Assembly (NCBI GenBank): GCA_950097145.1
Contig: CATNCF010000005.1
Location: 1 to 64,000, forward strand
Direction: 5' to 3'
From: an uncultured Lachnospiraceae bacterium
Lineage (GTDB): Bacteria > Bacillota > Clostridia > Lachnospirales > Lachnospiraceae
Length of the DNA stretch: 64,000 nt
Shown here: in pieces, positions 1 through 64,000 of the stretch
How positions within the stretch are numbered: position 1 is the first letter of the stretch
How the letters are laid out: each line of letters begins with the position of its first letter
Notes under the pieces: model-generated
Told to the model about the DNA's origin: nothing
What the model saw: the letters and a program-made list of their open reading frames with translations, nothing else
Databases searched by the model: none
Program-made: the position numbers and the translations under genes

Positions 1-441
1 AGAATCAATACACAGCTTCCAGATTTTGAAAAGCCAGTGATAAAAACGTATTCTTTGGAAAGTACGATAGCAGAGAAATTTGACGCTATCTTGCAACGAT
101 TTGAATTGACCGGCAGGATGAAAGACTTTTACGATATATATTATCTGGCAAGAACATTCGATTTTGAGGGAGCGAAGCTACGGGCGGCAATTTTTGAAAC
201 ATTGAAGAAAAGAGAAACACCTTATGACAGAGATAGCTTTAAGCGTATTCTGGCACTTTCCGAAGATGAAGATATACAGAAGCGGTGGAGATATTTTTTG
301 AAAAATATGAAAGATGTTACGCTTGAATTTGAGGTAATAATTGCGGAGATTCAGACTTTCATTGAGCCTGTGTTTGATGCGATAGTGGATGAAGAAGAGT
401 GGAAGAAGAATTGGACTTTCAAACAGAAATGGAACAGATGA
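1..441 (+). CDS. AbiEii/AbiGii-type nucleotidyltransferase toxin, C-terminal part (cut by window edge)
   Basis: Frame 1 is open from the first base and ends at 441, so the 5' part lies outside the window and about 146 codons are visible. The segment with 'TYSLESTIAEKFDAI' followed by 'RMKDFYDIYYLAR' is typical of the C-terminal half of the AbiEii/AbiGii toxin family (nucleotidyltransferases of abortive-infection or toxin-antitoxin pairs, which act on tRNA or nucleotides). The nucleotidyltransferase core motif must lie upstream. A partner AbiEi antitoxin would normally precede it and cannot be seen. The gene sits 18 bases before a dsDNA-nuclease gene, which suggests a defence island. The family call is by recognition of conserved segments; activity is not shown. 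Confidence 0.8.
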   Translation, partial: RINTQLPDFEKPVIKTYSLESTIAEKFDAILQRFELTGRMKDFYDIYYLARTFDFEGAKLRAAIFETLKKRETPYDRDSFKRILALSEDEDIQKRWRYFLKNMKDVTLEFEVIIAEIQTFIEPVFDAIVDEEEWKKNWTFKQKWNR

Positions 442-459
442 ACAAAGGGGGGATACAGA

Positions 460-1560
460 ATGGGTAAAGTTCTTGAATTGGAACAGAGGGAACAGGCAGG
501 TTCTGGTTCATATAATCGTTTTGAGTATCAAGTTCACTGGATTGTGTGTCATATTATAGGTCAACTTGAAAATAACGCAGAATGTATTGTTTTTTGTGAG
601 TTTCATGACGATATGGCAGAATTTATACCAGAGAAAGAAGAGTACCAATTTTATCAAATTAAGACGAAAGAAGATTCTTCAGATTGGACGGTTGCGGAGT
701 TATCAAAACGAGAAAAAAAGAAAAGTGGAGGATATAAAAAATCCTTTTTAGGGTTTATATATTACAATTTTTTGAATTTTGGAGTAGAATGTTCACATTG
801 CTACTTCATTTCAAATAACGATTATGATAAAGATGTTCGTCTTTGGCAGTCATATATTGAAGATGGAAAAATAGTTGCGGTCGAAAATAATGAACTCTAT
901 CAAAGGATTAAAGGAAGAATTAAGGACGAATATGTAGATTCATTACCATCTAATTTTGATCGTGTATTTGATATATTTATTCAAAATACTTTTGTACATA
1001 AATCTAAATTACAATTATCAACATATACGACGCAAACATCAGGTATGTTTTTTGACCAGTTAGCAAATAAAAATATACCAACAGATACGGCGCATCTTAT
1101 TTTTCAACAGCTGGTAAATGACGTGAGAAAAAAGAGTACAGAACAAATAAAAACGCCTATTAGCTTCAAAAGTTTAGTGGATAAGAAAGGAATAGAAATT
1201 TCAAAAATAAATGATAAAATCAATTCAACAATTAGCAAAAAGGGAAATTATACAGATTTTTATAAGTATTTATCAACGCAAGGATTAACGGATAAGGAAT
1301 TGCATTGTATTGAATCTGCAAAAACATTACATGATTCAAGGTGGCTTAATGTGAATGATTTTAAGTACCAAGAAATTGTCATTACATTACGAAAGGTTAT
1401 CTCTACATATATTGAATGTATGGGGGATTTTTATGATGCAAGTGTTTTAGAGAAAGAATGTATGCATGAGTTGTTAAAACAAGGGCTTTCGTCGCAATCA
1501 TTAGATAGAACATTAATAGAGGTATTGTATTATGAGCAAAGATTCAGCAAAGAAATTTGA
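460..1560 (+). CDS. dsDNA nuclease domain protein (DUF4297/Cap4-like), effector of an ABC-three-component-type defence operon
   Basis: A 366-residue protein with ribosome site GGGGGG before ATG 460. The N-terminal half carries the Cap4/DUF4297-type PD-(D/E)xK nuclease pattern: an early Glu-containing helix (REQAGSGSYNRFEYQ), an acidic pair in 'CEFHDDM', then 'YQFYQIKTK', where the Gln-x-Lys forms the second half of the active site. The C-terminal half (about 200-366) is helical and lacks motifs I recognise. It probably docks to the ATPase encoded just downstream, as in ABC-three-component systems where a nuclease effector is paired with an SMC/RecN-like ATPase. The ATPase gene here is broken, so the pair is unlikely to work as a unit. 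The region is very AT-rich compared with the core genes after 19 kb, consistent with transfer. Confidence 0.75.
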   Translation: MGKVLELEQREQAGSGSYNRFEYQVHWIVCHIIGQLENNAECIVFCEFHDDMAEFIPEKEEYQFYQIKTKEDSSDWTVAELSKREKKKSGGYKKSFLGFIYYNFLNFGVECSHCYFISNNDYDKDVRLWQSYIEDGKIVAVENNELYQRIKGRIKDEYVDSLPSNFDRVFDIFIQNTFVHKSKLQLSTYTTQTSGMFFDQLANKNIPTDTAHLIFQQLVNDVRKKSTEQIKTPISFKSLVDKKGIEISKINDKINSTISKKGNYTDFYKYLSTQGLTDKELHCIESAKTLHDSRWLNVNDFKYQEIVITLRKVISTYIECMGDFYDASVLEKECMHELLKQGLSSQSLDRTLIEVLYYEQRFSKEI

Positions 1561-1669
1561 GACAGAACAAAAATATCGACTTTTAATAAGATATATGCGA
1601 AAAAGAGAGGAGGAAAAGAAAAATGAAAAGGCTGATAATAAAAAAACTGATTGTAATCAGTCAGAGTGA
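1532..1669 (+). CDS. possible 45-residue coupling ORF between nuclease and ATPase
   Basis: ATG 1532 lies inside the 3' end of the nuclease gene (29-base overlap) and the stop at 1667-1669 lies inside the ATPase gene (47-base overlap). The product would be very lysine/glutamate-rich and start MSKDSAKKFETEQKYRLL. An AGAGG about 9 bases upstream could serve as ribosome site. The overlap on both sides fits translational coupling of a small middle component, but no family is recognised and the composition is low-complexity, so it may be chance. Confidence 0.35.
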   Translation: MSKDSAKKFETEQKYRLLIRYMRKREEEKKNEKADNKKTDCNQSE

Positions 1670-2176
1670 GTCACGTTCATTAGAAGTTCCTTTTTCGAAA
1701 GGATTGAATATTATTTTAGGTGGGAATAAGACTGGAAAATCTTCAATCATTAAAAGCATTTTTTATACTTTTGGGTGTGAACTTAAAAGAATAGAAAAGG
1801 ATTGGAAAGAGCTTATATCTTCATATTTAATCTTTTTTCAATATGGGAAAAATCAATATGTCATAATACGGCAAGGTAAAAGTTTCAGATTTTTGAGCAG
1901 ACGAAAGACGAATATTTATGTATAATTGAATCAGATGAATTTCATAAATATAGCAATTCCTTAATGGATATTTTTGGAGTTAAAATGCCGTGTATTTCAA
2001 ATAGAGGGATAGAGTTTAATATAACACTGCCTTTACTTTTTAGATTTCAATATATCGATCAGGATGAAGGATGGAACAAAATAGCTGACGCTTTTAATAA
2101 TACGAGATATATTAAAGATTGGAAAAAGAATACAAATAAATATGTTTGTGGTTATCTTGATGATAAGTATTATTAA
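1623..2176 (+). pseudogene. ABC-three-component-type AAA/SMC-like ATPase, frameshifted and truncated
   Basis: Starts at ATG 1623 after GAGGAGG. The first 90 codons contain a P-loop, GGNKTGKSS, in the context typical of RecN/SMC-like ATPases of ABC-three-component systems. In a run of five T at 1890-1894 the frame is lost. Reading on in the next-but-one frame restores a convincing continuation (EQTKDEYLCIIESDEF ... FRFQYIDQDEGWNK), which is the usual segment after the P-loop domain in this family. That frame then stops at 2176. Such ATPases are normally several hundred residues long, so the coiled-coil, signature and Walker B parts are missing. One lost T plus a downstream deletion explains the structure. 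Confidence 0.75.
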
Positions 2177-2413
2177 CAGAAAAACGAAGGTGTCTATCTT
2201 CTGAAAATACAATGAGCATACTGAATTGTTTCAAAAATTACAGAAAGTAGCTATAAATTGGGCTGCAGAAAATTATAAGAAATAAAAAAAGTTGTGGAAG
2301 AGATGATTGAGCAATGATGAAGTGTGCTGTTTGAAATGGAAAGCAGCGGGCACCTTACTCTCTGATTTTCCAAGAGTAAGGTGGGATAAAAGGATGTATT
2401 TTGAAACAGACCA
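2177..2413. other. intergenic remnant with an 11-bp inverted repeat
   Basis: No intact gene. The plus strand has a short open segment ending LFQKLQKVAINWAAENYKK that looks like a gene tail but is too short to assign. Bases 2351-2361 (CACCTTACTCT) and 2373-2383 (AGAGTAAGGTG) form a perfect 11-bp stem with an 11-base loop. It lies beyond the 3' end of the minus-strand transporter and could terminate it, although no T-run follows on either strand. Confidence 0.4.
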
Positions 2414-3118
2414 TTAATCTGTTTTCCGCTGACAGTTATACAAAAACATCATCAGAGAAGCCGCAATTACCAGCGCATATCCGAGAAAGCTGTATTTGTC
2501 GGGGAGTTCATGGAATAGGGCAAATCCTAGAACAGCCGCAAAGATAATCTGAGAATAATCAAAAATAGATATCTTTTTGGCAGGGGCATAGGTGTAAGCA
2601 GCAGTAATGGCAAACTGGCCACCAGCGGCAAACAAACCCGTCATTAGTAAGGTTAAGATTTGGTTCAGCGTCATGTGTGCAAAATTTATAACAATCCATG
2701 GTGTAAGGAATAGGCAGGAAAACAGTGAGAAGTAAAAAACGATCACAGAGCCTTTGATGTTCATTGTTCCCAATTTACGCACCATGGTATAGGCAATGCC
2801 TGCGCCAAGACCTCCGCATACGCCGATTAACGCAGGAAGCAGAGCAGTGTTGTGAAACCCAGGCTTGACGATAAACAGGCAGCCGCAGAAGGCAGAAAAG
2901 ATGCAAGCAGCCTGAAAGGGCAGTATTTTTTCTTTCAATAGGAAATAAGAAAAAATAACAGCAAAAAAAGCAGCTACCAGATTGCGAAAGAAACTTTTTT
3001 GCATAGATGGAAGGTCTCCTGACAGGCGGATGCAGACATTCATGCATGCAAAGCAAAATGCGGACATGATGATCATCAAAACGCCTCGGATATAGTTGTC
3101 TTTTGGTTGGTTATGCAT
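2414..3118 (-). CDS. DMT/EamA-family transporter with an apparent internal deletion
   Basis: Drug/metabolite-transporter superfamily membrane protein. ATG 3118 is preferred over an in-frame TTG at 3142 because AAGGA lies upstream of it. The first helix (GVLMIIMSAFCFACMNVCIR), the following 'SFFRNLVA' and the later 'FSYFLLKEK' and 'GCLFIVKPGF' segments are typical EamA positions. In the family the 'RN..A' loop and the 'FSxxxLKE' segment are separated by roughly 50 residues (helices 3-4). Here they are nearly fused, giving 234 residues instead of about 290. The second EamA repeat looks complete. The reading frame is intact but eight instead of ten helices are expected, so function is doubtful. 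The substrate is unknown. Confidence 0.75.
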   Translation of the reverse strand: MHNQPKDNYIRGVLMIIMSAFCFACMNVCIRLSGDLPSMQKSFFRNLVAAFFAVIFSYFLLKEKILPFQAACIFSAFCGCLFIVKPGFHNTALLPALIGVCGGLGAGIAYTMVRKLGTMNIKGSVIVFYFSLFSCLFLTPWIVINFAHMTLNQILTLLMTGLFAAGGQFAITAAYTYAPAKKISIFDYSQIIFAAVLGFALFHELPDKYSFLGYALVIAASLMMFLYNCQRKTD

Positions 3119-3181
3119 TTTTATTAATTTCCTTGCTTTCAATAGTTCGTTTGAAGTATTGACAGATACTTCTTTTTATCT

Positions 3182-3209
3182 AAGATAACACAAGTAACTC
3201 TAAAGTCAA
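3182..3209 (-). promoter_or_regulatory. probable promoter of the EamA transporter gene
   Basis: On the minus strand TTGACT (3209-3204) is followed after 16 bases by TATCTT (3187-3182). It lies about 65 bases upstream of the chosen start and is the only good match in the gap 3143-3315. Confidence 0.4.
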
Positions 3210-3315
3210 GTCAATACTGGTATCTGTGGTATTTTAGGTCAGAACAAGTAAAAGACAATCGCTTTAGAATGTGGCTGTTACTATGGTGGGATTGTGCTTT
3301 TTTCACATTCTTTTC

Positions 3316-3726
3316 TTACTGGATGTGGAATCGGCTAAGCAGATTGTTTAGAGAATATGCCTGCTCGGATAATTCTTTGGATACTTTGGCGCTTTCTTTT
3401 GCAGAAACAGCAAGGGCTGTAGACTCTGTTCCTGTCTTCACATCCTTAATGGAGTTGTTAATGAGATTCGTAGTGTTTTGTGTAGCTTCGGCGGACCTGG
3501 CTGCAAGGCTTCTGACTTCTTCTGCTACAATGGAAAAACCAGCTCCTGCTGTACCAGCCCGGGAAGCTTCCACAGAGGCATTTAATGCTAAAATATTTGT
3601 TTGGAACGCATGATCTATTTTGTTTTCATCTTTGTAAGAATATGTATTTACCTTGTCATCGTTGTTTTTTTGGATGCGCTGGATAATCTTCTGATAACCA
3701 TTGTCTGTGGTTTCGGTATTTAACAA
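3316..3726 (-). pseudogene. methyl-accepting chemotaxis protein reduced to three joined pieces
   Basis: The reading frame encodes three MCP segments in order. The first is a periplasmic cache-domain-like piece (YQKIIQRIQ ... YSYKDENKI). The second is the signalling hairpin tip ([18 protein letters not shown] ... [10 protein letters not shown]), which binds CheA/CheW in intact receptors. The third is the extreme C-terminus ([16 protein letters not shown] ... LLSRFHIQ). Transmembrane helices, HAMP domain and most of the methylation helices are missing at the two joints, yet the frame is kept. The 5' side abuts the truncated IS66 element at about 3727. It cannot be a membrane receptor; call it a remnant. 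Confidence 0.8.
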
Positions 3727-4001
3727 CCATCCAACAGGGAAAGATCCTGTTCCACTTCAGCTTCATCAAAAAGGTTCTGCTGTCCTGGAATGTCATCGGT
3801 TCTTCTTTCGCTGGAAGAAGCGAAAAGCTTTCTGGTCAGGTAATCTACCTGTTCCTGAAGGGCCTTTTCATGGTTGGACTTTTCATCAATAATAAGACGG
3901 AGAGATTTGATCAGCTCAGTCTGTTCGGATACCATTGCTTTCAGTTGTGATACTGTATCGTTCAGTTCTCTCAGCTGAAGGTCTTTTGCACCGGAAGCCA
4001 T
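3720..4001 (-). pseudogene. tnpC: IS66 transposase TnpC, N-terminal fragment
   Basis: Start ATG 4001 (a second ATG lies at 4004) follows AGGAGGG. The fragment covers the N-terminal leucine-zipper-like region of IS66 TnpC (LRELNDTVSQLKAMVSEQTE ... DYLTRKLFASSSERR) and stops after about 93 residues. The DDE catalytic domain (about 400 residues) is absent because the element is cut at about 3727, where chemoreceptor sequence begins. Confidence 0.85.
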
Positions 4002-4140
4002 CATTCCCTCCTTGGATTTGATGTCTTTATTATACCGGAGATCAGAGTGTTCCAAAAGGAAAAAAGTGCTGAAAATGCAGGATTTTACAAGGAATTCTGC
4101 GGTTTTTCTGTGCAGTATTTTCTTGAAATCCAGGCGTTTT

Positions 4141-4482
4141 TTACTCTGTTTTGAGTGCTTTGGGCTGGTCAATATCAATCCCTGACATCAGCCAGTCAAA
4201 CTCCCGCCAGGAAAGATTCCGGACTTCTGACTGCTTCCCTGGCCATTGATAACCGCCAGGGACGGTAAGCCGCTTATAGATCAGTACGAAACCATCCGGC
4301 TCCCGGAACAGTGCTTTGATCCTGTCCCGTCTTCTTCCGCAGAAAAGGAAGAGAGCACTGGACGGCGGGGCCGTCTTAAGCTGGTCTTCGATCATGGCAC
4401 ACAGACCATCAATGGATTTGCGCATATCTGTATAGCCGCAGACAATACAGATCTTTTCAAGACCGGAGATATCACCTGACAT
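4141..4482 (-). CDS. tnpB: IS66 family accessory protein TnpB
   Basis: 113 residues containing the TnpB hallmark CGYTDMRKSIDGL and the conserved 'LFLFCGRRRDRIKAL' segment. TnpB is required with TnpA for transposition of IS66-type elements; its biochemical role is poorly known. It overlaps tnpA and is followed by truncated tnpC, the usual A-B-C order. It looks intact but the element around it is not. Confidence 0.9.
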   Translation of the reverse strand: MSGDISGLEKICIVCGYTDMRKSIDGLCAMIEDQLKTAPPSSALFLFCGRRRDRIKALFREPDGFVLIYKRLTVPGGYQWPGKQSEVRNLSWREFDWLMSGIDIDQPKALKTE

Positions 4483-4793
4483 AATGTCTCCTGTATAAGG
4501 CGCAGTGTCCTTGTGAGCAGAGTAGGATCTGCATTGTTATGAATATGATCTGGAACAATGTCGATTGGAACTGCATCCTGCTTTGGAAGAGGCTCCGCAT
4601 GATGACCGTAATTCGGTGGCGGGATCTGATCCGCTGCCGCTTTCCGGCAGCGGCTGACCCAGTTATAAAAAGTGCTTACAGAAATGCCGTTTTCACGACA
4701 CCAATCAGCATCTGTCATGCCGCTTTGGCGGCATTCATTGATAATCCTGATCTGTTCCGCCATGGGAACACGGACTTTATGCGCAGCTGCCAT
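4392..4793 (-). CDS. tnpA: IS66 family TnpA-like helix-turn-helix protein
   Basis: The N-terminal half is a helix-turn-helix of the IS66 OrfA type (SGMTDADWCRENGISVSTFY then NWVSRCRKAA). The last 30 or so residues read through the start of tnpB in another frame and look unlike a folded domain, so the 3' end may be altered. Start ATG 4793 has CAGGAGGACAGG upstream. Confidence 0.75.
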   Translation of the reverse strand: MAAAHKVRVPMAEQIRIINECRQSGMTDADWCRENGISVSTFYNWVSRCRKAAADQIPPPNYGHHAEPLPKQDAVPIDIVPDHIHNNADPTLLTRTLRLIQETLCQVISPVLKRSVLSAAIQICANPLMVCVP

Positions 4794-4950
4794 AACCTGT
4801 CCTCCTGCTTGATTGTAGTGAAATAGTCTAACTATCTAACATCTACAATTATATATAGAGACAGCGGATTAGGGAATCCGCAGGATTATTTGGCGCTTAC
4901 GAAGAAACATATCTTGTAAAGGAAGAAATTTAAGAACTTTTATTTGCAGT

Positions 4951-5034
4951 ACAGCAGGTAAAAAAACTTATGGACAAGTGTTTTTGCTAAGAGCATACGG
5001 AGAAATGACTTTTAAAGAAATAGGATGGCCGTAA
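4951..5034 (+). pseudogene. fragment of a sigma-70 family factor (region 4)
   Basis: One frame reads YGQVFLLRAYGEMTFKEIG then stops. This matches the beginning of sigma region 4 (conserved 'VFxLRxxxxxSxKEIG'). No start, region 2 or second half of the helix-turn-helix is present, so only a relic remains. Confidence 0.55.
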
Positions 5035-5089
5035 ACTGATTGAGGAGCACATAAAATGTTGCAATAAATGAAGATAAAGGTTGAAAGGT

Positions 5090-5242
5090 ATGAAAAATCC
5101 GATAGAGTATCGAGTCGAGTGGTCACAGGTAAAAGTATCCCAAAGCGATTTTTTGAATTTTTTTAATTATTTACAGAAAAGAGCGAAAAATGGATTGCAC
5201 CCAGATAATGTTGTAAATGGTCATAAATATGATGACATATAA
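5090..5242 (+). CDS. possible 50-residue hypothetical protein
   Basis: ATG 5090 follows AAGG at 5085-5088. The product starts MKNPIEYRVEWSQVKVSQSD and has mixed, globular-like composition, but no family is recognised. It stands alone between the sigma relic and the recombinase pair. It may equally be a fragment. Confidence 0.25.
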   Translation: MKNPIEYRVEWSQVKVSQSDFLNFFNYLQKRAKNGLHPDNVVNGHKYDDI

Positions 5243-5363
5243 AATTGGTTTCATTTTGTCAATCTGTTTGGCTTTCTATTTATAAATAGATTTCATTTTA
5301 AGGATTTCGTTATATGGTACAAAGGTTGGTTCATACATTGAGGATGAAGGAGGTGCCTGTTAC

Positions 5364-5579
5364 ATGAAACACAGAGAATTTGTTTATGTTGGCCGGACTA
5401 TTCCCGAATTGGATGAACAGGAACATGAAGCGTTTCTTATTAATATTCAGACAGCAATCCTTTTATCATTAGAAAAACGAAATCTTCTGACTGCATCCCA
5501 ACGAAAATGCTGTTTGCTTGAACTGGAAAAACGACGTAGATTAAGTCAGAAAGAGGAGCGTGGCAATGAATCGATATGA
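5364..5579 (+). CDS. small protein paired with serine recombinase
   Basis: 71 residues, ATG 5364 after AAGGAGGTGCC. Basic C-terminal helix (SQRKCCLLELEKRRRLSQKE). Its 3' end overlaps the recombinase start by 14 bases, so the two are translationally coupled. Short proteins of this kind are often found immediately upstream of large serine recombinases in Lachnospiraceae elements. Function is unknown; an accessory role in recombination is inferred from position only. Confidence 0.65.
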   Translation: MKHREFVYVGRTIPELDEQEHEAFLINIQTAILLSLEKRNLLTASQRKCCLLELEKRRRLSQKEERGNESI

Positions 5580-7239
5580 GCGCTTAAACCAAGAACGAAA
5601 AATCGTGGAGAAAAAAAAGCGTGTGGCAGCATACTGCCGTGTATCTACAGACAATGAAGACCAGGCAAATTCATTTGAAAGCCAGCAGCGTTATTTTAAG
5701 GAGTATATTGAACGTAATCCCAATTGGGAGCTTTACGAGATATTTGCAGATCAAGGTATTTCCGGCACAAATACAAAAAGGCGGAAAGAATTTAACCGCA
5801 TGGTTGCGTGTGCCAAGAATGGAGATTTTGATTTGATTCTTACAAAAGAGATTTCGCGTTTTGCCAGGAATACTCTGGACAGCATTTATTATACCCGAGA
5901 CCTGAAAAAGTATGGGGTAGGGGTTATCTTTCTAAATGATAATATTAATACCTTAGACAAAGATGCGGAGCTTCGTCTCGCCATTATGTCCTCGATTGCA
6001 CAGGAGGAAAGCCGTAAGACTTCCGAGCGTGTGAAGTGGGGGCAGAAACGCCAGATGGAGCAGGGAGTTGTGTTTGGGCGGAGTATGCTTGGCTACGATG
6101 TGAAAGATGGTAACATGTATATCAACGAGAAAGGTGCAGAAATTGTTCGGCTTATCTTTCATAAATTTGTCAATGAGAAGAAAGGGGCTCATGTCATTGC
6201 CCGTGAGCTTCAGGAAGCGGGGATACAACCCATGAGAAGTAAGGCATGGCAGAATACCGTAATTCTCCGTATCATCCGTAATGAGAAGTATTGTGGGGAT
6301 TTGGTGCAGAAGAAAACTTATACACCCGATTTCCTTTCCCACGAAAAAAAATACAATCGGGGACAGGAGGAATTTATTATTATCAAGGATCATCACGAAC
6401 CAATTATCTCCCGTGAAATGTTTGAGGAAGCAAACCATATGTTAGACCAGCGTTCTTTGTCTCAAAAGGGAAAAGCAAAGTACAGTAACCGTTATCCTTT
6501 TTCTGGTAAGATCAAATGTGGCTGCTGTGGTTCCAGTTATGTTGCACGGTATAAAATTCGAAAAAATGGAAGTCGTTATAAGGCTTGGCGGTGTAATGAA
6601 GCCGCCAAGCATGGAAAACCTCATATTGATAAAGCTGGAAACAAGGTGGGCTGCACAGGAATGAGTCTACGGAATGAAGACGCAATACATATTATGTATC
6701 TTGTCACAGGGAGCTTAAAATATAATAAGAAGAAAATCACTGGTGATTTACTTGCAATGATCAAGTCTGTAATTACCTCTGATCTGTCGTATGGTATGAA
6801 GGGTGTTTCCATAGATACTATAAGTACAGACAGTGAGAAATTGAAATCACAGATTAAGGCTATCGAGGAAAAACGCACAAAGCTCATTGATCTTTATACC
6901 TCTGGTGACATTACCAGAGAGGAATTTACAGCAGCAAGAGCAAAATGTGAGAATGAGATTACAAAACTGCAGTCTGTGATAGAAAGTATGCCTAGATATC
7001 CAGGGAAATGTTCTAGTGGAATGTTTGCTCAGATGGAGAAACAAAGGGAAATATCTACAAAGCAAAAAGAGCTTGTGGATGAAATTACAGAAGTGATGCA
7101 AGAGCTTGTAAACGGCGTGGAATATGAAGATGATTTTTATAAAGAAATCTTAAATAAAATGGTGGTAAATGACAAAGAACATATTGATGTGTATTTGCAC
7201 TTTCTGCCATTCAAATGGAGCTATACCATTGCAAAATGA
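5566..7239 (+). CDS. large serine recombinase
   Basis: 557 residues from ATG 5566 (GAGGAG eight bases upstream; a GTG two codons earlier is less likely). Domain order is: resolvase catalytic domain with YCRVSTD holding the nucleophilic Ser27 and Arg25, then SFESQQ and the 'EISRFARN' motif; recombinase DNA-binding domain (about 165-290); zinc ribbon with CGCCG and a later RCNEA; and a coiled-coil region (about 430-490), which controls integration versus excision in this family. It looks complete and active and is probably the integrase of a mobile island, but no attachment sites could be defined. A decayed direct-repeat relative of its first third lies at 17434. Confidence 0.93.
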   Translation: MNRYERLNQERKIVEKKKRVAAYCRVSTDNEDQANSFESQQRYFKEYIERNPNWELYEIFADQGISGTNTKRRKEFNRMVACAKNGDFDLILTKEISRFARNTLDSIYYTRDLKKYGVGVIFLNDNINTLDKDAELRLAIMSSIAQEESRKTSERVKWGQKRQMEQGVVFGRSMLGYDVKDGNMYINEKGAEIVRLIFHKFVNEKKGAHVIARELQEAGIQPMRSKAWQNTVILRIIRNEKYCGDLVQKKTYTPDFLSHEKKYNRGQEEFIIIKDHHEPIISREMFEEANHMLDQRSLSQKGKAKYSNRYPFSGKIKCGCCGSSYVARYKIRKNGSRYKAWRCNEAAKHGKPHIDKAGNKVGCTGMSLRNEDAIHIMYLVTGSLKYNKKKITGDLLAMIKSVITSDLSYGMKGVSIDTISTDSEKLKSQIKAIEEKRTKLIDLYTSGDITREEFTAARAKCENEITKLQSVIESMPRYPGKCSSGMFAQMEKQREISTKQKELVDEITEVMQELVNGVEYEDDFYKEILNKMVVNDKEHIDVYLHFLPFKWSYTIAK

Positions 7240-7762
7240 GAATCAAGTTATTTGATTCAGAAATTATACACTCAAAAGGAAAACGAATATACTGATATTG
7301 GCACTTCCGCAATCCATAGGGAATTGATTATGATATGCACATGAATGTTGCCGTTGTGGTTATGCCCGTCCAGGTGGCGTAAAAAACAGGAAACCTTTTC
7401 TTGACTTCCTGTCTAGGTGTGCCAATCTGTATGTATGGCGGTTATTTAATTTTTTTACATAATTGTATCCTTCTATATTGCTGTTAAGTGCAAGTTGCTT
7501 CCATACACAATTTAATTTATTTTTTGAATATATCAAGTGTTTTATTTACACCACTTCAGTTTGCTTATACCGTTTTATGAGCAGTTACCCCATGCAGGAT
7601 TCTGGAGAGATTTTGTCCCTAAACAATCATAAAATATCCCATTTTATAGAATTTCGGATTTGGAACTACTATAATGATTCTAAATCATGATAATCTGAGA
7701 TTTCATCTTTGCTTTTTATTCTGGGATCTCTGAATTATTACATCGATAGGAGGAATACATTA
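7240..7762. other. intergenic region between recombinase and lipoprotein genes
   Basis: No convincing gene; the open stretch at 7463-7690 has no ribosome site and unusual composition. A 7-bp stem (ACAGGAA 7386-7392 with TTCCTGT 7406-7412) preceded by six A is the only clear structure. As integrase genes usually lie beside their attachment site, one end of the element may be here. Confidence 0.4.
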
Positions 7763-8863
7763 ATGAAAAAAAGTATGAAGATTTCAATATTTCGAAACCA
7801 GATAGTTGTCCTGGCGGCTTGTTTTCTACTATGCGGCGCCGTAGCCTGCGGCAGCAGCGGGAATCGGCCTGCGGATGCGGAAAAAGAAACGGGAGAGGAA
7901 GCAAAGCAGAAGCCAGCTTCTTTTGAAATTACAGATTTGGTAGGGACGCCGTCAGATTATTCCAGTAGAGAAAACTGGATGAGAATTCCGGAAATTACCC
8001 ATGAGGTTGATACCATTTATCTTTATCCCACCTCCTATCTGGATGAATCGGAAAATGCAAAACCAATCTGTGATATTGATAATCAGCAGATGCGGGATAG
8101 AGCCAGGGTTGTTTACGAGAATCAGGGAACGGTCTATGAGGAATCTACCAATGTGTTTGCCCCGTTCTACCGCCAGAGTAATATTTATCAGGTTGTAGAT
8201 CTCAGCCAGAAAGAACTGGAAGAGTATCAAGAAAGGGAACAGCGCACAGACATATATGCCGCTTTGGATTACTATTTTGAACACTATAATGAAGGCAGGC
8301 CCTTTATTCTTGCAGGGCACTCTCAGGGTTCCATAATGACAAAAATTGTCCTTGGAGAGTATATGCAGGCACATCCAGAATACTATGAACGTATGGTTGC
8401 AGCATATCCCATCGGATTTTCCATTACCGAGACCTTTCTGGAAGAACATCCGTATCTAAAATTTGCTGAAGGTGCTGACGATACGGGTGTAATTGTATCC
8501 TGGAATACGGAAGGAGCGGGAAACAAAGGACAGCATAATCTGGTTGTGGAACCGGAGGCCATCAGTATAAACCCCATTAACTGGAAGCGGGACGATACCT
8601 GTGCTGGATTTGAGGAAAATCTGGGAAGTCGTATTCTAAATGAGGAAACAGGAGAATATGAGATCATAACTGGAGTTGCAGACGCGCAGGTGGATACGGA
8701 GCGTGGCGTAGTTATTTGTACAGCAAAGAACGTGGAGTATGCTCCGGCAGATTTATTCGGACCGGAAAGTCTGCATGGTCATGATTATGACTTTTATTAT
8801 GAAAATCTACGGGAAAATGTAAAAACAAGAGTGGAGGCTTATCTGAAACAGAATCCTGACTGA
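7763..8863 (+). CDS. DUF3089 lipoprotein with alpha/beta-hydrolase motif
   Basis: 366 residues from ATG 7763, chosen because AGGAGG ends 10 bases upstream; an upstream in-frame start has no ribosome site. A signal peptide ends in CGAVAC, a lipobox, so the mature protein is probably membrane-anchored outside the cell. The central part has 'FILAGHSQGSIM', the GxSxG nucleophile elbow of alpha/beta hydrolases, and the DUF3089 pattern (NVFAPFYRQ upstream, late Asp/His-containing segments such as SLHGHDYDFYY). Probably a secreted esterase-like enzyme; the substrate is unknown. It stands alone. Its stop codon overlaps a short repeat also present, inverted, at 18042. Confidence 0.85.
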   Translation: MKKSMKISIFRNQIVVLAACFLLCGAVACGSSGNRPADAEKETGEEAKQKPASFEITDLVGTPSDYSSRENWMRIPEITHEVDTIYLYPTSYLDESENAKPICDIDNQQMRDRARVVYENQGTVYEESTNVFAPFYRQSNIYQVVDLSQKELEEYQEREQRTDIYAALDYYFEHYNEGRPFILAGHSQGSIMTKIVLGEYMQAHPEYYERMVAAYPIGFSITETFLEEHPYLKFAEGADDTGVIVSWNTEGAGNKGQHNLVVEPEAISINPINWKRDDTCAGFEENLGSRILNEETGEYEIITGVADAQVDTERGVVICTAKNVEYAPADLFGPESLHGHDYDFYYENLRENVKTRVEAYLKQNPD

Positions 8864-8893
8864 TCTTGGTAGAGAAGCCTCTGAAATGTTCCA
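8859..8893 (+). repeat. 35-bp repeat, copy 1 (inverted partner at 18042-18076)
   Basis: Begins ACTGATCTTGG and contains GTAGAGAAGCC then CTGAAATGTTCCA. It matches the reverse complement of 18042-18076 at 32 of 35 positions. The two copies flank the RiPP cluster in opposite orientation. Confidence 0.75.
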
Positions 8894-9192
8894 GTAAGCC
8901 GCCAATCGGCATTGCTGCTTTTCCTATAGAAAAAAATTTATACATAGCAACGGCTATTGCATACATCAGTCAAATATCCAATGATAATCACCTCATTTCT
9001 TCTTACATTAATTTTTCAAGGGGAAATCCCCTTTGAACCCCTTGCTTTTGTTCCACGATTCTGTATCTATTTTTTCTGTTGGGTGTCTAATGCTCTAATG
9101 TCTAATAAAAAAAATCGGGTGCAGGAGTAAAAACGGAAAGGAAGTAATTTAGAAATGGGTAGAACTGCTAACAGGGAGTATAATACAAGAAA

Positions 9193-9294
9193 GTTGTTAC
9201 AGTAAACAAGAACGGGAAAGTTGTTGCGAAGAAGAAAGGCAATGCTGTCATCACAGTAAATGTGTGGGTTGAGAAAGAGTTGTTGGGACTGTAA
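9193..9294 (+). pseudogene. fragment of a bacterial Ig-like (Big_2) domain
   Basis: One frame reads VVTVNKNGKVVAKKKGNAVI then TVNVWVEKELLGL and stops. The 'TVNKNGKVxAKKKGxAxITV' pattern is the end of a Big_2 cell-surface domain. A stop lies just upstream in frame, so only a relic of a surface protein is left. The rest of the gap 8894-9470 holds nothing else I can support. Confidence 0.55.
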
Positions 9295-9439
9295 TTGCAT
9301 GTACTTGCGGTAAAGAATTCGCAACAGAAGAAGGGCTGAGAAGTAGGAGGTTATTTTTTCTATATGACCGGAATAATGCCCCTAAATTTAGTTGCGATCT
9401 ATCGTTTTTTTTGTGGTTAAATTTATAATATTATATAAT

Positions 9440-9456
9440 TGTACCAAAATATAAAA
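9440..9456 (+). promoter_or_regulatory. motif shared with the precursor-peptide upstream region (candidate sigma site)
   Basis: TGTACCAAAATATAAAA here and TGTAACAAAATGTAAAG at 14470-14486 agree at 14 of 17 positions. Each lies upstream of a gene of the RiPP cluster, which encodes its own ECF sigma factor. The region is AT-rich, so chance similarity is possible. Confidence 0.3.
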
Positions 9457-9470
9457 AGCTGGAGGTTGAC

Positions 9471-9953
9471 ATGAAGTACAATGAAAAACAAATTTTTCGG
9501 AAATCAAGTATAGACCGTGTTTCTTCTCCCGAGCAGCTAAATGATTATATCCGCGTATCCAATCCGAGCGTATGGATGATGTTGGCGGCGGTGATTGTTT
9601 TGCTGGCGGGGGTATGCGTCTGGGGAATTTTTGGGCGTCTTGAAAGTAAGATCCTTTCTGCGGGGACGAGCGAAAACGGCATTTTTATCTGTTATGTTAC
9701 GGAGAAAGACGTCGCTAAGATTAAAGCGGGAATGCTGGTAAAGGTAAACGGCAATGATTTCGCTGTTTCTGAAATTGCCGAAATGCCGATCGCCGTAAAC
9801 GCGGATATGGATCCCTATTTGATACATCTCGGAGGTTTTTCCGAGGGTGCGTGGATGTATGAGATAATTGCAGATGTGGATATTCCAGACGGTACATACT
9901 ATGCTGAAATCGTTACAGAAAGCGTATCGCCGATGTCGTTTATACTGAATTGA
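9471..9953 (+). CDS. short HlyD-like membrane-fusion component of NHLP peptide exporter
   Basis: 160 residues, ATG 9471 after GGAGG. N-terminal 'IFRKSSIDRVSSPEQLNDYI' is the usual opening of NHLP-system secretion proteins (it resembles 'RKxxLERLSSPEQLD'). One transmembrane helix follows (about 36-55, VWMMLAAVIVLLAGVCVWGI), then a beta-rich external domain (VTEKDVAKIKAGMLVKV). It lacks the long coiled-coil hairpin of full HlyD proteins, so it is about half the usual length. As a Gram-positive without an outer membrane the cell would not need the hairpin. First gene of the cluster, 15 bases before the peptidase-ABC gene. Confidence 0.75.
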   Translation: MKYNEKQIFRKSSIDRVSSPEQLNDYIRVSNPSVWMMLAAVIVLLAGVCVWGIFGRLESKILSAGTSENGIFICYVTEKDVAKIKAGMLVKVNGNDFAVSEIAEMPIAVNADMDPYLIHLGGFSEGAWMYEIIADVDIPDGTYYAEIVTESVSPMSFILN

Positions 9954-9968
9954 GAGGAGAGTCTGAAG

Positions 9969-12149
9969 ATGGGTACGAAAAAGATAAAGCAGCCTGTCAG
10001 AAACGGTAAGGTGAAAGTTCCTGTGGTAATGCAGATGGAAGCGCTGGAGTGCGGCGCGGCTTCTCTCACCATGATCCTTGCATATTACGGGAAATGGATA
10101 CCCCTTGAGCAGGTGCGCGCTGACTGCGGCGTATCGCGTGACGGTTCCAACGCGAAAAACATCCTAAAAGCAGCACGCAGCTATGGGTTGGCAGCGAAGG
10201 GCTATCGCTATGAGCCGGAGGGTTTAAAAGAGAATGGAAAATTTCCCTGTATCATTCATTGGAATTTCAATCATTTTGTAGTGTTGGACGGCTTCAAGGG
10301 CAGTAAGGCGTACATTAACGACCCTGCAAAAGGGAGTTATTCCGTGCCGATGGAAATATTTGACAAGTCCTTTACGGGGATTTGCCTGATGTTCGAGCCT
10401 GCGGAGAGCTTCGAGCCAGGCGGAGCCCCCAAGAGCATACTGACATTCGCGAAAAAACGGCTGAAAGAGGCCAAAACAGCAATGGTGTTTGTGGCGCTGA
10501 CAACGCTGATTACTGCTCTGTTGGGGATTATCACCCCAGCATTCTCGCGGATTTTCATGGATAGGCTTCTTACCGGTGAAAACCCAGAATGGTTTTTGCC
10601 GTTTATTTTCGCGCTTGGAGGAATAAGCGTGATACAGCTTATTGTGGAATGGATGAAAGCTGTTTATTCGCTGAAAATAAACGGTCAGCTTTCGGCAGTC
10701 GGAAGTACCGCTTATATGTGGAAGGTTCTTCGTATGCCGATGGAATTTTTCTCCCAGCGCATGGCGGGGGATATTCAGCAGAGGCAGAGAATGAACGCTT
10801 CGGTTGCCCAGTCATTGGCAGAGACTTTCGCGCCGTTGGCGTTAAACACGGTTATGCTGGTGTTTTATTTTACTGTAATGCTCCGCTACAACCCGATTCT
10901 GACGCTGGTAGGGGTGGTTTCCATCGTAATCAATCTTGTGGTTTCAAAGATTATATCCAATAAGCGCATGAACATTACCCGGGTACAGATGCGCGACGCG
11001 GGAAAACTCGCTGGAGCTACTGTGACGGGGATTGAAATGGTGGAAACAATCAAGGCCAGCGGCGCAGAGAATGGATTTTTCGAGAAATGGGCGGGCTATC
11101 AGGCCAGCGTGAATACCCAGCAGGTGCGTTTTGAACGCCTAAATCAGTATCTTGGCATGATTCCTGAGTTTGTGTCGTCACTGGCGAATGTCGCCGTGCT
11201 GATACTCGGAGTTTTTTTTACAATAAATGGAAAGTTTACAGTAGGTATGATCATGGCGTTTCAGGGCTTTTTAGGTTCTTTTACCGAACCCGCGCAGACG
11301 TTGATTTCGGCGGGACAGACGCTCCAGGAAATGCGCGCGCAGATGGAGCGCGTGGAGGATGTGATGGAATACCCAACGGATGTGAATTGTGACAGAAATG
11401 AGCTTTCAAAGGATGCGGAGTACAGCAAATTATCGGGCAACGTGGAACTTAAAAACGTCACGTTCGGCTATTCGCGTCTTGCAGAGCCTCTGATCAGGGA
11501 CTTTAATTTGACCCTTAAAACCGGCAGCCGCGTGGCCTTTGTCGGCACATCAGGCTGCGGAAAGTCCACGTTGTCGAAGCTTATTTCGGGGCTTTACCAG
11601 CCCTGGGAAGGCGAAATCTTATTTGACGGAAAACCCATAGAAAAAATAGACAGAAGTGTTTTTACCGGATCGTTGGCGGTAGTCGATCAGGATATTATTT
11701 TGTTTGAGGATACAATTGCAAACAATATCAAAATGTGGGATGGTTCGATAGAGGATTTTGAGATAATCATGGCGGCCCGGGATGCGCAGCTTCATGAGGA
11801 TATTATGCTGCGTGACGGCGGCTACAGTTACAAAATCACCGAGGGAGGCAAGGACTTTTCGGGTGGCCAGCGGCAGCGAATGGAGATTGCCCGTGTGTTA
11901 GTCCAAGATCCGACCATCATCATTCTTGACGAGGCAACTTCTGCACTGGATGCAAAAACGGAATTTGAAGTTGTAAGATCCATAAAAGACCGCGGAATTA
12001 CTTGTATTGTTGTGGCCCATAGGTTATCAACCATACGCGACTGCGATGAAATCATCGTGCTTGATAACGGGGAAGTTGTAGAGCGCGGGACACATAATGA
12101 GCTGTACGAAAGAGGCGGCGTTTATACACAACTTGTAACAAACGAATAA
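9969..12149 (+). CDS. NHLP-type export ABC transporter with C39 peptidase (peptidase/permease/ATPase)
   Basis: 726 residues. An N-terminal C39 double-glycine peptidase has the catalytic Cys28 in 'MEALECGAASL', His102 in 'NHFVVLDG' and Asp118 in 'INDPAKG'. Then come the ABC membrane domain (about 165-450) and an ATPase with Walker A GTSGCGKS (about 524-531), signature FSGGQRQR (about 631) and Walker B IIILDEATS. This protein cuts the leader after a double glycine and exports the peptide. The likely client is the GGG-containing precursor at 14514. ATG 9969 follows GAGAGGAG. It matches the known NHLP bacteriocin export peptidase/permease/ATPase subunit. Confidence 0.93.
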   Translation: MGTKKIKQPVRNGKVKVPVVMQMEALECGAASLTMILAYYGKWIPLEQVRADCGVSRDGSNAKNILKAARSYGLAAKGYRYEPEGLKENGKFPCIIHWNFNHFVVLDGFKGSKAYINDPAKGSYSVPMEIFDKSFTGICLMFEPAESFEPGGAPKSILTFAKKRLKEAKTAMVFVALTTLITALLGIITPAFSRIFMDRLLTGENPEWFLPFIFALGGISVIQLIVEWMKAVYSLKINGQLSAVGSTAYMWKVLRMPMEFFSQRMAGDIQQRQRMNASVAQSLAETFAPLALNTVMLVFYFTVMLRYNPILTLVGVVSIVINLVVSKIISNKRMNITRVQMRDAGKLAGATVTGIEMVETIKASGAENGFFEKWAGYQASVNTQQVRFERLNQYLGMIPEFVSSLANVAVLILGVFFTINGKFTVGMIMAFQGFLGSFTEPAQTLISAGQTLQEMRAQMERVEDVMEYPTDVNCDRNELSKDAEYSKLSGNVELKNVTFGYSRLAEPLIRDFNLTLKTGSRVAFVGTSGCGKSTLSKLISGLYQPWEGEILFDGKPIEKIDRSVFTGSLAVVDQDIILFEDTIANNIKMWDGSIEDFEIIMAARDAQLHEDIMLRDGGYSYKITEGGKDFSGGQRQRMEIARVLVQDPTIIILDEATSALDAKTEFEVVRSIKDRGITCIVVAHRLSTIRDCDEIIVLDNGEVVERGTHNELYERGGVYTQLVTNE

Positions 12150-12168
12150 AGGAGGTGAAAATAGGAGA

Positions 12169-14370
12169 ATGGGATGGTTTGACGAACAAATAAAACAGCG
12201 GAAACAAAACGATCAGGATGTTTTTACAGATGCCTTTATCAACATTGCCGGCGCAGTAATGGGCAGTCATGTTTCAGCCGCGCTGAATGACCAGCGGCAG
12301 CAGACGAAAAACGCTTTTGACGAGATATTAAGATTTTATCATATAAATACGAAAGATATTCCCGACAATATCACGGACAGAAATGAACAGCTTGAATACT
12401 TGCTCCGCCCCCATGGAATCATGCGCCGTACGGTAACGCTCTCGAAAGGCTGGTACAAAGATGCAATCGGAGCAATGCTGGGAATCCGTAAAAGCGATGG
12501 AATGGTTGTTGCGCTTATCCCCGCGCGATTTTCAGGTTATCGTTATCGGGATATGGAAACAGGAAAACTTGTGAAAATAAACGGCAAAAACCAGGAGCTT
12601 TTCGAGGAAGAAGCGATAGTTTTTTACAAGCCGCTGCCACTGAAAGCACTTGGAATTTCGGATTTGATGCGGTATATTCTGGGAACGCTTTCCCCCGCTG
12701 ATTTTGTGATGACAGGCGCGTCAGCGCTGGCAGTAACATTGATTGGAATGTTATCGCCGAAGCTTAATAACCTGCTGTTTTCACGTGTGATCGAGGACGG
12801 CAGCACACAGATTTTGCTTGCGATTACGGTGTTTATGATTTGCGTTACGCTCAGTTCCCTGCTGATAAACGGCGTAAAGTCGCTGATTATAGCGCGGATA
12901 AACACCAAAATGAGTATTTCGGTTCAGGCTGCAATCATGTCCCGCTTAATGTCGCTGCCCGCAGAGTTTTTTAAGAATTACAGTTCAGGAGAATTAGCTG
13001 CGCGGGCGCAGTGCAGCAATTCGCTGTGCGAGATGCTGGTGTCTGTAGTGCTGACGACAGGGCTTACGTCTGTATTTTCACTTGTATACATATCGCAGAT
13101 CTTTGTGTACGCGCCAGCGCTGGTGATACCATCGCTTATCATTACGCTTGCTACAGTGGCGTTTACAGTAGTATCAGCATTTGTGCAGATGAAAGTCAGC
13201 AAAAAAAAGATGGAGCTGTCCTCAAAAGAGAGCGGAATGTCCTATGCACTGATATCGGGCGTGCAGAAGATTAAGCTTTCGGGAGCGGAAATGCGTGCGT
13301 TCGCACGGTGGGGAAACCTTTATGCCGAAGAAGCGCGGCTTGCCTACAACCCTCCGATGTTCCTGAAAATAAACAGCGTTATTTCAAGCGCTATCTCGCT
13401 TGCAGGAACGCTTATGATGTATTGGATTGCGGTATCGTCAGGAGTGTCCGTAGCGGACTACTATGCATTCAATACCGCTTATGGAATGGTTTCCGGGGCA
13501 TTTATCTCGCTTGCGGGAATCGCGTTGACTGTGGCGCAGATTAAGCCGATTATGGATATGGTAGAACCGATTTTGAAGGCAGTTCCCGAAATTTCCGAGG
13601 GAAAGCAGATGATTACGCGGCTTTCGGGCAGCATCGAACTGGATAACGTTTCCTTCCGTTACAACGAAAATATGCCCCTTGTGATTGACGATCTGTCGCT
13701 GAAAATCCGTCCGGGGCAGTATGTGGCGATCGTGGGCGCAACCGGGTGCGGGAAGTCTACGCTTTTGCGGCTTATGCTGGGCTTTGAATCACCGCAGAAG
13801 GGCGCCGTTTACGTAGATGGCAAGGATATTGCGGCGGTGGACTTAAAGTCTTTCAGGCGCAATATCGGCGTGGTAATGCAAAATGGCAAGCTGTTTACGG
13901 GAGATATTTTCTCGAATATTATCATATCTGCACCGTGGCTTACTATGGATGAGGCTTGGCATGCCGCCGAATTGTCAGGCATTGCAGAGGATATTCGCCG
14001 TATGCCGATGGGGATGCACACAATGATTTCCGAGGGCAGCGGCGGAATTTCGGGTGGGCAGCGGCAGCGGCTGATGATTGCCCGTGCCATTGCACCAAAA
14101 CCAAGCGTGCTGATGTTTGACGAGGCGACTTCAGCCCTTGATAATCTCACGCAGAAAACGGTTTCGGAATCGCTGGACAGTCTGAAATGCACGAGGATTG
14201 TTATCGCGCACAGGCTTTCTACCATCAAACAGTGCGACAGGATATTGGTGCTTGATAAGGGAAAGATTATCGAAGATGGGACATATGACCAGTTGATACA
14301 AAGGGGAGGTTTTTTCGCAGAACTAGTGGACAGACAAAGGGTTGACGATACCGCAGAATTGAGGGCCTGA
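12169..14370 (+). CDS. NHLP-type export ABC transporter, second permease/ATPase subunit
   Basis: 733 residues, ATG 12169, ribosome site GGAGGTG. About 170 residues without peptidase motifs precede the ABC membrane domain. The ATPase has Walker A GATGCGKST (about 523), SGGISGGQRQRLMIARA and a Walker B 'VLMFDEATSALD'. It matches the partner permease/ATPase of NHLP systems, which pairs with the peptidase subunit to form a heterodimeric exporter. It lies 19 bases downstream of that gene, in one operon. Confidence 0.9.
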   Translation: MGWFDEQIKQRKQNDQDVFTDAFINIAGAVMGSHVSAALNDQRQQTKNAFDEILRFYHINTKDIPDNITDRNEQLEYLLRPHGIMRRTVTLSKGWYKDAIGAMLGIRKSDGMVVALIPARFSGYRYRDMETGKLVKINGKNQELFEEEAIVFYKPLPLKALGISDLMRYILGTLSPADFVMTGASALAVTLIGMLSPKLNNLLFSRVIEDGSTQILLAITVFMICVTLSSLLINGVKSLIIARINTKMSISVQAAIMSRLMSLPAEFFKNYSSGELAARAQCSNSLCEMLVSVVLTTGLTSVFSLVYISQIFVYAPALVIPSLIITLATVAFTVVSAFVQMKVSKKKMELSSKESGMSYALISGVQKIKLSGAEMRAFARWGNLYAEEARLAYNPPMFLKINSVISSAISLAGTLMMYWIAVSSGVSVADYYAFNTAYGMVSGAFISLAGIALTVAQIKPIMDMVEPILKAVPEISEGKQMITRLSGSIELDNVSFRYNENMPLVIDDLSLKIRPGQYVAIVGATGCGKSTLLRLMLGFESPQKGAVYVDGKDIAAVDLKSFRRNIGVVMQNGKLFTGDIFSNIIISAPWLTMDEAWHAAELSGIAEDIRRMPMGMHTMISEGSGGISGGQRQRLMIARAIAPKPSVLMFDEATSALDNLTQKTVSESLDSLKCTRIVIAHRLSTIKQCDRILVLDKGKIIEDGTYDQLIQRGGFFAELVDRQRVDDTAELRA

Positions 14371-14513
14371 AAATTTTTTGGAAATTTATTGGCTCTCGGC
14401 GGTTTTGATTCGTATAAAAGAACAAAGGCGCGAATCACGTCTATGATTATCAGTTTTTATACTGTAATCTGTAACAAAATGTAAAGGTGACTTAATATTA
14501 GGAGGAAAGCACT
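14371..14513 (+). promoter_or_regulatory. gap before the precursor gene with candidate regulatory signals
   Basis: Contains an inverted repeat GATTCG...CGAATC at 14407-14438 and the motif TGTAACAAAATGTAAAG (14470-14486), which is also present before the first cluster gene. TAATAT follows TGTAAC after 17 bases, so it may be a separate promoter giving high precursor expression. AGGAGG lies 7 bases before the precursor ATG. Confidence 0.35.
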
Positions 14514-14840
14514 ATGGAAAAAAAAGACCTTATTGCAAAGGCAACACAGACAAAATTTGACGAAGAACTTATTGTAAAGGCAAAACAGGCAAACTCTGTC
14601 GAAGAGCTTATGGCTCTCGCAAAGAAAAATGGTTATCCGATGGACGAGAAGAAGGCAGAAGTTTATTTTGAAAAGCTTCACAAGATGGGCGAGCTATCGG
14701 ATGATGAGCTTGGCAATGTAGCAGGAGGCGGATGCCGTCCCAATCTTTGTCCCTTCTGCGGAGGTGACCTTGACGCCGTCAAATCACACTCTACTTTCAA
14801 AACTTTGTGTTGCCCATACTGCGGTAAGTTTGCATGTTGA
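14514..14840 (+). CDS. Nif11-type leader RiPP precursor with seven-cysteine, double-CPxCG core
   Basis: 108 residues. The leader (1-73) shows the Nif11/NHLP pattern: 'SVEELMALAKKNGYPMDEKK', an aromatic YFEKL and the end 'GELSDDELGNVAGGG', a double-glycine cleavage site that fits the C39 peptidase. The predicted core is residues 74-108, with Cys at 74, 79, 82, 99, 100, 103 and 108, including CPFCG (79-83) and CPYCG (100-104). Two such knuckles are the layout of a zinc ribbon. The alternatives are thioether cross-links made by the radical SAM enzyme encoded next, as in sacti- and ranthipeptides, or both. Two leader helices (residues 5-20 and 20-35) look like a duplication. The leader and transport assignment is strong; the nature of the product is inferred. 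Confidence 0.88.
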   Translation: MEKKDLIAKATQTKFDEELIVKAKQANSVEELMALAKKNGYPMDEKKAEVYFEKLHKMGELSDDELGNVAGGGCRPNLCPFCGGDLDAVKSHSTFKTLCCPYCGKFAC

Positions 14841-14881
14841 ACAATCATGGTGTGAAGGGAAGAGGCCCTTTTATGGCTTTC

Positions 14882-14894
14882 CCATACTGCGGTC
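14882..14894 (+). repeat. 13-bp repeat of the precursor's last knuckle, possible relic of a second core
   Basis: CCATACTGCGGT with the preceding C occurs inside the precursor gene (14814-14826 region, Pro-Tyr-Cys-Gly) and again here 66 bases downstream, where one frame reads FPYCGPWGR and stops. It may be the tail of a duplicated core. Confidence 0.35.
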
Positions 14895-14926
14895 CGTGGG
14901 GGCGGTAGGACAAATAATATCCGTAT

Positions 14927-14946
14927 TTTGCGGCAGTTTCCGCAAA
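14927..14946 (+). promoter_or_regulatory. hairpin between precursor and maturase genes
   Basis: TTTGCGG (14927-14933) and CCGCAAA (14940-14946) form a perfect 7-bp stem with a 6-base loop, just upstream of the maturase ribosome site. It could lower maturase expression relative to the precursor or stabilise the upstream mRNA. No T-run follows, so it is not a standard terminator. Confidence 0.45.
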
Positions 14947-14968
14947 TAATGATAAGGAGTGAATTGAG

Positions 14969-16366
14969 ATGAATCGGTACATATTAAATCCAGACATCGC
15001 CCTGCGCTCATGGCGGCTGGTGCCGTATGCGTATTACAGAAAGGGTGTCCGTTACGCGAAAGGATTGAAAAAGGAAGAGTTTGAATTCCTTTTGAAGTGC
15101 GACGGTAAAACGGAGCTTGAGGGGGAACTGCCACTTGCGGAAAAATTTTTGGATATGGGATTTATTGCTCATGCAAAGGATGAGGGTATCCTGTCTGAAT
15201 GGCAAAAACACCTCGACTGTGACAACCGCTATTTTCCTGCAATAAGCTGGATGATAACAGGAAAATGCAATTATAGCTGCCTGCACTGCTTCAACGCTGC
15301 CGATAACGCTCCCATAATGAGTGAGTGGACGATTGAGGAAGCAAAGAGGCTGATTGAGCAGGCGCAAAAGTGTGGAATCAATGCTTTTACGATTACAGGC
15401 GGCGAGCCTATGCTCCATAAGAATTTTTTTGAGATTGTGGAGAGTATTTACGCACACGGAATGTACCTTGAGGATCTGAACACGAACGGTTCTTTCCTTG
15501 ACGAGACAGCATTGGAGCAATTTAGGAAAATCGGCTGTAATCCGCTGATTAAAATATCCTTTGATGGAATCGGACATCACGACTGGCTCAGAAACCGCAA
15601 GGGGGCGGAGGCGGACGCGCTTCGGGCAATTCGCCTGTGCGTGGAGAAGGGCTTCCGTGTAAAAGTGCAGACGAACGTCCATCGGCTTAATATCGAATCC
15701 ATGTTACCTACAGCGGAAATGTTAGATGAAATGGGCGTGAATGAAATGCGGGTGATCCGTACTTCAGAATCACCGCGTTGGAAGGAAAATGCAGATGGTT
15801 CCTGCTTAGAGGTTGAGGAATATTACGAAAGAATGTTGGAATTTGCCGACAGATATATCAAAAAGAAACACAATATGACAATAGATATCTGGCAGTTTCT
15901 CACGGTGTTTCCACAAACAGAATCTTACCGTCTGCGCCCCGTTGAATACGTTGCCGGAGAGTACCGGGACAGTATGCCCGTGTGCCGTGGGAACAGGGGG
16001 ATGGTTGCGGTCGCAGCAGACGGAAATGTCTACCCTTGTATGCAGATGTCAGGGTATTTTAGCGCGAAGAACAATTTCCTGGGCAACGTTAAAAAAGAGG
16101 GATTGCAGCCAATTCTGCAAGAAGGGAGATATCTGAGAGAGGTCTGCGCTACACTGGGGCAGTTGTCAGATAACAATGAAACCTGCGAGGTGTGTCCTTA
16201 TTTTAAACACTGCGGGGGTGGCTGTCGCGCGCTGGCACTGGCGATTACGGGTGATAAATTTGGCATTGATCCCGCAAAATGTCTATTTTTCCAAAAAGGT
16301 TGGCACAGGAAAATCAAGGAAACGCTCCGGGGTTGGAAAAATATAGCGCCTATGGAGGGCGAATGA
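14969..16366 (+). CDS. radical SAM/SPASM peptide maturase
   Basis: 465 residues, ATG 14969 after AAGGAG. Residues 1-85 resemble a PqqD-like peptide-recognition domain. The radical SAM cluster is C100-x3-C104-x2-C107 (CNYSCLHC), followed by 'TITGGEPMLH'. The C-terminal SPASM region has Cys in 'PVCRGNRG', 'VYPCMQMSG' and the run CEVCPYFKHCGGGC, enough for two auxiliary [4Fe-4S] clusters. Enzymes of this type install thioether, carbon-carbon or related links in RiPP precursors. The cysteine-rich precursor immediately upstream is the obvious substrate. Which bond is made cannot be read from sequence. Confidence 0.92.
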   Translation: MNRYILNPDIALRSWRLVPYAYYRKGVRYAKGLKKEEFEFLLKCDGKTELEGELPLAEKFLDMGFIAHAKDEGILSEWQKHLDCDNRYFPAISWMITGKCNYSCLHCFNAADNAPIMSEWTIEEAKRLIEQAQKCGINAFTITGGEPMLHKNFFEIVESIYAHGMYLEDLNTNGSFLDETALEQFRKIGCNPLIKISFDGIGHHDWLRNRKGAEADALRAIRLCVEKGFRVKVQTNVHRLNIESMLPTAEMLDEMGVNEMRVIRTSESPRWKENADGSCLEVEEYYERMLEFADRYIKKKHNMTIDIWQFLTVFPQTESYRLRPVEYVAGEYRDSMPVCRGNRGMVAVAADGNVYPCMQMSGYFSAKNNFLGNVKKEGLQPILQEGRYLREVCATLGQLSDNNETCEVCPYFKHCGGGCRALALAITGDKFGIDPAKCLFFQKGWHRKIKETLRGWKNIAPMEGE

Positions 16367-16551
16367 TGGAGGAGAAATTACGCCGGCTGTTTGACTTCCA
16401 GAAATTTTCGAAAAATCTACGTCTTGCCGAAATGATGGATGAAACTGAGAAACGTTACGGCGAGACGCTTTCAGATGAAGAACTGGAACAGGTGAATGCT
16501 GCGGGCGAATTTGTCCCGTTTGAAAGCCGGAGGGATAATTCCGATGATTGA
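16366..16551 (+). CDS. small leader-like protein of the RiPP cluster
   Basis: 61 residues. ATG 16366 is preferred over ATG 16363 because GGAGG then has 7-base spacing; it overlaps the maturase stop by one base. The sequence LFDFQKFSKNLRLAEMMDET ends in 'LSDEELEQVNAAGEF', close to the leader end 'LSDDELGNVAGGG' of the precursor but followed by only about 14 residues without cysteine. It may be a second precursor, a leader-only partner that regulates the maturase, or a sigma-factor partner. It overlaps the sigma gene by 8 bases, so it is translationally coupled to it. Confidence 0.6.
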   Translation: MEEKLRRLFDFQKFSKNLRLAEMMDETEKRYGETLSDEELEQVNAAGEFVPFESRRDNSDD

Positions 16552-17047
16552 ACTGCACAAAAACACCGAATTTGAGCAGATTTATGCCAAGTTTAAGGAT
16601 AAGGTGGCGCGATATATATATGGGAAAATACCGAACGAACACGACACGGAGGATTTAATCTCGGACGTGTTTGTCAAAGTATTTAAGGGGTTTTCGGGAT
16701 TTGATGAGACAAAGGCTTCCCTGTCAACATGGATATATAGGATAACGCAGAATACCGTTATTGACTATTATCGGATGGCGAAGTCTGTTTACGGGCTTCC
16801 AGAGGAACTTTGCTTTGAAGGAAACATTGATGAGGAAATGCTTAACGAGGAAACGCTCAAAAGTCTTGCAGACGCTCTCGAGCAGCTCTCCCAGCGAGAT
16901 CGCGATATTATTATCCTGCACTATTATAGCGGGAAAACATTGAAAAGTATCGCAGAAATAATGGATATTTCATACAGCTATGTAAAGCTGCTTCACACAA
17001 AGGCTCTGAAAGTTCTGCGCGAAATAATATATGATGAAACATCTTGA
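16544..17047 (+). CDS. ECF-type RNA polymerase sigma factor
   Basis: 167 residues from ATG 16544 (GGAGGGA upstream; overlap ATGATTGA with the previous gene). Region 2: 'IPNEHDTEDLISDVFVKVFK' and 'STWIYRITQNTVIDYYR'. Region 4: 'LSQRDRDIIILHYYSGKTLK' then 'SIAEIMDISYSYVKLLHTKA'. No anti-sigma gene is adjacent. Last gene of the RiPP operon, so it probably switches the cluster on, perhaps through the motif shared by 9440 and 14470. Confidence 0.88.
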   Translation: MIELHKNTEFEQIYAKFKDKVARYIYGKIPNEHDTEDLISDVFVKVFKGFSGFDETKASLSTWIYRITQNTVIDYYRMAKSVYGLPEELCFEGNIDEEMLNEETLKSLADALEQLSQRDRDIIILHYYSGKTLKSIAEIMDISYSYVKLLHTKALKVLREIIYDETS

Positions 17048-17067
17048 CAAACATACTAGACGTATGT
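17044..17067 (+). promoter_or_regulatory. -35 element and operator of a decayed TetR gene
   Basis: TTGACA at 17044-17049 overlaps the stop region of the sigma gene. ACATAC (17051-17056) and GTATGT (17062-17067) form a palindrome with a 5-base spacer, as expected for a self-regulated TetR gene. The regulator it served is a relic. Confidence 0.5.
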
Positions 17068-17084
17068 GAAAGAGGAGCTCAAAC

Positions 17085-17216
17085 ATAGCAAGGAATAAGC
17101 ATCTAGAAGAAACCGTTAATTTATTATTGGATGTTTCTTTTCGCGTATTTATAGAAAAGGGATATGAGCATACTTCCACTCAGGATATTATTGATAATTT
17201 AGGCAGTCTTGGCTGA
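17085..17216 (+). pseudogene. TetR-family regulator, N-terminal fragment
   Basis: Reads ARNKHLEETVNLLLDVSFRV then 'FIEKGYEHTSTQDIIDNL', the first helices of a TetR helix-turn-helix domain. The first codon is ATA instead of ATG, with GAGGAG at correct spacing. Sequence stops after 43 codons, before the recognition helix is complete. Both lesions mean it is dead. Confidence 0.75.
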
Positions 17217-17274
17217 TATAATACCTCTTAAGTAGACAATGGAAATAACCAAAATCTTCTTGGGAGGTATTTTT

Positions 17275-17352
17275 ATGGCTAAATCACCATATACACCAGA
17301 ATTTCGTGATATGAAATTATATGGTACAATCATTCTCTTATACATTGAATAG
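17275..17352 (+). pseudogene. start of an IS3-like transposase OrfA
   Basis: ATG 17275 after GGGAGG encodes MAKSPYTPEFRDMKLYG, the opening of an IS3-family OrfA ('YTPEFRxxxV'), then goes out of frame and stops. The bases before it (17217-17250, with TAAGTAGACAATGGA) resemble the left end of such an element. Only about 130 bases are left. Confidence 0.5.
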
Positions 17353-17433
17353 AAGCAGTGCAGTTCGACATACCATTTTCAATTAACTATACTGAAAATA
17401 CGGCAAAGGATTGTCGGGAAAGGAGATATTCTT

Positions 17434-17950
17434 ATGTCAATAGATAAATACGAAACACTAAATCAAGAAAGGAAGATACAGCACACAAAGAGAAAGGTTG
17501 CCGCATACTGCCATGTATTTACGGGCAACGAAGATCAGGCAAATTCGTTTGAAAGCCAGCAGCGTTATTTCAGACAGTATATAGAGCGTAATCCCGATTG
17601 GGAGCTTTATGAAGTGTTCGTAGATGAAGGAATCTCTGGTATGAATACGAAAAAACGGAAAGAATTTAACCGCATGATTGCGTGTGCAAAGAACGGTGAT
17701 TTTGATTGTAACAAAAGAAATCTCCCGTTTTGCGAGAAATACCCTTGATAGTATATTCTATACCCGTGACCTCAAAAAGCACGGCGTGGGTGTTATCTTT
17801 CTAAATGATAACATCAACACTTTAGACGGCGATGCAGAGCTTCGCCTTGCCATTATGTCCTCGATTGCAAAGGAGGAAAGCCGTAAGACTTCCGAGCGTG
17901 TGAAATGGGGGCAGAAACGCCAGATGGAGCAGGGAGTTGTGTTTGGGCGG
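17434..17950 (+). pseudogene. large serine recombinase, catalytic-domain fragment with mutated active site
   Basis: Strongly similar at DNA and protein level to 5566-6081. The active-site motif YCRVSTD has become YCHVFTG, so the nucleophilic serine and an arginine are lost. Near 17706 five bases are missing relative to the intact gene, shifting the frame; the next frame restores KEISRFARNTLDSI and 'FLNDNINTL'. Homology ends abruptly at VVFGR (17950). Ribosome site and ATG 17434 are intact. A direct-repeat relic, clearly inactive. Confidence 0.92.
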
Positions 17951-17978
17951 TGTCTTGAAGCTGCAAGACATCCGCTCA

Positions 17979-18007
17979 CGGGAAAGCTTCCACTGGAAGC
18001 TTTCCCG
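17979..18007. repeat. perfect 13-bp palindrome at a rearrangement joint
   Basis: CGGGAAAGCTTCC (17979-17991), loop ACT, GGAAGCTTTCCCG (17995-18007). A second stem, CCCTGA 18034-18039 with TCAGGG 18051-18056, follows. The stretch 17951-18066 belongs neither to the recombinase nor to cotJC. It may be the end of a mobile or repetitive element. Confidence 0.7.
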
Positions 18008-18041
18008 CACACTGGGCGAAAAAAAGCGAGGGTCCCTGAGA

Positions 18042-18076
18042 TGGAACATTTCAGGGGCTTCTCTACCTATATCAGT
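18042..18076 (-). repeat. 35-bp repeat, copy 2 (inverted partner at 8859-8893)
   Basis: Reverse complement of copy 1 with three mismatches. It begins inside the remaining cotJC codons (Thr-Asp-Ile-Gly) and continues into the foreign joint sequence. Confidence 0.75.
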
Positions 18077-18250
18077 CAATAATCCTGCAACTTCCCGGTA
18101 AGGGATGGTGTAACGCTGGGACAGATACCGCATAGAAGCAGACAGTTCACCGTCAGGGCCACCAAACTGGCTGATGATTACCTGTGCTATCTGAGGGTTG
18201 GTCTGGGTAATATTTACCGGATATTGTAATCGTTTTTCATAATTCCACAT
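18065..18250 (-). pseudogene. cotJC: spore coat protein CotJC (manganese-catalase family), N-terminal 62 codons only
   Basis: Reads MWNYEKRLQYPVNITQTNP ... ISQFGGPDGELSASMRYLSQ ... 'GLLTDIG', the conserved opening of CotJC, then departs from the family (which continues with a metal-binding Glu-Glu-x-x-His region) into repeat sequence. The ferritin-like core and metal ligands are absent; the normal length is about 190 residues. It starts directly after the cotJB stop. Confidence 0.88.
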
Positions 18251-18517
18251 CTAACAGAAGCCTCCTTCCCAGGGCATTGGCTGAGTAGACCAAAGCCACA
18301 TCTGATCTGGTTTTGCAGTGTCCAGGGTAAGAGGACCGTAATTTTCCTCATATTCTTTTAACGCCTTCATACGTACTTCCCGGAAATGATTGAAGTAGGA
18401 AAGAGCATTTTGATCCGTAGGATGGGTATCGAGATAGAGAACGATATCATTGACTGCGAAACTTACCATATTGATCCATTGAAATAATTTTACTTGTTCC
18501 ATCTGATTTCCATTCAT
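18251..18517 (-). CDS. cotJB: spore coat protein CotJB
   Basis: 88 residues. 'LFQWINMVSFAVNDIVLYLD' followed by 'THPTDQNALSYFNHF' and 'YGPLTLD' are CotJB family segments. The protein is part of the spore-coat CotJABC complex, made in the mother cell. Start overlaps the end of cotJA by 4 bases. Intact, although its partner cotJC is truncated. Confidence 0.92.
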   Translation of the reverse strand: MNGNQMEQVKLFQWINMVSFAVNDIVLYLDTHPTDQNALSYFNHFREVRMKALKEYEENYGPLTLDTAKPDQMWLWSTQPMPWEGGFC

Positions 18518-18801
18518 TTCATGCAGCCTCCTTTCCCATAAAATGGTTTATTTAATTCTGGGAAAATAGTGCCATACTGAAGCGCTTTATCCGGCTCATA
18601 AGTCTCATTCATAAACTGCCAGGGTACATAAGCCATCGCAATGGCCATGCCAGACAGAGGATCTGATTTGTCCGGGCAGGGACGAGGCATAGGCGGACGA
18701 TTTCGCATAGGACGCTGAGCCCTGCCGGCAGCACAGGTATTTTGGCGGTGAGGCTGTCTTTGACTGCAGCCGTATTCGGAAGCCATATTATAATTTGCCA
18801 T
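18514..18801 (-). CDS. cotJA: spore coat associated protein CotJA
   Basis: 95 residues. An Arg/Pro/Cys-rich N-terminal half (RPMRNRPPMPRPCPDKSDPL) is followed by the conserved 'AMAYVPWQFMNETYEPDKAL' and 'GTIFPELNKPF', the CotJA signature. ATG 18801 with GAAAGGA upstream. First gene of cotJABC, which in Bacillus is read by sigma E. Confidence 0.92.
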   Translation of the reverse strand: MANYNMASEYGCSQRQPHRQNTCAAGRAQRPMRNRPPMPRPCPDKSDPLSGMAIAMAYVPWQFMNETYEPDKALQYGTIFPELNKPFYGKGGCMK

Positions 18802-18818
18802 ACTACTGAATCCTTTCT

Positions 18819-18846
18819 CATATATTCTGTTCTTTATAGAATATGA
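18819..18846 (-). promoter_or_regulatory. sigma-E-like promoter of the cotJ operon
   Basis: On the minus strand TCATATT (18846-18840) matches the sigma-E -35 consensus KMATATT. After 13 bases AATATATG (18826-18819) is a partial match to CATACANT. It lies 18 bases before the cotJA start, which also fits mother-cell control known for this operon. Confidence 0.5.
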
Positions 18847-19037
18847 CAGAGAAATGAAATGGTGCGTTTGATGGTACAGATAGAAGCGTAATAGTTTTTC
18901 CTTTCGAAATAAAAATTACTTATTAGGAGAAGTGTGGATTTTAGAAAGAAGTATTTGAAAAATTCTCGTAAACCTATTAGAATGATAGCAGGAACACAGG
19001 ATTATAAAAAGCAATGGCTCATCATAGAGGAGAAATT

Positions 19038-19625
19038 ATGAAATACAAATTAATACTAGCGTCAGCTTCACCCCGCAGAAAAGAATTACTGGAGCAGGCA
19101 GGAGCAAAATTTGAGATTCTTCCTTCCCAGGGGGAAGAAGTAATCACCAGCACAGATCCAAGACAGGCAGTTCTGGATTTATCAAGGCAGAAAGCAGAAG
19201 AAGTGTCACAGCGGGCAGGAGAGGGTTCCATTGTGGTTCTGGGGGCCGATACAGTAGTGGCTTATAAAAATCAGATTTTGGGAAAACCAAGGGATGAAAC
19301 GGATGCAAAAAGGATGCTGGAACTGCTTTCCGGCAGTACCCACAGTGTATTTACTGGGGTTACATGGATCACCATTTGCCAGGACCGCAGAGAGATCCAT
19401 TCTTTTGTTGAGGAGACTAAGGTAACTATGTACCCTATGAAAGAACATCAGATTCTGTCTTATATCCGAACCAGAGAGCCTATGGATAAGGCAGGAGCTT
19501 ATGCCATTCAGGGGAAATGCGCCCTTTATATTCAGGGAATCCAGGGAGATTATTATAATGTGGTAGGACTTCCCCTGGCAAGGATTTTTCATGAAATGGA
19601 GCAATCAGGCATTGAAATTTTATAG
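19038..19625 (+). CDS. maf: Maf-like nucleoside triphosphate pyrophosphatase
   Basis: 195 residues, ATG 19038 after GAGGAG. 'LILASASPRRKELLEQAG' is the Maf substrate-binding start, 'LGADTVV' carries the catalytic Asp, and 'GKPRDETDAKRML' and 'GDYYNVVGLPLAR' are conserved. It hydrolyses dTTP/UTP or modified nucleotides to the monophosphate, a housecleaning role linked to septum control in some Firmicutes. It begins a cluster with a small hypothetical gene and an FAD oxidoreductase. Confidence 0.95.
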   Translation: MKYKLILASASPRRKELLEQAGAKFEILPSQGEEVITSTDPRQAVLDLSRQKAEEVSQRAGEGSIVVLGADTVVAYKNQILGKPRDETDAKRMLELLSGSTHSVFTGVTWITICQDRREIHSFVEETKVTMYPMKEHQILSYIRTREPMDKAGAYAIQGKCALYIQGIQGDYYNVVGLPLARIFHEMEQSGIEIL

Positions 19626-19664
19626 AATTCATACTATCATAGAAGCGTTAGGAGGAATGGATTT

Positions 19665-19928
19665 ATGGATCATTATGATGAACTTTGTCTCGAATATTTT
19701 CTGCAGCACCAGTCGCAGCTTTTAGACGAGAACGTGGCAGAAAATTTGGAAGAAGCAGAAGTGTTTCTGGAAGACTGCATGGCAGTTGTATGTAAGAATA
19801 TCCGGGAAGTGCGTGAATATTTCCAGGATGAGGGGGCAGATGTCAGCCAGATGAGCGATGAAGAACTGGCTGATGCATCAGAAGTATTTACCTTGCCGGA
19901 CGGCAGGTTTTTAGTGGTAGAGGCATAA
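19665..19928 (+). CDS. small acidic hypothetical protein
   Basis: 87 residues, ATG 19665 after AGGAGG. Highly acidic (EVFLEDCMAVVCKNIREVRE, then 'SQMSDEELADASEVF'), predicted mostly helical, no membrane segment and no motif I can name. Its stop is 21 bases before the preferred start of the oxidoreductase, so it is probably co-transcribed with maf and that gene. Confidence 0.75.
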   Translation: MDHYDELCLEYFLQHQSQLLDENVAENLEEAEVFLEDCMAVVCKNIREVREYFQDEGADVSQMSDEELADASEVFTLPDGRFLVVEA

Positions 19929-19949
19929 ATGTGGGAAATGGAGATGAAT

Positions 19950-21344
19950 ATGAAACAGTATGATGTAATTATTGTGGGAGCAGGACCTTCCGGCATTTTC
20001 TGTGCTTATGAACTGCTGCGGCAGCACCCGGAATTGTCTGTTCTGATGGTAGAGAAAGGAAGAAGGATTGAAGAACGCCAGTGTCCAAAACGCAGGACAA
20101 AAGTCTGTGTTGGCTGTAAGCCGTGTTCCATTACCACAGGTTTTGCAGGAGCAGGAGCTTTTTCAGATGGAAAATTATCCCTGTCACCAGATGTGGGAGG
20201 AAATCTGCCTGAAATTCTTGGATATGAAACAGCTATGGAGCTGATTCGGGAGTCTGATGAAATTTATCTGAAATTTGGGGCTGACAGCAATGTTTATGGC
20301 GTTGGCAGGGAAAAAGAGATCCGTGAAATCCGAAGAAAAGCCATCAACGCCAATTTAAAATTGGTGGAATGTCCCATCCGCCATCTGGGTACAGAAGAGG
20401 GTTATAAGATATACAGCCGTCTTCAAGAACATCTTCTGGCACAGGGAGTAGAAATGAAATTTGGCACAATGGTGGAAAATGTGCTGATGGAAGAGGGACG
20501 GGCAGCAGGAATCGTGACAAAAGAAGGAGAACAGTTTGCCGGGAAAGAGATTGTCATTGCCATTGGCAGAGAGGGAGCAGACTGGTTCAGCCATATCTGC
20601 AGGGAGCATGGGATTCAGACAAAGGTTGGGACAGTGGATATCGGCGTGCGTGTGGAAGTGCGGGATGAAGTGATGGATTTTCTAAATCAGAATCTTTATG
20701 AGGCAAAGCTTGTGTACCACACGCCAACTTTTGACGATAAAGTGCGGACATTTTGTACCAATCCGTCAGGAGAAGTGGCCACAGAATATTATGAAAACGG
20801 GCTTGCAGTGGTAAATGGCCATGCCTATAAATCCAGTGACCTGAAAACCAGCAATACTAATTTTGCTCTTCTGGTTTCCAAGAATTTTACCAAACCTTTT
20901 AAGACGCCTATTGAATATGGAAAACATATTGCGCAGTTGTCCAATATGTTGTGTGACGGAAGGATTCTGGTACAGACATTTGGAGATTACCGCAGGGGAA
21001 GGCGCACTACAGAGGAACGGCTTTGCAGGAACAACATCATCCCTACGTTAAAGGATGCAGTGCCGGGAGATTTATCTTTGGTATTTCCCCATCGGATTAT
21101 GGTAGATATTGAAGAAATGATTTTTGCCTTAGACAAAGTGACGCCTGGAATTGCCAGTGATGAGACTCTGCTCTACGGCGTAGAAGTGAAATTTTATTCC
21201 AATAAAGTGGTAGTAAACCAGGAATTTGAAACGAATATTCACGGTTTGCGTGCCATTGGCGACGGGGCGTCCGTTACCCGCGGACTTCAGCAGGCTTCGG
21301 CCAATGGGTTAAGCGCAGCGCGCAGCATTCTGAAGGTATTATAA
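19950..21344 (+). CDS. NAD(P)/FAD-dependent oxidoreductase
   Basis: 464 residues from ATG 19950, the best of four close ATGs because GGAG lies 8 bases upstream. An N-terminal Rossmann fold, VIIVGAGPSGIFCAYELL, binds FAD. 'CPKRRTKVCVGCKPC' is a four-cysteine stretch near the flavin site. 'AGAFSDGKLSLSPDVGG' and the C-terminal 'LRAIGDGASVTRGLQQASA' with the flavin-contacting Gly-Asp complete the family of conserved bacterial oxidoreductases related to geranylgeranyl-reductase-type flavoproteins. The substrate is unknown. The gene is intact and universal in this order, so it is a housekeeping redox enzyme. Confidence 0.85.
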   Translation: MKQYDVIIVGAGPSGIFCAYELLRQHPELSVLMVEKGRRIEERQCPKRRTKVCVGCKPCSITTGFAGAGAFSDGKLSLSPDVGGNLPEILGYETAMELIRESDEIYLKFGADSNVYGVGREKEIREIRRKAINANLKLVECPIRHLGTEEGYKIYSRLQEHLLAQGVEMKFGTMVENVLMEEGRAAGIVTKEGEQFAGKEIVIAIGREGADWFSHICREHGIQTKVGTVDIGVRVEVRDEVMDFLNQNLYEAKLVYHTPTFDDKVRTFCTNPSGEVATEYYENGLAVVNGHAYKSSDLKTSNTNFALLVSKNFTKPFKTPIEYGKHIAQLSNMLCDGRILVQTFGDYRRGRRTTEERLCRNNIIPTLKDAVPGDLSLVFPHRIMVDIEEMIFALDKVTPGIASDETLLYGVEVKFYSNKVVVNQEFETNIHGLRAIGDGASVTRGLQQASANGLSAARSILKVL

Positions 21345-21418
21345 TACTGTATGGCAGAACTGCGGGCAGTAAAATAGAAAGAGAAATGCAGCAGGGATAA
21401 AATGGAGAGAGATTACAA

Positions 21419-22408
21419 ATGAAAATAGGTATGAAAGGCAGAATAATAGGAATTTGTGCACTTCTTCTGGTGAATCTGGAAGGGTGTACAATGGGAAACG
21501 CTAAGGTAGTGGTTAATACGGACATTTTGAATAATGAAGTGTTCAAGATCCGGGAAGAGATCTGTACGCTGCCCCAGGCACGGGTAATATTGACTAATTA
21601 CCAAAATATGTATGCTACCATGTATGGCCTTGATTTGTGGGAGCGGAAATTTGAAAATAATGATTTGGAAACTTATGTAAAAGATTTGACTATATCCAGA
21701 CTTGCGCAGATTATGGCGATGGATTATCTGGCACAGGACCGGGAAATTTCTTTGACAGATGAGGAAAAGAAAAAAATTAGAAATGCAGCGGCAGATTATT
21801 ATGCTTCTCTGAATGATGCGGAAAAAGAATATATGCAGGTAAAGCAGGCAGACATTGAGAAACTGTATGCCCGTTATGGACTTGCCAACAAACTTTATAC
21901 TTTTTTGACCCAGGGGGTAAATGATGAGGTCAGCGACGAAGAGGCGCGGGTCATGGAAGCACAACAGATTTTTGTTACAGACGAAAATAAAGCAAAAGAA
22001 GTGCAGCAGCAGCTCAAGGAGGGCGGCGATTTTCTTTCGGTGGCAAACCTCTATAATGAGGCTTCTGAGACGGAGGTGTCATTCGGGAAAAATGATGTGG
22101 CCCAGGAAGTAGCGCAGGAGGCATTTAATCTGGAAAATGAACAGGTCAGCAAGAAAATAAAGACAGAGAACGGATATTATTTTATCAAATGCATTAATCA
22201 CTATAACCAGGAGAAAACAGACGCCAACAAATCTGTAATATTGGAAAAGCGCAGGAAAGAAGCTTTTGACGATGTATATCAGGAGTTTCTCACAAGCCTG
22301 CCCTCAGAATTTAATGAAAAAGTTTGGGAAAAAGTAACCGTGGAAATCAATGAAGAAGTGAAAACAAATAGTTTTTTTCAGGTGTATGAGAAATACTGTA
22401 ATTGGTAA
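21419..22408 (+). CDS. parvulin/PrsA-SurA-like peptidyl-prolyl isomerase lipoprotein
   Basis: 329 residues, ATG 21419 after GGAGAG. A signal peptide is followed by LEGC, a lipobox-like site. A SurA-like helical N-terminal part (about 50-165) precedes a rotamase-type domain ('AQQIFVTDENKAKEVQQQLK', 'GGDFLSVANLYNEA', 'NGYYFIKCINHYN'). It probably assists folding of exported proteins outside the membrane. The last residues lack further domains. The gene ends before a clear terminator. Confidence 0.82.
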   Translation: MKIGMKGRIIGICALLLVNLEGCTMGNAKVVVNTDILNNEVFKIREEICTLPQARVILTNYQNMYATMYGLDLWERKFENNDLETYVKDLTISRLAQIMAMDYLAQDREISLTDEEKKKIRNAAADYYASLNDAEKEYMQVKQADIEKLYARYGLANKLYTFLTQGVNDEVSDEEARVMEAQQIFVTDENKAKEVQQQLKEGGDFLSVANLYNEASETEVSFGKNDVAQEVAQEAFNLENEQVSKKIKTENGYYFIKCINHYNQEKTDANKSVILEKRRKEAFDDVYQEFLTSLPSEFNEKVWEKVTVEINEEVKTNSFFQVYEKYCNW

Positions 22409-22449
22409 AGGGGGAATTACTTTACTTAAAGATAGTATTAATAAGAATG

Positions 22450-22483
22450 GAGGGCAGGGATTTGAAACCTTGCTCTCTTTTTT
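22450..22483 (+). terminator. rho-independent terminator after the isomerase gene
   Basis: GAGGGCAGGG (22450-22459) pairs with CCTTGCTCTC (22468-22477), ten pairs with two G-T wobbles, followed by six T. Confidence 0.85.
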
Positions 22484-22508
22484 GTTTCGAAAAGTGTCAG
22501 AGGTTTGA

Positions 22509-23054
22509 GGGGATTCTATTATCAAAGGAGGAACTGGCAATGAGAAATTTGAATTGCTAAAATCAGCGGTGATTCATCAAAAGTGTATAAAAATAACTTA
22601 TGCAAATTCCAGTGGAACAACTAGCGAGAGAATTGTCCAGCCGCTAAAAATGTCATATAAGTCTATGTCGTGGTACTTAAAAGCATATTGTACGGAAAAA
22701 CAGGATTATCGCATTTTTAAGCTGACCCGTATCATAGATTTAGAAGTTCTCACGGAAAGTTTTTGCAAAAGTTTCGTTCCAGAATTAGATGAAACGTTGG
22801 GGCAGTCTTACAATACAATCGTACTGCGTTTTCCCCAAAATATGTCATATCGTGTTTTCGATGAATTTGACAAAACTAGGGTAAGCAAAAAAGAAAATGG
22901 AGATCTCATCGTATCTGTCCCCATGCCGGAAGATGAATGGCTCATAGGGTATTTATTGTCATTTGGAACACAAGTAGAGATTATAGAGCCTGCGTATCTG
23001 AAAGACGTCGTGGCAGAACAGGCAAAGAAAATTTATGAGAAATATACTTTGTGA
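22509..23054 (+). pseudogene. WYL-domain regulator lacking its DNA-binding domain
   Basis: The open frame from 22509 has no ATG with a ribosome site; the homologous part starts at about 'KFELLKSAVIHQ'. The WYL core is clear ('SERIVQPLKMSYKSMSWYLK' and 'YRIFKLTRI'), and the C-terminal extension is complete ('EWLIGYLLSFG'). YafY-type regulators are about 300 residues with an N-terminal helix-turn-helix that is missing here. It is either a truncated gene or a stand-alone WYL protein translated from TTG 22554. Truncation is favoured because AAGGAGG upstream serves an ATG (22541) that leads to a stop after six codons. Confidence 0.7.
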
Positions 23055-23096
23055 AATAGCAGAATGGCCATAATGGGTGCCCAAAGGGTATAAATC

Positions 23097-23130
23097 TTGA
23101 CATAGGGTGTCAGTATATGTGTGATATAAT
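23097..23130 (+). promoter_or_regulatory. promoter/operator before the GyrI-like gene
   Basis: TGACA (23098-23102) and TGTCA (23108-23112) form a palindrome around TAGGG, overlapping TTGACA. An extended -10, TGATATAAT, ends at 23130, 22 bases after TTGACA, so the -35 role is uncertain. Palindromes of this kind precede genes controlled by WYL regulators, and the gene upstream is a WYL relic. Confidence 0.5.
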
Positions 23131-23168
23131 TTGCCTGTAAATTATATTTGAGAAAGCGAGGACTGAAA

Positions 23169-23561
23169 ATGAAATATGAATGGAAAAAGCAGGAGAAAGA
23201 AATATATGGCGTTAAGACAAAACCTTGCGTGATAAATATTCCTGCCTGGAACTATATTATTCTTTCCGGCAGTGGAAATCCTAATGACGAAATCTTTTCA
23301 GATAAGGTTGCTGCTCTGTTTTCTGTGGCTTATAAAATTAAAATGGCATATAAAGCGCTTACCGAAAAAAGCAGTGAAATAACAGACTACACCGTATATC
23401 CTTTAGAAGGAATATGGAGCATGGCTTCTGAAAAAGAATATTTGGTAAAAGAAGAATTGCAGTACCGAATCATGATACGGCAGCCAGATTTTATTACCAG
23501 AGAAATGTTTGAACATGCATTAGAGGAAGTTAAGAGCAAGAAAACGGGAGCGAACCTGTAA
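23169..23561 (+). CDS. GyrI-like small-molecule-binding domain protein, C-terminally truncated
   Basis: 130 residues from ATG 23169 (GCGAGGA upstream). 'PCVINIPAWNYIILSGSGNP' followed by 'KVAALFSVAYKIKMAYK' and 'YTVYPLEGIWSMAS' belongs to the GyrI/SOUL-like family that accompanies WYL regulators. Family members are about 200 residues; here the protein ends shortly after 'ITREMFEHALEEVKSKK', so the second half of the domain is lost. The 3' end runs into the terminator. Probably non-functional or altered. Confidence 0.75.
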   Translation: MKYEWKKQEKEIYGVKTKPCVINIPAWNYIILSGSGNPNDEIFSDKVAALFSVAYKIKMAYKALTEKSSEITDYTVYPLEGIWSMASEKEYLVKEELQYRIMIRQPDFITREMFEHALEEVKSKKTGANL

Positions 23562-23588
23562 GACAATATACAGTTTTGCTCCCATTTT
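23546..23588. terminator. hairpin between the GyrI-like gene and htpG
   Basis: GGGAGC (23546-23551) pairs with GCTCCC (23578-23583), with an inner CCTGTA/TACAG pairing, followed by ATTTTAC. It overlaps the last codons of the truncated gene and lies downstream of the converging htpG. Confidence 0.6.
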
Positions 23589-23609
23589 ACAGATCAGAAA
23601 ATATAAGAG

Positions 23610-25700
23610 TTATTTTGCAAGCAGAAGCATAATCTGATTACTTCTGGCAACAAATTTACTCATGGCGTCTGGAGAGAGGGGGTGATTGCTGAGGAGTGCC
23701 AGGTCATAAAGCTGTTCGCAGAACATTGGAACGTGCTCAGAATCTTTGTTGTCTAAAATGTAAGTTACCAATTTGTTATTTGCATTTAGGATTAAGGTTT
23801 GGTCGCCGCCGAACATAGAGGGATCCATGCCAGCCATGCCGTACATTTTCATCATATCCTGCATCCGTCTTCCTTCTTCAGAAAGGGTAATTACAGAGGA
23901 AATTTCTGCATTTTTCAATTTTTCTACAGATATTTTCAGGTTTTCGTTATTCAATGCTTTGCGGAAGGTTTCTGTCAAAGTGTCAGCGGATTCTTTTAAT
24001 TCTTCTTCGGAAACTTCCTCCTTCATAGAGTCGGTCAGGTCAGCGTCAATGCGGACAAAGCGGATTTTTTCATTTCTGCGTTCCAACTGAGTGATGAAAG
24101 AAGTGTCAATATTGTGGTCCAGAATGACGGCATCCATGCCTTGTTCCTTAAACATATTGATATACTGTCCCTGCTGCTGTCTGTCTGTTACGTAATAAAT
24201 GGGTTTGCGGCTGTCCTTTTCATCTTCATCATGTTCAGGAACATCTGTCTGTTCGGAGGTAGCGGAACTTTCAGAATTGTTCTTGATATTTTCAGAACTG
24301 TTGTCGTCCGTTTTTTCTTCCTCCACTTTCAGACATTCAGGCAGAGTCAGATATTTATCATCCAGATTCTTGAACAGGATATAATCATTGATTTTATCAC
24401 AGAATTTTTCATCTTTCAGGCAGCCGAATTTGATAAATGGGCTGATGTCATCCCAGTATTTTTCATAAGCTTCTTTATCGGTTTTGCACATGCCGCTTAA
24501 TTTATCAGCAACTTTTTTGGTGATGTAATCAGAGATTTTCTTTACAAAACCGTCATTCTGCAATGCGCTTCTGGATACATTAAGAGGAAGATCCGGACAG
24601 TCAATGACACCTTTTAACAGCATTAAGAACTCTGGAATTACTTCCTTGATATTGTCGGCAATGAATACCTGGTTGTTGTACAGTTTGATGGTTCCTTCGA
24701 TGGAATCATACTCGGTGTTGATTTTGGGGAAGTACAGGATTCCTTTCAGGTTGAAGGGATAGTCCATGTTTAGGTGAATCCAGAACAGAGGTTCCTTGTA
24801 ATCCTGGAATACCTTGCGGTAGAATGTCTTGTATTCCTCGTCTGTACAATCGTTGGGATGTTTGGTCCACAGAGGATGAGTATCATTGAGGGCAACGGGA
24901 CGTTTTACAATCTTGGCTTTTTCCGTGCGGGGAGATACCTCTACCTGTTCTTTGGTGCCGTCCTCATTTTCTTTTTCCTCGAATTTTGCTTCTTCTACAA
25001 TGGTTTCAATTACCTTGTCTTTTTCTGTTACTTCATCTGCAGGGATGGTCTCATATTCTTCTTCTGCATGTTCCTTTGCCAGATAGATAGCAGTGGGCAT
25101 AAAAGAGCAGTATTTTTCAATTACTTCTTTTGCACGGTATTCGTTAGCAAATTCCAGGCAGTCTTCATTGAGGAATAAAGTGATTTCTGTACCAACAGTG
25201 GTTTTAGCGCCGTCCTTCATGTCGAATTCTGTACCGCCGTCGCATTCCCAGTGGACAGGAACTGCGTCCTTCTGATAGGACAGGGAATCAATATGCACTG
25301 CGTCTGCTACCATGAATGCGGAGTAGAAGCCCAGTCCAAAGTGCCCGATAATTTGTTCTTCACTTGCCTTATCTTTATATTTTTCCAGAAAATCAGTAGC
25401 TCCGGAAAAGGCAATCTGATTAATGTATTCCTCAACCTCATCAGCAGTCATTCCCAGGCCATTGTCAATGAATTTCAGTGTTTTTTCTTCTGGGTTTACC
25501 AGAATCTGGATTTTAGGCTCATAGTCTGCAGGCAGTTCATATTCGCCCATCAGATCCAGTTTCTTTAATTTGGTAATGGCGTCGCAGCCGTTGGAAATTA
25601 ATTCACGATAGAAAATATCGTGGTCGGAATAAAGCCATTTCTTTATAATGGGGAAAATATTATCGCTGTTGATGGAAAGATTTCCGTGTTTGTTGCTCAT
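23610..25700 (-). CDS. htpG: molecular chaperone HtpG (Hsp90)
   Basis: 696 residues; ATG 25700 with AAGGAG upstream. The GHKL ATPase domain shows 'ELISNGCDAITKL', 'DNGLGMTADEV' and 'GHFGLGFYSAFMVAD'. The middle domain has 'LWTKHPNDCTDEEY', and the C-terminal dimerisation part ends 'LLSNHPLSPDAMSKFVARSN'. It is longer than the usual 610-640 residues because of two charged insertions (about 215-260 and 465-500, Glu/Asp/Ser-rich). A perfect CIRCE operator lies upstream, so HrcA control is expected. Confidence 0.97.
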   Translation of the reverse strand: MSNKHGNLSINSDNIFPIIKKWLYSDHDIFYRELISNGCDAITKLKKLDLMGEYELPADYEPKIQILVNPEEKTLKFIDNGLGMTADEVEEYINQIAFSGATDFLEKYKDKASEEQIIGHFGLGFYSAFMVADAVHIDSLSYQKDAVPVHWECDGGTEFDMKDGAKTTVGTEITLFLNEDCLEFANEYRAKEVIEKYCSFMPTAIYLAKEHAEEEYETIPADEVTEKDKVIETIVEEAKFEEKENEDGTKEQVEVSPRTEKAKIVKRPVALNDTHPLWTKHPNDCTDEEYKTFYRKVFQDYKEPLFWIHLNMDYPFNLKGILYFPKINTEYDSIEGTIKLYNNQVFIADNIKEVIPEFLMLLKGVIDCPDLPLNVSRSALQNDGFVKKISDYITKKVADKLSGMCKTDKEAYEKYWDDISPFIKFGCLKDEKFCDKINDYILFKNLDDKYLTLPECLKVEEEKTDDNSSENIKNNSESSATSEQTDVPEHDEDEKDSRKPIYYVTDRQQQGQYINMFKEQGMDAVILDHNIDTSFITQLERRNEKIRFVRIDADLTDSMKEEVSEEELKESADTLTETFRKALNNENLKISVEKLKNAEISSVITLSEEGRRMQDMMKMYGMAGMDPSMFGGDQTLILNANNKLVTYILDNKDSEHVPMFCEQLYDLALLSNHPLSPDAMSKFVARSNQIMLLLAK

Positions 25701-25762
25701 AGAATTACACTCCTTTGTTGTCTGTTATTACAGCTTGTTATTTTTTATTTAATCTAAAAAAG

Positions 25763-25791
25763 ATTGTAATACCCTGGTTCAAAAAAGTCAA
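25763..25791 (-). promoter_or_regulatory. htpG promoter
   Basis: Minus strand TTGACT (25791-25786), 17-base spacer, TACAAT (25768-25763), about 60 bases before the htpG start and immediately downstream of the CIRCE element. Confidence 0.75.
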
Positions 25792-25798
25792 TAGAAAA

Positions 25799-25825
25799 TT
25801 AGCACTCCTTTAACATGAGTGCTAA
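25799..25825. promoter_or_regulatory. CIRCE operator (HrcA binding site)
   Basis: TTAGCACTC (25799-25807), nine-base spacer, GAGTGCTAA (25817-25825): the exact CIRCE consensus. It ends 7 bases from the htpG -35 and lies between divergent promoters. Confidence 0.97.
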
Positions 25826-25896
25826 CAAAAATCTGCCAGGCCAGGAAAATCAAGGGTTTTCAAAATTATAAAAAGTTTATAAACAAGGAAAGTTTA

Positions 25897-25925
25897 TTGA
25901 CAGTCTGGTACTTTTATCATAGAAT
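25897..25925 (+). promoter_or_regulatory. promoter of the repeat-protein/HD-GYP gene pair
   Basis: TTGACA (25897-25902), 17-base spacer, TAGAAT (25920-25925), 34 bases before the start. Confidence 0.7.
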
Positions 25926-25962
25926 GGAAGGGCAGGATATTTTGTAGATTCAGAGGTGAATG

Positions 25963-26415
25963 ATGAAAAATCAGTTAATGAAAAAGTATGAGTCCATGGG
26001 GTTTGATAAGGGGCAGCTGGAAGAAATCCGTCAGGGAATTGAGAAAGGGCTTGATGTGTCCTGGTATACTTTTGTTAAATATGACTGGTTTCAAATGGAA
26101 GAGATTAAGAAAGGGCTGGAGCGTGGCCTGGATGTATCTGTTTATGCTAAGCCAGAGATTTCATATGACCGGATGCGTCAGATCCGCAAAGGCCTTAAAG
26201 AGGGGGTCGATCTTGCGGAGTATCAGGAGCTTGCAGCAGGGTATCTGCGCCAGATCCGTAAGGCAAAGCAGGGAAATGTAAATATTTTTCCTTATATTAA
26301 GGAGGGCTACGAACCATATCAACTGGAAGAAATCCGTTTGGCGCTGGAACATAAGGCAGATATAAAGCAATTTTTGCTCAAGGAATTATTGGGGGAATCT
26401 ATTCGTGAAATATGA
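25963..26415 (+). CDS. short helical-repeat protein (about 25-residue repeats)
   Basis: 150 residues; the second of two adjacent ATGs fits the GAGGTG site. Built from about five repeats of the pattern 'QMxEIRxGLExGLDVSxYA', e.g. 'QLEEIRQGIEKGLDVSWY', 'QMEEIKKGLERGLDVSVYA' and 'RMRQIRKGLKEGVDLAEY'. Each repeat probably forms a helix-turn unit. Proteins with this repeat occur in gut Clostridia, sometimes in long arrays; function is unknown. The stop overlaps the next ATG (ATATGA), so the pair is translationally coupled or was joined by a deletion. Confidence 0.75.
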   Translation: MKNQLMKKYESMGFDKGQLEEIRQGIEKGLDVSWYTFVKYDWFQMEEIKKGLERGLDVSVYAKPEISYDRMRQIRKGLKEGVDLAEYQELAAGYLRQIRKAKQGNVNIFPYIKEGYEPYQLEEIRLALEHKADIKQFLLKELLGESIREI

Positions 26416-27305
26416 AGAAAAAGGGGTGGATGAATGAAATTCCAGTACTGATTATTACGGCAGAACATTCTGTGGAAGTGGAGAAAAAATGTATTCAAAT
26501 GGGGGCGTCCGACTTAATCAGGAAACCCTTTGACGCAGATGTGGTAAAGAACCGCGTCAATAATAATATTTCTTTTTATCAGCATAAAAATCATATAGAA
26601 GAGAAGGTGCGGGAGCAGAATCAGATGCTGCGCAAGCAGTATTCTGTAATGAAGCTCCAGGCTGAAAAATTAAAAAAAGCAAATGAGAAAATGATTGATA
26701 TTGTTTGCAATATTTTAGAGCATCATTATCCGGAATTTTCAGAAAATACACAGATTGTTAGAGAAATCAGCCGGATTGTCGGAAAAAAAGTACAAAATAA
26801 TTATCCGGAATACAAACTGACGGATCTGGATGTAGAAGCTATTGCAGAATTAGCGTCACTGCGCGATATTGGGAAACTGTTAATTTCTGACCATGTTTTG
26901 TATAAACCTGCAAAACTTACAAAAGAAGAAACGGAGTACATGAAATCCCACACAACAAAAGGCTGCGAGATTATGAAAATGATGAAAGACCTGCAGACAC
27001 CAGAGTATCATAAGAAAAGCATGGAGATTTGCCGGTATCATCATGAGCGCTATGACGGAAGAGGATATCCAGAGGGACTGAAAGGAGATGAGATACCAAT
27101 TTCAGCGCAAATTGTATCGGTGGTAGATGCTTATCACGCTTTGATCAGTGAACGTATTTACAAACGGGCGTACTCCAGGGAGGAAGCATATTATATGATT
27201 TTAGGCGGAGAATGCGGTGTTTTTTCGCCCAAAATTATGGAGTGCTTCCGTATGTCCAGAACAGAAATGGAAGCAATCCATACAGATACGGAAGAAAATG
27301 CCTGA
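26412..27305 (+). CDS. HD-GYP-type response regulator with half receiver and degenerate metal site
   Basis: 297 residues. It starts in the middle of a receiver domain ('IPVLIITAEHSVEVEKKCIQ' then 'MGASDLIRKPF' with the conserved Lys); the phosphorylated Asp and acidic pocket are missing. A coiled coil (about 50-95) leads to an HD-GYP domain with 'HHERYDGRGYPEGL'. The HD motif itself reads SLRDIGK instead of LHDIGK, 'DAYHAL' replaces 'DVYDAL' and 'VFSPKI' replaces 'VFDPxx', so several metal ligands are lost. It is unlikely to hydrolyse c-di-GMP; a binding role or decay is possible. No ribosome site is obvious. Confidence 0.75.
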   Translation: MKKKGWMNEIPVLIITAEHSVEVEKKCIQMGASDLIRKPFDADVVKNRVNNNISFYQHKNHIEEKVREQNQMLRKQYSVMKLQAEKLKKANEKMIDIVCNILEHHYPEFSENTQIVREISRIVGKKVQNNYPEYKLTDLDVEAIAELASLRDIGKLLISDHVLYKPAKLTKEETEYMKSHTTKGCEIMKMMKDLQTPEYHKKSMEICRYHHERYDGRGYPEGLKGDEIPISAQIVSVVDAYHALISERIYKRAYSREEAYYMILGGECGVFSPKIMECFRMSRTEMEAIHTDTEENA

Positions 27306-27381
27306 GGTTTGCATGATTTTGGTATGTTCAGGGAGGATGGAAGCGTAAGAATATCATGATAGGAAGATATAGAAATTCTAT

Positions 27382-27410
27382 TTGAGTAAATAGTTTATCA
27401 ATGATATACT
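27382..27410 (+). promoter_or_regulatory. promoter of the trimeric hydrogenase operon
   Basis: TTGAGT (27382-27387), 17-base spacer, TATACT (27405-27410), 45 bases before the first start codon. Confidence 0.65.
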
Positions 27411-27455
27411 GATAATACCAATTTCAACAAAAGAAACCAACAAGGAGGAAACGAT

Positions 27456-27959
27456 TTGGAAGCAAAGGAAGTGAAAGTGTTAGATGAGATCTTAGCTGCT
27501 CATGATTACAGCCAGACGAAAGTGATTGCAATTATGCAGGATATCCAGAAGGTGTACCGTTATCTGCCGGAAGAGATGCTCTGCTATATTGCAAAAAAGC
27601 TGCATTTGAGCGAAGCAAAAGTGTACGGGGTAGCTACATTTTATGAAAATTTTTCTTTGGAGCCAAAAGGGAAATACGTGATTAAAATTTGCGATGGAAC
27701 AGCGTGCCATGTGCGCAGATCTACTGCTATTTTAGAAGAAATCCGCAGTCTTTTGGGAGTGACAGCGGCGAAACCCACGACAGACGACATGATGTTTACC
27801 GTAGAGACAGTATCCTGTCTGGGAGCCTGCGGCCTGGCTCCTGTCTGTACTGTTAATGATGTGGTGCATCCGGCCATGACGCCGGAGAAGGCGAGAACAT
27901 TAATTCAGGAGTTGAAAAATGGCAGTGGTGCAGGAGAGGAGGCCGCAGATGAGAATTAA
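27456..27959 (+). CDS. hydC: NADH-dependent [FeFe] hydrogenase subunit HydC (NuoE-like, [2Fe-2S])
   Basis: 167 residues. The start is TTG 27456, eight bases after AAGGAGGAAA; no ATG fits. Thioredoxin-like NuoE fold with ligands CDGTAC and CLGAC (C-x4-C and C-x3-C) for a [2Fe-2S] cluster, plus 'YGVATFYENFSLEPKGKY'. Small subunit of the bifurcating hydrogenase, passing electrons between the NADH/FMN subunit and the catalytic chain. The 3' end overlaps hydB by 11 bases. Confidence 0.93.
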   Translation: MEAKEVKVLDEILAAHDYSQTKVIAIMQDIQKVYRYLPEEMLCYIAKKLHLSEAKVYGVATFYENFSLEPKGKYVIKICDGTACHVRRSTAILEEIRSLLGVTAAKPTTDDMMFTVETVSCLGACGLAPVCTVNDVVHPAMTPEKARTLIQELKNGSGAGEEAADEN

Positions 27960-29838
27960 TACGAGAGAAGAACTGGAAGCCAGGAGAAAAGAATATGCGG
28001 CATCCTTAAAAACACAGAGAAAGCAGATTTTGATTTGCGCTGGAACAGGATGTGTTGCCGGGGGCTCTTTAAATATCTATGCCAGAATGCAGGAAATTCT
28101 TATGGCGCGGGGCATCAAATGTTCTCTGGTGCTGGAGAAAGAGCCTCATGACGAGAGCATTGGTTTGAAGAAGTCCGGCTGTCATGGATTTTGCGAGATG
28201 GGTCCCCTTTTGCGCATTGAGCCGGAAGGAATTCTATATGTAAAGGTCAAAACAGAGGATTGTGAGGAAATTATCGAAAAGAGTATTGCAGGGGATGAAA
28301 TCATTGACCGTTTGGTATACCATGACCAGGAAGGAAAAGCATATGAGAGACAGGATGATATTCCCTTCTACAAGCAGCAGACCCGGGTGGCTTTGGAGGA
28401 TTGCGGAAGGATCAATGCTGAATCCATTAAGGAATACATAGCGGTGGGCGGTTATGGGGCCGTAGCAAAAGCCTTGTTCGATATGACGCCCCAGCAGATT
28501 GTGGACGAGGTATCTGAGGCGTCCCTGCGGGGACGCGGCGGCGGCGGGTTCCCCACTGGGCGGAAATGGGCTCAGGTACTGGCGCAGGATCAAGAAATTA
28601 AATATGTGGTCTGTAATGGGGATGAAGGAGATCCAGGGGCATTTATGGATCGCAGCATGATGGAGGGAGATCCCCATCGTGTCATTGAAGGGATGCTGAT
28701 TGCCGGGATTGCAACTGGGGCACATTATGGTTTTATCTATGTACGGGCAGAATATCCCCTTGCGGTAGAGCGTCTGCAGAATGCCATTAATAAGGCAGAG
28801 GAAAAAGGGCTGCTGGGAAAAAATATTTTAGGTTCCGGCTTTGATTTTGATTTGCAGATCAGCCAGGGTGCAGGCGCTTTTGTCTGCGGCGAAGGTTCTG
28901 CATTGACGGCCTCCATTGAAGGAAACCGGGGGATGCCCAGAGTGAAGCCTCCCCGCACAGTGGAAAAAGGGCTCTTTGAAAAGCCTACGGTATTGAATAA
29001 TGTGGAAACTTACTGCAATGTTCCGCCTATTATCAGTAAGGGGGCTGCGTGGTATAAAACCATCGGGCCGGACAACAATCATGGAACCAAGGCATTTGCA
29101 CTGACTGGAAATGTCATGAATACAGGATTGATTGAAGTGCCTATGGGAACGCCTCTGCGCAAGGTTATTTTTGACATCGGCGGCGGTGTGAAAGGCGGCG
29201 GATTTAAGGCGGTGCAGATTGGCGGCCCTTCCGGCGGCTGTCTCTGTATTAACCCATCAGAGGACCATTTGGATCTGCATTTAGACTTTGATTCCCTGAA
29301 AAAAGTAGGAGCAATGATTGGAAGCGGCGGTCTTGTAGTTATGAACGACAAGAGCTGCATGGTGGAAGTGGCAAGGTTCTTTATGAATTTTACTCAAAAT
29401 GAGTCCTGCGGAAAATGCATTCCCTGCAGAGAAGGCACGAAACGGATGTTAGAGCTTTTGAATGACATTTGTGAAGGAAGGGGAACTTTGGGGCATATCC
29501 AACTGTTGGAAGAACTTTCGGAAACAATTTCAGCAACGGCATTGTGCGGACTAGGCAAGACAGCGGCCTCTCCGGTGGTGAGCACCATGAAATATTTTCG
29601 AGAGGAATATATAGCCCATGTGGTGGAGAAGAAATGTCCTGCGGGTCAGTGTAAGGCGTTAGTAACCCTCCAGATTGATCCAGAATTGTGCAAGGGATGC
29701 AGCAAGTGTGCAAAGCTCTGTCCCGCAGGCGCTATTTCTGGTGAAATAAAGAAACCATTTGTTATTGATGCCAAGAAATGCATCAAGTGTGGAGCCTGCA
29801 AAGAAGGCTGTAATTTCCACGCAGTAATAGAAGTGTAG
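27949..29838 (+). CDS. hydB: NADH-dependent [FeFe] hydrogenase subunit HydB (NuoF-like, FMN)
   Basis: 629 residues from ATG 27949, chosen because AGGAGAGGAGG precedes it. Domains: N-terminal ferredoxin-like thioredoxin fold (ICAGTGCVAGGS); NADH/FMN site 'LRGRGGGGFPTGRKW' and 'GDEGDPGAFMDR'; a [4Fe-4S] site 'SCGKCIPCREG'; and two C-terminal ferredoxin [4Fe-4S] motifs (CKGCSKCAKLC and CIKCGACKEGC). It oxidises or reduces NAD(H) at FMN and splits electrons with ferredoxin. Such C-terminal ferredoxin domains are typical for bifurcating HydB rather than respiratory NuoF. Confidence 0.95.
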   Translation: MRINTREELEARRKEYAASLKTQRKQILICAGTGCVAGGSLNIYARMQEILMARGIKCSLVLEKEPHDESIGLKKSGCHGFCEMGPLLRIEPEGILYVKVKTEDCEEIIEKSIAGDEIIDRLVYHDQEGKAYERQDDIPFYKQQTRVALEDCGRINAESIKEYIAVGGYGAVAKALFDMTPQQIVDEVSEASLRGRGGGGFPTGRKWAQVLAQDQEIKYVVCNGDEGDPGAFMDRSMMEGDPHRVIEGMLIAGIATGAHYGFIYVRAEYPLAVERLQNAINKAEEKGLLGKNILGSGFDFDLQISQGAGAFVCGEGSALTASIEGNRGMPRVKPPRTVEKGLFEKPTVLNNVETYCNVPPIISKGAAWYKTIGPDNNHGTKAFALTGNVMNTGLIEVPMGTPLRKVIFDIGGGVKGGGFKAVQIGGPSGGCLCINPSEDHLDLHLDFDSLKKVGAMIGSGGLVVMNDKSCMVEVARFFMNFTQNESCGKCIPCREGTKRMLELLNDICEGRGTLGHIQLLEELSETISATALCGLGKTAASPVVSTMKYFREEYIAHVVEKKCPAGQCKALVTLQIDPELCKGCSKCAKLCPAGAISGEIKKPFVIDAKKCIKCGACKEGCNFHAVIEV

Positions 29839-29850
29839 GAGGGAACGGAC

Positions 29851-31548
29851 ATGGAAAAATATATGATAATTGATGGAGAGCGCGTACCGTTCACCGATGA
29901 GAAAAATATTCTTGCAGTGATCCGCAAAGCAGGAATTATTTTACCAACATTTTGCTATTATTCGGACTTGTCTATTTATGGAGCCTGCCGTATGTGCGTG
30001 GTGGAAGATAACCGGGGAGGCATTGTGGCGTCCTGTTCTACCCCGCCGAAAAACGGCATGGAAATACGAACGAATACACCGCAGCTTTACTATCACAGGA
30101 AACGTATCCTAGAGCTGCTTTTGGCTGCGCACTGCAGAGACTGTACTACCTGTGAGAAAAATGGAAAATGCAAGCTGCAGGAACTGGCAAACCGGTTTTC
30201 CATTCCAGGCGTGCGGTTTGAAAACACCAATCCCATCCGTCCCATTGACACTTCTTCGAAAGCTATTGTGCGCAATCCCAATAAATGTATTCTCTGTGGC
30301 GATTGTGTGAGAGTGTGCAGTGAAATCCAGCATGTGGGAGCCATTGACTTTGCCCATCGGGGGGCTGATATGGAGATTTCCACGGCATTTGGCAGAGATA
30401 TTGCCGATACCAACTGCGTCAACTGCGGGCAATGTGCGGCTGTATGTCCTACAGGAGCCATTACCATTAAAAATGATACCCATGACGTATGGGAGGCAAT
30501 CCACAATCCAGATAAGCGCGTGGTGGTACAGATTGCGCCGGCAGTCCGTGTGGCAATCGGTGAAGGGTATGGATATGACCCGGGAGAGAATACCATAGGA
30601 AAATTGATTGCCTCTCTGCGCATGCTGGGGGTGGATGCGATTTTTGACACTTCTGTGGGGGCAGATCTTACCATCATGGAGGAATCGGAAGAACTGGTGG
30701 AGAGTTTAGAGGAGAAAGACCGTAAATATCCGCTGTTTACTTCCTGCTGTCCAGGATGGATTCGCTACGTGGAGACGCAGTATCCTCATATTATGCCCTA
30801 TGTGTCCACAGCTAAATCCCCTATGCAGATGTTCGGGGCGGTGATTAAGGAGTATTATAAGAAGCAGGACAAGAAGGAGAAGAAAGAGACGGTCTCAGTA
30901 GCCATTATGCCTTGTACTGCTAAGAAGTTTGAGGCATCCAGAGAAGAGTTTGTAAGAAATGGTATTTCGGATGTGGATTATGTACTTACTTCAGAAGAAG
31001 TAATTGGCATGTTAAAGGAAATTGGTATCCGCTTTGACCGTTTAGAGCCTGAAGCTTATGATATGCCATTTTCTATTTATTCTGGTGCGGGAGTAATTTT
31101 TGGAGCTACCGGAGGCGTGACAGAGGCGGCAGTCCGCCGGGTAGTGGCAGATAAGAGCCCAAAAGTGCTGAAAGAAATTGAGTTTATTGGAGTGCGGGGC
31201 ATGAAAGGTGTCAAGGAATGTGAACTGGATCTTGGGGAGCGCACCATAAGAATTGGTATTGTCAGCGGCCTTGGGAATGCGGACTGCCTGCTGCAGAAGA
31301 TTGAGAGCGGGGAAGAGCATTTTGATTTTGTAGAAGTGATGGCATGTCCTGGCGGCTGTGTTGCAGGAGCTGGCCAGCCATTTGCCCGTTCCACGGAAAA
31401 GCGGATGCGCGCAGAAGGATTATATAAGAATGACAAAGCGCTTCAAATTAAGCGCAGCGAGGAAAATCCTCTGGTAAATACGCTTTACAATGATCTGTTG
31501 AAAAATCGGGAGCATGAGCTTTTGCATGTAAATTATATCCATGAATAG
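29851..31548 (+). CDS. hydA: NADH-dependent [FeFe] hydrogenase catalytic subunit HydA
   Basis: 565 residues, ATG 29851, GGAGGGAAC upstream. N-terminal [2Fe-2S] domain (CRMCVVED, with Cys before it), a His/Cys [4Fe-4S] motif (HCRDCTTCEKNGKC), two [4Fe-4S] ferredoxin motifs (CILCGDCVRVC, CVNCGQCAAVC), then the H-cluster: L1 TSCCPGW (about 296), L2 MPCTAKK (about 352) and L3 ACPGGCVAGAG (about 497). L3 has Ala where many enzymes have Gly, a mild change. It makes or oxidises H2 using ferredoxin and NADH together with HydB and HydC, balancing fermentation. Confidence 0.96.
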   Translation: MEKYMIIDGERVPFTDEKNILAVIRKAGIILPTFCYYSDLSIYGACRMCVVEDNRGGIVASCSTPPKNGMEIRTNTPQLYYHRKRILELLLAAHCRDCTTCEKNGKCKLQELANRFSIPGVRFENTNPIRPIDTSSKAIVRNPNKCILCGDCVRVCSEIQHVGAIDFAHRGADMEISTAFGRDIADTNCVNCGQCAAVCPTGAITIKNDTHDVWEAIHNPDKRVVVQIAPAVRVAIGEGYGYDPGENTIGKLIASLRMLGVDAIFDTSVGADLTIMEESEELVESLEEKDRKYPLFTSCCPGWIRYVETQYPHIMPYVSTAKSPMQMFGAVIKEYYKKQDKKEKKETVSVAIMPCTAKKFEASREEFVRNGISDVDYVLTSEEVIGMLKEIGIRFDRLEPEAYDMPFSIYSGAGVIFGATGGVTEAAVRRVVADKSPKVLKEIEFIGVRGMKGVKECELDLGERTIRIGIVSGLGNADCLLQKIESGEEHFDFVEVMACPGGCVAGAGQPFARSTEKRMRAEGLYKNDKALQIKRSEENPLVNTLYNDLLKNREHELLHVNYIHE

Positions 31549-31704
31549 AAAGTAAATAACTATGAGAACACAGGAGCAGATGTTTAAACTCTGTTTTCTG
31601 TGTTCTTTGCCATGTATGGCAGGTTTCAGAACCTATCAGGATGAGGAAAGAGGTAAAGAATACCAGTATTTATGCCGAAAAAATAAAGAGAAAGGAGGAC
31701 GGCT

Positions 31705-32427
31705 ATGAATGTTTCAATGACAAGTATAGGGACAGACACTTATCGGAAAGGTTCCGTTTTTGCCGGAAATCTTCCAATGCTGCAAAATAATGGGCTGAAA
31801 AGCACCCAGGAGAAAGCAGAGCGGCAGCAGAAGGCACAGAACGAAGTTTCGTTCTGGGAGAAACAGAAGGAAAACCTGAAGGAAAAGGAGTGCGATACGG
31901 TAGAGGAAATTGCTGAGAAACTCAAAGCTCTGCACAGCTATGAGGAAGAAATTGCGTCAGTAAAGCAATCCTTTAATAATGAGCAGATGTGGCATATAAT
32001 GGACGAAGCGCAGGAGCGCGGAGAGAAGATTGCAGAAGCTGCCGAGAAGATGGAACCAAAGACGCCGGAAGAGAGGCGGGAAGAAGCTGCCGAAGAAGCT
32101 CTGGGTACAGAAGAAGACAAGAGCGCAATGGAGGAACTGTTGGACGACGTTTCCGATATGGCAGAAGAAACCGCAGAGATGGCGGAGGATTTGCAGAATC
32201 TCAAAGAAACTGCAGAAGAAATGGAAAACAACGCGCAGGAGGCAGAAAATCTTCAGGAAGGCGAAGGAGCTTTATCAGAACTTACTCAGCAGATGCAGAA
32301 TATCCAGGAGCAGAAACAGCAGGAACAGGAAGAAGAAAAGCTTGCTGCCAGGCAGGCGCAGAAGCTTGGAGCATATCAGCCTGAGCAGAAGAAGTATCTC
32401 TATCAGGGGATGAACATTTTAGTATGA
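31705..32427 (+). CDS. coiled-coil hypothetical protein
   Basis: 240 residues, ATG 31705 after AAAGGAGG. No signal peptide. From about residue 30 on it is almost entirely Glu/Lys/Gln/Ala helix (for example 'MAEETAEMAEDLQNLKETAE'), predicted coiled coil, ending with a Tyr-rich tail (YQPEQKKYLYQGMNILV). No known domain. It stands alone between the hydrogenase operon and a bidirectional terminator. Function is unknown. Confidence 0.7.
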   Translation: MNVSMTSIGTDTYRKGSVFAGNLPMLQNNGLKSTQEKAERQQKAQNEVSFWEKQKENLKEKECDTVEEIAEKLKALHSYEEEIASVKQSFNNEQMWHIMDEAQERGEKIAEAAEKMEPKTPEERREEAAEEALGTEEDKSAMEELLDDVSDMAEETAEMAEDLQNLKETAEEMENNAQEAENLQEGEGALSELTQQMQNIQEQKQQEQEEEKLAARQAQKLGAYQPEQKKYLYQGMNILV

Positions 32428-32430
32428 TTT

Positions 32431-32505
32431 AGCATGAGGAGGGACCCAGCATTTAACATGAGGAGGGACCCAGCGAAGCTGGGAGGAGCCCTTGTGCTTC
32501 TTACC
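32431..32505 (+). repeat. hairpin repeat related to the 68-bp array at 44922
   Basis: One full unit (CATGAGGAGGGACCCA, stem CCCAGC-GAA-GCTGGG, GGAGGAGCCCTTGTGCTTCTTA) preceded by a 20-bp partial copy. The stem has one more pair than in the array, with both arms changed together. Confidence 0.75.
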
Positions 32506-32514
32506 GGAGCCATG

Positions 32515-32560
32515 AAAAGAACCGTCATGGAGAACATCATGTTCCATTGGCGGTTCTTTT
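32515..32560. terminator. bidirectional terminator
   Basis: AAAAGAACCG (32515-32524) pairs with CGGTTCTTTT (32551-32560), with an inner CATGGA...TTCCAT pairing. A-run on one side and T-run on the other serve both converging genes. Confidence 0.85.
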
Positions 32561-32575
32561 ATAGTACTCCGGCGG

Positions 32576-33625
32576 TTAACGAATGTTTATATTTCCACTC
32601 TCACATTCAATAAAAATTCTGTTATCTTTTTGATTGTCTTTTTGATAATGTATTTCACCATCGTCATCTTCTTTGATTCTATTGCCGTCCAGCCTTACGG
32701 TGCCATATTCGTTATGGAGTTCATAATTGTAATCTGATACAGAATCAGTCAGAACCAGAGATACATCACCGTAAGCGCTGGTAATATCTGTTGTGCCAAG
32801 TTCTGCCTGGTTAAAATCTATATTTCCGGAATCCATGGAAATGCTGCTGCTTTTTACCTTGAGTTCTTCTACAGAGCAGTTGCCATATTCATCCTTCACC
32901 GTCAGTGTACCTGCTTCCAATTTTGAAAGTGAGAGATTGCCGCTATCCAGTGTAATGGAGGCTTTATCAGAAACTTGAAAAGTATTTCCGGTAATATTTC
33001 CGTATTCATTGGAAATGTCCAGGGTATCGCAGGTAATGGTTTCAGATTCCAGATTTCCAGAATCTGCGTCAATAGAGAGTTTTTCTCCAGAGAAAGAACC
33101 CAGGTCAAGATTTCCATACTCAATTTTGATATCAGCATTTTGGGCCTGTATCTCCTTAATTTCTACATTTCCGCTGTCATTAGATAGTTCCAGCAGATCA
33201 AAATATTGTTTCTCTGGCACATAAAGATTCACATAATAGGGTTCATATCTTGGGGGATTCAAAAACAGATGAAAACCATTGCGGTATTTTGTCTGGGTGT
33301 TTCCTTCCTGAAAATAAAACCTGCCTTTTGACACTTTATATTCAGGCTTTTCACAACTGCCGTCCATATGGTATTCCAGATAATAATCATCTCCTGGAAG
33401 TATGGAAAGATTACAGTAACTCAGATTGATGGAGATTTCTGAAAATGCTTCCAGTTTTCGTTTTTCCAGCTCCCATGGCTGTGGAACTGATTCTTTTCTG
33501 GCAGAAACATTGTGTGTTAATGCGGCTCCTGTGCGTATTCCCTGGGCTATTACCATACCAGAACAGATGATTCCAGAAAGTACGGCAATGCCCAGGATAA
33601 CAGTTAAGATTTTATTTCGTTTCAT
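32576..33625 (-). CDS. DUF4097 beta-strand repeat protein, membrane-anchored or secreted
   Basis: 349 residues, ATG 33625 with AAGGAGG upstream. N-terminal hydrophobic segment (ILTVILGIAVLSGIICSGMV), then an extracytoplasmic beta-solenoid in which 'DSGN' and 'EYGN' turns alternate about every 20 residues (NDSGNVEI, IEYGNLDL, ADSGNLES, NEYGNITG, LDSGNLSL, DEYGNCSV, MDSGNIDF). This is the DUF4097/LiaG-like family, often linked to cell-envelope stress. It is isolated from other envelope genes here. The ladder regularity suggests a rigid rod; no enzymatic residues are seen. Confidence 0.85.
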   Translation of the reverse strand: MKRNKILTVILGIAVLSGIICSGMVIAQGIRTGAALTHNVSARKESVPQPWELEKRKLEAFSEISINLSYCNLSILPGDDYYLEYHMDGSCEKPEYKVSKGRFYFQEGNTQTKYRNGFHLFLNPPRYEPYYVNLYVPEKQYFDLLELSNDSGNVEIKEIQAQNADIKIEYGNLDLGSFSGEKLSIDADSGNLESETITCDTLDISNEYGNITGNTFQVSDKASITLDSGNLSLSKLEAGTLTVKDEYGNCSVEELKVKSSSISMDSGNIDFNQAELGTTDITSAYGDVSLVLTDSVSDYNYELHNEYGTVRLDGNRIKEDDDGEIHYQKDNQKDNRIFIECESGNINIR

Positions 33626-33723
33626 TTGAGTGTCCTCCTTTAAGTTTCCTAAGTGTACGGATAACCTGTTCTATTAGATAAAACGAGTTCGAAAAGGAAT
33701 TCACTTCAAAAAAATATAGTTTG

Positions 33724-36700
33724 TTATTTGTCTGCGTCATTCTGAAGTTTTGCCAGATTCTTTTGCGCCGTGGACAGCATCAGTTTGATACGGTTCAATT
33801 GGTTGACTTCAGAAGCTCCCGGATCGTAGTCGATGGCTACAATGTTGGCTAAGGGATATTGATGCCTTATTTCCTTGATGACACCTTTTCCCACGACATG
33901 GTTTGGAAGGCAGCCAAAGGGCTGGGCGCATACAATGTTATTTGTGCCAGAATGAATTAGTTCCAGCATTTCCCCGGTGAGAAACCATCCCTCGCCAGTC
34001 TGGTTCCCCTGGGAGACGATGGGATCAGCGTACTTTGCCAGGGTTTCAATGTGTGCTGGAGCCTGGAAATGACGGCTTTTTTCAAATTCTTTCCGCGCAC
34101 TGCTCCGCAGCCATTCTAAGGCTTTAATCCCAAGATTTGCATTTCTGGCGCTGGATTTTTTCGTTCCCAGATGTTCTGCTTTGAAATTATTGTTGTAAAA
34201 ACAATAGAGCAGAAAATCGGTGAGATCTGGTACTACAGCCTCAGCGCCTTCCGATTCCAGCAGATCTACCAGGTAATTGTTGGCGGCAGGCAGGAATTTT
34301 ACGAGGATTTCTCCTACAATGCCGACTCTGGGTTTCTTCTGATCATTCATTGGGAGTTTATCGAAATCTTGAATGATATGGCGGCAGTACTGTTTGAATT
34401 TCCGGTGGGAAATTACTTTGTCCCTGGAGACAAAGCGGATACATCTCTGTTTCCATTTTTCGTGAAGGGCATTGGCAGTACCTGAAACCGCCTCATAAGG
34501 TCTGGTGCGGTAAAGGCAGCGCATGAAAATATCTCCAAAAATCAGAGCATATAAGCCTCTTTGCAGAAGAGGAAGTGACAGCTTAAAGCCAGGATTTTCT
34601 TCTAATCCGCTGAGGTTGATGGAAATTACAGGGATATCCGGGCATCCTGCTTTTTCCAGCGCCCGCCGGATAAACCCAATATAGTTAGAGGCACGGCATC
34701 CTCCTCCGGTCTGGCTTACAATGACGGCTGTTTTATTCAGGTCATATTTGCCAGACATCACAGCCTCCATAATTTGGCCCACTACCATGAGAGAAGGGTA
34801 GCAGGCATCGTTATTTACATATCGCAGTCCCATGTCCACGGCCGATTTTCCGTCATTGCCAAGTACTACCATGTTGTATCCGGAGGCTTGAAATGCGGGC
34901 TGCAGCAGTTCGAAATGAATAGGCGACATTTGAGGGCAGAGAATTGTGTAGTTTTTGCGCATTTCTTCCGTAAATATCACCCGCTTGTAACTGGAAGGTA
35001 CAATGGTACGGCATTTCTTCTGCTTTTCTTTTACCCGCAGAGCTGACAGCAGGGAACGGATGCGGATGCGTGCCGCCCCAAGGTTATTGACTTCGTCAAT
35101 TTTCAGGCAGGTATAAATTTTGCCTGATTTCGACAGGATGTCGTTCACCTGATCCGTAGTGACGGCATCCAGTCCGCAGCCGAAGGAATTGAGCTGGATG
35201 AGATCCAGATCTTCTCTTGTTTTCACAAAATTTGCAGCAGCATACAGTCTGGAATGGTACATCCACTGATCCATTACCATCAGGGGTCGTTCCACATCTG
35301 CCAAATGAGAAACGGAGTCTTCTGTAAGCACGGCAATCCCATAAGAGTTGATGAGTTCTGGAATTCCATGGTGGATTTCCGGGTCTATATGGTAAGGACG
35401 TCCTGCAAGCACAATTCCCCTGTGACCGGTTTTTTCCATGTATTTTAGGGTTTCTTCCCCTTTCTGGCGTATATCTTTGCGCATATGTTCAAGTTCCTGC
35501 CAGCCGGTTTCTACAGCGGCTTTTATCTCTTCCGGGGAAATAGAAAATTCCTGGAAAAATACCTGCTGAAGCTGTTGAGTCAGTACCTCTTTTGAGGAGA
35601 AGGACATAAACGGATTTAAAAAGCGCACTTTGCCAGAGGTGATTTCATCTACATTATTCTTAATGTTTTCTGCATAGGAGGTGACAATAGGGCAGTTATA
35701 GTGATTGTTGGAGTCGGGAAATTCATTTCTCTCATAAGGAATACAGGGATAAAAAATGAAATCAGCCTGATTCTTTATCAGCCAGGTTACGTGCCCGTGA
35801 GCCAGTTTAGCAGGATAACATTCAGATTCACTGGGGATGGATTCGATCCCAAGTTCATAAATTTTGCGGGTGGACTGGGGGGACAGCAGGGTGCGGAATT
35901 TCAGAGTACGGAAAAATACTGCCCAAAAGGGGTAGTTTTCGTACATATTCAATACCCTGGGAATTCCCACAGTTCCGCGGATTGCCGTTTTCTCAGATAA
36001 AGGTTTATAAGCAAAGATGCGGCGGTTCTTATATTCAAAAAGGTTGGGAATCTTCTCTTTATTTTTTTCCTGTCCAAGACCTTTTTCGCAGCGGTTTCCA
36101 GTGATAAAGCTGCGGTTTCCTGAAAAATGATTAATGGTCAAAAGACAGTGGTTCGTGCAGCCCTGGCACCGGGCTAATTTTGTCTCAACCTTAAGATCTT
36201 CAATTTCCTGAATGGAAAGCATGGTAGTATCAGGATGATCTTCGTAACGTTCTCTTGCAATAAGGGCGGCGCCAAAAGCCCCCATGATACCTGCAATGTC
36301 CGGGCGCACGGCGTCGCAGCCGGATATTTTTTCAAAACTTCTTAAGACAGCATCATTATAAAAGGTTCCGCCTTGAACCACAATATGTCTGCCTAAATCC
36401 TTAGCGTCGCTGACCTTAATTACCTTAAACAGGGCATTTTTAATGACAGAATATGCCAGTCCCGCTGAGATATCAGCTACCTCTGCGCCTTCCTTTTGCG
36501 CTTGTTTTACCTTAGAATTCATAAACACCGTACAGCGTGTACCAAGATCAATGGGATTTTCAGCAAACAAGGCAGCCTGGGCAAAGTCTTCCACAGAATA
36601 ATTCAGGGACTTGGCGAAAGTTTCAATAAAGGAACCGCATCCAGAAGAACACGCTTCATTGAGCTGCACGCTGTCTACGGTCTGGTTCTTGATTTTAATG

Positions 36701-37989
36701 CATTTCATATCCTGGCCGCCAATGTCCAGGATGCAGTCTACCTCCGGATTGAAAAAAGCAGCGGCATAATAATGGGCGACAGTTTCTACTTCCCCTTCAT
36801 CCAGCATAAAAGCGGATTTCAGCAGGGCTTCCCCATAACCAGTGGAGCAGGAATGTACAATCTGCGCATGTTCCGGCATGAGACTGTAGATTTCCCGGAG
36901 GGCAAGAGTAGCAGTGGCAAGGGGATTGCCGTTATTGCTGCTGTAAAAGGAATATAGTAAAGCGCCGTCCTCTCCTACCAGAGCTACCTTAGTAGTAGTA
37001 GAACCCGCGTCAATGCCCAGATAGCAGTTTCCCTGGTAGGTAGACAGTTCACTGGTCATTACATGGTGTCTGCTGTGGCGTTTTTGAAATCTTAAATATT
37101 CACTTTGATCTGCAAATAGAGGTTCCATCCGCTCTACTTCAAATTCCATATGAAAATCGTTGGACAGTTTATTTAAAATATCGTTCAGTTCCATGGATAT
37201 TTCCCGTTCATAATTCAGGGCAGAACCAATTGCCGCAAAAAGATGAGAATGTTCGGGAGCTATCGTATGTTCCTGATCCAGCTTTAAGGTGCGGATAAAA
37301 GTTTCTTTTAACTCTGATAAAAAGTGTAAAGGGCCGCCTAAAAATGCCACGTGTCCCCGTATAGGTTTTCCGCAGGCAAGACCGGAAATTGTCTGGTTGA
37401 CCACTGCCTGGAAAATGGACGCGGCAAGGTCTTCTTTAGAAGCTCCTTCGTTGATTAACGGCTGGATATCAGATTTGGCAAATACGCCGCAGCGTGCCGC
37501 GATGGGGTAGAGCGCCTTATAATTTTTTGCGTAAGTATTTAATCCGGTGGCGTCTGTCTGGAGCAGGGAAGCCATCTGGTCAATAAAGGAACCGGTACCG
37601 CCCGCACAGATGCCGTTCATGCGCTGTTCTACATTTCCGCCTTCAAAATATATAATTTTTGCATCTTCACCGCCTAATTCAATCGCAACGTCCGTCTGGG
37701 GAGCGTAATCCTGCAGTGCACTGGAGACAGCAATGACTTCCTGTACAAAGGGGATTTCCAGGTGTTTTGCCAAAGTCAGACCTCCAGAACCGGTAATTAC
37801 CGGGGATAGCAGTATATTTCCCAGAGCGTCGCTTGCCTTTGAGAGCAGATCGGAAAGAGTTTCCCGGATATTTGCGAAATGTCTCTCATAGTCAGCAAAG
37901 ACTATCTCATTCTCCTGGTTTAATATAGCAATTTTTACAGTGGTTGAACCAATATCAATGCCCAGCCTGTGTAAATTTTGTTTTCCCAT
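33724..37989 (-). CDS. giant acyl-CoA dehydratase activase (two BadF/BcrA ATPase domains plus dehydratase-like region)
   Basis: 1421 residues from ATG 37989 (GGAGGAAATAAT upstream; an ATG 13 codons earlier lacks a site). Two ASKHA ATPase domains stand in tandem: '[15 protein letters not shown]' with cluster cysteines in '[11 protein letters not shown]' and '[10 protein letters not shown]', and '[15 protein letters not shown]' with '[11 protein letters not shown]' and '[10 protein letters not shown]'. A DUF2229/dehydratase-like region follows ([17 protein letters not shown], '[15 protein letters not shown]'). Relatives of HgdC/FldI activate 2-hydroxyacyl-CoA dehydratases by ATP-driven electron injection. 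No dehydratase genes are adjacent, so the target is unknown; this fused version is widespread in Clostridia with unproven role. Confidence 0.9.
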
Positions 37990-38386
37990 ATTATTTCCTC
38001 CATTCTGTGCTTTGTGCACAAAACTCATGGGCGTTTTCTGTTTGAAAATGCTTTGAGCCCAAAAAAGAATCCTGATTTAGAGAATTGTCCGCCTTTTGCG
38101 GCATACTAAATTTTACAATTTCTTCCTATTAAAATATAGTCCTGAAATCAAGCAACGTTTATTATACGACAGGAAATTACAAAAAACAATTCATTTCTCA
38201 GATTTTATGGAATGTTTAGAATCTATATGAAATTTTTTTGAGTTCCTTTGTGAAATAGTGACGATAGAACGCAGGAAATCACTGATTTAATATATGCAGG
38301 AGACAGGTGGATAGAACCGTTTTCCAGAACCGGAATATAATAACAGCAAAGAAAATCATGTAATAGAACATGGAGGAAAGAAAATT
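37990..38386. other. divergent intergenic region
   Basis: AT-rich, about 400 bases, must hold promoters for the activase and the LysM gene, but no -35/-10 pair with good spacing stands out and no RNA gene or operator was found. Confidence 0.4.
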
Positions 38387-38737
38387 ATGGCTAGAATTAT
38401 ACCTATTCCTATCGGCCCCATTTTTCCAGGAGGACCGTGCAGGGGAATCATACATGTGATACAAAAGGGCGATACGCTTTATCAATTAGGAAAGAGATAT
38501 CACGTAAGTGTAGGGCAATTGATGTTTGCAAATCCATTTGTAGATGTATACAATCTGCAGATTGGGGATGAACTGTGCATTCCAGCTACCATTCAGCCCA
38601 GAGCTGTAGGAGCAGGGGAGCGCCAGGAGTACATGGAGATGGAAAATTGGGATGAAGGTGTTCGTGATGATTGGAATGAACAGGACAATGACAGGGATTG
38701 GGATGGCCGGGAAAATAATGACGACTGGAGTGACTAA
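38387..38737 (+). CDS. LysM-domain protein
   Basis: 116 residues, ATG 38387 after TGGAGGAAAG. A short Pro/Gly-rich lead is followed by one LysM domain ('IHVIQKGDTLYQLGKRYHVS' to 'LQIGDELCIPA'), which binds peptidoglycan or related glycans. The tail is an Asp/Asn/Trp-rich linker (DWNEQDNDRDWDGRENNDD). There is no signal peptide; similar short LysM proteins in spore formers are found in spore coats. Role inferred only. Confidence 0.85.
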   Translation: MARIIPIPIGPIFPGGPCRGIIHVIQKGDTLYQLGKRYHVSVGQLMFANPFVDVYNLQIGDELCIPATIQPRAVGAGERQEYMEMENWDEGVRDDWNEQDNDRDWDGRENNDDWSD

Positions 38738-38812
38738 AAATATAATAGTTCCGTCTGTACGAGATGGGGTGCAGTCGAATATATAAAGTTTTTATGAAGT
38801 GAGTTCCATTCG

Positions 38813-38841
38813 TTGACAAAGCCGGGGAGAAAATTTATAAT
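38813..38841 (+). promoter_or_regulatory. promoter of the rhomboid-like gene
   Basis: TTGACA (38813-38818), 17-base spacer, TATAAT (38836-38841): perfect consensus, 29 bases before the start. Confidence 0.85.
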
Positions 38842-38870
38842 GAAAGCAATAAATTTGAGAGAGGTGCATT

Positions 38871-39710
38871 ATGAATTTTCTGAATAAAATGGAACGGAAA
38901 TTCGGCAGATTTGCAATTCCAAATCTGACATTTTGGCTGATTGGTGCATGGGTATTGGGGTTTATCATACAATACACCATGCCGGACGCCCAGAATCTGC
39001 TTGTACTGGAACCTTATCTGATTCTAAAAGGGCAGGTCTGGAGGCTGGTATCCTGGATATTGATTCCCCCGGCAGTTAATATTCTATTCCTGATCTTTTT
39101 TCTGTCCTGCTATTATTTTATCGGGACTTCCATTGAACAGGCTATTGGAACCTTCCGCTATAATGTCTATTTGTTTGGCGGGCTTTTGTTTACCTTATTA
39201 GGGGCATTCCTTTTATATGTGATTTATTGGCTTTCCGCAGGGATACCAGTAATGGGAATCGGCTCTTATTTTGGTACGGAATACGTAACCATGTCATTGT
39301 TTCTGGCTTTTGCGTCAATCTTTCCCAATGTGGAATTCCGGCTTTATTTCATCCTTCCATTTAAGGCGAAATGGCTGGGCATTGTGGATGCTGTCTGGAT
39401 GATATTTTCTTTTATAGTCAGCAATTGGGCAGGCAGGGTGGCAATTATTGCGTCGCTTTTGAATTTCCTGATATTCTTTTTCAGTACCAGGAATTTTCAG
39501 AGGATTTCACCCAGGGAGATTCACAGAAAGCAGGTCTACCGTCAGCAGATGCGCCAGTCTCAGGGTGTTACCAAACATAAATGTGCCATCTGTGGAAGAA
39601 CGGAGCAGGATGGGGCAGAGCTGGAATTTCGATTTTGCTCGAAATGTGAGGGGAATTATGAATACTGCCAGGATCATCTTTTTACCCATCAGCACATCAA
39701 GAGAAGCTGA
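38871..39710 (+). CDS. rhomboid-like membrane protein with C-terminal zinc-binding tail
   Basis: 279 residues, ATG 38871 after AGAGAGG. About six membrane segments between 17 and 220, with the rhomboid-type opening 'LILKGQVWRLVSWILIPP'. The catalytic GxSG of rhomboid proteases is absent in the expected helix (GGLLFTLLGAFLLYVIYW), so it is a pseudoprotease-like member. After a basic linker the tail has CAICGR, CSKC and 'YCQDHLFTHQH', a zinc-binding knuckle facing the cytoplasm. Function is unknown; membrane protein handling is a guess from the fold. Confidence 0.7.
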   Translation: MNFLNKMERKFGRFAIPNLTFWLIGAWVLGFIIQYTMPDAQNLLVLEPYLILKGQVWRLVSWILIPPAVNILFLIFFLSCYYFIGTSIEQAIGTFRYNVYLFGGLLFTLLGAFLLYVIYWLSAGIPVMGIGSYFGTEYVTMSLFLAFASIFPNVEFRLYFILPFKAKWLGIVDAVWMIFSFIVSNWAGRVAIIASLLNFLIFFFSTRNFQRISPREIHRKQVYRQQMRQSQGVTKHKCAICGRTEQDGAELEFRFCSKCEGNYEYCQDHLFTHQHIKRS

Positions 39711-39725
39711 CAGCATTGCCATCCA

Positions 39726-39754
39726 TTGACAAATGGGCATTTAGAATTTATAAT
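39726..39754 (+). promoter_or_regulatory. glnS promoter
   Basis: TTGACA (39726-39731), 17-base spacer, TATAAT (39749-39754). Confidence 0.85.
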
Positions 39755-39758
39755 AATT

Positions 39759-39801
39759 CACAAGAGCGTTTGAGAAGCACGCGTTCCAAACGCTTTTTGT
39801 G
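39759..39801 (+). terminator. hairpin with T-run at the very start of the glnS transcript
   Basis: AGCGTTTG (39765-39772) pairs with CAAACGCT (39787-39794), followed by T to 39798; outer CACAA/TTGTG extends the stem. It looks like a terminator, but the glnS promoter lies just upstream, so it would form the 5' end of the mRNA. It may end upstream transcription, stabilise the 5' end, or attenuate glnS. Confidence 0.65.
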
Positions 39802-39840
39802 TAATATTTTTAGAATACAGAGAAGCCAGGAGGAACACAA

Positions 39841-41523
39841 ATGGAAAACGAGATAGTTTCCAGGAACTTTATTGAACAGATTATTGAAGAAGATATTAAG
39901 GAAGGTCATTGTGAGACGGTAAGAACCCGTTTTCCGCCGGAGCCGAATGGTTATCTTCATATTGGACATGCCAAGTCCATTCTGTTGAATTATGGGCTTG
40001 CACAAAAGTATCATGGAAAATTTAACATGCGTTTTGATGATACGAATCCCACAAAAGAAAAAACAGAATTTGTAGATTCTATCAAAGAAGATATCAAGTG
40101 GCTGGGCGCAGACTGGGAAGACCGCCTGTTTTTTGCATCTGATTATTTTCAGCAGATGTATGAGGCGGCAGTGAAACTGATAAAAAAGGGCAAAGCCTAT
40201 GTATCTGAACTGAATGCAGAACAGATTCGGGAATACCGGGGCACTTTGACGGAACCAGGAAAAGAAGATCCAGGCGCTTTAAGAAGTATAGAAGAGAATT
40301 TGAAATTATTTGAAGCAATGAGAGATGGAAGATATGAGGACGGCGCCATGGTGCTTCGTGCCAGGATTGATATGGCTTCTCCCAATATTAACATGCGTGA
40401 TCCGATTTTGTACCGTGTAGCTCGTATGTCCCATCATAATACCGGTGATAAGTGGTGCATCTATCCTATGTATGACTTTGCCCATCCCATAGAGGATGCC
40501 ATAGAGGGTATTACCCATTCTATCTGTACCTTGGAATTTGAGGATCACAGGCCGTTGTACGACTGGGTGGTGCGGGAATTGGAATATGAGAATCCCCCGA
40601 AGCAGATTGAGTTTGCCAAGTTGTATCTTACCAATGTGGTAACAGGAAAGCGTTATATTAAGAAGCTGGTGGAGGATGGAATTGTAGACGGCTGGGATGA
40701 TCCGCGGCTGGTTTCCATTGCAGCTTTGCGCAGACGCGGCTTTACACCTGAATCTATCCAGAGATTTGTGGAACTTTGCGGGGTTTCAAAGGCAAACAGT
40801 TCTGTGGACTATGCCATGCTGGAATACTGCATCCGTGAAGATTTGAAATTAAGCCGTCCCAGAATGATGGCAGTGTTACATCCTATTAAACTGGTAATTG
40901 ACAATTATCCAGAGGGACAGGTAGAATATCTGGACGCTGCGAATAATCTTGAAAATGAAGAACTGGGCAGTCGCCAGATTCCTTTTTGCAGAGAATTGTA
41001 TATTGAACGGGAAGATTTTATGGAGGAACCTCCCAGAAAGTATTTCCGGCTGTTTCCGGGAAATGAAGTCCGGCTTATGCATGCATATTTTGTAAAATGT
41101 GAGAGTTTTGTGAAGGATGAGGACGGAAATATCACAGAAGTGCACTGTACCTATGATCCAGAGACAAAGGCTGGAAGCGGATTTACAGGCCGGAAGGTGA
41201 AGGGGACTATTCACTGGGTTCCTGCGCCCTTTGCCAAAACTTGCGAGGTACGGCTGTATGAAAATCTTGTAGATGAAGAAAAAGGGGTATACAATAAAGA
41301 GGACGGCAGTCTTAACCTGAATCCAAATTCACTTACTGTCTTGAAAGAATGTTATATAGAGCCTGCGTTGGCAGAAGCAGAGCCTTATGACAGCTATCAG
41401 TTTGTGAGACAGGGATTTTTTTGTGCAGATGCAAAAGATTCCAGACCCGAAGCACTGGTATTTAACAGAATTGTATCTTTAAAGAGTTCATATAAGCTGC
41501 CGGCTCAGAATGGGCAGGGCTAA
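39841..41523 (+). CDS. glnS: glutamine-tRNA ligase
   Basis: 560 residues, ATG 39841, CCAGGAGG upstream. Class I synthetase: '[16 protein letters not shown]' with HIGH at 40-43, 'FDDTNPTKE', '[10 protein letters not shown]' and '[10 protein letters not shown]' are GlnRS-type. The second signature, normally VMSKRK, reads VVTGKRY (about 267-273), a shift seen as conserved context but unusual. The C-terminal anticodon-binding beta barrels are complete. It charges tRNA-Gln directly; many Firmicutes lack it and use GatCAB instead, so its presence marks lineage. GluRS is encoded at 58133. Confidence 0.95.
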
Positions 41524-41539
41524 GAGGAGGAAAAGCGCC

Positions 41540-42391
41540 ATGAATATATTTTCAGGATTAGAAAAATTTGGTTTGAAGTCTTCTGAGAACATGAATCTGT
41601 TTGATGATGATCAGAAAGAAGAAGGCAAAAAAGAAGAAGGCAGAAAATCAGAAGAAAAGGCTCCGTCAGAAGAGGAATTTCTTCTGGAAAAAAGCGTACG
41701 GTGTAAAGTATGTGATCAGGTATTTAAAACCAGGGTAGTCAAAAATGGAAGGGTGAAACGGTTAGAGCCGGATAAGGATTTAAGGCCAAGATTCCAGTAC
41801 ATTGACACTTTGAAATATGATATTACATCTTGTCCCCATTGCGGATATACTGCCATGAACCGTTATTTTGACCAGCTTATGCCTTCACAGGAGAAATTGA
41901 TTAGAGAGCAGATTGCAAGTCATTTCCAAGGGAAGAATGAGCTGCAGAAAACAGTTTTTACTTATGACGAAGCAGTTGATCGTTACAAATTGTCATTGAT
42001 GAATACAGTAGTAAAAAAAGGAAAAGATAGTGAGAAAGCATATACTTGTCTGAAGATTGCATGGCTGCTGCGGGGGAAAGCAGAGACTATGCCCTCTGGC
42101 ACCCCAGAGGAACAGGCGGCAAAGGAAGAGTGCCAGAAAGAAGAAGAAGTTTTTTATCAGCAGGCATATGAGGGGTTTTTAAAGGCAGTTTCCAAAGAAA
42201 TGTTCCCTATGTGCGGTATGGAACAGAGTACATTAGATTATCTTCTTGCCTATATGGCATATCATTTCAAGAAATATGAAGTGGCGTCAAAGCTTTTAGC
42301 AAGTGTTATGGCATCGGCTTCGGCAAGCAGGCGTATGAAGGATATGGGCCTGGAATTGAAGAATGAGATTATTGCCGAATTGAGAAAATAG
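41540..42391 (+). CDS. DUF2225 protein
   Basis: 283 residues from ATG 41540 (AGGAGG upstream; 16 bases after glnS). After an acidic/lysine-rich low-complexity lead (KEEGKKEEGRKSEEK), a zinc-ribbon-like start 'VRCKVCDQVFKTRVVK' and 'SCPHCGYTAMN' supply four cysteines. The remainder is helical (TPR-like). DUF2225 proteins are conserved in Clostridia, with no proven role. Probably co-transcribed with glnS. Confidence 0.85.
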   Translation: MNIFSGLEKFGLKSSENMNLFDDDQKEEGKKEEGRKSEEKAPSEEEFLLEKSVRCKVCDQVFKTRVVKNGRVKRLEPDKDLRPRFQYIDTLKYDITSCPHCGYTAMNRYFDQLMPSQEKLIREQIASHFQGKNELQKTVFTYDEAVDRYKLSLMNTVVKKGKDSEKAYTCLKIAWLLRGKAETMPSGTPEEQAAKEECQKEEEVFYQQAYEGFLKAVSKEMFPMCGMEQSTLDYLLAYMAYHFKKYEVASKLLASVMASASASRRMKDMGLELKNEIIAELRK

Positions 42392-42478
42392 AAGGAGGAA
42401 CCGCCGCCCAGGGCAGAGATTGAGTAAGCGGAACATAATTTAATATCCGGCACAGAGGTAATAATAGGAGGCAGAAGC

Positions 42479-43360
42479 ATGGAAAGACAGAGCAGATTTG
42501 CCGCAGGTATCTTTGTACTATTTGCAATGATATTCCTTACCGGCTGTACCACAGAAAAGCAGGCGAAGTACAATTTAGAGAAAAATAGCTATTTTGAGGC
42601 ACAGAGAGCTATGGGTCAGGCTTTAGAAGGAACTCCAAAAGAAAAGAAATTACAGGATGCTGCAGAGAAACTCAATCGGGAAGCCGAAAAACTAAGACGA
42701 TATCATAAGATGATGAAAGCTGCGATAAAAGCCATAAAGAAGGATGATGCCAAGGCATTAGATAAGCTTCAGATGAGTGAAGAAGGAAGAGAACTTGCAA
42801 GGCTGGCAGAAGAGGAGGGAAGCTGCCTTTATCTGCCGGACGGAGGAACAAGCGGAACAGGAATTGGCCTTTACGTCTTTGATGACTGCGACTGCCGACA
42901 ATGGTATTATGGCGATTATAAAGATGGAAAACGGGAAGGCAGCGGAATCTGGTATTATGTCAGCAGCCATACGGAAAACGGAAAACTTTATAAAGAAGTG
43001 TATGACGGCCAGTGGAGCAAGGATAAACCTAATGGGAGCGGGCATCAATTCATTGCTCTGGGCGGCAAGGTGGATACAGAACAGAAATTTAAAGTTAAAA
43101 ATGGACTGTTCTATGGAACGTATAAAATAAAAGAAACACTGGAAGACGGTACGGTAGTAACTGGAACATATAAGTTGAAAAAAGGGAAGTACGTCACGAT
43201 TTCTGATGAGGAATTGACAGCCAATAACTTTGAAGTGCCAGATAAACCGCATCTTCCGATTGCATTTTTGTACGACGAGGCAGGCGTAGTGAAAAGCTGC
43301 AAAATGGTGTATGCAGAGGATGTCACCAGAGGAGTGAAGCATTTTTATTCCCGCGAATAA
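42479..43360 (+). CDS. lipoprotein with MORN-type repeats
   Basis: 293 residues, ATG 42479, AGGAGGCAG upstream. Signal peptide ends in LTGC, a clear lipobox. A helical charged stretch (about 35-110) is followed by MORN-like repeats: 'YYGDYKDGKREGSGIWYY', 'YDGQWSKDKPNGSGHQF' and 'FYGTYKIKETLEDG'. MORN repeats in bacteria are mostly structural. It is probably anchored on the outer face of the membrane. It follows the DUF2225 gene by about 90 bases and may be in the same operon. Function is unknown. Confidence 0.8.
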   Translation: MERQSRFAAGIFVLFAMIFLTGCTTEKQAKYNLEKNSYFEAQRAMGQALEGTPKEKKLQDAAEKLNREAEKLRRYHKMMKAAIKAIKKDDAKALDKLQMSEEGRELARLAEEEGSCLYLPDGGTSGTGIGLYVFDDCDCRQWYYGDYKDGKREGSGIWYYVSSHTENGKLYKEVYDGQWSKDKPNGSGHQFIALGGKVDTEQKFKVKNGLFYGTYKIKETLEDGTVVTGTYKLKKGKYVTISDEELTANNFEVPDKPHLPIAFLYDEAGVVKSCKMVYAEDVTRGVKHFYSRE

Positions 43361-43468
43361 TGTACCCGCAGGGCGCTTAGGAACATAGACATGCTTGCAG
43401 GTATGTATGGATATTTGATTCTAATACAAACTGAGATAAAATGTTATAGGAACAATTGTAATTGTAAA

Positions 43469-43501
43469 CAATCGAAAGCACGTTTCGCAGACTTTCGATT
43501 G
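43469..43501. repeat. 10-bp perfect inverted repeat
   Basis: CAATCGAAAG (43469-43478) and CTTTCGATTG (43492-43501) with a 13-base loop, just before the argG terminator. There is no T-run, so it is a possible second hairpin of a tandem terminator or an operator. Confidence 0.5.
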
Positions 43502-43513
43502 TCATGAATGATA

Positions 43514-43546
43514 AAAAACAGGCTGATCCCTTAACCAGCCTGTTTT
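43514..43546. terminator. bidirectional terminator between the MORN lipoprotein gene and argG
   Basis: AAAACAGGCTG pairs with CAGCCTGTTTT around a ten-base loop; flanked by A and T runs. Confidence 0.88.
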
Positions 43547-43557
43547 CTATATTACTA

Positions 43558-44778
43558 TTATTTATTTTTTTCTATTTCGGCCATTTTCATTGCACGGACT
43601 TTTAAAGGAAGGCCAAACAGAGTGATGAAGCCCTCTGCATCGTGATGGTCATACAAATCTCCTGTGGTAAAGCTTGCAAGGGATTCACTGTAAAGAGAGT
43701 AGGGAGAAATAGTTCCTGCTTTGATGATGTTTCCTTTATAGAGCTTGAATTTTACTTCTCCAGTTACATACTTCTGTGTGGAAGTTACAAATGCCTCTAC
43801 GGCTTCGCGCAATGGAGTAAACCATTTACCTTCATATACAATCTGTGCCATTTTATTGCCAAGATCCTTTTTTACTTCCATAGTAGCACGGTCAAGTACC
43901 AGTTCTTCCAACTGCTGCTGGGCTTCCATAAGTATGGTTCCACCGGGTGTTTCATACACGCCCCGGGATTTCATGCCGACTACCCGGTTCTCCACGATAT
44001 CAATAATTCCAATGCCGTGTTTGCCGCCCAGACGGTTCAACTCCCGGATGATGTCAGCAATTTTCATTTCCTTGCCATTTATGGTTTTAGGCACGCCGGA
44101 TTCAAAGGTCATTGTTACATATTCTCCCTGGTCAGGGGCTTTTTCCGGAGATACTCCCAATACTAGAAGATGTTCGTAATTTGGCTCGCATGCGGGATCT
44201 TCCAGTTCCAGTCCCTCGTGGCTGATATGCCACAAATTTCGGTCACGGCTGTAGCTGCTGTCTGCAGAGAATGGAAGGTCGATGCCATGAGCCTTGCAGT
44301 ATTCAATTTCTTCTTCCCTTGACTGCATGTTCCATTTATCACTTCTCCATGCTGCAATGATTTTCAGATCAGGGGCCAGAGCTTTGATGCCCAGCTCAAA
44401 ACGGATCTGGTCATTGCCTTTGCCGGTGGCGCCGTGGCAGATGGCAGAAGCTCCTTCCTTGCGCGCGATTTCTACCAGGCGCTTTGCAATTCCAGGACGC
44501 GCCATGGAGGTGCCCAAAAGATATTTGTTCTCATACACTGCACCTGCTTGAACACAGGGAAGAATGTATTCTTCTGCAAATTCATCTGTGATATCCTCAA
44601 TGTAGAGTTTGGATGCACCAGATAATTTTGTACGTTCTTCCAATCCGTCCAGTTCTTCTTCCTGGCCGCAGTCTATACAGCAGCAGATTACTTCGTAGTC
44701 ATAATTTTCCTTTAACCACGGGATGATGGCAGTTGTGTCCAGACCACCAGAATAAGCCAAAATTACTTTTTCTTTCAT
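43558..44778 (-). CDS. argG: argininosuccinate synthase
   Basis: 406 residues, ATG 44778, GGAGGAAAAAG upstream. The ATP pyrophosphatase P-loop 'ILAYSGGLDTTAIIPWL' opens the protein; 'GATGKGNDQIRFELG' and 'YETPGGTILMEA' are ArgG motifs. It joins citrulline and aspartate with ATP, the penultimate arginine step. argH is not next to it; the gene is a single unit ending at a terminator. Confidence 0.97.
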   Translation of the reverse strand: MKEKVILAYSGGLDTTAIIPWLKENYDYEVICCCIDCGQEEELDGLEERTKLSGASKLYIEDITDEFAEEYILPCVQAGAVYENKYLLGTSMARPGIAKRLVEIARKEGASAICHGATGKGNDQIRFELGIKALAPDLKIIAAWRSDKWNMQSREEEIEYCKAHGIDLPFSADSSYSRDRNLWHISHEGLELEDPACEPNYEHLLVLGVSPEKAPDQGEYVTMTFESGVPKTINGKEMKIADIIRELNRLGGKHGIGIIDIVENRVVGMKSRGVYETPGGTILMEAQQQLEELVLDRATMEVKKDLGNKMAQIVYEGKWFTPLREAVEAFVTSTQKYVTGEVKFKLYKGNIIKAGTISPYSLYSESLASFTTGDLYDHHDAEGFITLFGLPLKVRAMKMAEIEKNK

Positions 44779-44853
44779 TACTTTTTCCTCCGTTATTTAA
44801 AATTGATCTTCTGACCCTGAGAAAAGGCAGAACATCGTATGCTTGTTCCCTGA

Positions 44854-44887
44854 TGTATAATATACAATAACAGAGGAAAAATGGCAA
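44854..44887 (-). promoter_or_regulatory. argG promoter with overlapping palindrome
   Basis: Minus strand TTGCCA (44887-44882), 17-base spacer, TATATT (44864-44859). The palindrome TGTATAATATACA (44854-44866) covers the -10. It resembles an ARG box (TGNAT...ATNCA), but its spacing is one base short. Confidence 0.45.
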
Positions 44888-44906
44888 GCTGGAATTTTTT
44901 TTGGAG

Positions 44907-44918
44907 GTGTGATATAAT
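44907..44918 (+). promoter_or_regulatory. extended -10 promoter of the two-component operon
   Basis: GTGTGATATAAT ends at 44918, with TG one base before TATAAT; no good -35. The repeat array starts four bases downstream and would form the mRNA leader. Confidence 0.6.
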
Positions 44919-44921
44919 TTA

Positions 44922-45125
44922 GCATGAGGAGGGACCCACGAAGTGGGAGGAGTCCTTGTGCTTCTTATCGTGCCCAAAGAAGTAAAAAAGCATGAGGAGG
45001 GACCCACGAAGTGGGAGGAGTCCTTGTGCTTCTTATCGTGCCCAAAGAAGTAAAAAAGCATGAGGAGGGACCCACGAAGTGGGAGGAGCCCTTGTGCTTC
45101 TTATCGTGCCCAAAGAAGTAAAAAA
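44922..45125 (+). repeat. three tandem 68-bp hairpin repeats in the leader of the two-component operon
   Basis: Units at 44922, 44990 and 45058, nearly identical (one T/C change in unit 3). Each has GCATGAGGAGGGA, stem CCCAC-GAA-GTGGG, GGAGGAGTCCTTG, then a CTTCTT...AAGAAG stem and an A-run. A related unit with a compensated stem lies at 32453. Confidence 0.93.
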
Positions 45126-45147
45126 TAAAACACAAAGGAAAAGACAA

Positions 45148-45879
45148 ATGAAGATAGCAATCTGTGATGACAGCATAAAAGATATCAGAAACATAGAGGG
45201 CCTGCTTGCGGAATATCAGGAATCCTGTCCAGGATTGGAATTTGAGATAGAGAAATATATGGATTCCACAAAGTTAAAGCAGAAGATACAGCAGAAAGAT
45301 TTTGCTGAGATTTACATATTGGATATTATTATGTCAGAAACAACAGGCATCGATCTGGGGAGCCAGATTCGAGAAGAAGCAGGAAAAAGTATCATTATCT
45401 ATATTACTTCCTCCGATGATTTTGCCCTTGACGCCTATGAAGTACATGCGGCAAGATATCTCTTAAAACCTATTGAACGGGAAAAGTTTTTTGAGGCGCT
45501 GGAATATGCATTTTCCTGTACAGAGGTGAAACGCAGACCGATGTATTTAGTGAAAACCAGGGATGGACTGGTATCCGTTCCTTATTCCAAAATTGAATAT
45601 ATTGAGAATTCTTCCAGGACCCTGGAAGTAAATTTGACAGAGGGAAAACAGATTAGAAGCATTTTCATGAGAAAATCATTTGAGGAAGAAATAGGGCAAT
45701 TGGCAGAAGAACGAGAATTTATACAGGTACATAAATCTTTTCTTATTAACATGGGATATATCAAAAGACTGGATGGCAGCAACGTTATTATGGACAGCGG
45801 AGTAAGAATTCCAGTCAGTAGAAAAAATGTTGCAAACGTGAAAAGGCAGTATCTTATGTTTGCAGCAGAGCAATATTAG
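45148..45879 (+). CDS. LytTR-family response regulator
   Basis: 243 residues from ATG 45148 (AAAGGAAAAG upstream). The receiver has 'IAICDDS' acidic pocket, 'YILDIIM' with the phosphorylated Asp and 'YLLKPI'. The LytTR DNA-binding domain covers about 140-240 ('YLVKTRDGLVSVPYSKIEYI', 'FIQVHKSFLINMGYI', 'VPVSRKN'-like 'IPVSRKNVANVK'). Such AgrA-like regulators bind direct repeats and often control peptide signalling or bacteriocins. It is followed 13 bases later by its kinase gene and preceded by the 68-bp repeat leader. Confidence 0.93.
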   Translation: MKIAICDDSIKDIRNIEGLLAEYQESCPGLEFEIEKYMDSTKLKQKIQQKDFAEIYILDIIMSETTGIDLGSQIREEAGKSIIIYITSSDDFALDAYEVHAARYLLKPIEREKFFEALEYAFSCTEVKRRPMYLVKTRDGLVSVPYSKIEYIENSSRTLEVNLTEGKQIRSIFMRKSFEEEIGQLAEEREFIQVHKSFLINMGYIKRLDGSNVIMDSGVRIPVSRKNVANVKRQYLMFAAEQY

Positions 45880-45892
45880 GCAGGTAGAAGAA

Positions 45893-47191
45893 ATGGATTA
45901 TTTTAATAATTTGTCATATATGCTCAGCCATATATTTTTAATGCTATTTTTATATCTGTTCATTTCCCATCGTTATTCCAGGAACATCACAGCGGGGATT
46001 TGCTTTTCTTCTTTTTTGATTTTAACCATTACAGACTGCTTGAAACTGAATATATTTCCAGAAAGTGATCTGTGTTATGCCATTGTAACCATAGCCCAGA
46101 TTATTTTAACGCAGTCTACAGGGATTCTTATTTCTAAAAAAAGAAATCAGAAAGTTTTGTTCATGGGTCTTAGCGCTTCCAACTATGTAATTGTGGGAAG
46201 TATCTTTGCATCTATTTTATATATTTGTACCGGAAGCAGAAGCATTGCACTGGCAGGAAGTTTTTTTACACATACGGCAGTGTTATATATTGTGTATAAG
46301 GGAATCCATGATTTATGGATCAGGCAGTACGAGACAGAATATACCCAGGGCTGGTGGGCATTGTGCTTGGTGCCAGTCTCTTTTTACTGCAGCTTTTCCG
46401 AGCTTGCTTTTTTTCCAAATACCCTGTATGAGATTCCGGAAAATATCCCTGGGATTATCTGTTTTATGTGCACCATGTTTATCTCTTATACGGCGGTGCT
46501 GCGTTATATAGAAAGTGATTCCAAGCGGAAGGACATTTATTGGAAAAATATGATTTTTGAATCGTATATTAAAGGACTGGAAAACCAATATTATTTAGTA
46601 GGACAGGCTGAAAAAAATTTGAAAGTCCTCCGTCATGATATGAGACATTATTCCAGTATGATAAGTTTTTTGCTGGATCAGGGGGAATATGGAGAAATTA
46701 AGAAGATTGTTGATCATGTCAATGAGGAAGCTGAGGAACATAAGGTAGTAAAATACTGCAGTAACTTAGTTGTGAATACCATTATTTCTAAAATGGTTGA
46801 AAAAGCAGAAGAATTCGGCATTGAGGTGCGGCTGGATCTGGCGGTTGCCCAGGAAACGCCGGTAAATGATTATGAATTTACCGCAGTCATTGCAAACTTG
46901 TTTGAGAATGCAATTAACTGTGTAAAGGATTTAAAAGACGAGAAAAAGTATATTGATGCAAAAATTCATTGTAACGCACAGCGGCTGATGATTCAAATGT
47001 ATAATGATTATGAAGGGGAGATTGAATTTAATTCTGGAACCGGGCTTCCTCAGAGCAGAAAAGGTGGGGAACATGGATTGGGTATGCAGAGCATACAGAC
47101 ATTTTCTGACAAAATAGAAGGAGATTTTGACTGTTTCTGTCAGAATGGAGTGTTCTTTATTATGATTTTTGCCAAATTTAAAACACTTTGA
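45893..47191 (+). CDS. AgrC-like sensor histidine kinase (GHKL)
   Basis: 432 residues from ATG 45893 (GGTAGAAGAA upstream, weak). Six to seven membrane helices in the first 210 residues, then a phosphoacceptor region 'LRHDMRHYSSMISFLLDQGE' and a GHKL ATPase domain ('ANLFENAINCV', 'GLGMQSIQTFSDK'). This is the usual partner of LytTR regulators, sensing a peptide or membrane signal. No AgrB/AgrD-like genes lie beside it, so the ligand is unknown. Confidence 0.9.
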   Translation: MDYFNNLSYMLSHIFLMLFLYLFISHRYSRNITAGICFSSFLILTITDCLKLNIFPESDLCYAIVTIAQIILTQSTGILISKKRNQKVLFMGLSASNYVIVGSIFASILYICTGSRSIALAGSFFTHTAVLYIVYKGIHDLWIRQYETEYTQGWWALCLVPVSFYCSFSELAFFPNTLYEIPENIPGIICFMCTMFISYTAVLRYIESDSKRKDIYWKNMIFESYIKGLENQYYLVGQAEKNLKVLRHDMRHYSSMISFLLDQGEYGEIKKIVDHVNEEAEEHKVVKYCSNLVVNTIISKMVEKAEEFGIEVRLDLAVAQETPVNDYEFTAVIANLFENAINCVKDLKDEKKYIDAKIHCNAQRLMIQMYNDYEGEIEFNSGTGLPQSRKGGEHGLGMQSIQTFSDKIEGDFDCFCQNGVFFIMIFAKFKTL

Positions 47192-47326
47192 GTTGAAATA
47201 TTTTCTGGTTTTGGAAAAAACAGTTGTAAAACTGACACATTTTTGTGCAGAATCGAACATGATGGGGCTTCTAAAAAATGATATAATCAAAAGGAGAGTC
47301 TGATTAAAATATTGGAGGGAAATTCC

Positions 47327-49237
47327 ATGCAAAAAACTTTTGTTCGATTTGCTTTTGCTATTGTGACAGCCGCTGTTTTATTGATTTTTGTATTTAATTG
47401 CCTGTTTACCATTCATTCCTTAGAGTCTCAGCAGTATAACACCTTCTATACCAAGTCGGAACAAGTAATACATACACTGGAAACGAATCAGGATGAGCTG
47501 TCTATGATGAAAGAGAACCTGGATGAAGATTACCTGACACGTGCAAAAGCGGCAGCCTATGTATTGGACAGGCAGGAAGAAGTGTCAATGGATGTGCAGG
47601 AGATGAAGTATCTGGCAAACCTGCTGGACGTGGATGAACTCCATATGATAGATGAAAATGGAATAATCGCCTCGGCTTCTGTAACAGAATATATTGGTAT
47701 GGATATGGCAGATCACAAGCAAACCCGGGCATTTCTTGCAATTTTAGAAAGTGATGATGAGGAAGCTTTTCTAATACAGGAAGCGCAGCCCAATGCGGCG
47801 GCAGGTAAGATTATGCAGTATGTGGGAGTTGCCAGAAAAGGGAAGAAGGGGATTGTCCAGGTGGGATTTGAGCCGATCAGGCAGATGGAAGCCCAGTCAA
47901 GAAATACTTATGAATATATTTTTTCCAAGTTTCCTACAGATGTGGGGGAGGAACTTTTTGCAGTAAACAGTGTTACTGGAGAGGTCTTGGGCCATTCTGC
48001 AGGAATGGAGCAGGAATTTATGGCAGAGTACTGCCGGTTAGACCAGCTTCTGGAATGTACAAAGGGAGCATATAAAAAAGGGGAAAATGGCAGTCTCATG
48101 TATGTATTTGCCAGAAGATATGGCAATATACTGATTTGTGCAGCGCTTCCGTACCAAATTATACTGGAAAAATTGCTGGCTCAGGTGTTCAGTACCTTGT
48201 TGTATTTACTGATCATTGAGGCAGTTGTAATTTTGTTGCTGAATTACCTGGTGAAACAAAAGGTAGTCAGCGGAATTCATCAGATTATGGGAAATCTTGC
48301 CGCCATAACGGATGGGAATCTGGATACTAAGGTGACTGTAGGGGGGAATCAGGAATTTGAGGCTTTAAGCCAGGGTATCAATGCCATGGTAAAGAGTATT
48401 GTAAACATTTCTGACAGGATATCTGCTATTATTGAAATCAGCGGATTTTCATTGGCAGCCTTTGAGTATGAGCCTGAGGTAAATCATGTATTCGTAACCT
48501 CAGGACTGCGGAATCTGTTGGAGCTGTCAGATCAGGAAGCAGAAATCATTTATAAAGATTTTGAAAAATTCTACCAATATATCCAGAATATAACGGCAGA
48601 GCCTATTGACGGAGAAACAGATATTTTCTCTATTAATGACAACAGATACGTCCGCATCCATATGTTAAAATCCCAGGAAAAAATTCTGGGTGTTATTACA
48701 GATGTAAGCAGGGACATTATGGAAAAGAAACAGATGCAGTATGAAAATACACACGATGCCTTAACTGGATTGTATAAATTTTCTTATTTTAAACAAATAG
48801 CAAAGGAAATTCTGGCAGAAATGCCTGAGGAAAATTTATGTGCGGCTGTGATGATAGATCTTGATTATTTTAAGTCCATTAATGATACTTTTGGACATGA
48901 TACAGGAGACAGATACCTGCAGTGCTTTTCTTTTGTCCTTGAGTCTATGCCGCTGGAACATTTTTTGACAGCAAGACGTTCAGGAGATGAATTCTGCATG
49001 GTGATATATGGATGTAAAGAGAAATCAGAAATAAAAATGATGTTGGACATGTTTTATGAAACTTTGAGGAACCGGCGCATAGACTTATCCCCAGAAGAGT
49101 CCAGAAGCGTAAGCGCTTCCAGCGGGTTTGCCTGTACGGCAAATCCAGAGGACAGTATTGAGGAGCTTTTAAATCATGCAGATGAGGCTCTGTATCGTGT
49201 GAAACGGAAGAACAGGGGAGGATATGAGGAATATTAA
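47327..49237 (+). CDS. membrane-bound GGDEF protein (diguanylate cyclase)
   Basis: 636 residues from ATG 47327 (TTGGAGGGAAA upstream). A transmembrane helix (about 8-28), an extracytoplasmic sensor domain (about 30-275), a second helix (about 280-300), a HAMP-like linker ('GIHQIMGNLAAITDGNLDTK'), a PAS-like domain and the GGDEF domain ('THDALTGLYKFSYFK', 'MIDLDYFKSINDTFGHDTGD'). The signature reads RSGDEF, with Ser for the first Gly, a tolerated variant in some active enzymes. No EAL domain. Likely makes c-di-GMP. Confidence 0.88.
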   Translation: MQKTFVRFAFAIVTAAVLLIFVFNCLFTIHSLESQQYNTFYTKSEQVIHTLETNQDELSMMKENLDEDYLTRAKAAAYVLDRQEEVSMDVQEMKYLANLLDVDELHMIDENGIIASASVTEYIGMDMADHKQTRAFLAILESDDEEAFLIQEAQPNAAAGKIMQYVGVARKGKKGIVQVGFEPIRQMEAQSRNTYEYIFSKFPTDVGEELFAVNSVTGEVLGHSAGMEQEFMAEYCRLDQLLECTKGAYKKGENGSLMYVFARRYGNILICAALPYQIILEKLLAQVFSTLLYLLIIEAVVILLLNYLVKQKVVSGIHQIMGNLAAITDGNLDTKVTVGGNQEFEALSQGINAMVKSIVNISDRISAIIEISGFSLAAFEYEPEVNHVFVTSGLRNLLELSDQEAEIIYKDFEKFYQYIQNITAEPIDGETDIFSINDNRYVRIHMLKSQEKILGVITDVSRDIMEKKQMQYENTHDALTGLYKFSYFKQIAKEILAEMPEENLCAAVMIDLDYFKSINDTFGHDTGDRYLQCFSFVLESMPLEHFLTARRSGDEFCMVIYGCKEKSEIKMMLDMFYETLRNRRIDLSPEESRSVSASSGFACTANPEDSIEELLNHADEALYRVKRKNRGGYEEY

Positions 49238-49286
49238 AAGCATGACGGCGGGTTTATTATATAAAACTTACATCCATTTTCTTCTA

Positions 49287-49315
49287 TTGATCATCCTGTG
49301 AAATTAGTATATAAT
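49287..49315 (+). promoter_or_regulatory. feoAB promoter
   Basis: TTGATC (49287-49292), 17-base spacer, TATAAT (49310-49315). No Fur or IdeR palindrome could be recognised around it. Confidence 0.7.
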
Positions 49316-49360
49316 CAGAGTTAGTGATATAGAACTACAAAGGAAAGTAAGGGATGCTGA

Positions 49361-49609
49361 ATGACAATTTTAGAAGGAACCATCAGACATAACTACATTG
49401 TAACTGAACTTGCGATGGATAAGGCAATCATGCGCCGCCTGGAAGCCTTGGGAATTAATAGCGGAACCAGGCTTGAGATGATGAATCAGAAGAAAAACGG
49501 AACTGTGATTATTAAAGTCCGCGGCACTCGCTGGGCGATGGGGCGGGATATTGCGGGAGGAATCCAGGTAGTGCCGGCAGATAAGGAGGGATCTCATGGA
49601 AACAATTAG
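49361..49609 (+). CDS. feoA: ferrous iron transport protein FeoA
   Basis: 82 residues with the SH3-like FeoA fold ('RRLEALGINSGTRLEMM' and 'RGTRWAMGRDIAGGIQV'). Small cytosolic partner of FeoB. ATG 49361; the ribosome site is weak (GGATGCTGA). Its 3' end overlaps feoB by 14 bases, so translation is coupled. Confidence 0.9.
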   Translation: MTILEGTIRHNYIVTELAMDKAIMRRLEALGINSGTRLEMMNQKKNGTVIIKVRGTRWAMGRDIAGGIQVVPADKEGSHGNN

Positions 49610-51581
49610 AGTTGGATTTGTGGGAAATCCCAATTGCGGTAAGACAACATTATTTAATGCTTATACAGGCGCGAACCTGAAAGTGGCAAATTGGCCGGGA
49701 GTTACCGTAGAAAAAATGGAAGGGGAAACCACTTATAAAGGCCAGAAGCTGAAACTAATTGATCTGCCGGGAATATACAGCCTTACTTCTTATTCAATTG
49801 AAGAGAAAGTGTCCAGGCGTTGTATTATGGAACATGAGGTGGATGTTATCATTAACATTGTAGACGCTTCGGCGCTGGAGCGGAATCTTTACCTGACTAT
49901 GCAGCTTCTGGAACTTGGCAAACCGGTGGTTCTGGCTTTAAATATGATGGACATTGTGGAAGAGCGCGGGATGGAGATTGACTTACACCGTCTGCCTGAA
50001 ATGCTGGGCGGAATTCCAGTGGTTCCCGTTTCTGCCAGAAAGCGCAGCGGACTTGATGTATTAATGCATGCAGCAGTGCATCATTATGAAGAAAAACATC
50101 GGGCAGATGTGGTACATTATCAGGACATCATAGAAGAAAAGATCCATATATTGGAACAGGAACTTAAGAAGCAATATCAAATGAAAGAGAATGTCCGCTG
50201 GTATGCTATGAAGCTTCTGGAGCAGGATGAAGAGATTATCGGCAAGTTCCCGGTGGATATGCCTGAAGTTCTGGATCGAAGCTATGAGAAGGATATCATC
50301 AACCAGAAATATGATTACATAGAGGAGATTATAGAAGATACCTTATTTTACAAATCAGAAAAGGCTGCATTTACAGATAAAGTAGATCAGATCCTGACCC
50401 ACCGTATTTGGGGAATGCCAATATTCTTCGGCGTGATGGCAGTAGTATTTTTTCTTACTTTTTATGTGGGAGATGTTTTAAAAGGCGGTTTTGAGGTGGT
50501 ATTGGATTCTTGTTCAGGAGGAACACAGCAGCTTCTGGAATATATGAAGGTGGCGCCCTGGCTGATTTCTCTGATTGTGGACGGAATTATTGCAGGCGTA
50601 GGAGGAATTTTAACCTTCCTGCCAAATATTTTTATTTTATTTCTCGCCCTTGCATTGTTAGAAGACAGCGGCTACATGGCAAGAGTTGCCTATGTGATGG
50701 ATGGGCTGATGGGACATCTGGGATTATCTGGGAAGGCGTTTCTTCCTATGGTACTGGGATTTGGATGTACTGTTCCAGCGGTGATGGCTTCACGGACTCT
50801 GGAGAAAGAAGCAGACCGGAGAAGAAGCATTTTGATTACGCCATTTATGTCCTGTTCTGCCAGGCTTCCTATTTATGTTTTGTTTGCAGATATGTTTTTT
50901 GGAAACTATGCTATGTTTGCAGCCCTCTCGATGTATTTTCTTGGAATGCTTACAGCTATTGTGACAGCTCTGGTAATCCATCGTATTGAGACACATACAG
51001 AACACCATACGCTGCTGATTGAACTGCCAGAATACAAAACGCCGAATGCCAGAACCATCGCAGTTTATGTATGGGAAAAAATTAAGGATTATCTAACGAA
51101 GGCAGGGACTACCATTTTTATCGCTTCCATTATTATCTGGTTTCTTTTAAATTTTGGCATTCACGGTATGGTGGAAGACGTGGCGGACAGTTTTGGAGCG
51201 GTGTTAGGGCATTGGATGGAGCCTGTATTAGCTCCGGCAGGACTTGGCATGTGGCAGATAGGGGTAGCCCTGATTTCTGGTATTTCAGCAAAAGAAGTGG
51301 TGGTCAGCAGTTTTTGCGTGCTGTTTGGGATCAATAATGTAAATTCAGCTGCAGGAATGGCCGCTTTGACAGGGCAGCTTGCCCAGATGGGTTTTGGTCC
51401 GCTGAATGCTTATAGTATGATGGTTTTCTGCCTTCTCTATGTCCCTTGTGCAGCAACCATTGGCACCATACGCAGAGAGACACGTTCCATAAAATTTACC
51501 CTGCAGATGATGGGATTTCAGCTTTTCATAGCTTGGCTGATGGCAGTTCTGGTATATCAGGCTGGAAGCCTGCTCTTGTAA
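49596..51581 (+). CDS. feoB: ferrous iron transporter FeoB
   Basis: 661 residues, ATG 49596 after AAGGAGGG. An N-terminal GTPase has G1 GNPNCGKTTLF, G2 in 'NWPGVTVEK', G3 DLPGIYSL and G4 NMMD; a helical spacer follows. The membrane part has paired Gate motifs ('GFGCTVPAVMASRTLE', 'SAKEVVVSSFCVL') and a second half 'TPFMSCSARLPIYVLF'. It imports Fe2+, likely feeding the two hydrogenases and ferredoxins of this strict anaerobe. Confidence 0.96.
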   Translation: METIRVGFVGNPNCGKTTLFNAYTGANLKVANWPGVTVEKMEGETTYKGQKLKLIDLPGIYSLTSYSIEEKVSRRCIMEHEVDVIINIVDASALERNLYLTMQLLELGKPVVLALNMMDIVEERGMEIDLHRLPEMLGGIPVVPVSARKRSGLDVLMHAAVHHYEEKHRADVVHYQDIIEEKIHILEQELKKQYQMKENVRWYAMKLLEQDEEIIGKFPVDMPEVLDRSYEKDIINQKYDYIEEIIEDTLFYKSEKAAFTDKVDQILTHRIWGMPIFFGVMAVVFFLTFYVGDVLKGGFEVVLDSCSGGTQQLLEYMKVAPWLISLIVDGIIAGVGGILTFLPNIFILFLALALLEDSGYMARVAYVMDGLMGHLGLSGKAFLPMVLGFGCTVPAVMASRTLEKEADRRRSILITPFMSCSARLPIYVLFADMFFGNYAMFAALSMYFLGMLTAIVTALVIHRIETHTEHHTLLIELPEYKTPNARTIAVYVWEKIKDYLTKAGTTIFIASIIIWFLLNFGIHGMVEDVADSFGAVLGHWMEPVLAPAGLGMWQIGVALISGISAKEVVVSSFCVLFGINNVNSAAGMAALTGQLAQMGFGPLNAYSMMVFCLLYVPCAATIGTIRRETRSIKFTLQMMGFQLFIAWLMAVLVYQAGSLLL

Positions 51582-51687
51582 AAGAATTGTCAGAAAATGT
51601 ATTTTATGAAAAACAAGGGAAGCTCTTGCAAGAAGCAACAATACCGTGTTAAAATACTCTTAAATAGAAAAGAGAGAGGTAATTACT

Positions 51688-53136
51688 ATGTATGCAGATG
51701 AAAATGTGATTAAAATCAAACATGATGTACTACATGAAGTTGCAAGGCTTGCCTTTGCAGGAGAACTGGATGCTAAGAGGGATCATATTGCGGTAGAACT
51801 GATTCCTGGTCCTACCCCTCAGTTCCGCTGCTGTATCTATAAGGAGAGAGAGATTATCAGACAGAGGGTCCGTCTTGCAGAGGGCAAAGCACCAGGGGCA
51901 GAAGATAATGGAAATATTATTCAGGTTATCAGCTCAGCATGTGAAGACTGCCCGATTTCCAGTTATACTGTTACAGAGAACTGTCAGAACTGTATTGGAA
52001 AAGCTTGTATCAATGCATGTAAGTTTGGGGCTATTTCTACCGGAAGAGAGCGTTCCCATATTGATGCCTCCAAGTGCAAGGAATGTGGAAAATGTGCCCA
52101 GGCCTGTCCTTACAATGCCATTGCACATTTGAAGAGACCTTGTAAATACAGTTGTCCAGTGGATGCCATTACATATGACGAGCACGGTATTTCCGTGATT
52201 GATAAGGAAAAGTGTATCCGCTGCGGAAAATGTATTCATAGCTGCCCATTCGGTGCCATCGGCTCCAAGACCTTTATTGTGGATGTTGTGGAAGCACTGA
52301 AGTCAGGCAGAAAAGTTTATGCAATGGCAGCGCCTGCAACAGAAGGCCAGTTTGGTGCGGATATTACAATGGCAAGCTGGAGAAAAGCCATGAAGGAATT
52401 GGGATTTGAAGATTTTTATGATGTTGGGCTTGGCGGCGACATGACGGCTGCTTATGAAGCAGAGGAGTGGGCAGAAGCATACAAAGATGGGAAGAAGAAG
52501 GTAACTTCCTGCTGTCCTGCATTTGTAAATATGGTGCGTCTGCATTATCCTGAATTGGCTGAATGTGTGTCGACCACAGTGTCACCTATGTGTGCCGTAT
52601 CACGTCTGATTAAGGCGAAAGATCCAGATGCTGTCACGGTATTTATTGGGCCGTGTATTGCCAAGAAGTCGGAGGTCGTTGACCAGAAGATTCCGGGAAA
52701 TGCAGATTATGTGCTGACTTATAGTGAGATCCGTGCCATTATGAAAGCTAAGGATGTAACTTTAGAGCCATGCCCCAATGATGATCAGATTGCATCTGTA
52801 TATGGAAAGAGATTTGCCAATTCCGGCGGAGTTACAGAGGCTGTTCTCCAAAGCCTGAAGGAATCTGGAGATGAGATCAATGCCAAGGTATGCAAGGCAA
52901 ACGGAGCCGCAGCATGTAAGAAAGCGCTTTTGCTTCTTAAAGTTGCAAAATTGCCAGAAGACTTTATTGAAGGCATGATTTGTGATGGAGGCTGCGTGGG
53001 AGGTCCAAGTGCATTCAGCGACCAGACATCATCCAGACGGAATCGTGATACGTTAATTTCACAGGCAGATGAACGCGGCATTCATGAAAATTTGGATAAC
53101 TATGAGATGGATAGTTTCTCCATGCATCGTGAATAA
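51688..53136 (+). CDS. stand-alone [FeFe] hydrogenase, group B type
   Basis: 482 residues, ATG 51688 after AGAGAGG. N-terminal domain of unknown type, a Cys-rich region and ferredoxin motifs (CQNCIGKACINAC, CKECGKCAQAC, CIRCGKCIHSC), then H-cluster motifs L1 TSCCPAF (about 272), L2 GPCIAKKSE (about 320) and L3 CDGGCVGGPS (about 431). TSCCPAF and CDGGC variants are typical of group B rather than the classical group A (TSCCPGW, ACPGGC). Group B enzymes are widespread in gut Clostridia; physiological role (ferredoxin-linked H2 production or sensing) is not settled. Confidence 0.92.
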   Translation: MYADENVIKIKHDVLHEVARLAFAGELDAKRDHIAVELIPGPTPQFRCCIYKEREIIRQRVRLAEGKAPGAEDNGNIIQVISSACEDCPISSYTVTENCQNCIGKACINACKFGAISTGRERSHIDASKCKECGKCAQACPYNAIAHLKRPCKYSCPVDAITYDEHGISVIDKEKCIRCGKCIHSCPFGAIGSKTFIVDVVEALKSGRKVYAMAAPATEGQFGADITMASWRKAMKELGFEDFYDVGLGGDMTAAYEAEEWAEAYKDGKKKVTSCCPAFVNMVRLHYPELAECVSTTVSPMCAVSRLIKAKDPDAVTVFIGPCIAKKSEVVDQKIPGNADYVLTYSEIRAIMKAKDVTLEPCPNDDQIASVYGKRFANSGGVTEAVLQSLKESGDEINAKVCKANGAAACKKALLLLKVAKLPEDFIEGMICDGGCVGGPSAFSDQTSSRRNRDTLISQADERGIHENLDNYEMDSFSMHRE

Positions 53137-53169
53137 TGCAGAATGAGAAGTAATAAAACTTTAAATGAT

Positions 53170-53200
53170 AAGAGGGACTGGTTTATTACCAATCCCTCTT
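53170..53200. terminator. terminator after the group B hydrogenase
   Basis: AAGAGGGA (53170-53177) pairs with TCCCTCTT (53193-53200), with an inner GGT/ACC pairing and a short loop; a weak T-rich stretch follows. Confidence 0.75.
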
Positions 53201-53250
53201 ATTACTATGAAAGTGAAGGTTTCCATAATAAGGACAGTCATGGGGCTTTA

Positions 53251-54870
53251 CTATTTAATCTTTATTTTTTTTGACTGGAAACTGCTGGTATAGGTCTTGC
53301 CTTTATAGGTTTTATATGCCTTTACCGTAAAGAAATACGTTACGCCAGATTTTAGTTTACTTTTTGTGTAGCTGGTTCCACGGGTGTTTTTTAATTTTTT
53401 CCAGGAACCTTTCGCTTTGGTTTTATAATAGACCGTATAGCCAGTAGCGCCTTTTACTTTGCTCCATTTCAGAACAGCCTTTTTCTTCTTAGGCGTTGCC
53501 TTAAACTTTACGGCATTTGGATTTGTTGCCGTATACAGAGAAACATAAGATTGACTTTCCACTTGCTTTCCGTTTTGAGGCTGTCTATAAGCTTTAACTG
53601 CAAAACGGTAAGCAGTGCCCGGGGTTAATCCTTTGATTGTATAGGAAGCGGAAGTTGTCTCGCCATTTTGAATCCATTTTTTCTTGGAATTGTTATATTG
53701 ATAAACAAGGTATCCATCTGCCTTAGAGACTTTTTTCCAGGTTAGTTTTACATTCTTGGCAGAAGAAGCAGCCTTTAGGCCAGATACATTTGAAATGGTA
53801 AGAGCAGGTTCTGGGGCTGGAGGTACTTCCTCTTCTTTTGTAAATTTTTCTATTTCCTGAAGGATTTCTTCTGCTGTTTTAGGCCCTAATGTAAGACTTT
53901 GTATTTTATTGTTTTTATCAATTAAAACAATATATGGAAAGGTTCCGCCTGTATAATGATATAAGCCCAGGTAAGACATTGCAAGGTTATAATTCAGCAT
54001 GGATTCGTCATGGCAGTAAAGGATGTTTTTGCCGGAAAAGTTCTGGGCAAATGCTTTTGTGTCAGACAGAGAGGCGCCATATACTTCTGCAAAAATCACT
54101 CGGATATCAGATCTGCTGACCCAATTACTAGTATCAATGCTTTTTAGGGTAGATTTTGTCAGGCCGCAGGTTGTGTATCCAAACAGCAGAACAGTAGTCT
54201 TGTTTGGATCAGCTTTGGTAGAAATTGTTGTGCCGTCTATTGTGTTCAGACCGTAAGCAATATTTTCTATGCCAGAATCCGAATCCGTGGGAGGTGTGGT
54301 GGTTCCATCTCCGCCAACATCTGCAAATTTCTTGATTTCTGTTAAAATTTCATCCGCAGTTTTTGCACCGGATAATAAATTTTGTACCTTATTGTCCTTG
54401 TCAATAAGTACAATCATAGGATATTGTCCGCCATTCATACCATAGAGCTGCGCATATCCCACCATGGCCATATTAATGCCATAATCTTCATCATAACAGA
54501 ATGTCATTTCCGGACATTGATACCCCTGCTCATATTGCAGAACTTCCTCCTGGCTGTGTCCGTTTGTTTCCGCGAAAATTACCCGGATATCAGACCGCTT
54601 TACCCAGTCGCAGGAGGAAACACTGTTCAAGGTGGATCTTGTGTAACCGCATTTTGTATGGCCGAATATCAAAACAGTAGTTTCGTTTGGTCTGGCTTTG
54701 GTGGAAACAGCGGAGCCATCGGTTGAGGTAAAGGTATACGTAAGGTTATCTTTAACCTCGGCCGCCTGTGCCCTTATCCCTGGCAAAACCCATAAAAGCG
54801 GAAGCAGCAGTAATGAAATAATGATGAATGAGTGCAGCAATTTTTTTTGATAAAATTTTTCTTTTATCAT
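53251..54870 (-). CDS. secreted protein with two thioredoxin-like and two fibronectin type III domains
   Basis: 539 residues, ATG 54870, AGGAGGATG upstream. A signal peptide ending near 'IRAQAAE' is followed by two homologous thioredoxin-fold repeats: 'TTVLIFGHTKCGYTRSTLNS' (about 65) and 'TVLLFGYTTCGLTKSTLKS' (about 230). Each has Cys-x-x-x-Ser instead of CxxC. Two FN3 domains follow (about 345-435 and 445-539), ending in a basic tail. Probably an extracellular redox-like or peroxiredoxin/TlpA-derived binding protein. The lone cysteine makes oxidase activity unlikely; it may form mixed disulfides. Confidence 0.75.
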   Translation of the reverse strand: MIKEKFYQKKLLHSFIIISLLLLPLLWVLPGIRAQAAEVKDNLTYTFTSTDGSAVSTKARPNETTVLIFGHTKCGYTRSTLNSVSSCDWVKRSDIRVIFAETNGHSQEEVLQYEQGYQCPEMTFCYDEDYGINMAMVGYAQLYGMNGGQYPMIVLIDKDNKVQNLLSGAKTADEILTEIKKFADVGGDGTTTPPTDSDSGIENIAYGLNTIDGTTISTKADPNKTTVLLFGYTTCGLTKSTLKSIDTSNWVSRSDIRVIFAEVYGASLSDTKAFAQNFSGKNILYCHDESMLNYNLAMSYLGLYHYTGGTFPYIVLIDKNNKIQSLTLGPKTAEEILQEIEKFTKEEEVPPAPEPALTISNVSGLKAASSAKNVKLTWKKVSKADGYLVYQYNNSKKKWIQNGETTSASYTIKGLTPGTAYRFAVKAYRQPQNGKQVESQSYVSLYTATNPNAVKFKATPKKKKAVLKWSKVKGATGYTVYYKTKAKGSWKKLKNTRGTSYTKSKLKSGVTYFFTVKAYKTYKGKTYTSSFQSKKIKIK

Positions 54871-54992
54871 AGATCATCCTCCTTTTTATAAGATTTGGGC
54901 TATTTTTAGAAAAACAGAAAAATACCCCATAATACATGATTAATAACGATAATAACATATAGGAAATGCAAATGCAACAACAGAAATGAAAC

Positions 54993-55044
54993 TTGACAAA
55001 TATATCGTCATCTGATACATTTAATATATCTGATGACGATATAT
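54993..55044 (+). promoter_or_regulatory. promoter and long palindromic operator of the padR operon
   Basis: TTGACA (54993-54998), 17-base spacer, TACATT. ATATATCGTCATC (55000-55012) and GATGACGATATAT (55032-55044) form a 13-bp perfect inverted repeat with a 19-base spacer covering the promoter, as expected for PadR self-repression. Confidence 0.75.
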
Positions 55045-55085
55045 CAGTAAATGATGAATCATTGTCTGGACAAGGGGGTGGTTAT

Positions 55086-55409
55086 TTGTCGGAAAAGTAT
55101 ACTGCAATGACGGAAGCGGTTTACTATATCCTGTTATCTTTGAAGACGCCGAATCATGGATATGGTATTATCCAGAATACATTAGCTTTAACGAATGGAA
55201 GGTTGGAACTGGGTGCCGGGACACTTTACGGAGCTGTCAATACGCTGCTGGAGCGGGGCTGGATTCGGCTGTACAGTGAAGATAAGCATTCCAGGAAAAA
55301 GAAGCAGTATCTAATAACAAAACAGGGAGAATATGCATTAGAACAAGAAGTTCAGCGGCTGGAAGAATTGCTGGAAAATGGAAGAAAGATTCTACATTCA
55401 GGGGAGTAG
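55086..55409 (+). CDS. PadR-family transcriptional regulator
   Basis: 108 codons from TTG 55086, seven bases after AAGGGGGTGG; an upstream in-frame TTG is part of the -35 box and cannot start the protein. Winged helix: 'TEAVYYILLSLKTPNHGYGI' and 'GRLELGAGTLYGAVNTLLER', followed by 'SRKKKQYLITKQGEYAL'. PadR proteins repress genes for transport or stress and often sit beside DUF2812 and ABC genes, as here. The palindrome upstream is the likely operator. Confidence 0.92.
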   Translation: MSEKYTAMTEAVYYILLSLKTPNHGYGIIQNTLALTNGRLELGAGTLYGAVNTLLERGWIRLYSEDKHSRKKKQYLITKQGEYALEQEVQRLEELLENGRKILHSGE

Positions 55410-55427
55410 TGGGCAAGGAGGAAAAGC

Positions 55428-55988
55428 ATGAGGAAATTCAGGTTGTATTATGATAAGGAAAAAGAGGAAGAATGGCTGAATGAAATGTGCAGGAAGGGCT
55501 GGGGAATGACAAATTTCTTTCTGGGTTTTTATACGTTTGAACCATGCGCCTCAGGAGAATATACCTATCAGGTGGATTTTCCGGATTTTCAGAGAAAAAA
55601 AGGAAACAGGGATCAGATCAAGCGGGAGTATATAGAATTTGTGGAAGCAACTGGGGCAGAATATGTTTGTTCCTGGGTATATTGTATGATTTTCCGTAAG
55701 GAGACTTTAAAAGGGAATTTTAAACTTTACACGGATACAGAGTCTGAGATAAAGTTGTTTCAGCGGTTTCGGCGGTTGTTTCTTGTTGTTGATCTGATCG
55801 AATTATTTCTTTGCATGTTTCAGATAGGAAATTATATTAATTATATTAACCATTTTTGGAGCCCTAATCTGGGTGAAAATATTTTAATGGTGATGTCTGT
55901 GTTTATTTCCTGTGCTATTACGACAGTAGTGATGATTATAATTTTCCGAATTACCAGGAAAATCAATAAATTGAAACACGGAAGATAA
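55428..55988 (+). CDS. DUF2812 membrane protein
   Basis: 186 residues, ATG 55428, AAGGAGG upstream. Soluble N-terminal DUF2812 domain ('EEEWLNEMCRKGWGMTNFF', 'YTYQVDFPDFQ', 'GAEYVCSWVYCMIFRK') and two C-terminal membrane helices (about 120-140 and 155-178). DUF2812 genes nearly always accompany a padR gene, so this may be a membrane sensor or partner of the regulator. Mechanism is unknown. It lies 18 bases after padR. Confidence 0.88.
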   Translation: MRKFRLYYDKEKEEEWLNEMCRKGWGMTNFFLGFYTFEPCASGEYTYQVDFPDFQRKKGNRDQIKREYIEFVEATGAEYVCSWVYCMIFRKETLKGNFKLYTDTESEIKLFQRFRRLFLVVDLIELFLCMFQIGNYINYINHFWSPNLGENILMVMSVFISCAITTVVMIIIFRITRKINKLKHGR

Positions 55989-55994
55989 TTTTTC

Positions 55995-56043
55995 TTGACA
56001 AAAACAGAAAATTATACTATTGTATTAAGTAAGTAGTACAATA
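55995..56043 (+). promoter_or_regulatory. promoter and palindrome before the ABC exporter genes
   Basis: TTGACA (55995-56000), 17-base spacer, TATTGT (56018-56023). TATTGTA (56018-56024) and TACAATA (56037-56043) form an inverted repeat of the GntR/YtrA type over the -10 and start site. No GntR gene is present in the window's operon. Confidence 0.6.
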
Positions 56044-56065
56044 ATACATAGAGAGAGGATGGCCT

Positions 56066-56848
56066 ATGAGAGAATTACTAAAAGTGCAGAACTTAAGGAA
56101 AAGCTTTAAGATTTCGGCAAAGCAGCAGAAGATTCAGAATACGAAAGAACGTATTAAGGTGGCGGTAGATGATCTGAGTTTTACTGCGTATGAGGGGGAA
56201 GTATTTGGACTGCTGGGTCCCAACGGGGCAGGAAAGACTACGACCTTGAGGATGATGTCTGCTCTGGTGAAGCCAGATCAGGGAGATGTGCTGATAGAAG
56301 GGTCCAGCGTAGTGAAAAACCCTGACGAAGTCCGCAGCAAAATTGGATTTCTTACCAGTGAATTGAAGCTGGAAGAGTTCTTTACGCCCAATTATCTCTT
56401 TTCCTTTTTTTCGGAGCTTCACGGTGTGGGTAAAGCAGAAGCCGCGGCAAGAAAGCAGAAATTGTTTGAACGGTTTGGAATTACGAAATTTGCAGAGGTA
56501 AAGGTTGGCAATCTCTCCACTGGAATGAAACAGAAAATATCACTGGTAATTTCGATTGTCCATGATCCGGATATTATTATTTTTGATGAGCCTACGAATG
56601 GACTGGATGTGCTGACTGCAAAGGTAGTGACAGATTTTCTTCTGGAGTTGAAAGATCAGGGCAAGACAATTATTGTATCGACCCATATTTTCAGCCTCAT
56701 AGAAAAGATTTGTGACAGAGTTGGTGTTATTATTGACGGCAAGATGGCAGTCTGTGATACGCTGGAACACCTTACGAATGAGAAATCTCTGGAAGATAAG
56801 TTTTTTGACATTTATGCAGAAAGAGCAGGTGAGACTTATGAAAAATAG
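56066..56848 (+). CDS. ABC transporter ATP-binding protein (NatA-like)
   Basis: 260 residues, ATG 56066, AGAGAGGATGG upstream. Walker A GPNGAGKTT (about 52-60), signature 'NLSTGMKQKISLV', Walker B 'IIIFDEPTNGLD' and H-loop 'STHIF'. The closest pattern is NatA of the sodium/antibiotic exporter NatAB. The last codons overlap the permease start by 11 bases. Substrate unknown; with the PadR regulator, export of a toxic compound or ion is plausible. Confidence 0.92.
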   Translation: MRELLKVQNLRKSFKISAKQQKIQNTKERIKVAVDDLSFTAYEGEVFGLLGPNGAGKTTTLRMMSALVKPDQGDVLIEGSSVVKNPDEVRSKIGFLTSELKLEEFFTPNYLFSFFSELHGVGKAEAAARKQKLFERFGITKFAEVKVGNLSTGMKQKISLVISIVHDPDIIIFDEPTNGLDVLTAKVVTDFLLELKDQGKTIIVSTHIFSLIEKICDRVGVIIDGKMAVCDTLEHLTNEKSLEDKFFDIYAERAGETYEK

Positions 56849-58025
56849 TATCATGACAGTGATGAAAAAGGAATTTACACGTTTTTTTACAGATCGGAGA
56901 ATGGTATTGACTACATTGATTATGCCGGGACTAATGATTTATCTCTTATATTCATTTATGGGAAGCGGGCTGAGTTCTCAATTTGGTTCTTCTGAAGATC
57001 ATGTTACAAGTATCTATGTAGAAAACCTGCCTGACAGCCTGAAAAACCTGGCTGGCGGCGAAGCGCCGGTAGTATTTCAGCATATTACCGAAAGTGAGAC
57101 GCAGCAGGCGCTAAAGGCCCTTCAGGATACAGAGGAAGGATATGATCTTGTGGCAGTATTTCCAGAGGAGTTTGATGCTCAGACCGCAGCATATGATGTA
57201 GCATCAGACACACAAGCCCCTGCCGTGAAGCTTTATTATAATTCTACAGATACAGACTCTCAGTCAGCTTATAATATGATGCGGGATCTGCTGGATGCAT
57301 ATGAATCGTCCCTTGCCAATAAATTTGATGTGAATCCAGGTGATGAAGCTTATGATATGGCTACGGACGAGGATTTGTCAGCACAGGTATTTTCTATGAT
57401 GGTTCCTATGCTTCTGATGGTATTTCTGTTTAGCGGCTGTATGGCGGTAGCGCCGGAATCCATAGCAGGTGAAAAGGAGAGGGGGACAATTGCGACGCTT
57501 CTGGTGACGCCTGTAAAGCGCAGTCATCTTGCCATTGGTAAGATTATCAGCTTGAGTGTCATTGCAATATTAAGCGGCCTTTCCAGTTTCATGGGTACCA
57601 TGCTCTCACTGCCTAAGCTTATGGGAGAACAGGAAAATGTAAATGCAAGTGTCTACGGAATCGATGATTATGCATTAACCCTTTTCGTTATTTTATCAAC
57701 GGTACTGGTGATTATCACAATCGTTTCCATTATTTCGGCATTTGCAAAAAATGTAAAGGAAGCCACAGGCTGGGTGACACCGGTTATGATTATTTCCATG
57801 CTTCTGGGCGTCACCTCAATGGTAGAAAGCCTTTGCATGACAGAACCGGTTTGGTATTTCATTCCACTGTATAATAGCGTACAGAGCATGAACGGCATTT
57901 TCTCCATGGAGCCAAATCTTGTGAATATTATTGTAACAGTTATTGCAAATGTGGGTTACGCTGGAATTGGAGTTTTTGTACTGGCTAAAATGTTTGATAA
58001 TGAAAAAGTGATGTTTTCGAAATAG
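56838..58025 (+). CDS. ABC transporter permease (NatB-like)
   Basis: 396 residues from ATG 56838. One helix at the N-terminus (LTTLIMPGLMIYLLYSFMGS), a long external loop (about 40-195) and five more helices, with 'GEKERGTIATLLVTPVKRSH' at the start of the second half, the typical ABC-2/NatB coupling segment. Forms the exporter with the ATPase encoded upstream. Confidence 0.9.
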   Translation: MKNSIMTVMKKEFTRFFTDRRMVLTTLIMPGLMIYLLYSFMGSGLSSQFGSSEDHVTSIYVENLPDSLKNLAGGEAPVVFQHITESETQQALKALQDTEEGYDLVAVFPEEFDAQTAAYDVASDTQAPAVKLYYNSTDTDSQSAYNMMRDLLDAYESSLANKFDVNPGDEAYDMATDEDLSAQVFSMMVPMLLMVFLFSGCMAVAPESIAGEKERGTIATLLVTPVKRSHLAIGKIISLSVIAILSGLSSFMGTMLSLPKLMGEQENVNASVYGIDDYALTLFVILSTVLVIITIVSIISAFAKNVKEATGWVTPVMIISMLLGVTSMVESLCMTEPVWYFIPLYNSVQSMNGIFSMEPNLVNIIVTVIANVGYAGIGVFVLAKMFDNEKVMFSK

Positions 58026-58032
58026 CCAGATT

Positions 58033-58070
58033 GGACTGGTGTATCTCTTAAGAGACGCACCAGTCCTTTT
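58033..58070 (+). terminator. terminator after the ABC exporter operon
   Basis: GGACTGGTG (58033-58041) pairs with CACCAGTCC (58058-58066), followed by TTTT. Confidence 0.9.
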
Positions 58071-58072
58071 AC

Positions 58073-58101
58073 TTGTAAATTTTGGAGTGGTGGTATATAA
58101 T
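58073..58101 (+). promoter_or_regulatory. gltX promoter
   Basis: TTGTAA (58073-58078), 17-base spacer, TATAAT (58096-58101). No T-box-like leader fits in the 31 bases before the start. Confidence 0.65.
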
Positions 58102-58132
58102 AGGCATCAGTTAAGAAAAAAGGAGAATTACA

Positions 58133-59602
58133 ATGAATAAAGTACGAACAAGATATGCACCTAGTCCAACGGGAAAGATGCATGTAGGAAACCTGCGGTC
58201 AGCCCTGTATGAATTTTTGATTGCCAAACATGCGGGCGGAGATTTTATGCTCAGAATTGAGGATACGGACCAGGAACGTTTTGTGGAGGGAGCTACGGAG
58301 ATTATTTACCGCACTTTGGACAAGGCGGGATTGAAACATGATGAGGGACCGGACAAAGACGGCGGTTTTGGCCCTTATATCCAGAGCGAGCGTATGAAAA
58401 GCGGAATATACATGGAATATGCGAAGAAACTGGTGGATCGGGGAGAGGCATATTACTGTTTTTGCGGCAAAGAGCGTCTTGAATCGCTGAAAACAGAGAT
58501 TGTAGAAGGCAAGGAGATCATGATGTACGATAAACACTGCCTGTCTCTGTCCAAAGAAGAAATAGAGGCAAATCTTGCGGCAGGAAAGCCATTTGTGATC
58601 CGTCAGAATATCCCTATGGAGGGGACTACAACCTTCCATGATGAATTATATGGGGATATCAGTGTAGAGAATGCAGAATTAGATGATATGATATTGATAA
58701 AATCTGACGGTTACCCAACCTACAATTTTGCAAATGTAGTAGACGATCATACCATGAATATTACCCATGTGGTGCGCGGAAATGAATATTTGTCCTCAGC
58801 CCCTAAATACCAGAGGCTGTATGATGCTTTTGGATGGGAATCTCCAGTTTATATCCATCTGCCCCTGATTACAGATGAGAACCATAAGAAACTGTCCAAG
58901 CGCAGCGGACATGCTTCTTTTGAGGAACTGATAGAACAGGGATTTCTTACAGAGGCAGTAGTAAATTATATTGCCTTGTTAGGCTGGAGCCCAGAGGAAA
59001 ACCAGGAAATCTTCACTCTGGAGGAATTGATAGAAAAATTTGACTATCACAGAATCAGCAAGTCTCCGGCAGTTTTCGATATTGTAAAATTGAAGTGGAT
59101 GAATGGGGAATATTTGAAAGCCATGGACTTTGACACGTTCTATGACATGGCAGAACCTTATATCCAGAACTGCCTGACAAAGGATTATGATCTCAAGAAA
59201 ATTGCAGCAATGGTGAAAACAAGAATTGAGATTTTACCGGATATTACAGAACATATTGACTTTTTTGAGAAAGTGCCGGAATATGACAGTTCTATGTACA
59301 TTCATAAGAAGATGAAGACAACCATAGAATCTTCTCTGGAAGTGTTAAAAGAACTGCTGCCTGTCCTTGAGGCACAGCAGGATTACTCCAACGATGCATT
59401 GTATGAAACCCTTTGTAAGTATGTCTCAGACAAAGGCTGTAAAAACGGTTTTGTCATGTGGCCATTACGCACCGCAGTGTCTGGAAAGCAGATGACGCCA
59501 GGAGGAGCGACGGAGCTTATGGAAGTTCTGGGCAGAGAAGAATCTCTGGCAAGGCTGCGGGCGGCAGTTGCCAAATTGGAATCTGGAACAGATAAGGAAT
59601 AA
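58133..59602 (+). CDS. gltX: glutamate-tRNA ligase
   Basis: 489 residues, ATG 58133 after AAAGGAG. Class I synthetase: '[20 protein letters not shown]' (HIGH variant HVGN) and 'KLSKRSGH' (KMSKS-type). '[11 protein letters not shown]' is GluRS-specific. A second zinc-site cysteine pair is seen in YYCFCGK. It charges tRNA-Glu. Its stop is five bases before the helicase start, so the two are co-transcribed. Confidence 0.96.
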
Positions 59603-59606
59603 GTCT

Positions 59607-61517
59607 ATGAGTTTTAACAAGTCTCAGACAGAGGCAATCGGACACACAACCGGACCTATGCTGGTATTGGCAGGTCCGGGGTCCGGTAAGACCACTGTTA
59701 TCACAGAACGAACCAGAAATTTGATTCTGAATGAGGGCGTAGAACCCTCCAACATTCTCGTCATTACTTTTACAAGGGCGGCAGCAGCCGAGATGAAAGA
59801 ACGGTTCCAGGAGTTAATGCGGCAGAAAAAGCCTGTAGTCTTTGGAACATTTCATGCTGTTTATTTTCAAATTTTAAAACATGCCTATGGATTTCACAGC
59901 GGAAATATTGCCAAAGAAGAACAAAGGCTTCAATTTATCAGCGAAATTATTCAGGGAATGGGTCTGGAATATGAAGACGAAAATGAATTTATCAGCGGCC
60001 TGCTGGGAGAGATCAGCATGGTGAAAAATACAGGGATTCTGCTGGAACATTATTATCCCAAGAATTGCGCCAAAGAAATTTTTGAACAGATTTACCAAGG
60101 TTATGCTCAGAAAATGCGCCAGCAAAGGCTGATAGATTTTGATGATATGCTGGTTTACTGCTATGAATTATTCAAGCAGCGGGAAGATATTCTGGCGGCA
60201 TGGCAGCGGAAGTTCCAATATATTTTGATTGATGAGTTTCAGGATATCAATAAGGTTCAGTTTGATATTATCAAAATGCTTGCGCTTCCGGAAAATAATC
60301 TGTTTGCAGTGGGGGATGATGATCAGTCTATTTACCGGTTTCGCGGGGCGAAGCCAGAAATAATGCTGAGGTTTGAAAAATCATATCCGGAGGCAGGGCG
60401 CATACTGCTGGATGTAAATTACCGTTCGCCCAGAGAGATTGTAGAAACGTCTCTAAGGCTGATTTCCCACAATACCCAGCGTTTTGAAAAGCGCATACAT
60501 GCCACAGATGAACAAGAAAAGAATGTGGAAGGAAAGCAGCAGCCCCGGCGGGTGCAATACCATCTGTGGAATGGCCAGCAGGAAGAAGGAATGGCTGTCA
60601 TTCAGCAGATTTTAAAATCCGTCAGGGAAGGGTATGCTTACAATGACTGTGCAGTGCTGTTTCGGACGAATACCCAGCCAAGGCTATTTATGTCTCAGCT
60701 TATGGCATATAATGTTCCATTCCGGACCCGTGATAATATCCCAAATCTCTATGAACATTGGATTACGAAAGATATCCTCACTTATATCCGTCTTGCTCTT
60801 GGAAGCCGCAGCCGGAAAGATATTCTTAAAATTATGAACCGTCCGAACCGTTACATTACAAGAGAGAGTGTGGAGGAGGAAACGGTGCAATTTGATGTAT
60901 GGGCAGATTACTTTTATGATAAGGAACAGCCTTGGGTGGCAGAGCGGATTGAACATTTGGAAGCGGATCTTAGAGTGTTAAGCCGCCTGGGTCCTTATGC
61001 GGCGATGAATTATATCCGCATGGGAATTGGTTATGAAGCTTATCTTCGGGATTATGCTAATTATCGGAAAATCAGTGAAGATAACTTATTTGAGGTATTG
61101 GATGAACTGCAAAATGATGCACAGGCATTTTCTGAATATGAGGCTTGGTTTGCCCATATGGAAGAATATACCAAGGAATTATTAAAACAGAAACGCCGGC
61201 AGGAACGGCTGACAGATTGTGTTTCCCTGGCTACGCTTCACAGTGCAAAGGGGCTGGAATACCCTATCGTACATATCTTGGATGTCAATGAAGAATTAAT
61301 GCCTTACAAAAAAGCAGTATTAGATGCCGATCTTCAGGAAGAGCGGAGAATGTTTTATGTTGGAATTACCCGGGCAAAGCAGGAACTTCATATTCACAGT
61401 GTAAAAAAGTTTAATGGAAGAGATTTGGAAATTTCCAGGTTTGTGGAGGAAATGCAGGGAAGTGGGATACAGCCAGGATTGACAAAAGAATTGCCGCATG
61501 AAAATTCCAAATTGTAA
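59607..61517 (+). CDS. UvrD/PcrA-like superfamily 1 DNA helicase
   Basis: 636 residues from ATG 59607 (AAGGA upstream). Motif I GPGSGKTTVITERT, Ia 'ILVITFTRAAAAEMKER', II 'ILIDEFQDINKVQ', III 'AVGDDDQSIYRFRGA', IV 'LDVNYRSP', V 'TLHSAKGLEYPIVHI' and VI 'RRMFYVGITRAKQEL'. A full set of SF1A motifs. Shorter than PcrA (about 730) and with a reduced 2B region, so it is a UvrD-like paralogue rather than PcrA itself. DNA repair or replication-fork processing is likely. Confidence 0.93.
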   Translation: MSFNKSQTEAIGHTTGPMLVLAGPGSGKTTVITERTRNLILNEGVEPSNILVITFTRAAAAEMKERFQELMRQKKPVVFGTFHAVYFQILKHAYGFHSGNIAKEEQRLQFISEIIQGMGLEYEDENEFISGLLGEISMVKNTGILLEHYYPKNCAKEIFEQIYQGYAQKMRQQRLIDFDDMLVYCYELFKQREDILAAWQRKFQYILIDEFQDINKVQFDIIKMLALPENNLFAVGDDDQSIYRFRGAKPEIMLRFEKSYPEAGRILLDVNYRSPREIVETSLRLISHNTQRFEKRIHATDEQEKNVEGKQQPRRVQYHLWNGQQEEGMAVIQQILKSVREGYAYNDCAVLFRTNTQPRLFMSQLMAYNVPFRTRDNIPNLYEHWITKDILTYIRLALGSRSRKDILKIMNRPNRYITRESVEEETVQFDVWADYFYDKEQPWVAERIEHLEADLRVLSRLGPYAAMNYIRMGIGYEAYLRDYANYRKISEDNLFEVLDELQNDAQAFSEYEAWFAHMEEYTKELLKQKRRQERLTDCVSLATLHSAKGLEYPIVHILDVNEELMPYKKAVLDADLQEERRMFYVGITRAKQELHIHSVKKFNGRDLEISRFVEEMQGSGIQPGLTKELPHENSKL

Positions 61518-61541
61518 TATTATTTGCTATTTCATGCGGCA
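61492..61541. terminator. bidirectional terminator-like hairpin between the helicase and DUF1292 genes
   Basis: TGCCGCATGAAA (61492-61503) pairs perfectly with TTTCATGCGGCA (61530-61541); T-rich flanks on both strands. It overlaps the last helicase codons. Confidence 0.75.
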
Positions 61542-61549
61542 GTTTCCGT

Positions 61550-61891
61550 TTATTCATCGTCAAGAAGTGCGTCAAATTCTGCTTCATCAAGGAGCTCTTC
61601 AAAGCAGTCAGCCACTGCTTCATATTCCTCTTCGCTGTCAATGTCCTCCAGGCTTGGATTCCCATCCTTATCCTCATAGTAACGGTAGATAAATGCCTCG
61701 CCTTCTTCATTGTCTTCCCCTTCTTCATCCAGGGGAAGCAAAACGATATAATTCTGATCATCATATTCAAAGATAGTGAGAATTCTGCATTCTATTTCAG
61801 AATCATCATCCATTGTCAAAGTGACACGGACATCTTCCATATCGTCTTCATCCATATCACTCAGTGGGATAGTATTGGGAGTTTTACTCAT
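61550..61891 (-). CDS. DUF1292 protein
   Basis: 113 residues, ATG 61891. Strongly acidic. 'VRVTLTMDDDSEIECRILTI' followed by 'FEYDDQNYIVLLPLD' is the DUF1292 (YrzB-like) pattern, and the tail is Asp/Glu-rich. Conserved small protein of Firmicutes, often near ruvX/alaS, function unknown. Here it lies 31 bases after the HD-GYP gene in the same direction and is probably co-transcribed with it. Confidence 0.9.
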   Translation of the reverse strand: MSKTPNTIPLSDMDEDDMEDVRVTLTMDDDSEIECRILTIFEYDDQNYIVLLPLDEEGEDNEEGEAFIYRYYEDKDGNPSLEDIDSEEEYEAVADCFEELLDEAEFDALLDDE

Positions 61892-61921
61892 AACTATTAC
61901 CTCGTTCTTTCTAAAATTATT

Positions 61922-63010
61922 TTATACAATTGCCTGAATATGCAGTTCAGGATGTTTACTTAAATCAATGTATTCATTGGTAGTCAGGCGTACCAGAGGG
62001 CGGGAGAGCCTTTGGCTGTTGATCATAAGAATGTTGCCGATGGAGCCGTCATTCAGCAGTACAGAATTTCCCATATAAGTGTCAATAATGTGGGTCAGGA
62101 ACGTCAGAATGTATTCTGCCTCGTATTTTTCAAGACCTTCCCGCTCAAATGTTGCGATAACTTCAAATGGACATAGACCTTTGCGGTAACAGCGGTTGGA
62201 GGTCATGGCATCATAAACGTCGGCAATGGCAATGACTTTGGCAAAATCAGAAATCTGATGGCCACGGAGCCCGGAAGGATAGCCGCTGCCGTCACAGCGC
62301 TCGTGGTGCATCAGGGCGGCTTGTTTGATACGGCGGTCTAAATTTTGGGGAATGAGAAGTTTGGCCCCTTCCTCAGGATGGCGTTTGATTTCAGCAAATT
62401 CTTCTTCAGTCAGAGAACTGGGTTTCGTTAAAATCTCAGGACTTATAATGCATTTTCCAAGATCATGGAAAAGTCCGGACAGAGTAAGCACATCCAGATC
62501 TTCTTCTGAAAAATGAAGCCATTCACCCAGCATCCGTGCAATCAATGCCACATTGATACTGTGTGCAAAGGTGGAATCGTCAATCTGGCGCATGTTATGC
62601 AGCATATCAAACACGGAAAGTGAAGTCAGATGATTACTGTAAAGGCTGCTCACCTGCTGAATCAAACTCTTGGAATCAACAGCAGTATTATGGGTGATAA
62701 GGTCATTAATGGAAGATGTAAGAACCTGTGTTTTTTTATTATAATCTACCTTAAATGTGTGAAATTCCTTGCTCTTGCGGACTTTCTGGGAGTAGGTGAC
62801 AAATTCTTCTTGTACAGGCGCGTCAGCGCTGGAAGCTTCCTTTGTATCTTCTTGAATATGTACCCAGTCAATGCCATAAAATTCCAGACGTGAGATCTGC
62901 TGCGTGGTCAGAAGGGTATGGACGGGAAGGATCATCTGTCCGCTTTTACTATATACAGGCATGGCAGTGACCATACCTGGCAGTAAATCTTTTGTAGCTG
63001 TTTTGTTCAT
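61922..63010 (-). CDS. HD-GYP domain protein (c-di-GMP phosphodiesterase type)
   Basis: 362 residues, ATG 63010, AAAGGGGAAGC upstream. An N-terminal DUF3391-like part (about 1-60) is followed by an HD-GYP domain with all landmarks: 'LSGLFHDLGKCIISPEIL', 'IKRHPEEGAKLL', 'ALMHHERCDGSGYPSGLRG' and 'ADVYDAMTSNR'. Unlike the degenerate copy at 26412, the metal ligands are intact, so it probably hydrolyses c-di-GMP. With the GGDEF protein at 47327 it can form a complete signalling cycle. Confidence 0.9.
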   Translation of the reverse strand: MNKTATKDLLPGMVTAMPVYSKSGQMILPVHTLLTTQQISRLEFYGIDWVHIQEDTKEASSADAPVQEEFVTYSQKVRKSKEFHTFKVDYNKKTQVLTSSINDLITHNTAVDSKSLIQQVSSLYSNHLTSLSVFDMLHNMRQIDDSTFAHSINVALIARMLGEWLHFSEEDLDVLTLSGLFHDLGKCIISPEILTKPSSLTEEEFAEIKRHPEEGAKLLIPQNLDRRIKQAALMHHERCDGSGYPSGLRGHQISDFAKVIAIADVYDAMTSNRCYRKGLCPFEVIATFEREGLEKYEAEYILTFLTHIIDTYMGNSVLLNDGSIGNILMINSQRLSRPLVRLTTNEYIDLSKHPELHIQAIV

Positions 63011-63087
63011 AGTAGCTTCCCCTTTCTTTCTATAAATTGTACTAACTATAGAATATCATACATGGGGAAAAATTTCTACTGTTTTTA

Positions 63088-63132
63088 TTGACAAGGATGG
63101 TTCCTTGTGATATATTTTGAATATCAAAATAT
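63088..63132 (+). promoter_or_regulatory. acpP/fab operon promoter with FabT-like operator
   Basis: TTGACA (63088-63093), 17-base spacer, TATATT (63111-63116). ATATTTTGA (63112-63120) and TCAAAATAT (63124-63132) form a perfect 9-bp inverted repeat with a 3-base spacer over the -10. It agrees with the FabT box (TTTGA...TCAAA), the MarR-type regulator of fatty-acid synthesis. Confidence 0.8.
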
Positions 63133-63158
63133 TTGAGATTAAAAAGGAGATCAGAGAT

Positions 63159-63389
63159 ATGTTAGAAAGAATGAGTGAAATTATTGCAGAACAGTTAAGT
63201 ACAGAGGCAGAAGGCATTACATTGGAGACTTCTTTTAAAGAAGATTTGGGAGCAGATTCTCTGGATTTATTTGAGCTGGTTATGGCTTTGGAAGATGAAT
63301 ATTCGGTGGAAATTCCTTCAGAAGACTTGGAAAAACTGGCTACGGTCGGTGATGTGGTAAATTATTTAAAAGAAAAAGGTGTGGAATAA
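63159..63389 (+). CDS. acpP: acyl carrier protein
   Basis: 76 residues from ATG 63159 (AAGGAG upstream); another ATG at 63171 is less well placed. '[20 protein letters not shown]' carries the phosphopantetheine serine in Asp-Ser-Leu. '[20 protein letters not shown]' is the third-helix region. It carries growing acyl chains in fatty-acid synthesis; it is the first gene of the fab operon behind the FabT-like operator. Confidence 0.96.
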
Positions 63390-63392
63390 TAG

Positions 63393-64000
63393 ATGAAGAC
63401 AAAGATTACGGAACTGTTACAGATAGACGCGCCCATCATTCAGGGAGGCATGGCGTGGGTGGCGGAACATCATCTTGCCGCGGCAGTGTCAGCAGCAGGC
63501 GGGCTGGGAATTATCGGCGCTGCCAATGCTCCGGCAGACTGGGTACGGGGGGAAATCCGTATGGCGCGGGAGATTACCAGTAATCCTATCGGAGTGAATG
63601 TGATGCTGTTAAGCCCTTATGCAGATGAAGTGGCTCAGGTATTGGTGGATGAAAAGGTGCCAGTGATTACCACTGGCGCGGGAAATCCTGGAAAATATAT
63701 GGAAATGTGGAAATCAGCAGGCAGTAAAGTGATTCCAGTTGTGGCCAGCGTTGCTTTGGCAAGGATGATGGAACGCGGAGGAGCGGACGCCGTCATTGCA
63801 GAGGGAACAGAGTCGGGCGGACACATTGGATCGGCAACGACTATGACACTGGTACCACAGGTCAGAGATGCTGTGCAGGTGCCGGTGATTGCAGCCGGAG
63901 GAATCGGCGACGGCAGAGGAATGGCAGCGGCTTTTATGCTTGGAGCAGACGCGGTACAGTTGGGTACCAGATTTGTGGTGGCGAAAGAATCTATCTGCCA
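63393..64000 (+). CDS. fabK: enoyl-ACP reductase II FabK (cut by window end)
   Basis: The frame from ATG 63393 is open to the last base (202 codons). 'PIIQGGMAWVAEHHLAAAVS' then 'GGLGIIGAAN', 'GVNVMLLSPYADE', 'VITTGAGNP', 'GTESGGHIGSATTM' and 'AAGGIGDGRGMAAAF' are FabK/nitronate-monooxygenase-fold motifs with FMN-binding glycines. It reduces enoyl-ACP with NAD(P)H, replacing FabI in many Firmicutes. Three bases separate it from acpP. About a third of the protein lies beyond the window. Confidence 0.95.
   Translation, partial: MKTKITELLQIDAPIIQGGMAWVAEHHLAAAVSAAGGLGIIGAANAPADWVRGEIRMAREITSNPIGVNVMLLSPYADEVAQVLVDEKVPVITTGAGNPGKYMEMWKSAGSKVIPVVASVALARMMERGGADAVIAEGTESGGHIGSATTMTLVPQVRDAVQVPVIAAGGIGDGRGMAAAFMLGADAVQLGTRFVVAKESIC

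Follow-up and report, generated by a model that had tools for sequence, protein, structure and literature searches.

Seven genes on the forward strand of a contig from an uncultured Lachnospiraceae bacterium form the cassette studied here, at 9471..17047 of the window (the whole stretch of 64,000 nucleotides that was analysed). In gene order they encode a short HlyD-like protein, a C39 exporter (ABC1), a second ABC exporter (ABC2), a GG-leader precursor, a radical SAM/SPASM maturase, a small leader-like protein and an ECF sigma factor (Table 1). The genes are separated by gaps of 15, 19, 143 and 128 bp and joined by two overlaps; short gaps or overlaps had been described in an earlier reading made from the letters alone (the sequence-only reading). 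The motifs named in that reading, i.e. the C39 residues, two ABC ATPases, CxxxCxxC plus SPASM cysteines, the GG leader and sigma regions 2 and 4, were all present.

Table 1. Features of the cassette with window positions and the basis of each assignment
Feature	Position	Strand	Basis
Cassette as a unit	9433..17058	+	Edges are the points where similarity to other genomes ends (blastn)
Short HlyD-like secretion accessory protein, 160 aa	9471..9953	+	TIGR03794 below cut-off; homologues adjoin ABC1 in other loci
ABC1 exporter with C39 leader peptidase (Cys28/His102/Asp118)	9969..12149	+	TIGR03796; Pfam C39
ABC2, second ABC exporter subunit without peptidase	12169..14370	+	TIGR03797
Precursor peptide, 108 aa	14514..14840	+	
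Nif11-like leader, residues 1-72, GG at end	14514..14729	+	TIGR03798 below cut-off
Post-GG cysteine Cys74, proposed maturase target	14733..14735	+	Invariant in 35 cores of alignment A2
Zinc-ribbon-like knuckle pair, Cys79/82 and Cys100/103	14748..14822	+	Alignment A2; Pfam matches and shuffle control
Radical SAM/SPASM maturase, 465 aa	14969..16366	+	Pfam Radical_SAM and SPASM; motifs
Small leader-like protein, ends AAG plus acidic tail	16363..16551 (start 16363 or 16366)	+	Homologues adjoin ECF sigma genes
ECF sigma factor, regions 2 and 4	16544..17047	+	Pfam PF04542, PF04545 and TIGR02937 above cut-off

Proteins of the cassette and its recurrence

The exporter, the leader type and the radical SAM/SPASM enzyme are of already known kinds. 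ABC1 scored 957.3 bits against TIGR03796 (cut-off 853.3) and ABC2 739.9 bits against TIGR03797 (cut-off 709.4), and Walker A, signature and Walker B motifs were found in the ATPases of both. The HlyD-like protein reached 39.7 bits with TIGR03794, below the cut-off of 156.2, and aligned at positions 1-48 alone.

The maturase carries the CxxxCxxC motif (CNYSCLHC) at 100 and the motifs that define radical SAM/SPASM proteins, CX9-15GX4C at 339 and CX2CX5CX3C at 406. Membership of an already characterised RiPP class would have spoken against the sequence-only reading, and among the best 25 of 77 NCBIfam families the maturase scored below the cut-off for every one. The values were far below the cut-offs for both the StsB model (103.8 of 625 bits) and the PapB model (69.9 of 340 bits); StsB and PapB are thioether-forming maturases, and in spliceotides the system's own radical SAM enzyme excises a Tyr-derived unit from the core. 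When a recognition domain was sought in the N-terminus (residues 1-92), no Pfam match was obtained at E 0.05.

The cassette is not a chance arrangement, because three further genomes of the genus carry it too, at 93-95% DNA identity and with edges near 9433 and 17058. Similarity in blastn extended over 9435-17057 in L041, over 9433-17058 with further matches to 17624 in L042, and over 9408-16385 in L043. Both exporter genes are frame-split in the L042 copy. The L043 copy is without the last two of the seven genes. What recurs as a linked unit in the genome-neighbourhood comparison is the leader/GG precursor, the radical SAM/SPASM maturase and the NHLP exporter, in line with that reading. Unlinked genes, which would have spoken against the sequence-only reading, were seen in G314, where exporter and maturase lie on different contigs, but both halves are present in that genome. 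No immunity gene was recognised. An origin from a mobile replicon was considered and rejected: the maturase had no match in plasmid sequences, the window precursor none among phages, a G242 precursor none in plasmids or phages, and the precursor alignment and the maturase none in viral_contigs, such absence being weak evidence.

The ECF sigma factor and the small protein, the latter without Pfam or NCBIfam match, are a separable module. The pair stands next to another maturase and core in L064 and next to an exporter without maturase in L153, the maturase of that genome being on another contig; in L151 and L152 no NHLP exporter was present within the 15.5-15.8 kb read. The sigma factor probably controls the cassette. 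The 16-bp element TGTAMCAAAATRTAAA is a tentative candidate for the sigma promoter. It was derived from two sites, one upstream of the HlyD-like gene and one upstream of the precursor gene, and without mismatch it occurs at these and nowhere else in the genome assembly (82.8% complete). However, two of 100 window shuffles reached two matches at 2 mismatches, and the element is not kept upstream of the HlyD-like gene in L041 and L043.

Precursor core and its family

The leader of the window precursor scored 26.2 bits with TIGR03798 (cut-off 32.3) and 21.3 bits with Pfam Nif11 (cut-off 23.8) and has a GG site; at E 0.01, TIGR03798 matched 23 of 24 aligned precursors. The core of 36 residues has one extra cysteine just after the GG and a zinc-ribbon-like CPFCG...CPYCG pattern. 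Its own Pfam matches were weak (DUF7575, E 0.005; Zn_ribbon_3, E 0.008 and below cut-off), with both CxxC pairs present. Two AlphaFold models of this core were of low confidence (pLDDT 64; pTM 0.43 and 0.36), and a PDB fold search gave nothing at E 0.001, the top row being the NMR structure of a Nif11 leader (E 1.7). Matches in a PDB profile search, led by C2H2 finger proteins, were discounted as aligned across repeats.

A related maturase, at 36-58% identity, accompanies precursors of the same plan in several genomes, and other genomes with such an enzyme are without them. The radical SAM clade of 15 rows contains 10 of the 11 rows labelled as ribbon-bearing; among its five rows labelled without ribbon, only G699 later gave a ribbon precursor. 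The nearest maturase outside the genus (L056, 59%) adjoins a LanM and was labelled without ribbon. Alignment A2 comprises 35 cores: the genus, L026 and L027 together contributed eight, and the other 27 were taken out of 46 typed from G041, G242 and G387. All five cysteines are invariant across it, the four ribbon cysteines having been a selection criterion. Around them, the 47 ribbon cores of G242, G387 and G041 show Pro after the first ribbon Cys (34/47), Gly-Ser after knuckle 1 (31/47), Gly after knuckle 2 (33/47) and Trp at most 5 residues from knuckle 2 (34/47), with a spacing of 14-28. At E 0.01 the 35 chosen cores matched Zn_Ribbon_TF (TFIIB zinc-binding family) in 16 cases, Zn_ribbon_8 in 13 and the TFIIS ribbon in 11, whereas in one set of 35 Cys-fixed shuffles none matched any Pfam family. 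The peptide family shows two CxxC knuckles in a ribbon-like residue context. In the core, for which the sequence-only reading predicted cross-links, four of the five conserved cysteines look like a zinc site.

The core is fast-changing. Within the genus, nd:sd for the core was 20.5:3.5 (L042) and 25.5:4.5 (L043) with all five cysteines kept, against 28:50 and 23.5:36.5 for the maturase (Fisher p 5e-5 and 3e-5); L041 yields no substitution data because its core is identical to that of the window. Positive selection on the core was not adopted as a conclusion: the contrast with the maturase is significant, whereas dN > dS is not (p 0.07-0.21). G242 and G387, two genomes of one other genus, each have one maturase and a dispersed library, with 33 and 20 leader matches of which most are not linked to it; there, leader identity is 0.78 and 0.81 versus 0.23 and 0.24 for the ribbon core. 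Prochlorosin precursor genes are dispersed in the genome, and no library of that kind was found in the window genome, which has a single precursor match at E 1e-8. The claim that one such system makes one peptide therefore holds for the window genome and not for these two relatives.

The post-GG cysteine and competing explanations

A cysteine within 4 residues of the GG was present in 55 of 62 parsed ribbon-pattern precursors, a set that leaves out the ribbon precursor of G699. In genomes with a clade maturase the count was 55 of 56, the exception being one short-leader ribbon precursor in G314, versus none of six from G083 contig 8, G151 and G174; this contrast group is small and consists of two G083 precursors without Pfam ribbon matches and of four whose cores are different and longer and which all belong to a single other genus. 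Two of the contrast genomes also have maturase relatives (33% in G083, elsewhere in the genome; 30% in G151, of that other genus). On G083 contig 8, an exporter (ABC1 69%) lies with the two ribbon-pattern precursors, and no maturase match was found in 19.9 kb. A small-protein-type precursor in G391, considered as a ribbon without early cysteine, was not counted because its cysteine pairs have the forms CxC and Cx4C. With the same leaders, the early cysteine also occurs without a ribbon, in one core of G242, three of G387 and two of G114.

We put the probability slightly below one half (about 0.48) that the enzyme modifies the post-GG cysteine and that the ribbon is the exported payload, with chemistry, metal binding and function as predictions from sequence. 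The precursor would consist of three parts, a Nif11-like leader, one post-GG cysteine and a fast-changing payload, which takes the form of a predicted four-Cys zinc ribbon in the window and in the majority of the parsed relatives. The radical SAM/SPASM enzyme, recruited by the leader, would modify the post-GG cysteine or link it to a neighbour, and the C39 exporter would cleave after the GG. A small, putatively zinc-binding protein with a modified N-terminus would then be released via the C39 exporter, the second ABC subunit and the short HlyD-like protein, most likely to act against or between gut bacteria, and expression of the cassette would probably be driven by the sigma factor.

It seems unlikely that the product is instead of the sacti- or ranthipeptide type, with the paired cysteines as thioether donors for the enzyme and a convergent likeness to ribbons. 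The SPASM cysteine motifs and the sub-cut-off similarity to the StsB and PapB models are consistent with such a product, and Cys-bearing non-ribbon cores accompany other radical SAM relatives (L034-L037, L060-L064). However, the residues around the cysteines are ribbon-like (CPxCGS, aromatic-x-CxxCG-x-x-W), the Pfam matches are absent from the Cys-fixed shuffles and one-Cys cores share the same leader. Quite unlikely, too, is a ribbon that is exported while the enzyme acts on a varying loop residue or is dispensable, the early cysteine being a habit of the leader or cleavage site. The ribbon-pattern precursors beside an enzyme-free exporter on G083 contig 8 point in this direction, and so do 18 of the 31 non-ribbon leader peptides that were parsed, which have an early cysteine as well (11 of those 18 outside G114, G242 and G387). 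Against this stand the absence of the early cysteine from all six ribbon-pattern precursors outside clade genomes and its retention in 31 of 33 G242 ORFs (the remainder being two contig-end pieces) and in all 19 G387 ORFs, although almost everything else in the core varies. Improbable, finally, are peptides that serve as metal carriers or sensors, capturing and releasing zinc or iron, rather than as antagonists or signals: the metal-binding pattern is indeed the constant part of the core, but there is no metal transporter among the seven genes, and hypervariable loops and the numbers of leader matches in G242 and G387 would be odd for a carrier.

Relation to described systems

The family TIGR04165 (methano_modCys), likewise Cys-rich and linked to a radical SAM enzyme in methanogens, matched 2 of 24 precursors (best E 7e-5) and did not match the window precursor. 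In the open-access literature we found no published description of ribbon payloads with such an exporter, leader and radical SAM/SPASM enzyme, and among the papers searched the only one to name both a zinc ribbon and RiPPs described pamtides. As described in the text available for type II pamtides (PMC10787088), these share a precursor with a four-Cys zinc ribbon, which is DnaJ-type with a central Asp and encoded in a two-gene cluster with an O-methyltransferase; no O-methyltransferase is among the seven genes of the cassette.

NHLP/Nif11 leader peptides with TIGR03794/03796/03797 export were described by Haft et al. 2010 (PMC2887384). According to the main text, those systems have in common with ours the leader type, the GG site, the C39 exporter with second ABC and HlyD-like proteins, cores that are hypervariable and large numbers of precursors in a genome; they differ in TOMM and LanM modification. 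'Radical SAM' does not occur in that main text, and 'zinc' is confined to two places, one on a cyclodehydratase and one in a reference title. For anaerobes, precursors of the Nif11/NHLP type that occur together with radical SAM proteins and C39-type transporters have already been reported in PMC4289311; their cores span 14-59 aa, and those of three precursors from Eggerthella lenta measure 50-59 aa. 'Zinc', 'SPASM' and 'sigma' are absent from the accessible text, a separation by text and not by comparison of core sequences. The same holds for LahT/LahA of Lachnospiraceae C6A11 (PMC6363468), a C39 exporter of this family with nine Nif11-type precursors and diverse cores, in whose main text 'radical', 'zinc' and 'sigma factor' do not appear. 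Prochlorosins, with one LanM and about 30 Nif11 precursors (PMC6363468, PMC10783134, as far as their text goes), resemble the G242 and G387 systems in having one maturase and many precursors, whose Nif11-type leader is conserved while their cores are diverse. In contrast, the enzyme here is a radical SAM/SPASM protein, what stays constant in the core is a predicted zinc ribbon plus the post-GG cysteine, and the window has a single precursor.

Altogether, the data may tentatively be read as a new RiPP class of secreted zinc-ribbon mini-proteins, whose post-GG cysteine would be modified by a dedicated radical SAM/SPASM enzyme and which would form dispersed, fast-evolving libraries of dozens in some genomes of the order. 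As part of this reading, which we hold with somewhat less confidence than the proposed modification and export, the window cassette would be a compact, transferable one-peptide version of such a system. Leader-GG radical SAM peptides are usually taken as short cross-linked chains, whereas here the exported part resembles a small folded metal-binding domain whose core is diversified like a recognition surface, with the five cysteines fixed. If true, this would define a family of gut-bacterial peptides with directly testable leader, enzyme and exporter, and would give a specific residue to probe for this radical SAM enzyme.

Gene content and evolution of the cassette

The seven-gene cassette proposed by the sequence-only reading is real, and its layout agrees with that reading: genes for an HlyD-like protein, ABC1 (with the C39 peptidase), ABC2, the precursor, a radical SAM/SPASM maturase, a small leader-like protein and an ECF sigma factor. 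Motif checks recovered the catalytic triad of C39, the motifs of both ATPases, CxxxCxxC and the two SPASM motifs. ABC1 and ABC2 are NHLP exporter subunits and both pass curated cut-offs; the HlyD-like protein has a length of just 160 aa. The leader had been called Nif11, and the likeness stood, but the curated cut-off was not attained. The maturase attained no family cut-off among the best 25 of 77 families.

In comparisons with three same-genus cassettes (L041, L042, L043), dN/dS of the core, i.e. the precursor part after the leader's GG, was 1.73 (L042) and 1.66 (L043), against 0.13 and 0.16 for the maturase; for the exporters it was 0.11-0.13 (L041 and L043). The L041 core is identical to that of the window. 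The contrast between core and maturase was significant, the excess of core dN over dS was not.

Coordinates of features in the window and in fetched loci (L)
Location	Positions	Feature
Window	5560-7239	Serine recombinase gene, upstream of cassette
Window	14524-14611	39-bp tandem duplication (2.3 copies) within leader; shorter L025 leader seemingly without it
Window	14813-14893	13 bp of last knuckle's coding sequence, repeated 68 bp downstream just beyond stop; stretch between copies absent in L042, L043, L025
Window	17059-17188	Absent in L042
Window	17059-17345	Short remnants, by eye resembling TetR-type and transposase start
Window	17434-18082	Frame-broken partial serine recombinase copy downstream of cassette, 84% identical to upstream gene
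Window	32427-32506	Partial copy related to the 68-bp unit
Window	44921-45125	68-bp unit, three repeats (99%)
L042	4922-9322	Each exporter gene broken into two frames (few-contig genome; decay or assembly indels)
L056	365-10514	Locus with LanM
L064	7536-17144	Locus with different radical SAM gene
L123	1055-2722	Large lipoprotein-like gene beside G242 ribbon precursors
L125	5725-7443	Large lipoprotein-like gene, similar to that in L123, beside G242 ribbon precursors
L154	7332-7691	Small-protein-type leader with core

Zinc-ribbon pattern of the cores and a precursor library

The window core after GG reads GCRPNLCPFCGGDLDAVKSHSTFKTLCCPYCGKFAC. Five cysteines are invariant across 35 aligned cores, one directly after GG (early Cys; Cys74 in the window) and two CxxC pairs (ribbon; Cys79/82 and Cys100/103), the pairs being a selection criterion and the one ribbon precursor of G314 that lacks the first Cys lying outside the set. 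Eight cores came from the genus, L026 and L027, and 27 of 46 from genomes G041, G242 and G387. Searched singly (E 0.01), they matched Pfam zinc ribbons of the TFIIB type (16/35), Zn_ribbon_8 (13/35) and TFIIS (11/35), the window's own core being among the weaker matches; a single set of 35 shuffles that kept each Cys fixed gave no Pfam match. In order-level relatives (L071, L076, L081, L082) the core is longer, and a GC(A/S)ATVEPGS-x-C motif precedes a ribbon-like pair.

G242 and G387, two genomes of one other genus, gave 33 and 20 leader matches in one search; G041 has one ribbon precursor. Among the 33 and 19 ORFs parsed, 30 and 16 carry the strict ribbon pattern, with leader identity of 78-81% and core identity of 23-24%. 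The early Cys occurs in 31/33 and 19/19 ORFs, the two exceptions being pieces at contig ends. At E 1e-40, with four candidates scored in each, both genomes have a single maturase match (44% identity), adjoining NHLP exporter genes, an ECF sigma gene and a leader-like protein; by family search, the G242 neighbourhood also holds STAS and RsbW-like genes. In 7 of the 22 stretches fetched, read by eye without family search, a further maturase or immunity gene was not seen.

Maturase relatives and the early cysteine

Maturase relatives, own genome counted, occur in 14/392 order (E 1e-40), 13/397 family (E 1e-50) and 4/398 phylum genomes (E 1e-45). The precursor profile matches 10/295 order genomes (E 1e-8); ribbon cores were read in the window's own genome (G000), G113, G114, G151, G174 and G242, and the other four had none at the matched places. 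G174 (80% complete) has no maturase match at 1e-15.

In a 32-row maturase tree (rows below 300 aa or above E 1e-30 excluded), a supported 15-row clade contains 10 of the 11 ribbon-labelled rows. The label changes 5 times versus 9.4 in shuffles (1/500 as low), with four rows being near-copies from the genus. L057, labelled 'no', comes from G699, where a ribbon precursor lies on a different contig; for L058, L059 and L031, also 'no', none was found. The closest maturase beyond the genus (59%), that of L056 and likewise 'no', adjoins LanM, non-ribbon precursors and the same exporter kind. L064 combines that exporter kind, small protein and sigma gene with a different radical SAM protein (28%) and a core rich in Gly and Cys, so maturase and precursor seem interchangeable.

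Across all fetched loci, 62 distinct precursors show the ribbon pattern, and in 55 of them a Cys lies at most four residues from GG. G083 contig 8 contributes two of the seven others, G151 and G174 together four, and G314 one with a short leader. The early Cys is thus present in 55/56 precursors from maturase-clade genomes versus 0/6 from the rest, a small contrast group from other lineages, with maturase relatives elsewhere in its genomes (33% in G083, 30% in G151). The G083 pair adjoins an exporter (ABC1 69% identical), lacks a Pfam ribbon match and has no maturase match within the surrounding 19.9 kb. Cores that have the same leaders but no ribbon retain the early Cys; G242 has one of these, G387 three and G114 two. 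This retention and the 55/56 versus 0/6 split point to the early Cys as candidate maturase target and to the ribbon as payload. The early Cys also occurs in 18/31 other leader peptides parsed.

Probable mobility, sigma module and relation to known systems

The distribution of the cassette is patchy, and it was probably transferred. The precursor is present in 3/28 other genus members searched; G406, of the same genus, gives a 96% precursor match. L041 and L042 share 93-95% DNA identity with the window from about 9433 to 17058, and L042 similarity extends slightly further on the right, adjoining serine-recombinase sequence. Both the small-protein gene and the sigma gene are absent from L043. 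In G546 (same family, another genus), part of a maturase with 90% identity lies at the end of a contig; the small protein and then a broken sigma gene come next, and a precursor is located on a separate contig.

The small protein was found in 6/200 family genomes, own counted. It adjoins an ECF sigma gene in G000, G450, G222, G314 and G546, where one copy is intact and a second broken, has no such neighbour in G391, and only some of its loci include the exporter. Small protein and sigma factor form a separable, regulatory-looking module, and their position suggests sigma control of the window cassette. In L154, a leader of the small-protein type (AAGG) continues into a core whose cysteines include CxC and Cx4C pairs, which raises the possibility that the small proteins are precursors in their own right.

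PMC4289311 already reports radical SAM genes in Nif11/NHLP clusters, and PMC10787088 a RiPP precursor with a zinc ribbon that belongs to a different class. The cassette is real and recurring; its parts are known and its payload is unexpected. It would provisionally be placed among leader-GG radical SAM peptides as a new variant, with a fair chance of forming a separate class of its own.
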